The notes under the pieces were generated by a model. The model was given only the letters and a program-made list of their open reading frames with translations, made no database searches and was not told the DNA's origin. 12,012 nucleotides of DNA. It comes from Aquificaceae bacterium (lineage in GTDB: Bacteria; Aquificota; Aquificia; Aquificales; Aquificaceae). Each line of letters begins with the position of its first letter. Within the stretch, counting starts at the first letter, position 1. Below, one piece after another: positions 1 through 12,012 of the stretch. The position numbers and the translations under genes are program-made. The DNA lies in NCBI GenBank assembly GCA_026982025.1, contig JALSHX010000224.1, positions 1-12,012 on the forward strand. Direction: 5' to 3'.

Positions 1-1635
1 GATGACTTCATCGGTAACATCAGGAGCAAATTTGAGAGGGAACCGGAAGGAGACGAGCAAATAACCATTGAGGGGACAGTTAAAAAAATCTCCAGAACCG
101 AAGACTCATACCTTTTAAGGTTGCAGGACCCGGAAGGAATTGAGGTCCTCGTTTATACGGATCTTGAAGGTCTTGAAACAGGTCGGAAGGTCCGGTTAAG
201 GGGAACGGTGAAAAGGATTGAGGGAAAGCTCAGCATTACTGACGCAGTTCCCTCAGAAGATCCGCCAACACCACTCAAGGAGTTCAAGAAACGGTACGAC
301 GACGATCCAAAAGGTGAAAGTGTCAGCCTCGGTGGAAGGCTCGTATCCCTCAGAACCATGGGGAAAGCTATATTCGGGCACATTCAGGACCTCACTGGAA
401 AGATCCAGATATACATCAGGAAGGACACGGTGGGAGATGAGGGCTTCAGATTTTTTAACGAGTTTATAGACCTCGGGGACATACTGGGCGCGAGGGGAAG
501 CCTTTTCAGAACCCGGACTGGCGAGCTTACCCTTGAAGTTCACGAGTTTAAACTTCTTGCAAAGTGCCTGCGTCCCCTTCCCGAAAAGTGGCACGGTCTC
601 AGGGACACGGAGTTAAGACACAGACAGAGGTATCTGGACCTTATTGCAAATCCGAGGTCAAGGGAAACCTTCCTTCTGAGAAGCAGTATAATCAAGGAAC
701 TCAGAAACTTTCTTGACTCCCGCGGCTTCATTGAGGTTGAAACACCCATTCTCCAGCAGGTTGCGAGCGGTGCAAACGCAAAACCGTTCGTGACTTACCA
801 CAACTACCTTGAGATGAACCTCTACCTGCGGATAGCACCCGAGCTCTACCTCAAGCGCCTTATAGTTGGAGGATTTCCGCGGGTTTACGAAATAGGCAGG
901 AACTTCCGAAACGAAGGGGTTGACAGAACCCACAATCCAGAATTCACCATGGTTGAGTTTTACGCAGGCTACTGGGATTACGAGGACCTGATGACTTTTA
1001 CAGAAGAACTCCTTGAGCACCTTCTCATTAAGACAGTCGGGAAAACCAAAATTACCTATCAGGGAAAGGAAATAAACTTCAAACCACCCTACAGGAGGGT
1101 CTCTTACTTTGAACTTCTTGAAGAAAAGACGGGAAAGGACAAAGAATTTTTCCTCAGAAACCTTGAAGGATTGAAAGCCCTTGCAGGCGAACTTGATGTG
1201 GCTAACTACCAGAGCCTATCCCACGCGAGGCTGATTGACAAAGTATTTGAAAAACTCTGCGAGGAGGAACTCATCCAGCCAACCTTTGTTATTGACTTTC
1301 CCGCACTGCTCTCACCTCTTGCAAAGCCCCACAGAAAAGAGCCCGATCTCGTTGAAAGGTTTGAGCTTATAGTGGCTACACACGAGATTGCCAACGCTTA
1401 CACCGAGCTTAACGACCCCCGCATTCAGGAGGAAAGGTTCAAACAGCAACTCAGGGAGAGGGAAATGGGGGACGAAGAAGCTATGGAAACAGACGAAGAC
1501 TTTATCAGAGCCCTTGAAATGGGTATGCCCCCAACCGCCGGGGAGGGAATAGGAATTGACAGACTCGTCATGATTCTGACCGATACCGACAACATCAGGG
1601 ATGTAATTCTTTTTCCTCACTTAAGACCCAAGTAA
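1..1635 (+). CDS. lysS: Lysyl-tRNA synthetase, class II (5' end outside window)
   Basis: Charges tRNA(Lys) with lysine in the cytoplasm. The frame is open from base 1, so the TTG at 121 is not the start; 544 residues are visible and the N-terminus is missing. In visible numbering, the usual anticodon-binding OB fold spans about 107-192 (MGKAIFGHIQDLTGKIQIYI, then DLGDILGARGSLF). Class II motif 1 is at 227-251 (ends GFIEVETPIL), motif 2 at 300-319 (FRNEG...HNPEFTMVE) and motif 3 at 516-525 (GIGIDRLVMI). The C-terminus DVILFPHLRPK is typical of bacterial LysRS. Residues about 20-87 form an additional OB-like beta segment (ITIEGTVKKI ... KVRLRGTVKRIEGKLSI) not found in the E. coli-type enzyme. 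The stop is 22 bases before the next gene, so the two are probably co-transcribed. Identity is certain; the role of the extra segment is inference. Confidence 0.97.
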   Translation, partial: DDFIGNIRSKFEREPEGDEQITIEGTVKKISRTEDSYLLRLQDPEGIEVLVYTDLEGLETGRKVRLRGTVKRIEGKLSITDAVPSEDPPTPLKEFKKRYDDDPKGESVSLGGRLVSLRTMGKAIFGHIQDLTGKIQIYIRKDTVGDEGFRFFNEFIDLGDILGARGSLFRTRTGELTLEVHEFKLLAKCLRPLPEKWHGLRDTELRHRQRYLDLIANPRSRETFLLRSSIIKELRNFLDSRGFIEVETPILQQVASGANAKPFVTYHNYLEMNLYLRIAPELYLKRLIVGGFPRVYEIGRNFRNEGVDRTHNPEFTMVEFYAGYWDYEDLMTFTEELLEHLLIKTVGKTKITYQGKEINFKPPYRRVSYFELLEEKTGKDKEFFLRNLEGLKALAGELDVANYQSLSHARLIDKVFEKLCEEELIQPTFVIDFPALLSPLAKPHRKEPDLVERFELIVATHEIANAYTELNDPRIQEERFKQQLREREMGDEEAMETDEDFIRALEMGMPPTAGEGIGIDRLVMILTDTDNIRDVILFPHLRPK

Positions 1636-1649
1636 ACCGATATTTATTT

Positions 1650-1667
1650 ATAGGGGGATGTCCCTAT
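1650..1667 (+). promoter_or_regulatory. Inverted repeat covering the start codon of the cyclase gene
   Basis: ATAGGG and CCCTAT form a perfect 6-base inverted repeat with a 6-base loop (GGATGT) that contains the ATG at 1658. The only purine-rich ribosome-site candidate, GGGGG at 1653-1657, abuts the ATG with no spacer and is largely inside the stem. If it folds in the mRNA it would hide the start; at high growth temperature a 6-bp stem may be open. This could be chance. Confidence 0.3.
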
Positions 1668-3295
1668 CTGCTAAGGTTATAGCGCTTATTACCGGTTCCT
1701 TCCTCACAGCTGTTCTGATAGGCTTCTATCACCAGATCAGCGCCTTCAAGAGCATAACCAAGAGGGAAAAGGAGAAGTTCTGCGAAGAGAGTATATCAGA
1801 GTACAGGGAACTGGTTGAATTTCACAAAAGCATTGCAACTTCAATATCCTCTTACATAGCAACCGATCCGGAAGTAAAGGAATTCTTGAAGAAAGATGAC
1901 AGGGAGGGTCTCCTGAATCACCTCAAACCCCTGTATCAAGGCGTAAGCAAAGACAAACTCATAAGGGAAATGGTCATCTTCAAGCTTCCCGCCACCGTTT
2001 ACCTGAATGTAAGGGACCCCAAGGCTCCGAGGAGAGACGCAAGCAGGCGCAGAAAGGATGTCCTGCAGACGGGAAAAACCTGCACCAACACCCAGACCAT
2101 TCTCATCTGTATCAACTACGTGGGGATACGGTCAACGAGCCCGATAATGGACGGAGAGGATGTTCTTGGAGTGGCATCCGTGGGCATTGATATGAGTGAC
2201 TTCCTCAAAAGGTATTCAAAGCTCAAAGGTGTTAACGCAGGACTCGCCGTAAAGGACGAAATTCTCAAAAAGTCCCTCGTTGAAAAGAGCTACATCAGGT
2301 ACATTAAAACCAGAAAGAAGGTCAACGGATTCGTTTACGAGCTTACCGACCCATCTCTCCTTGACCTCTCAAGCCTAATGCCCATGGCTTACATGAGTGA
2401 TGTTGAGGCGGGTGGAACTAGCATTACCGTTTGCTCAACACCCGTAATGGACATCTCTGGAAAAGTAATAGGATACTTCCTCGTGTACTCCGACCTTTCT
2501 CCTATTATAAGCAGGGTTGCCTCCGAGTCCTTCAGGCAGACGGTTCTATTTTACACGCCTATGCTCATCATTCTTTTCGGTACCGCCCTTTTTCTTTTTC
2601 AGGGCATCTCCTCAAGAATAGGAAAAATAATGCACATCATTGAAAAGATAAGAAACAGGGAGTTTGACCACCTGCCACCGCCTTCGGCGGTCAGAGGAAA
2701 CGACGAGCTTTCTCAGATTGAAAGGCACATCCTTACCCTCGGGATGGACATTCGGAATTACATTGAAAAGCTGTCAAAGGAAGTTGAGCTGTTTTCAGTA
2801 AAGGCATACATTGACTCCCTGACCGGCGTGTACAACAGAAGAGCCCTTGAGGAGACCGCCCCAGACCTGATTGCAAAGTATCAAAGCCTTAAAAAACCCC
2901 TTTCGGTTATGATGGTGGACTTTGACAACTTCAAGGTGATTAACGACACATACGGGCATCAAGTAGGAGATTACGTTCTGAGAGAGAGTGCGGAGATCAT
3001 CAGTTCAACCCTGAGGGAAACGGACCTCGTTTTCCGATACGGTGGGGAAGAGTTTCTGGTCCTCCTTCCTGGAACTCCTCTGAAAGGTGCCCTTAGAGCG
3101 GGGGAAAATGTAAGAAGAAAGGTTGAAAACCACACCTTTAGCATAGGCGACTTCAGCTTCTCGCTGACCGTTTCGGTGGGTGTTACGGAAGTGGGAGAAG
3201 GAGACAGGGACCTTGGAGAAATAATTAACAGAGCGGACAGAGCCCTTTACATTGCCAAGAAGACGGGCAAAAACAGGGTTTATGCTGAGTCCTGA
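1658..3295 (+). CDS. Membrane diguanylate cyclase with periplasmic Cache sensor (GGDEF)
   Basis: Predicted to make cyclic di-GMP from two GTP in response to an extracytoplasmic signal. A transmembrane helix is at about residues 5-25. A periplasmic region of about 26-290 resembles the dCache_3 family (KLPATVYLNVRDPKAPRRD ... RSTSPIMDGEDVLGVASVGI). A second helix is at about 296-316, followed by a HAMP-like linker (about 317-372, with GNDEL at 347-351) and a GGDEF domain from DSLTGVYNRR (386). The active-site motif is GGEEF (462-466), DFDNFKVIND (421-430) contributes metal and substrate residues, and an inhibitory-site RxxD (RETD, 453-456) sits the standard five residues before it, so it should be an active, feedback-inhibited cyclase. 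The periplasmic part holds Cys at 142 and 151, a possible disulfide. It follows lysS by 22 bases. The signal is unknown. Confidence 0.93.
   Translation: MSLSAKVIALITGSFLTAVLIGFYHQISAFKSITKREKEKFCEESISEYRELVEFHKSIATSISSYIATDPEVKEFLKKDDREGLLNHLKPLYQGVSKDKLIREMVIFKLPATVYLNVRDPKAPRRDASRRRKDVLQTGKTCTNTQTILICINYVGIRSTSPIMDGEDVLGVASVGIDMSDFLKRYSKLKGVNAGLAVKDEILKKSLVEKSYIRYIKTRKKVNGFVYELTDPSLLDLSSLMPMAYMSDVEAGGTSITVCSTPVMDISGKVIGYFLVYSDLSPIISRVASESFRQTVLFYTPMLIILFGTALFLFQGISSRIGKIMHIIEKIRNREFDHLPPPSAVRGNDELSQIERHILTLGMDIRNYIEKLSKEVELFSVKAYIDSLTGVYNRRALEETAPDLIAKYQSLKKPLSVMMVDFDNFKVINDTYGHQVGDYVLRESAEIISSTLRETDLVFRYGGEEFLVLLPGTPLKGALRAGENVRRKVENHTFSIGDFSFSLTVSVGVTEVGEGDRDLGEIINRADRALYIAKKTGKNRVYAES
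2677..2691. repeat. Small GC hairpin inside the cyclase gene, core shared with 11066-11086
   Basis: ACCGCC-TTC-GGCGGT is a perfect 6-base inverted repeat with a TTC loop. It encodes the Pro-rich PPSAV part of the HAMP-like linker (residues about 341-345). The 13-base core CCGCCTTCGGCGG is identical to the core of the intergenic hairpin at 11066-11086. Two copies in 12 kb suggest, but do not prove, a dispersed REP-like element. Confidence 0.45.
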
Positions 3296-3299
3296 CACC

Positions 3300-4109
3300 T
3301 TAGACAGCTGTATGTGATTCCTGTTTTCTTAGAAACCAGAATAGAACCACACCCACCCCTATCAGTCCAAGAGCTACCACCTGATTCCAGGTAAGACCCA
3401 GACCCTCAATGGGAGGAGTAACTCCCCTGTAAAACTCAAGGGCAAACCTGAGGGAACCGTAGAGGATCATGTATAGAACTATTACCTCCCCGTCAAAGGC
3501 TTTCCTGCGGTACATGATAAGGAGAATAATAAAGATGATGAGGTTTCCCAGAGCTTCAAGGATCTGTGTTGGATACAGAGCCATGCTGGGAGGTGCGGTG
3601 CCTCCCGGAGGAAAAACCACATAAAAGAAGGGAAACTCCTTCATAAAGTGGATCCCCACACTGAGGTCCTCCGCTCCCGGCACTGGTCTCCCGTAACAGC
3701 ATCCCGCGGAAGTGCAGCCGAGTCTTCCTATTGAGTGGGCGAGGACAAGGGACGGAGCCGCTGCGTCAGAGGCTTTCCACAGGGGAAGGTTCTTAATCCT
3801 GACAGCGAGAATAAAGGCAAGAATTGCACCCAGAAGCCCCCCGAAAAAAGAAACGCCCCCCTTCCAGATGGCAAAGATGTCAAGGGGCGTCTCCACGAAC
3901 TCGGGATGCTCTATGATAAAAGCCACCCTTGAACCCACTAAACCCGCAAGCACGGTTACGATGAAAACGAACTCTGAAGAGTCTGTGCCTAAACCCTCCC
4001 TCTTTGAAAATCTCAAAAATAGGAAGTAGCCGACGAGCATGGCAAGAGCAACGAGTACACCGTAGGTGGACACCTTCAAGCCGAAAAACTCAAAGAGCTG
4101 GGGATACAT
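3300..4109 (-). CDS. lgt: Prolipoprotein diacylglyceryl transferase
   Basis: Inner-membrane enzyme that moves a diacylglyceryl group from phosphatidylglycerol to the lipobox cysteine of prolipoproteins, the first step of lipoprotein maturation. The 269 residues contain about seven hydrophobic segments. The Lgt signature reads HSIGRLGCTSAGCCYGRP (125-142), with the expected Arg at 129; RFALEFYRG (221-229) supplies the second conserved Arg and Glu. The GG-x-S-x-x-GG motif reads GGVSFFGG (84-91): Phe89 stands where E. coli Lgt has His103. The ATG overlaps the stop of the upstream lipoprotein gene by one base (TAATG), so translation is probably coupled. It is the last gene of the - strand operon and converges on the cyclase gene with 4 bases between them; I see no intrinsic terminator there. 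Confidence 0.96.
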   Translation of the reverse strand: MYPQLFEFFGLKVSTYGVLVALAMLVGYFLFLRFSKREGLGTDSSEFVFIVTVLAGLVGSRVAFIIEHPEFVETPLDIFAIWKGGVSFFGGLLGAILAFILAVRIKNLPLWKASDAAAPSLVLAHSIGRLGCTSAGCCYGRPVPGAEDLSVGIHFMKEFPFFYVVFPPGGTAPPSMALYPTQILEALGNLIIFIILLIMYRRKAFDGEVIVLYMILYGSLRFALEFYRGVTPPIEGLGLTWNQVVALGLIGVGVVLFWFLRKQESHTAV

Positions 4110-4666
4110 TAAACCTCTACCTCCTCTATCTCAAGTTTAACCTTTTCTCCGTTCATCTCAAAACCTATTTCCCTGAAGTACCCCCTCTCGGACCTTGAAC
4201 CGAAGGTGATCTTCAGCCCCCTGCCGTTTTTCCTGTTGACAATTATAAGCTCCCTGAGTTTTCCGCCCTCAAAAACAACGATCTTGTCGTAAACCCCCAT
4301 CCTCTCCCTGAATACGGTCCTTCCTCCCCTGCAAAAGGAGTACTCGGTCCCCGATAAAACCTTTCCGAAGATTATATCCTCCGGCAGAAGGGGCAGAAGG
4401 TAGCACTTTCCTCTTGCACATATCCTGTCCCTCCTGATGCTTACATCTTTAACCTTTGCAACCTTTACTGTGTAAAATCCGTCGTACTTGGCTATGATCA
4501 TGGGAAATTTGACCGGACCGTACTTAAAGTGTCCGTAAATCCTGAACTCCCTCGGAACATGGTTAAGGGTGTACTCCGCGATAACTCTTTTTTCATCAGC
4601 ACACCTTTGGGCAACCTTTACGGAGCAGGAGGTGAGGAGAACCCAGATAATAAGCAGAAATATCAT
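4109..4666 (-). CDS. Putative small lipoprotein, function unknown
   Basis: A protein of 185 residues with a short hydrophobic leader and a lipobox ending LLTSC (Cys14), so it is likely lipid-modified and exported, probably by the Lgt encoded next to it. The rest is rich in predicted beta strands with alternating charges (EIGFEMNGEKVKLEIEEVEV at the C-terminus), recalling LolB/DUF4292-type outer-membrane lipoproteins, but I see no diagnostic motif and assign no function. Three further cysteines (about 82, 87, 111) lie in the body. Start choice: GTG at 4669 and ATG at 4666 are adjacent; I prefer the ATG because it forms TGATG with the hisD stop, the usual coupled arrangement. The 3' end overlaps the lgt start by one base. 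Confidence 0.75.
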   Translation of the reverse strand: MIFLLIIWVLLTSCSVKVAQRCADEKRVIAEYTLNHVPREFRIYGHFKYGPVKFPMIIAKYDGFYTVKVAKVKDVSIRRDRICARGKCYLLPLLPEDIIFGKVLSGTEYSFCRGGRTVFRERMGVYDKIVVFEGGKLRELIIVNRKNGRGLKITFGSRSERGYFREIGFEMNGEKVKLEIEEVEV

Positions 4667-5943
4667 CACGATTTTCTTATTCTCAACGCCAAGGCGTGAG
4701 CGGGCAATCCTTCAGCCTCCGCAAGGTTTATGGCAAGGTCCGAAAGACGGTCAAACCCTTCCCTTGAAACATAAATAATTGAACTCCTCTTTACAAAGTC
4801 GTAAACGCCGAGGGGAGAAAAGAACCTTGCGGTACCTCCCGTCGGAAGGGTGTGATTGGGTCCGAGGATGTAGTCGCCGAGGGGCTCCGTTGCGTACCTC
4901 CCCAGAAAAACGGCTCCCGCGTTTTTGATGTAAGGGAGAAGAGAAAAGGGGTCCTCCGTGATGACTTCAAGGTGTTCGGGAGCAATTATGTTAGCTACCT
5001 CACATGCCTGAGACATGTCCTTAACGAGAAAAACTGTTCCGAACCTCTCAAGGGACTTTTTTGCAATTTCATTTCTCTCAATACCCTCAAGAAGCTCGTA
5101 AACCCTCCCAACAACCTCCTTTGCAATCCTATCCGAGTCCGTCACAAGGATAGCACCTGCAAGCTCGTCGTGCTCCGCCTGAGAAAGGAGGTCAGCAGAT
5201 ACCCACGAGGAATCAGCCGTTGAATCCGCTATCACGAGAATCTCCGAGGGTCCCGCGATCATGTCAATGTCAACCGTGCCGTAAAGGAGCTTTTTTGCAA
5301 GCGCCACATATATGTTTCCCGGACCAACGATCTTGTCAACCCGGGGCACCGTCTCAGTCCCGAGGGCAAGGGCGGCAACCGCCTGAGCCCCTCCTACCTG
5401 AAAAACCCTGCTCACACCAGCAATGTAGGCAGCAGCAAGGGTGTACTTTCCCGGACGGGGGGTAACCATAATTATCTCTTCAACGCCAGCAACCGAGGCG
5501 GGAACGCAGTTCATCAGAACGGTTGAGGGGTAGCTTGCGGTTCCACCGGGAACATAAACCCCCACCTTCTCAAGGGGAAGAACCTTCTGACCCAGCAGTG
5601 ATCCCTCCTCCTCGGATATAAAGGACCTCTCAAGCTGTTTTTCGTGGAAAACCCTTATCCTCTCCTCGGCAATCTCAAGGGCTTCCCTCACACCTTCCTC
5701 AAGCTCTTCATAGGCGCGCTCAAGCTCCTCAAAGGGAATTTCCATGGTCTCCGGGGTAAGGTCAACGCCGTCGTATCTCTTTGTCAGCTCAATAACCGCC
5801 CTGTCTCCGCCTTCCCTGACCTCCTTTATTATTTCTCTTACTGTCTCTTCGTACTCTTCCGAAAGCACCTCGCCCCTGCGGGCGAGGTATTTGATTCTTT
5901 CATCGTATCTCCAGGAACCCCTCCTCAGGTCAACGACCTTCAT
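4666..5943 (-). CDS. hisD: Histidinol dehydrogenase
   Basis: Catalyses the last two oxidations of histidine synthesis, L-histidinol to L-histidine with NAD+, as a zinc enzyme in the cytoplasm. The 425 residues are the usual length. The dinucleotide region is GVYVPGGTASYPST (128-141) and the family motif AGPSEILVIAD (230-240) is present. Zinc ligands fit Gln255 and His258 (SQAEHDELAGA), Asp357 (GDYILGPNH) and His416 (GLPAHALALR); the catalytic pair is Glu323-His324 (APEHLEV). A TTG at 5946 directly precedes the ATG at 5943; I use the ATG. It follows the SEDS gene by 15 bases, without a convincing ribosome-binding site, and no other his gene is nearby, fitting the mixed operons of Aquificota-like genomes. 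Confidence 0.97.
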   Translation of the reverse strand: MKVVDLRRGSWRYDERIKYLARRGEVLSEEYEETVREIIKEVREGGDRAVIELTKRYDGVDLTPETMEIPFEELERAYEELEEGVREALEIAEERIRVFHEKQLERSFISEEEGSLLGQKVLPLEKVGVYVPGGTASYPSTVLMNCVPASVAGVEEIIMVTPRPGKYTLAAAYIAGVSRVFQVGGAQAVAALALGTETVPRVDKIVGPGNIYVALAKKLLYGTVDIDMIAGPSEILVIADSTADSSWVSADLLSQAEHDELAGAILVTDSDRIAKEVVGRVYELLEGIERNEIAKKSLERFGTVFLVKDMSQACEVANIIAPEHLEVITEDPFSLLPYIKNAGAVFLGRYATEPLGDYILGPNHTLPTGGTARFFSPLGVYDFVKRSSIIYVSREGFDRLSDLAINLAEAEGLPAHALALRIRKS

Positions 5944-5958
5944 CAAGTATGAATTCTA

Positions 5959-7077
5959 TCAGAGCATCTTCATGTAAAGCTGTCTTTTATATATTGCTCC
6001 AACTATTCCGAGCCCGATAAGAGATGCTATGAGGTGGCTGATTCCGTAGCTGACAAAGGGAAGGGGCATGCCTTTGGGCGGAAGGAGGTTGACCGCCATC
6101 ATGGTGTTGATGAGGACCGCAAGGAGTATGTTAAGGGTCACCCCCACCACAACCATTCTCCCGAAGGTGTCCGATGTCTCAAGGGCTATCCTTTTCAGCC
6201 TCCACAGAAGGACTCCGAAAAGTAAAAAAAGAAACAGAATCCCCCCAAGACCCAGCTCCTCACCGATGACCGCAAGGATGTAATCTGTATCCGCTTGAGT
6301 GAGGGGTCCCAATTTCTGGAATCCCTTTCCGTAACCCTGACCCAGCAGTCCGCCGTTCATAAAGGCGAGAAGGGATTGAATAACCTGATAGGAAGAGCCG
6401 AAAGGATCGCTGACAGGGTCCTGCCACGCGGTAAGGCGTCTTGCAACATAATCACCCCCGAAGATTATCATGAAGGTTCCCACAAGTGTAAAAAGTCCTC
6501 CCACCGGAAGATAAACCTTCGGTGATGTTCCTCCTATCCAAAGCATAAGCCATGCAACGATCATTATGAAAATTGCCATTCCTTTGTCGGGCTGAAGAAA
6601 AAGGAGGAAGGAATGTATGATTACTATGAGGATTGCCCAGCCGAAGAACCTGAGCCTCCTTATGTAGCCCTTCCTTGATACATAGTAGCTGATGAATATA
6701 ACGAGTATTAACTTGGAAAACTCCGAGGGTTGAATGCTTGAACCCACCAGCCACCTGTCAACAGCCTTTCCCATAAGGATTTTCTTAAAGAGAACTACGA
6801 GCAGTAAAATGATGGAGAGGGAAACAAGTCCGTAAACGAACCTCTGATTGTTCATTGCCCTGTAGTTTAGTGCGTGAGAGGTAAAGGACATAATCAGCAA
6901 ACCTGCAACGAAGGCAAGGGCAAACAAAAAGGGTCTCTTGAAGTGGTAAAGGGTGAGATCTCCTGCAATGTAAGGAGCCACCCTCACGCTCACTATAGCC
7001 AGAAGACCCATTAAAAAGAGGAGAATAAGACAGAAAAGGATAACGGGATCGGGATAAAGTTTCCTCAGCCTCTCCAT
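5959..7077 (-). CDS. ftsW: SEDS-family peptidoglycan polymerase (FtsW/RodA type)
   Basis: Polytopic membrane protein of 372 residues with about ten hydrophobic segments. SEDS proteins polymerise lipid II into glycan strands with a partner class B penicillin-binding protein during division (FtsW) or elongation (RodA). Motifs seen are QPSEF (116-120), QPDKG (162-166) and RRLTAWQDPVSDPFGSSYQ (213-231), in which Asp220 fits the essential SEDS aspartate. Also seen are GGLLGQGYGKG (242-252), TDYILAVIGEELGLGG (264-279) and LPPKGMPLPFVSYG (332-345). The wording of the last three is closer to FtsW than RodA, so the symbol is tentative. After SYG the usual Gly-Ser is Ile-Ser-His (346-348), an uncommon change. 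GGGG between the rpiB stop and this ATG leaves no spacer. No penicillin-binding partner gene is in the window. Confidence 0.92.
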   Translation of the reverse strand: MERLRKLYPDPVILFCLILLFLMGLLAIVSVRVAPYIAGDLTLYHFKRPFLFALAFVAGLLIMSFTSHALNYRAMNNQRFVYGLVSLSIILLLVVLFKKILMGKAVDRWLVGSSIQPSEFSKLILVIFISYYVSRKGYIRRLRFFGWAILIVIIHSFLLFLQPDKGMAIFIMIVAWLMLWIGGTSPKVYLPVGGLFTLVGTFMIIFGGDYVARRLTAWQDPVSDPFGSSYQVIQSLLAFMNGGLLGQGYGKGFQKLGPLTQADTDYILAVIGEELGLGGILFLFLLFGVLLWRLKRIALETSDTFGRMVVVGVTLNILLAVLINTMMAVNLLPPKGMPLPFVSYGISHLIASLIGLGIVGAIYKRQLYMKML

Positions 7078-7081
7078 CCCC

Positions 7082-7528
7082 TTACAGGTTCTCTTTCTCT
7101 ATTTCAAGTATAAGATCAACCCTCCTGCTGTGACGCCCTCCCTCAAAGGGAGTTTCAAGCCACACCTCCACTATTGAAAGGGCAAGATCTTCGCCCAGAA
7201 CCCTACCTCCGAGGCAGAGAACATTTGCGTCGTTGTGAAGCCTGCTCATCCTCGCCATGTATTCATTGAGACACAGTGCCGCCCTAACCCCTCTGAACTT
7301 GTTGGCTGTGATGGACATCCCTATTCCGGTCCCGCAAACGAGAATTCCCCTTTCCGCCCTTGCCTCCTGAACCGCAAGGGCAACTTCCCTGGCAAAGAGG
7401 GGATAGTGGGTTGACTCCTCGGAGGAGGCACCGAGGTCAATGACTTCATAACCCTTATCCAGCAGGAATTCCTTTATTCTCTCCTTAAGGGTATAGCCGG
7501 CATGATCGGAGCCGATAGCTATGGTCAT
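7082..7528 (-). CDS. rpiB: Ribose-5-phosphate isomerase B
   Basis: Interconverts ribose 5-phosphate and ribulose 5-phosphate in the pentose phosphate pathway; cytoplasmic. At 148 residues it has the usual RpiB/LacA/LacB length. [10 protein letters not shown] (7-16) opens the protein with the conserved Asp8-His9. [13 protein letters not shown] (61-73) holds the catalytic Cys65 and the anion-hole Gly residues; [15 protein letters not shown] (95-109) holds His98 and Asn99. GGRHSRRVD (130-138) supplies phosphate-binding Arg residues. The Cys65/His98 set favours RpiB over galactose-6-phosphate isomerase subunits. The ATG overlaps the gatB stop by four bases (ATGA), so it is probably translationally coupled to gatB. 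Four bases separate its stop from the next ATG. Confidence 0.96.
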
Positions 7529-8952
7529 TCTTTCAGGACCTCTCGCAGTATAGAGTTAACCAGCTTGGGATTTGCTTTTCCCTTCGTTTCCTTCATTACC
7601 TGACCCACAAAAAAGCCGATCAGCTTCTCCTCACCTTTCCTGAACCTCTCAACTTCCCCGGGAAATCTTGAAAGAACCTTCTCAACAACCTTTCTGAGGG
7701 CTGACTCGTCCGTTATCTGCCTGAGTCCCCTTTCCTCAACTATTGCTTCTGGGTTTTTGCCCGTCTGCACCATTTCCTTGATGACTTCCTTTCCTATTTT
7801 TGTTGATATTACATTCTGACTAATTAGCTTAACGAGGGAGGCAAGGTCCTTCGGACTGACGGGAGATTTCTCAAGGGGAATCTGCTTTTCGTTTAAAAGC
7901 CCAAGAAGGTCGTTTAGAAGCCAGTTTGCAACTGCTTTTGGCTCCGCACCCTCTTTTACCGCAGACTCAAAGAAGTCCCCGAGATCCTTATTGTTAACAA
8001 AGATGCCCGCCTCGTATCGTGAGATGGAGTACTCTCTTAGCATTCTCTCAAGCCTTTCTCCCGGAAGTTCTGGCATGGACTTTCTTATCTCCTCAATCCA
8101 CTCCTCACTGATCCTCAGTGGAAGAAGATCGGGATCGGGGAAGTACCTGTAGTCCTCCGCCTCTTCTTTGGTTCTCATTGTGAAGGTTTTTCCGCTCTGG
8201 GGATCAAAGGTCCTCGTTTCCTGAAGAACCTCTCCTCCCTCCTCAACGACCCTTATCTGCCTCTCAATCTCGTACTCAAGAGCCTTCTGCACAAAGCGGA
8301 AGGAGTTGACATTCTTTATTTCCGTCCTCGTTCCCAGCCTGTCGGATCCTTTTGGTCTTACGGAAACGTTTATATCACAGCGGAGCTGTCCTTTCTCCAT
8401 GTCAGCCCGGGAAACACCCGTGTAACGCATGATGTTTCTCAGGTTCTCAAGGAATATTCTTGCCTCCTCCGGGGATCTTATGTCAGGTTCCGTGACTATC
8501 TCCATGAGCGGTGTCCCCGCCCTGTTGAGGTCAACATAGCTTTTATCACCTTCGTGTATGTTCTTTCCAGCATCCTCCTCAATGTGCAGTCTCCGTATCC
8601 TGATCCTCCTCCTTTCCCCTTCAGGAAGCTCAATCTCAAGCCAGCCGTCGGTCGCAAGGGGTCTCTCGTACTGAGAAATCTGATAACCCTTTGGAAGGTC
8701 CGGGTAAAAATAATTCTTCCTTGCAAATATGGACTCGGGGTGAACCCTGCAGTTGAGGGCAAGGGAAGCCCTGATGGCAAATTCCACAGCCCTTCTGTTG
8801 AGGACCGGAAGAGACCCGGGCATTCCGAGGCAAACGGGACACACATTGGTGTTGGGTTCGGAGCCAAACTCAACCCTGCAGGAACAAAAGAGCTTTGTGG
8901 CTGTGTCCATCTGCACATGGATCTCAAGCCCGATTACCGGCTCGTAGGGCAT
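7525..8952 (-). CDS. gatB: Asp-tRNA(Asn)/Glu-tRNA(Gln) amidotransferase subunit B
   Basis: Subunit of GatCAB that binds mischarged Glu-tRNA(Gln) or Asp-tRNA(Asn), activates the carboxylate with ATP and receives ammonia from GatA. The 475 residues are full length. [13 protein letters not shown] (3-15) is the family N-terminus. Zinc cysteines fit C23/C25 and C38/C41 (LFCSC ... CPVCLGMPG). [19 protein letters not shown] (78-96), HIEEDAGK (123-130) and [17 protein letters not shown] (141-157) are cradle-domain signatures; a helical tRNA-binding (YqeY-like) tail runs from about 325 to the end. gatA and gatC are not in the window. The stop of the M6 peptidase frame lies 8 bases upstream and no clear ribosome-binding site fits there, so the gene may be coupled or made from a near-leaderless transcript. 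Confidence 0.98.
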
Positions 8953-8959
8953 AAAGCTA

Positions 8960-8965
8960 ATTATA
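8960..8965 (-). promoter_or_regulatory. Possible -10 box for gatB
   Basis: A perfect TATAAT on the - strand overlaps the stop codon of the M6 frame and is followed by exactly seven bases before the gatB ATG, so transcription would begin at or next to the ATG, a leaderless geometry. No good -35 (TTGACA-like) stands 16-18 bases upstream, so this is a weak prediction. It could maintain expression of the six downstream genes if the interrupted M6 gene causes polarity. Confidence 0.25.
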
Positions 8966-9755
8966 ACTTTCTACCCACTCTTGCCACCGTCCTTCTTAAA
9001 ATCAGAAAACCTACGGGGATCAAGGTGATCAAAGCTTGCGATCGGTTTTGCCCCTCACAGCCGGTGTCCGGCTCCTCATTTACAGATTCAAAGCCGTAGC
9101 CCGACAGAGGCACTCTAAAAACAGGAGTGTCAGGGTCATCGGAACTTACCTCAAGGCTGGCGGAGTAAACCCTTTCCTCACCGGGAGCGAAAACAACGAC
9201 AATAGAACAGTAATCCCCGGATAACAGGGTGAATACTGAAGTACCGCAGGATTGACTACCGCCGGAAGTTTCAAGTCTGAAGAACGAAGAGTCCGAACCG
9301 GAAATTACGATGTCGTTAACATTCAGGTCAGCATTGCCTCTGTTCACTATAAGAAATTCTTTACTTGCTGTGTTTCCAACCCTCACCGAACCAAAATCGT
9401 GGGAATCCGGCATTACGGAAATATCGGGCTGTGCTGGTCCTGAGCCGAAGCTTATGCTTATAATCGTATCCTGACCGTCATCCCTTATGTTGTAAATAGT
9501 AAATCCGGGATCAGGACCTCCATAAAGTCTGTTTGAGGGAGAGGTGGTCGGTCCGAATTCAACCGAGCCGGATGTCCCCGGAAAGGGATCGCCCGGGTCG
9601 CCATCGTTTCTGTTATTCTCAAGGTCAAACATTCCGTCCGCCTGCTCCACCGCAACCCTGTAGTGTTCAGCGGAGCAAAGTGCTGAACCGTGGTCCCTGT
9701 TGCACTCGTACCTGTTGTCCTCATTGGTTGATGTCGCCCTTGATTCGTCAATGTG
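8961..9755 (-). CDS. M6 peptidase, C-terminal part after the in-frame TAG
   Basis: This is not a separate gene: it is in frame with the catalytic half and opens directly with HIDES, the continuation of the family motif LLIWHIDE. The remainder of the M6 domain follows ([13 protein letters not shown] ... GDPGDPFPG ... [16 protein letters not shown]). An ASH (choice-of-anchor D) domain starts with [20 protein letters not shown] (full-gene residues about 532-645) and has a Cys pair 12 residues apart. The end is Gly-Cys (Cys656), a short hydrophobic stretch (about 664-676) and an Arg/Lys tail ([11 protein letters not shown]), resembling a CTERM surface-sorting signal. It has no further stop or frameshift. 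A GTG at 9650 could be called as a start, but I see no reason for initiation there. Confidence 0.8.
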
Positions 9756-9758
9756 CTA
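9756..9758 (-). other. In-frame TAG at the conserved Trp of the M6 LLIWHIDE motif
   Basis: The frame reads GLPGEDLLI, TAG, HIDES. In M6 peptidases this stretch is typically LLIWHIDE, so the TAG corresponds to Trp and differs from TGG by one base. The reading frame is the same on both sides. Confidence 0.85.
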
Positions 9759-11024
9759 GATCAAAAGATCCTCTCCCGGCAAACCCGCGTCAAATCCTAT
9801 TCTCCTTCTGTTCTCAATAAGGAAGTACTCACACGTTGAACCTGGCGTGCCGTCAAGAATTTGATAAACGCTTCCCTGATCCGTTTCCACGGGAGAGATC
9901 CTGATGTTTGAAGTGCTCACCCTAAGTTTATTTGGATTTACCCAGCCGAGGGAAGCCTTCTCCCACGGTCCGAGGTGTGCCGGCCGGTCCCCGGGCACCG
10001 TTTGATAGTTCCATGAACCCGCAGCCATTAGGGACCAGGCTCCCACACCCCTTGAGGTGTAATCAATATCATAAAGGTCGGGGATCCCGAGGGCATGGGC
10101 ATACTCATGAGCGGGAACTCCCACGGTCAGAATGTCCGATGGAGGCAACATTTCTGGGACTATGAAGTAATCCTCAACTTCAACATTCCGCGAGGGGTCC
10201 GCACCGCACGGATCGCTGGAAACATAGGACCTTCCGAAGGCAGAGGATAGAACCCACCTGTGGGACCATACATCGTTGGAATCTCCCGATGCCTCCTGCC
10301 CGAAACCCTGATGAACTATTGCAACCACATCAACTCTGCAGTCTCCGTCGGTGTCAAATACAGAGTAATCCAGCTGGGAATCTGCGAGCTGAACAGCCTC
10401 GTAAACAAGCTCACCCACATTCACATCAATGATCGGAACATTTGGGTCATCCGCACCGTAGTAAGCTCTGCTTTTAGAAAGCTGGATCCATCCCGTTACA
10501 GAACCCGTAACGCTGAAGTTTCCATAGGACACCTCACGATAGTAATCCTTCAGTGATCCCGTCCCATCCCCGAAGAAGACCCTTTGAAAATCTGCTCTCG
10601 TAAATGTGATTGTTGTATCACTGTAATTTACGAGAATTACCGGAAGCTGTCCCGTTCCCGAAGGATTAACCACCCTCCTTTGCTGAGCCTTTATAAAACT
10701 CATTGCCCGCAGAAACGTTGCTTTATTTTTTGGTCTCACATGCTTGGGTATTCCAACAGGCGGCGGACCGTCCGCTCGCCAATGAGTCGGAACAAGCCTG
10801 CCATCTGTGTCAATCCCGGCATAGACCCAATAGCCTCTTGAATCTTTAATAACTGTGTACCCCTCAAGGGTTTCAAAGCCTCCAATCCTCTCATCCCCCC
10901 ACTGTCTTAGAACCAGCGGGCTTCCGTCAGGCTGGGCAAAAATCCTTGGAAGATTTAAGGCAGGAATCGCGTAAAGGCTCAAATGGGCGCAAAGAATCAA
11001 AAGAAGGAACAGAATTACACCCAT
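9756..11024 (-). CDS. M6-family (immune inhibitor A-like) metallopeptidase, N-terminal and catalytic part
   Basis: Secreted zinc protease. Residues 1-19 form a hydrophobic signal peptide. Residues about 20-100 match the propeptide seen in M6-domain proteins (FAQPDGSPLVLRQWGDE ... TLEGYTVIKD ... YWVYAG). The catalytic domain from about 125 includes LPVILVNYSD, an acidic DTDGDCRVD (224-232) that could bind calcium, and the zinc motif HEYAHALGIPDLYD (306-319) with His306, Glu307 and His310. The Met-turn-like WSLMAAGSW is at 330-338. The frame stops at TAG after LLI (422), before the end of the M6 domain. The start is well supported: GGGGAGG lies eight bases before the ATG at 11024. The truncated form would be secreted, unanchored and possibly inactive or unstable, because the family motif around LLIWHIDE is lost. 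Confidence 0.9.
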   Translation of the reverse strand: MGVILFLLLILCAHLSLYAIPALNLPRIFAQPDGSPLVLRQWGDERIGGFETLEGYTVIKDSRGYWVYAGIDTDGRLVPTHWRADGPPPVGIPKHVRPKNKATFLRAMSFIKAQQRRVVNPSGTGQLPVILVNYSDTTITFTRADFQRVFFGDGTGSLKDYYREVSYGNFSVTGSVTGWIQLSKSRAYYGADDPNVPIIDVNVGELVYEAVQLADSQLDYSVFDTDGDCRVDVVAIVHQGFGQEASGDSNDVWSHRWVLSSAFGRSYVSSDPCGADPSRNVEVEDYFIVPEMLPPSDILTVGVPAHEYAHALGIPDLYDIDYTSRGVGAWSLMAAGSWNYQTVPGDRPAHLGPWEKASLGWVNPNKLRVSTSNIRISPVETDQGSVYQILDGTPGSTCEYFLIENRRRIGFDAGLPGEDLLI

Positions 11025-11030
11025 TACTCA

Positions 11031-11039
11031 AACCTCCCC
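11031..11039 (-). promoter_or_regulatory. Strong ribosome-binding site of the M6 peptidase gene
   Basis: On the - strand GGGGAGGTT carries a consensus GGAGG (11033-11037) eight bases before the ATG at 11024. It is the clearest ribosome-binding site in the window and fixes this start, which also gives a proper signal peptide. Confidence 0.8.
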
Positions 11040-11040
11040 A

Positions 11041-11062
11041 AATTTTTTATTTTTTTATTTTA
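11041..11062. other. A/T tract upstream of the M6 peptidase gene
   Basis: On the - strand, runs of 4, 7 and 6 adenines separated by single T residues lie between the GC hairpin and the ribosome-binding site. They are A, not U, in the - strand transcript, so they do not make the hairpin an intrinsic terminator for the gene upstream; on the + strand the T run precedes the hairpin, which is also the wrong order. Possible roles are an unstructured leader or bent DNA. Confidence 0.5.
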
Positions 11063-11065
11063 CCA

Positions 11066-11086
11066 ACCGCCGCCTTCGGCGGCGGT
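11066..11086. repeat. Intergenic GC-rich hairpin with TTC/GAA triloop
   Basis: ACCGCCGCC and GGCGGCGGT are a perfect 9-base inverted repeat around TTC (GAA on the - strand). It lies between the ASH-repeat gene and the M6 peptidase gene, both on the - strand. No U tract follows in either direction. The 13-base core is repeated at 2678-2690. Possible roles are an mRNA stabiliser or processing barrier, a REP-like element, or a non-canonical terminator. Confidence 0.7.
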
Positions 11087-11093
11087 GAATGTG

Positions 11094-11099
11094 ATTATA
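11094..11099 (-). promoter_or_regulatory. Possible -10 box for the M6 peptidase gene
   Basis: A perfect TATAAT on the - strand overlaps the stop codon of the ASH-repeat gene. Initiation about seven bases on would place the GC hairpin at the very 5' end of the transcript. No convincing -35 is seen at 16-18 bases, so support is weak. Confidence 0.3.
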
Positions 11100-12012
11100 C
11101 GAATCTTCTGAAAGTCCTGAAAGCAAACATCAAGAAAGCCACTACCAGATAAATAAGGGAATTGGAAGAGACCGCACTGCAACCTCCCGAACCACCGCCT
11201 CCGCCTCCTCCGGCTCCGCCCCCTCCGACTGTTACGCCATTGGCGGAGAGGGTTACGGTGAAGGTTGCGTTATTCTGGTCATTACTGTTGATGGTTATGT
11301 TTGCCGAAATACTTCCAGCGGTTGAAGGTGTCACCGTCACATCAATGGTACAGCTATCACCCGCTTTTAGGGTAAATGTCAAGCTTCCGCAAGGATTGCT
11401 TCCCCCGTTGGCATTAATATTGAAGTCACTCTTATTAGTTCCTCCTAAGGAAATACCTGAAACATTAAGCTGTGCACTTCCCTTGTTGGATATGGTAACA
11501 GTCCTGGATTGAGACGTTGAACCCACATTGACATCTCCGAAATCAATACTTGTGGGCGATACATCAATGATCGGCTTTTGTTCAAAAGTAACCTGAAGGT
11601 TTACATTTGTAGGTGATGACGGAACGTCCGACTGAATCTGAAGGGTTCCCGTGTAGTTGCTCACCGCGGTGCTGGATCGGGCTTCCACGGTAACCGCACA
11701 GCTCTGATTTGCCGGGAGCGTAACAGGGTAAGAACCCGAACCCTTACAGTTGTCCTGTGATATGGAAAAGATCGTCCCGCTCTGGCTTATTGAGATATTT
11801 TGTAGGGTGAGATCAACACAACCCGCGGATATGGTAAAGGTTTGGGATATTGTCTGAGTTACATCAATAGTCCCGAAGTCGTGAGATGTGGGACTAACCG
11901 ATACCTGAGAATTTGCACCCTCCCCAGTAAGGGGAACATTTACATTGGGATTACTGGGATCGTTGGTGTCAATTATAGATAAAGCGTCGCTAAAGTTACC
12001 GACAGAAGAAGG
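11095..12012 (-). CDS. Secreted ASH-repeat (choice-of-anchor D) protein with C-terminal sorting tail (5' end outside window)
   Basis: The frame is open to the right edge, so the GTG at 11688 is not the start; 305 residues are visible. They contain the end of one ASH/choice-of-anchor-D repeat (ending VPLTGEG, 26-32), a second (about 33-142, VSVSPTSHDFGTIDV) and a third (about 146-260, IDVSPTSIDFGDVNVGS). Repeats 2 and 3 each have a Cys pair near the end (15 and 12 residues apart), probably a disulfide in an exported protein. A Gly-rich linker (263-277) leads to Gly-Gly-Cys278, a hydrophobic segment (about 285-298) and RTFRRFV at the end, a CTERM-like surface-sorting signal. Ser, Thr and Asn richness fits an extracellular beta-sandwich protein. 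Such repeats are usually accessory modules, so the main function, if enzymatic, lies upstream outside the window. Confidence 0.8.
   Translation of the reverse strand, partial: PSSVGNFSDALSIIDTNDPSNPNVNVPLTGEGANSQVSVSPTSHDFGTIDVTQTISQTFTISAGCVDLTLQNISISQSGTIFSISQDNCKGSGSYPVTLPANQSCAVTVEARSSTAVSNYTGTLQIQSDVPSSPTNVNLQVTFEQKPIIDVSPTSIDFGDVNVGSTSQSRTVTISNKGSAQLNVSGISLGGTNKSDFNINANGGSNPCGSLTFTLKAGDSCTIDVTVTPSTAGSISANITINSNDQNNATFTVTLSANGVTVGGGGAGGGGGGGSGGCSAVSSNSLIYLVVAFLMFAFRTFRRFV
11182..11226 (-). repeat. Low-complexity poly-Gly linker coding tract
   Basis: GGN-rich codons encode 13 Gly, one Ala and one Ser in 15 residues, just before the Gly-Cys of the sorting tail. It is a flexible spacer between the last ASH repeat and the membrane or anchor segment. 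Slippage in such tracts can vary in length between strains. Confidence 0.75.

Follow-up and report, generated by a model that had tools for sequence, protein, structure and literature searches.

An in-frame TAG codon in an M6 peptidase gene of an Aquificaceae bacterium, most likely an ordinary stop

Among described proteins, the gene studied here is closest to the M6 peptidases, including InhA (immune inhibitor A, PDB 4yu5/4yu6), with which it has the HExxH region in common; the profile of our alignment A4 matched 4yu5 with an E value of 1.1e-26. InhA also carries a Trp in the alignment column discussed below, in a second aligned stretch that is not significant alone (8.9 bits, i-Evalue 3.6). 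Relative to the M6 family, as represented by TIGR03296, PF05547 and InhA, the present gene differs in having a stop at that codon and in bearing a downstream choice-of-anchor D domain followed by a C-terminal tail; a virulence role in the Aquificaceae lineage is not implied by this resemblance. Bacterial genomes also contain ordinary nonsense-interrupted genes. These are alike in having one in-frame stop, in being accessory and in keeping the remaining frame, and we found no feature that distinguishes the present gene from them.

The window, by which we mean the whole stretch of DNA that was analysed, is a contig (C224) of 12,012 bases in a draft MAG of an Aquificaceae bacterium (G000; 1.37 Mb in 286 contigs, completeness 85.8%, contamination 1.83%). 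In 12 of the 15 genus mates searched, a full-length gatB was found with 78–84% identity to that of the window, and on this basis the contig was assigned to the genus lineage; among the remaining three, gatB was found in pieces in G014 and G011, and none was found in G009. Further genes of the window were recognized by match as lysS, a gene for a GGDEF protein, lgt, hisD, an ftsW/rodA-type gene and rpiB, and the gene at 4109–4669 had no match.

The M6 frame on both sides of the TAG codon

Positions 9756–9758 of the window read CTA on the plus strand and hence TAG on the minus strand, where they form codon 423 of the M6 gene. An earlier note, made from the DNA sequence, had described this codon as an in-frame TAG in an otherwise open M6 frame, and such a frame is indeed what we observed: it runs from 11024 to 8961 on the minus strand, has this single internal stop and ends in TAA, so that the TAG splits it into pieces of 422 and 264 amino acids. 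The 5' part (9759–11024, minus strand; 422 codons from the ATG) matched PF05547 (E 7.4e-33) and TIGR03296 (E 6e-62, profile positions 1–283 of 286) and begins with a hydrophobic stretch that may be a signal peptide. A ribosome-binding-site-like GGGGAGG, read by eye, lies 5' of the ATG at 11033–11039 on the minus strand. The segment HEYAHALGIPDLYD (10068–10109, minus strand), which is conserved in the alignment, contains the HExxH motif in the form HEYAH, which we take to have a zinc-binding role.

The 3' part (8961–9755, minus strand; 264 codons plus TAA) encodes the remainder of the M6 region, a choice-of-anchor D (ASH-type) domain and a C-terminal tail. Motifs that are common, whole or in part, to relatives lie at 9576–9755 on the minus strand and are absent from the truncated product, and the choice-of-anchor D domain (9126–9440, minus strand) matched NF012200 with 70.7 bits (cut-off 45), as had been anticipated in the claim that the C-terminal half keeps M6 motifs and an ASH domain. 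The tail (8964–9068, minus strand) has a Cys, a hydrophobic stretch and a basic end and looks like a sorting signal by eye; it matched none of the NCBIfam families. On the same strand, gatB (7525–8952) starts 8 bases past the terminal stop of the M6 gene, and on the other side lies an upstream gene (11095–12012) with two choice-of-anchor D domains over the cut-off, truncated by the contig end. Between this upstream gene and the M6 gene we noted a GC-rich hairpin (11067–11090) that is followed by an A-rich run on the minus strand, read by eye; the terminator scan did not report it. The promoter and terminator scans of the region stood at chance (1 found against 1.9 expected; 2 found against 2.1 expected). 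In a search of PHROGs the 5' part had no match, and the choice-of-anchor D regions had few, the best (E 1e-16) linking the upstream protein to a family noted as 'hydrolase'.

That both parts belong to one reading frame, as the note had held, is supported by homology: the 3' part is 47% identical to an intact ortholog, and the TIGR03296 match runs through the codon, covering profile positions 1–286 with one TAG counted inside it. The score for this family was 210.1 bits from the 5' part alone and 212.5 bits through the stop (cut-off 110.8); the gene is a TIGR03296 member with an interrupted frame, the interruption being the TAG at codon 423. The estimate that 264 further codons would be free of stops by chance only a few times in a million was also reproduced (3.1e-6 with equal codon use, and 2.1e-6 with the base composition of the piece itself). 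The codon-use score was 0.041 for the 5' part and 0.044 for the 3' part, against −0.08 to −0.40 for the other five frames of the 3' part; for reference, 120 long open stretches had a mean of 0.122 (sd 0.051), and 360 wrong-frame stretches a mean of −0.171 (sd 0.093, highest 0.195). Because the training set of the scale consisted of stop-to-stop stretches of 200 codons or more, both M6 parts among them, this score shows only that the two parts resemble each other and look coding. We regard homology as stronger evidence for the shared frame than either the codon-use score or the length of the stop-free run.

Orthologs and the gene island beside gatB

An uninterrupted ortholog of 707 amino acids is present in G014, a same-genus Aquificaceae MAG (JALTVH010000239.1), in the same place beside gatB and with an identical domain order, differing from the window's gene by its uninterrupted frame. 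It is 56% identical to the 5' part and 47% identical to the 3' part (L003/L100), and it has a Trp codon at the position of the TAG. In alignment A4, from which the weak TIGR03296 matches in G100, G015, G107 and G108 were left out, the TAG column holds Trp in six of the seven homologues, two of which (L169 and L171) are closely related, and Leu in the seventh, a Chloroflexota MAG protein; none of the seven has a stop there. The suggestion that the codon falls on an almost invariant Trp thus stands as to the predominance of Trp, and is qualified by the Leu and by the relatedness of two of the six.

The M6 gene is sparsely distributed. The 5' part was matched at 1e-10 in 3 of 61 genomes (its own and 60 relatives, its own included), and TIGR03296 was matched at 10 places in 9 of the 136 genomes of the phylum, 5 of these places, in 4 of the 9 genomes, lying over the cut-off; only the window's match, among the 10, has a stop inside it. 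Within the genus, 2 of 17 genomes (G000 and G014) hold an M6 gene over the family cut-off, and G015 has a weak partial match below it. The 3' part was matched in 6 of the 17, its own included, and beyond G000 and G014 these matches cover only residue 96 onward, which is the choice-of-anchor D region. A scan of a collection of genome contigs with the single protein found no relative, and one with alignment A2 found three loci. At the DNA level, a search of 64 genomes of the family returned only the window itself and a stretch of 123 bases in G014 with 73% identity.

The surroundings of gatB were compared in the 12 genus mates whose gatB locus is complete (L036–L047). An ispE-like gene is next to gatB in seven of them (G001, G002, G003, G005, G007, G010 and G012), with a small open frame between the two in G002 and G007; no ispE-like gene was seen in the stretch read in G004, G008, G013 and G015, and the stretch of G006 ends too soon. 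A profile match identified IspE in G007 and on contig C14 of the window's own genome; the other ispE-like genes were named by resemblance. In G014, a gene of 483 amino acids and two M6 genes lie between the ispE-like gene and gatB. In the own genome, the M6 and choice-of-anchor D genes of C224 adjoin gatB, and the end of C14 carries the beginning of a second M6 gene (L002:2–628; 31% identity over query residues 8–174) beside ispE, with an open frame of 114 amino acids between. The two contigs probably flank one gap in a single gene island, judging by their gene content. In G000 and G014, this M6/choice-of-anchor D island was seen at window positions 8961–12012, at L093:1–1928 and at L076:3814–10805, and because the M6 genes lie in an island seen in these two genomes we consider them accessory; with 2 of the 17 genus genomes holding it over the family cut-off, the M6 gene may well be dispensable.

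Tails with a Cys, a hydrophobic stretch and a basic end, resembling sorting signals, were noted at several places in these and related loci (window 8964–9068 and 11098–11181; L076:4799–6250 and 6611–8401; L171:1634–5179). When six tails were compared with sorting models, none but the tail of G014's second M6 protein came near one (Synerg-CTERM, 22.0 bits, cut-off 22.5). Very long frames of 1,618 and 1,614 amino acids with many choice-of-anchor D domains occur in a different genus of this family (G027:C53 and G087:C69).

Use of TAG, and recoding, editing or switching

TAG is an ordinary stop in the window's genome. Release factor RF1 is present (563 bits, cut-off 423), TAG terminates 2 of 13 tandem-like gene pairs, and it ends 23 of 150 long open stretches within contigs, a count that includes the window's own and perhaps some antisense stretches. 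A change of the genetic code was rejected on the presence of RF1 and the use of TAG as a terminator. ARAGORN read a CUA anticodon at none of the 29 tRNA matches in the own genome, which is incomplete and in which tRNA-Trp was likewise not found, nor at any of the 43 tRNA matches of the genus mate G007 (a single contig, 99% complete), a set made up of 30 loci, 12 further stretches and one tRNA-Tyr in a neighbouring locus. PylS was over the cut-off in none of the 17 genus genomes, the own genome being 85.8% complete, and in 1 of 14 control genomes; the weak PylS match in G000 is the window's lysS. Pyrrolysine insertion at the TAG was rejected on the finding that PylS is under the cut-off in all 17 genomes. 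Selenocysteine is a matter of UGA, and it was rejected since the codon here is TAG; a tRNA-SeC (anticodon TCA) is present in the own genome (L034:1500–1596) and in G007 (L168:221–319).

The earlier note had offered three readings of the codon: a very recent nonsense mutation, a base error, or a natural readthrough or phase switch toggling between a released truncated form and an anchored full form. The first two both fit our findings and are weighed below, and the third found no support. Between 8900 and 11100 we observed two short direct repeats, each in two copies, and a single inverted pair (10049–10061 and 10858–10870), and no repeat of at least 12 bases spans the codon; the one tandem array (11043–11061) is outside the M6 gene, and no homopolymer of at least 5 bases occurs within 9691–9830. 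The codon thus lies in neither a repeat tract nor an invertible segment of the kind expected in a phase-variable gene. Set beside the uninterrupted ortholog, the ordinary use of TAG as a stop and the failure to find a CUA anticodon at the tRNA matches read or PylS over its cut-off, these results leave the proposed released/anchored switch unsupported.

Basal readthrough of a leaky amber stop, yielding a little surface-held, full-length protease beside a truncated exported form, would agree with the well-kept 3' frame. RNA folding around the codon was unremarkable (z 0.15, −0.06 and −0.80) and speaks neither for this reading nor against it. However, the same-genus ortholog is uninterrupted, so that the stop is not seen to be conserved and any such arrangement would have to be very young and lineage-specific; RF1 is present, tRNA matches with a CUA anticodon and PylS over the cut-off were lacking as described above, and the truncated product would also be without conserved M6 motifs. 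We consider low-level natural readthrough very unlikely.

Conversion of the stop to a sense codon by A-to-I editing of the mRNA is the least credible of the readings, even though the codon would be decoded as Trp if its middle base became inosine. According to PMC12255301, natural bacterial mRNA editing is tied to TACG, with YTACGAA as the best context, and a change at +1 abolished editing of hokB. The present site, CTAGCAC, is without the TACG motif; it has mismatches at +1 and +2 and departs from YTACGAA at 3 of 7 bases. Sites two bases off TACG do exist, making up 1.6% of the 433 sites edited under TadA overexpression in the same source (PMC12255301).

State of the frame and origin of the stop

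There is no further stop among the 686 sense codons of the M6 frame. Under neutral change, and ignoring indels, a second stop would be reached with 95% chance after 78–102 substitutions, or 3.8–5.0% per site (transition weight 1 to 4). Counted with distant outgroups, 34 changes fell on the window side and 33 on the G014 side for the 3' part, and 47 and 42, respectively, for the 5' part; the 3' part thus shows no excess change relative to the G014 side. Synonymous sites are near saturation against G014 (dS 4.05 and 3.46), and dN/dS is for that reason uninformative in this comparison. As no second stop is present and amino-acid changes are even between the two sides, the lesion is either young, dating back at most about 4–5% neutral change per site, or unreal.

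That the gene is an old pseudogene, or is split with a 3' part that restarts by itself, is accordingly improbable in the extreme, even more so than readthrough. An in-frame GTG and an in-frame ATG do lie 35 and 41 codons past the stop. Nevertheless, the frame shows neither a further stop nor excess change, both parts can be aligned with the G014 ortholog over their whole length, and a product restarted at these codons would be without a signal peptide, with no clear ribosome site seen by eye before the GTG.

A base error in the draft MAG, arising in sequencing, assembly or strain mixing and leaving the gene of the living cell intact, is the main competing reading and a serious possibility, though one to which we give less than an even chance. 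It accounts for the same facts without any biology: the TAG is one base from a Trp codon, and exactly one lesion in a gene otherwise intact, with no other stop and a 3' part free of excess change, is the expected look of an error. The genome is moreover in 286 contigs and 85.8% complete, and the contig of the same-genus G014 has a coverage of about 8, a figure that belongs to G014 and not to the window. Against it stands the lack of a homopolymer of at least 5 bases within 9691–9830 and, weakly, the state of other genes. In a small sample of 24 contigs (195 kb), in which only same-frame stops were counted and frameshifts lay outside the count, we found 15 same-frame pairs with at least 150 codons per side; in 13 of these a start codon lies no more than 6 codons from the stop, the arrangement expected of tandem genes as judged from the frames, one is antisense to what we take to be a ClpB-like gene, and the single pair resembling a broken gene is the window's. 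Similarly, none of the 16 ABC_tran matches in the own genome, three of which are in one protein and three under the cut-off, has an internal stop. No crowd of such stops shows in this genome, and since neither a second broken-looking pair nor an interrupted ABC_tran match was seen, no high error rate shows either.

We favour, with moderate confidence, a single, recent and sporadic nonsense mutation in an accessory gene for a probably secreted M6 metalloprotease, among other reasons because the intact G014 ortholog beside gatB carries a Trp codon at this position. The weights given to all these readings are judgements and not computed figures. The stop itself is most likely ordinary, without any sign of a built-in switch. 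If the base is real, as we suppose, translation would start normally and halt at the TAG, codon 423, and the product, which the signal-like start suggests to be secreted, would keep the HExxH motif but be cut short before the conserved last stretch of the M6 region, and would also be without its choice-of-anchor D domain and C-terminal tail. The TIGR03296 profile nearly ends at the TAG, yet conserved M6 motifs continue downstream of it, and these are partly common to M6 relatives whose aligned sequences show no choice-of-anchor D domain, G014's second M6 protein being one example. With these motifs placed 3' of the stop, the truncated form would not be merely the enzyme minus its anchor, and it is probably inactive. 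Modelling of the uninterrupted G014 protein with AlphaFold gave a poor result (6 sequences; mean pLDDT 52.8, residues 364–538 below 50), and for this reason we concluded nothing from it on the Trp or on the truncated fold.

A real stop would leave about 800 untranslated bases before gatB, and polarity on gatB may follow. A promoter-like match (10/12) lies at 8960–8987, at the end of the M6 gene and directly before gatB; such a match is at chance level for the region, and it could spare gatB from polarity. The locus has little significance on its own, and it offers a clean case for separating a lone nonsense codon from recoding, through an intact ortholog in place, normal use of TAG, the RF1 and tRNA content of the genome, and the lack of further decay.
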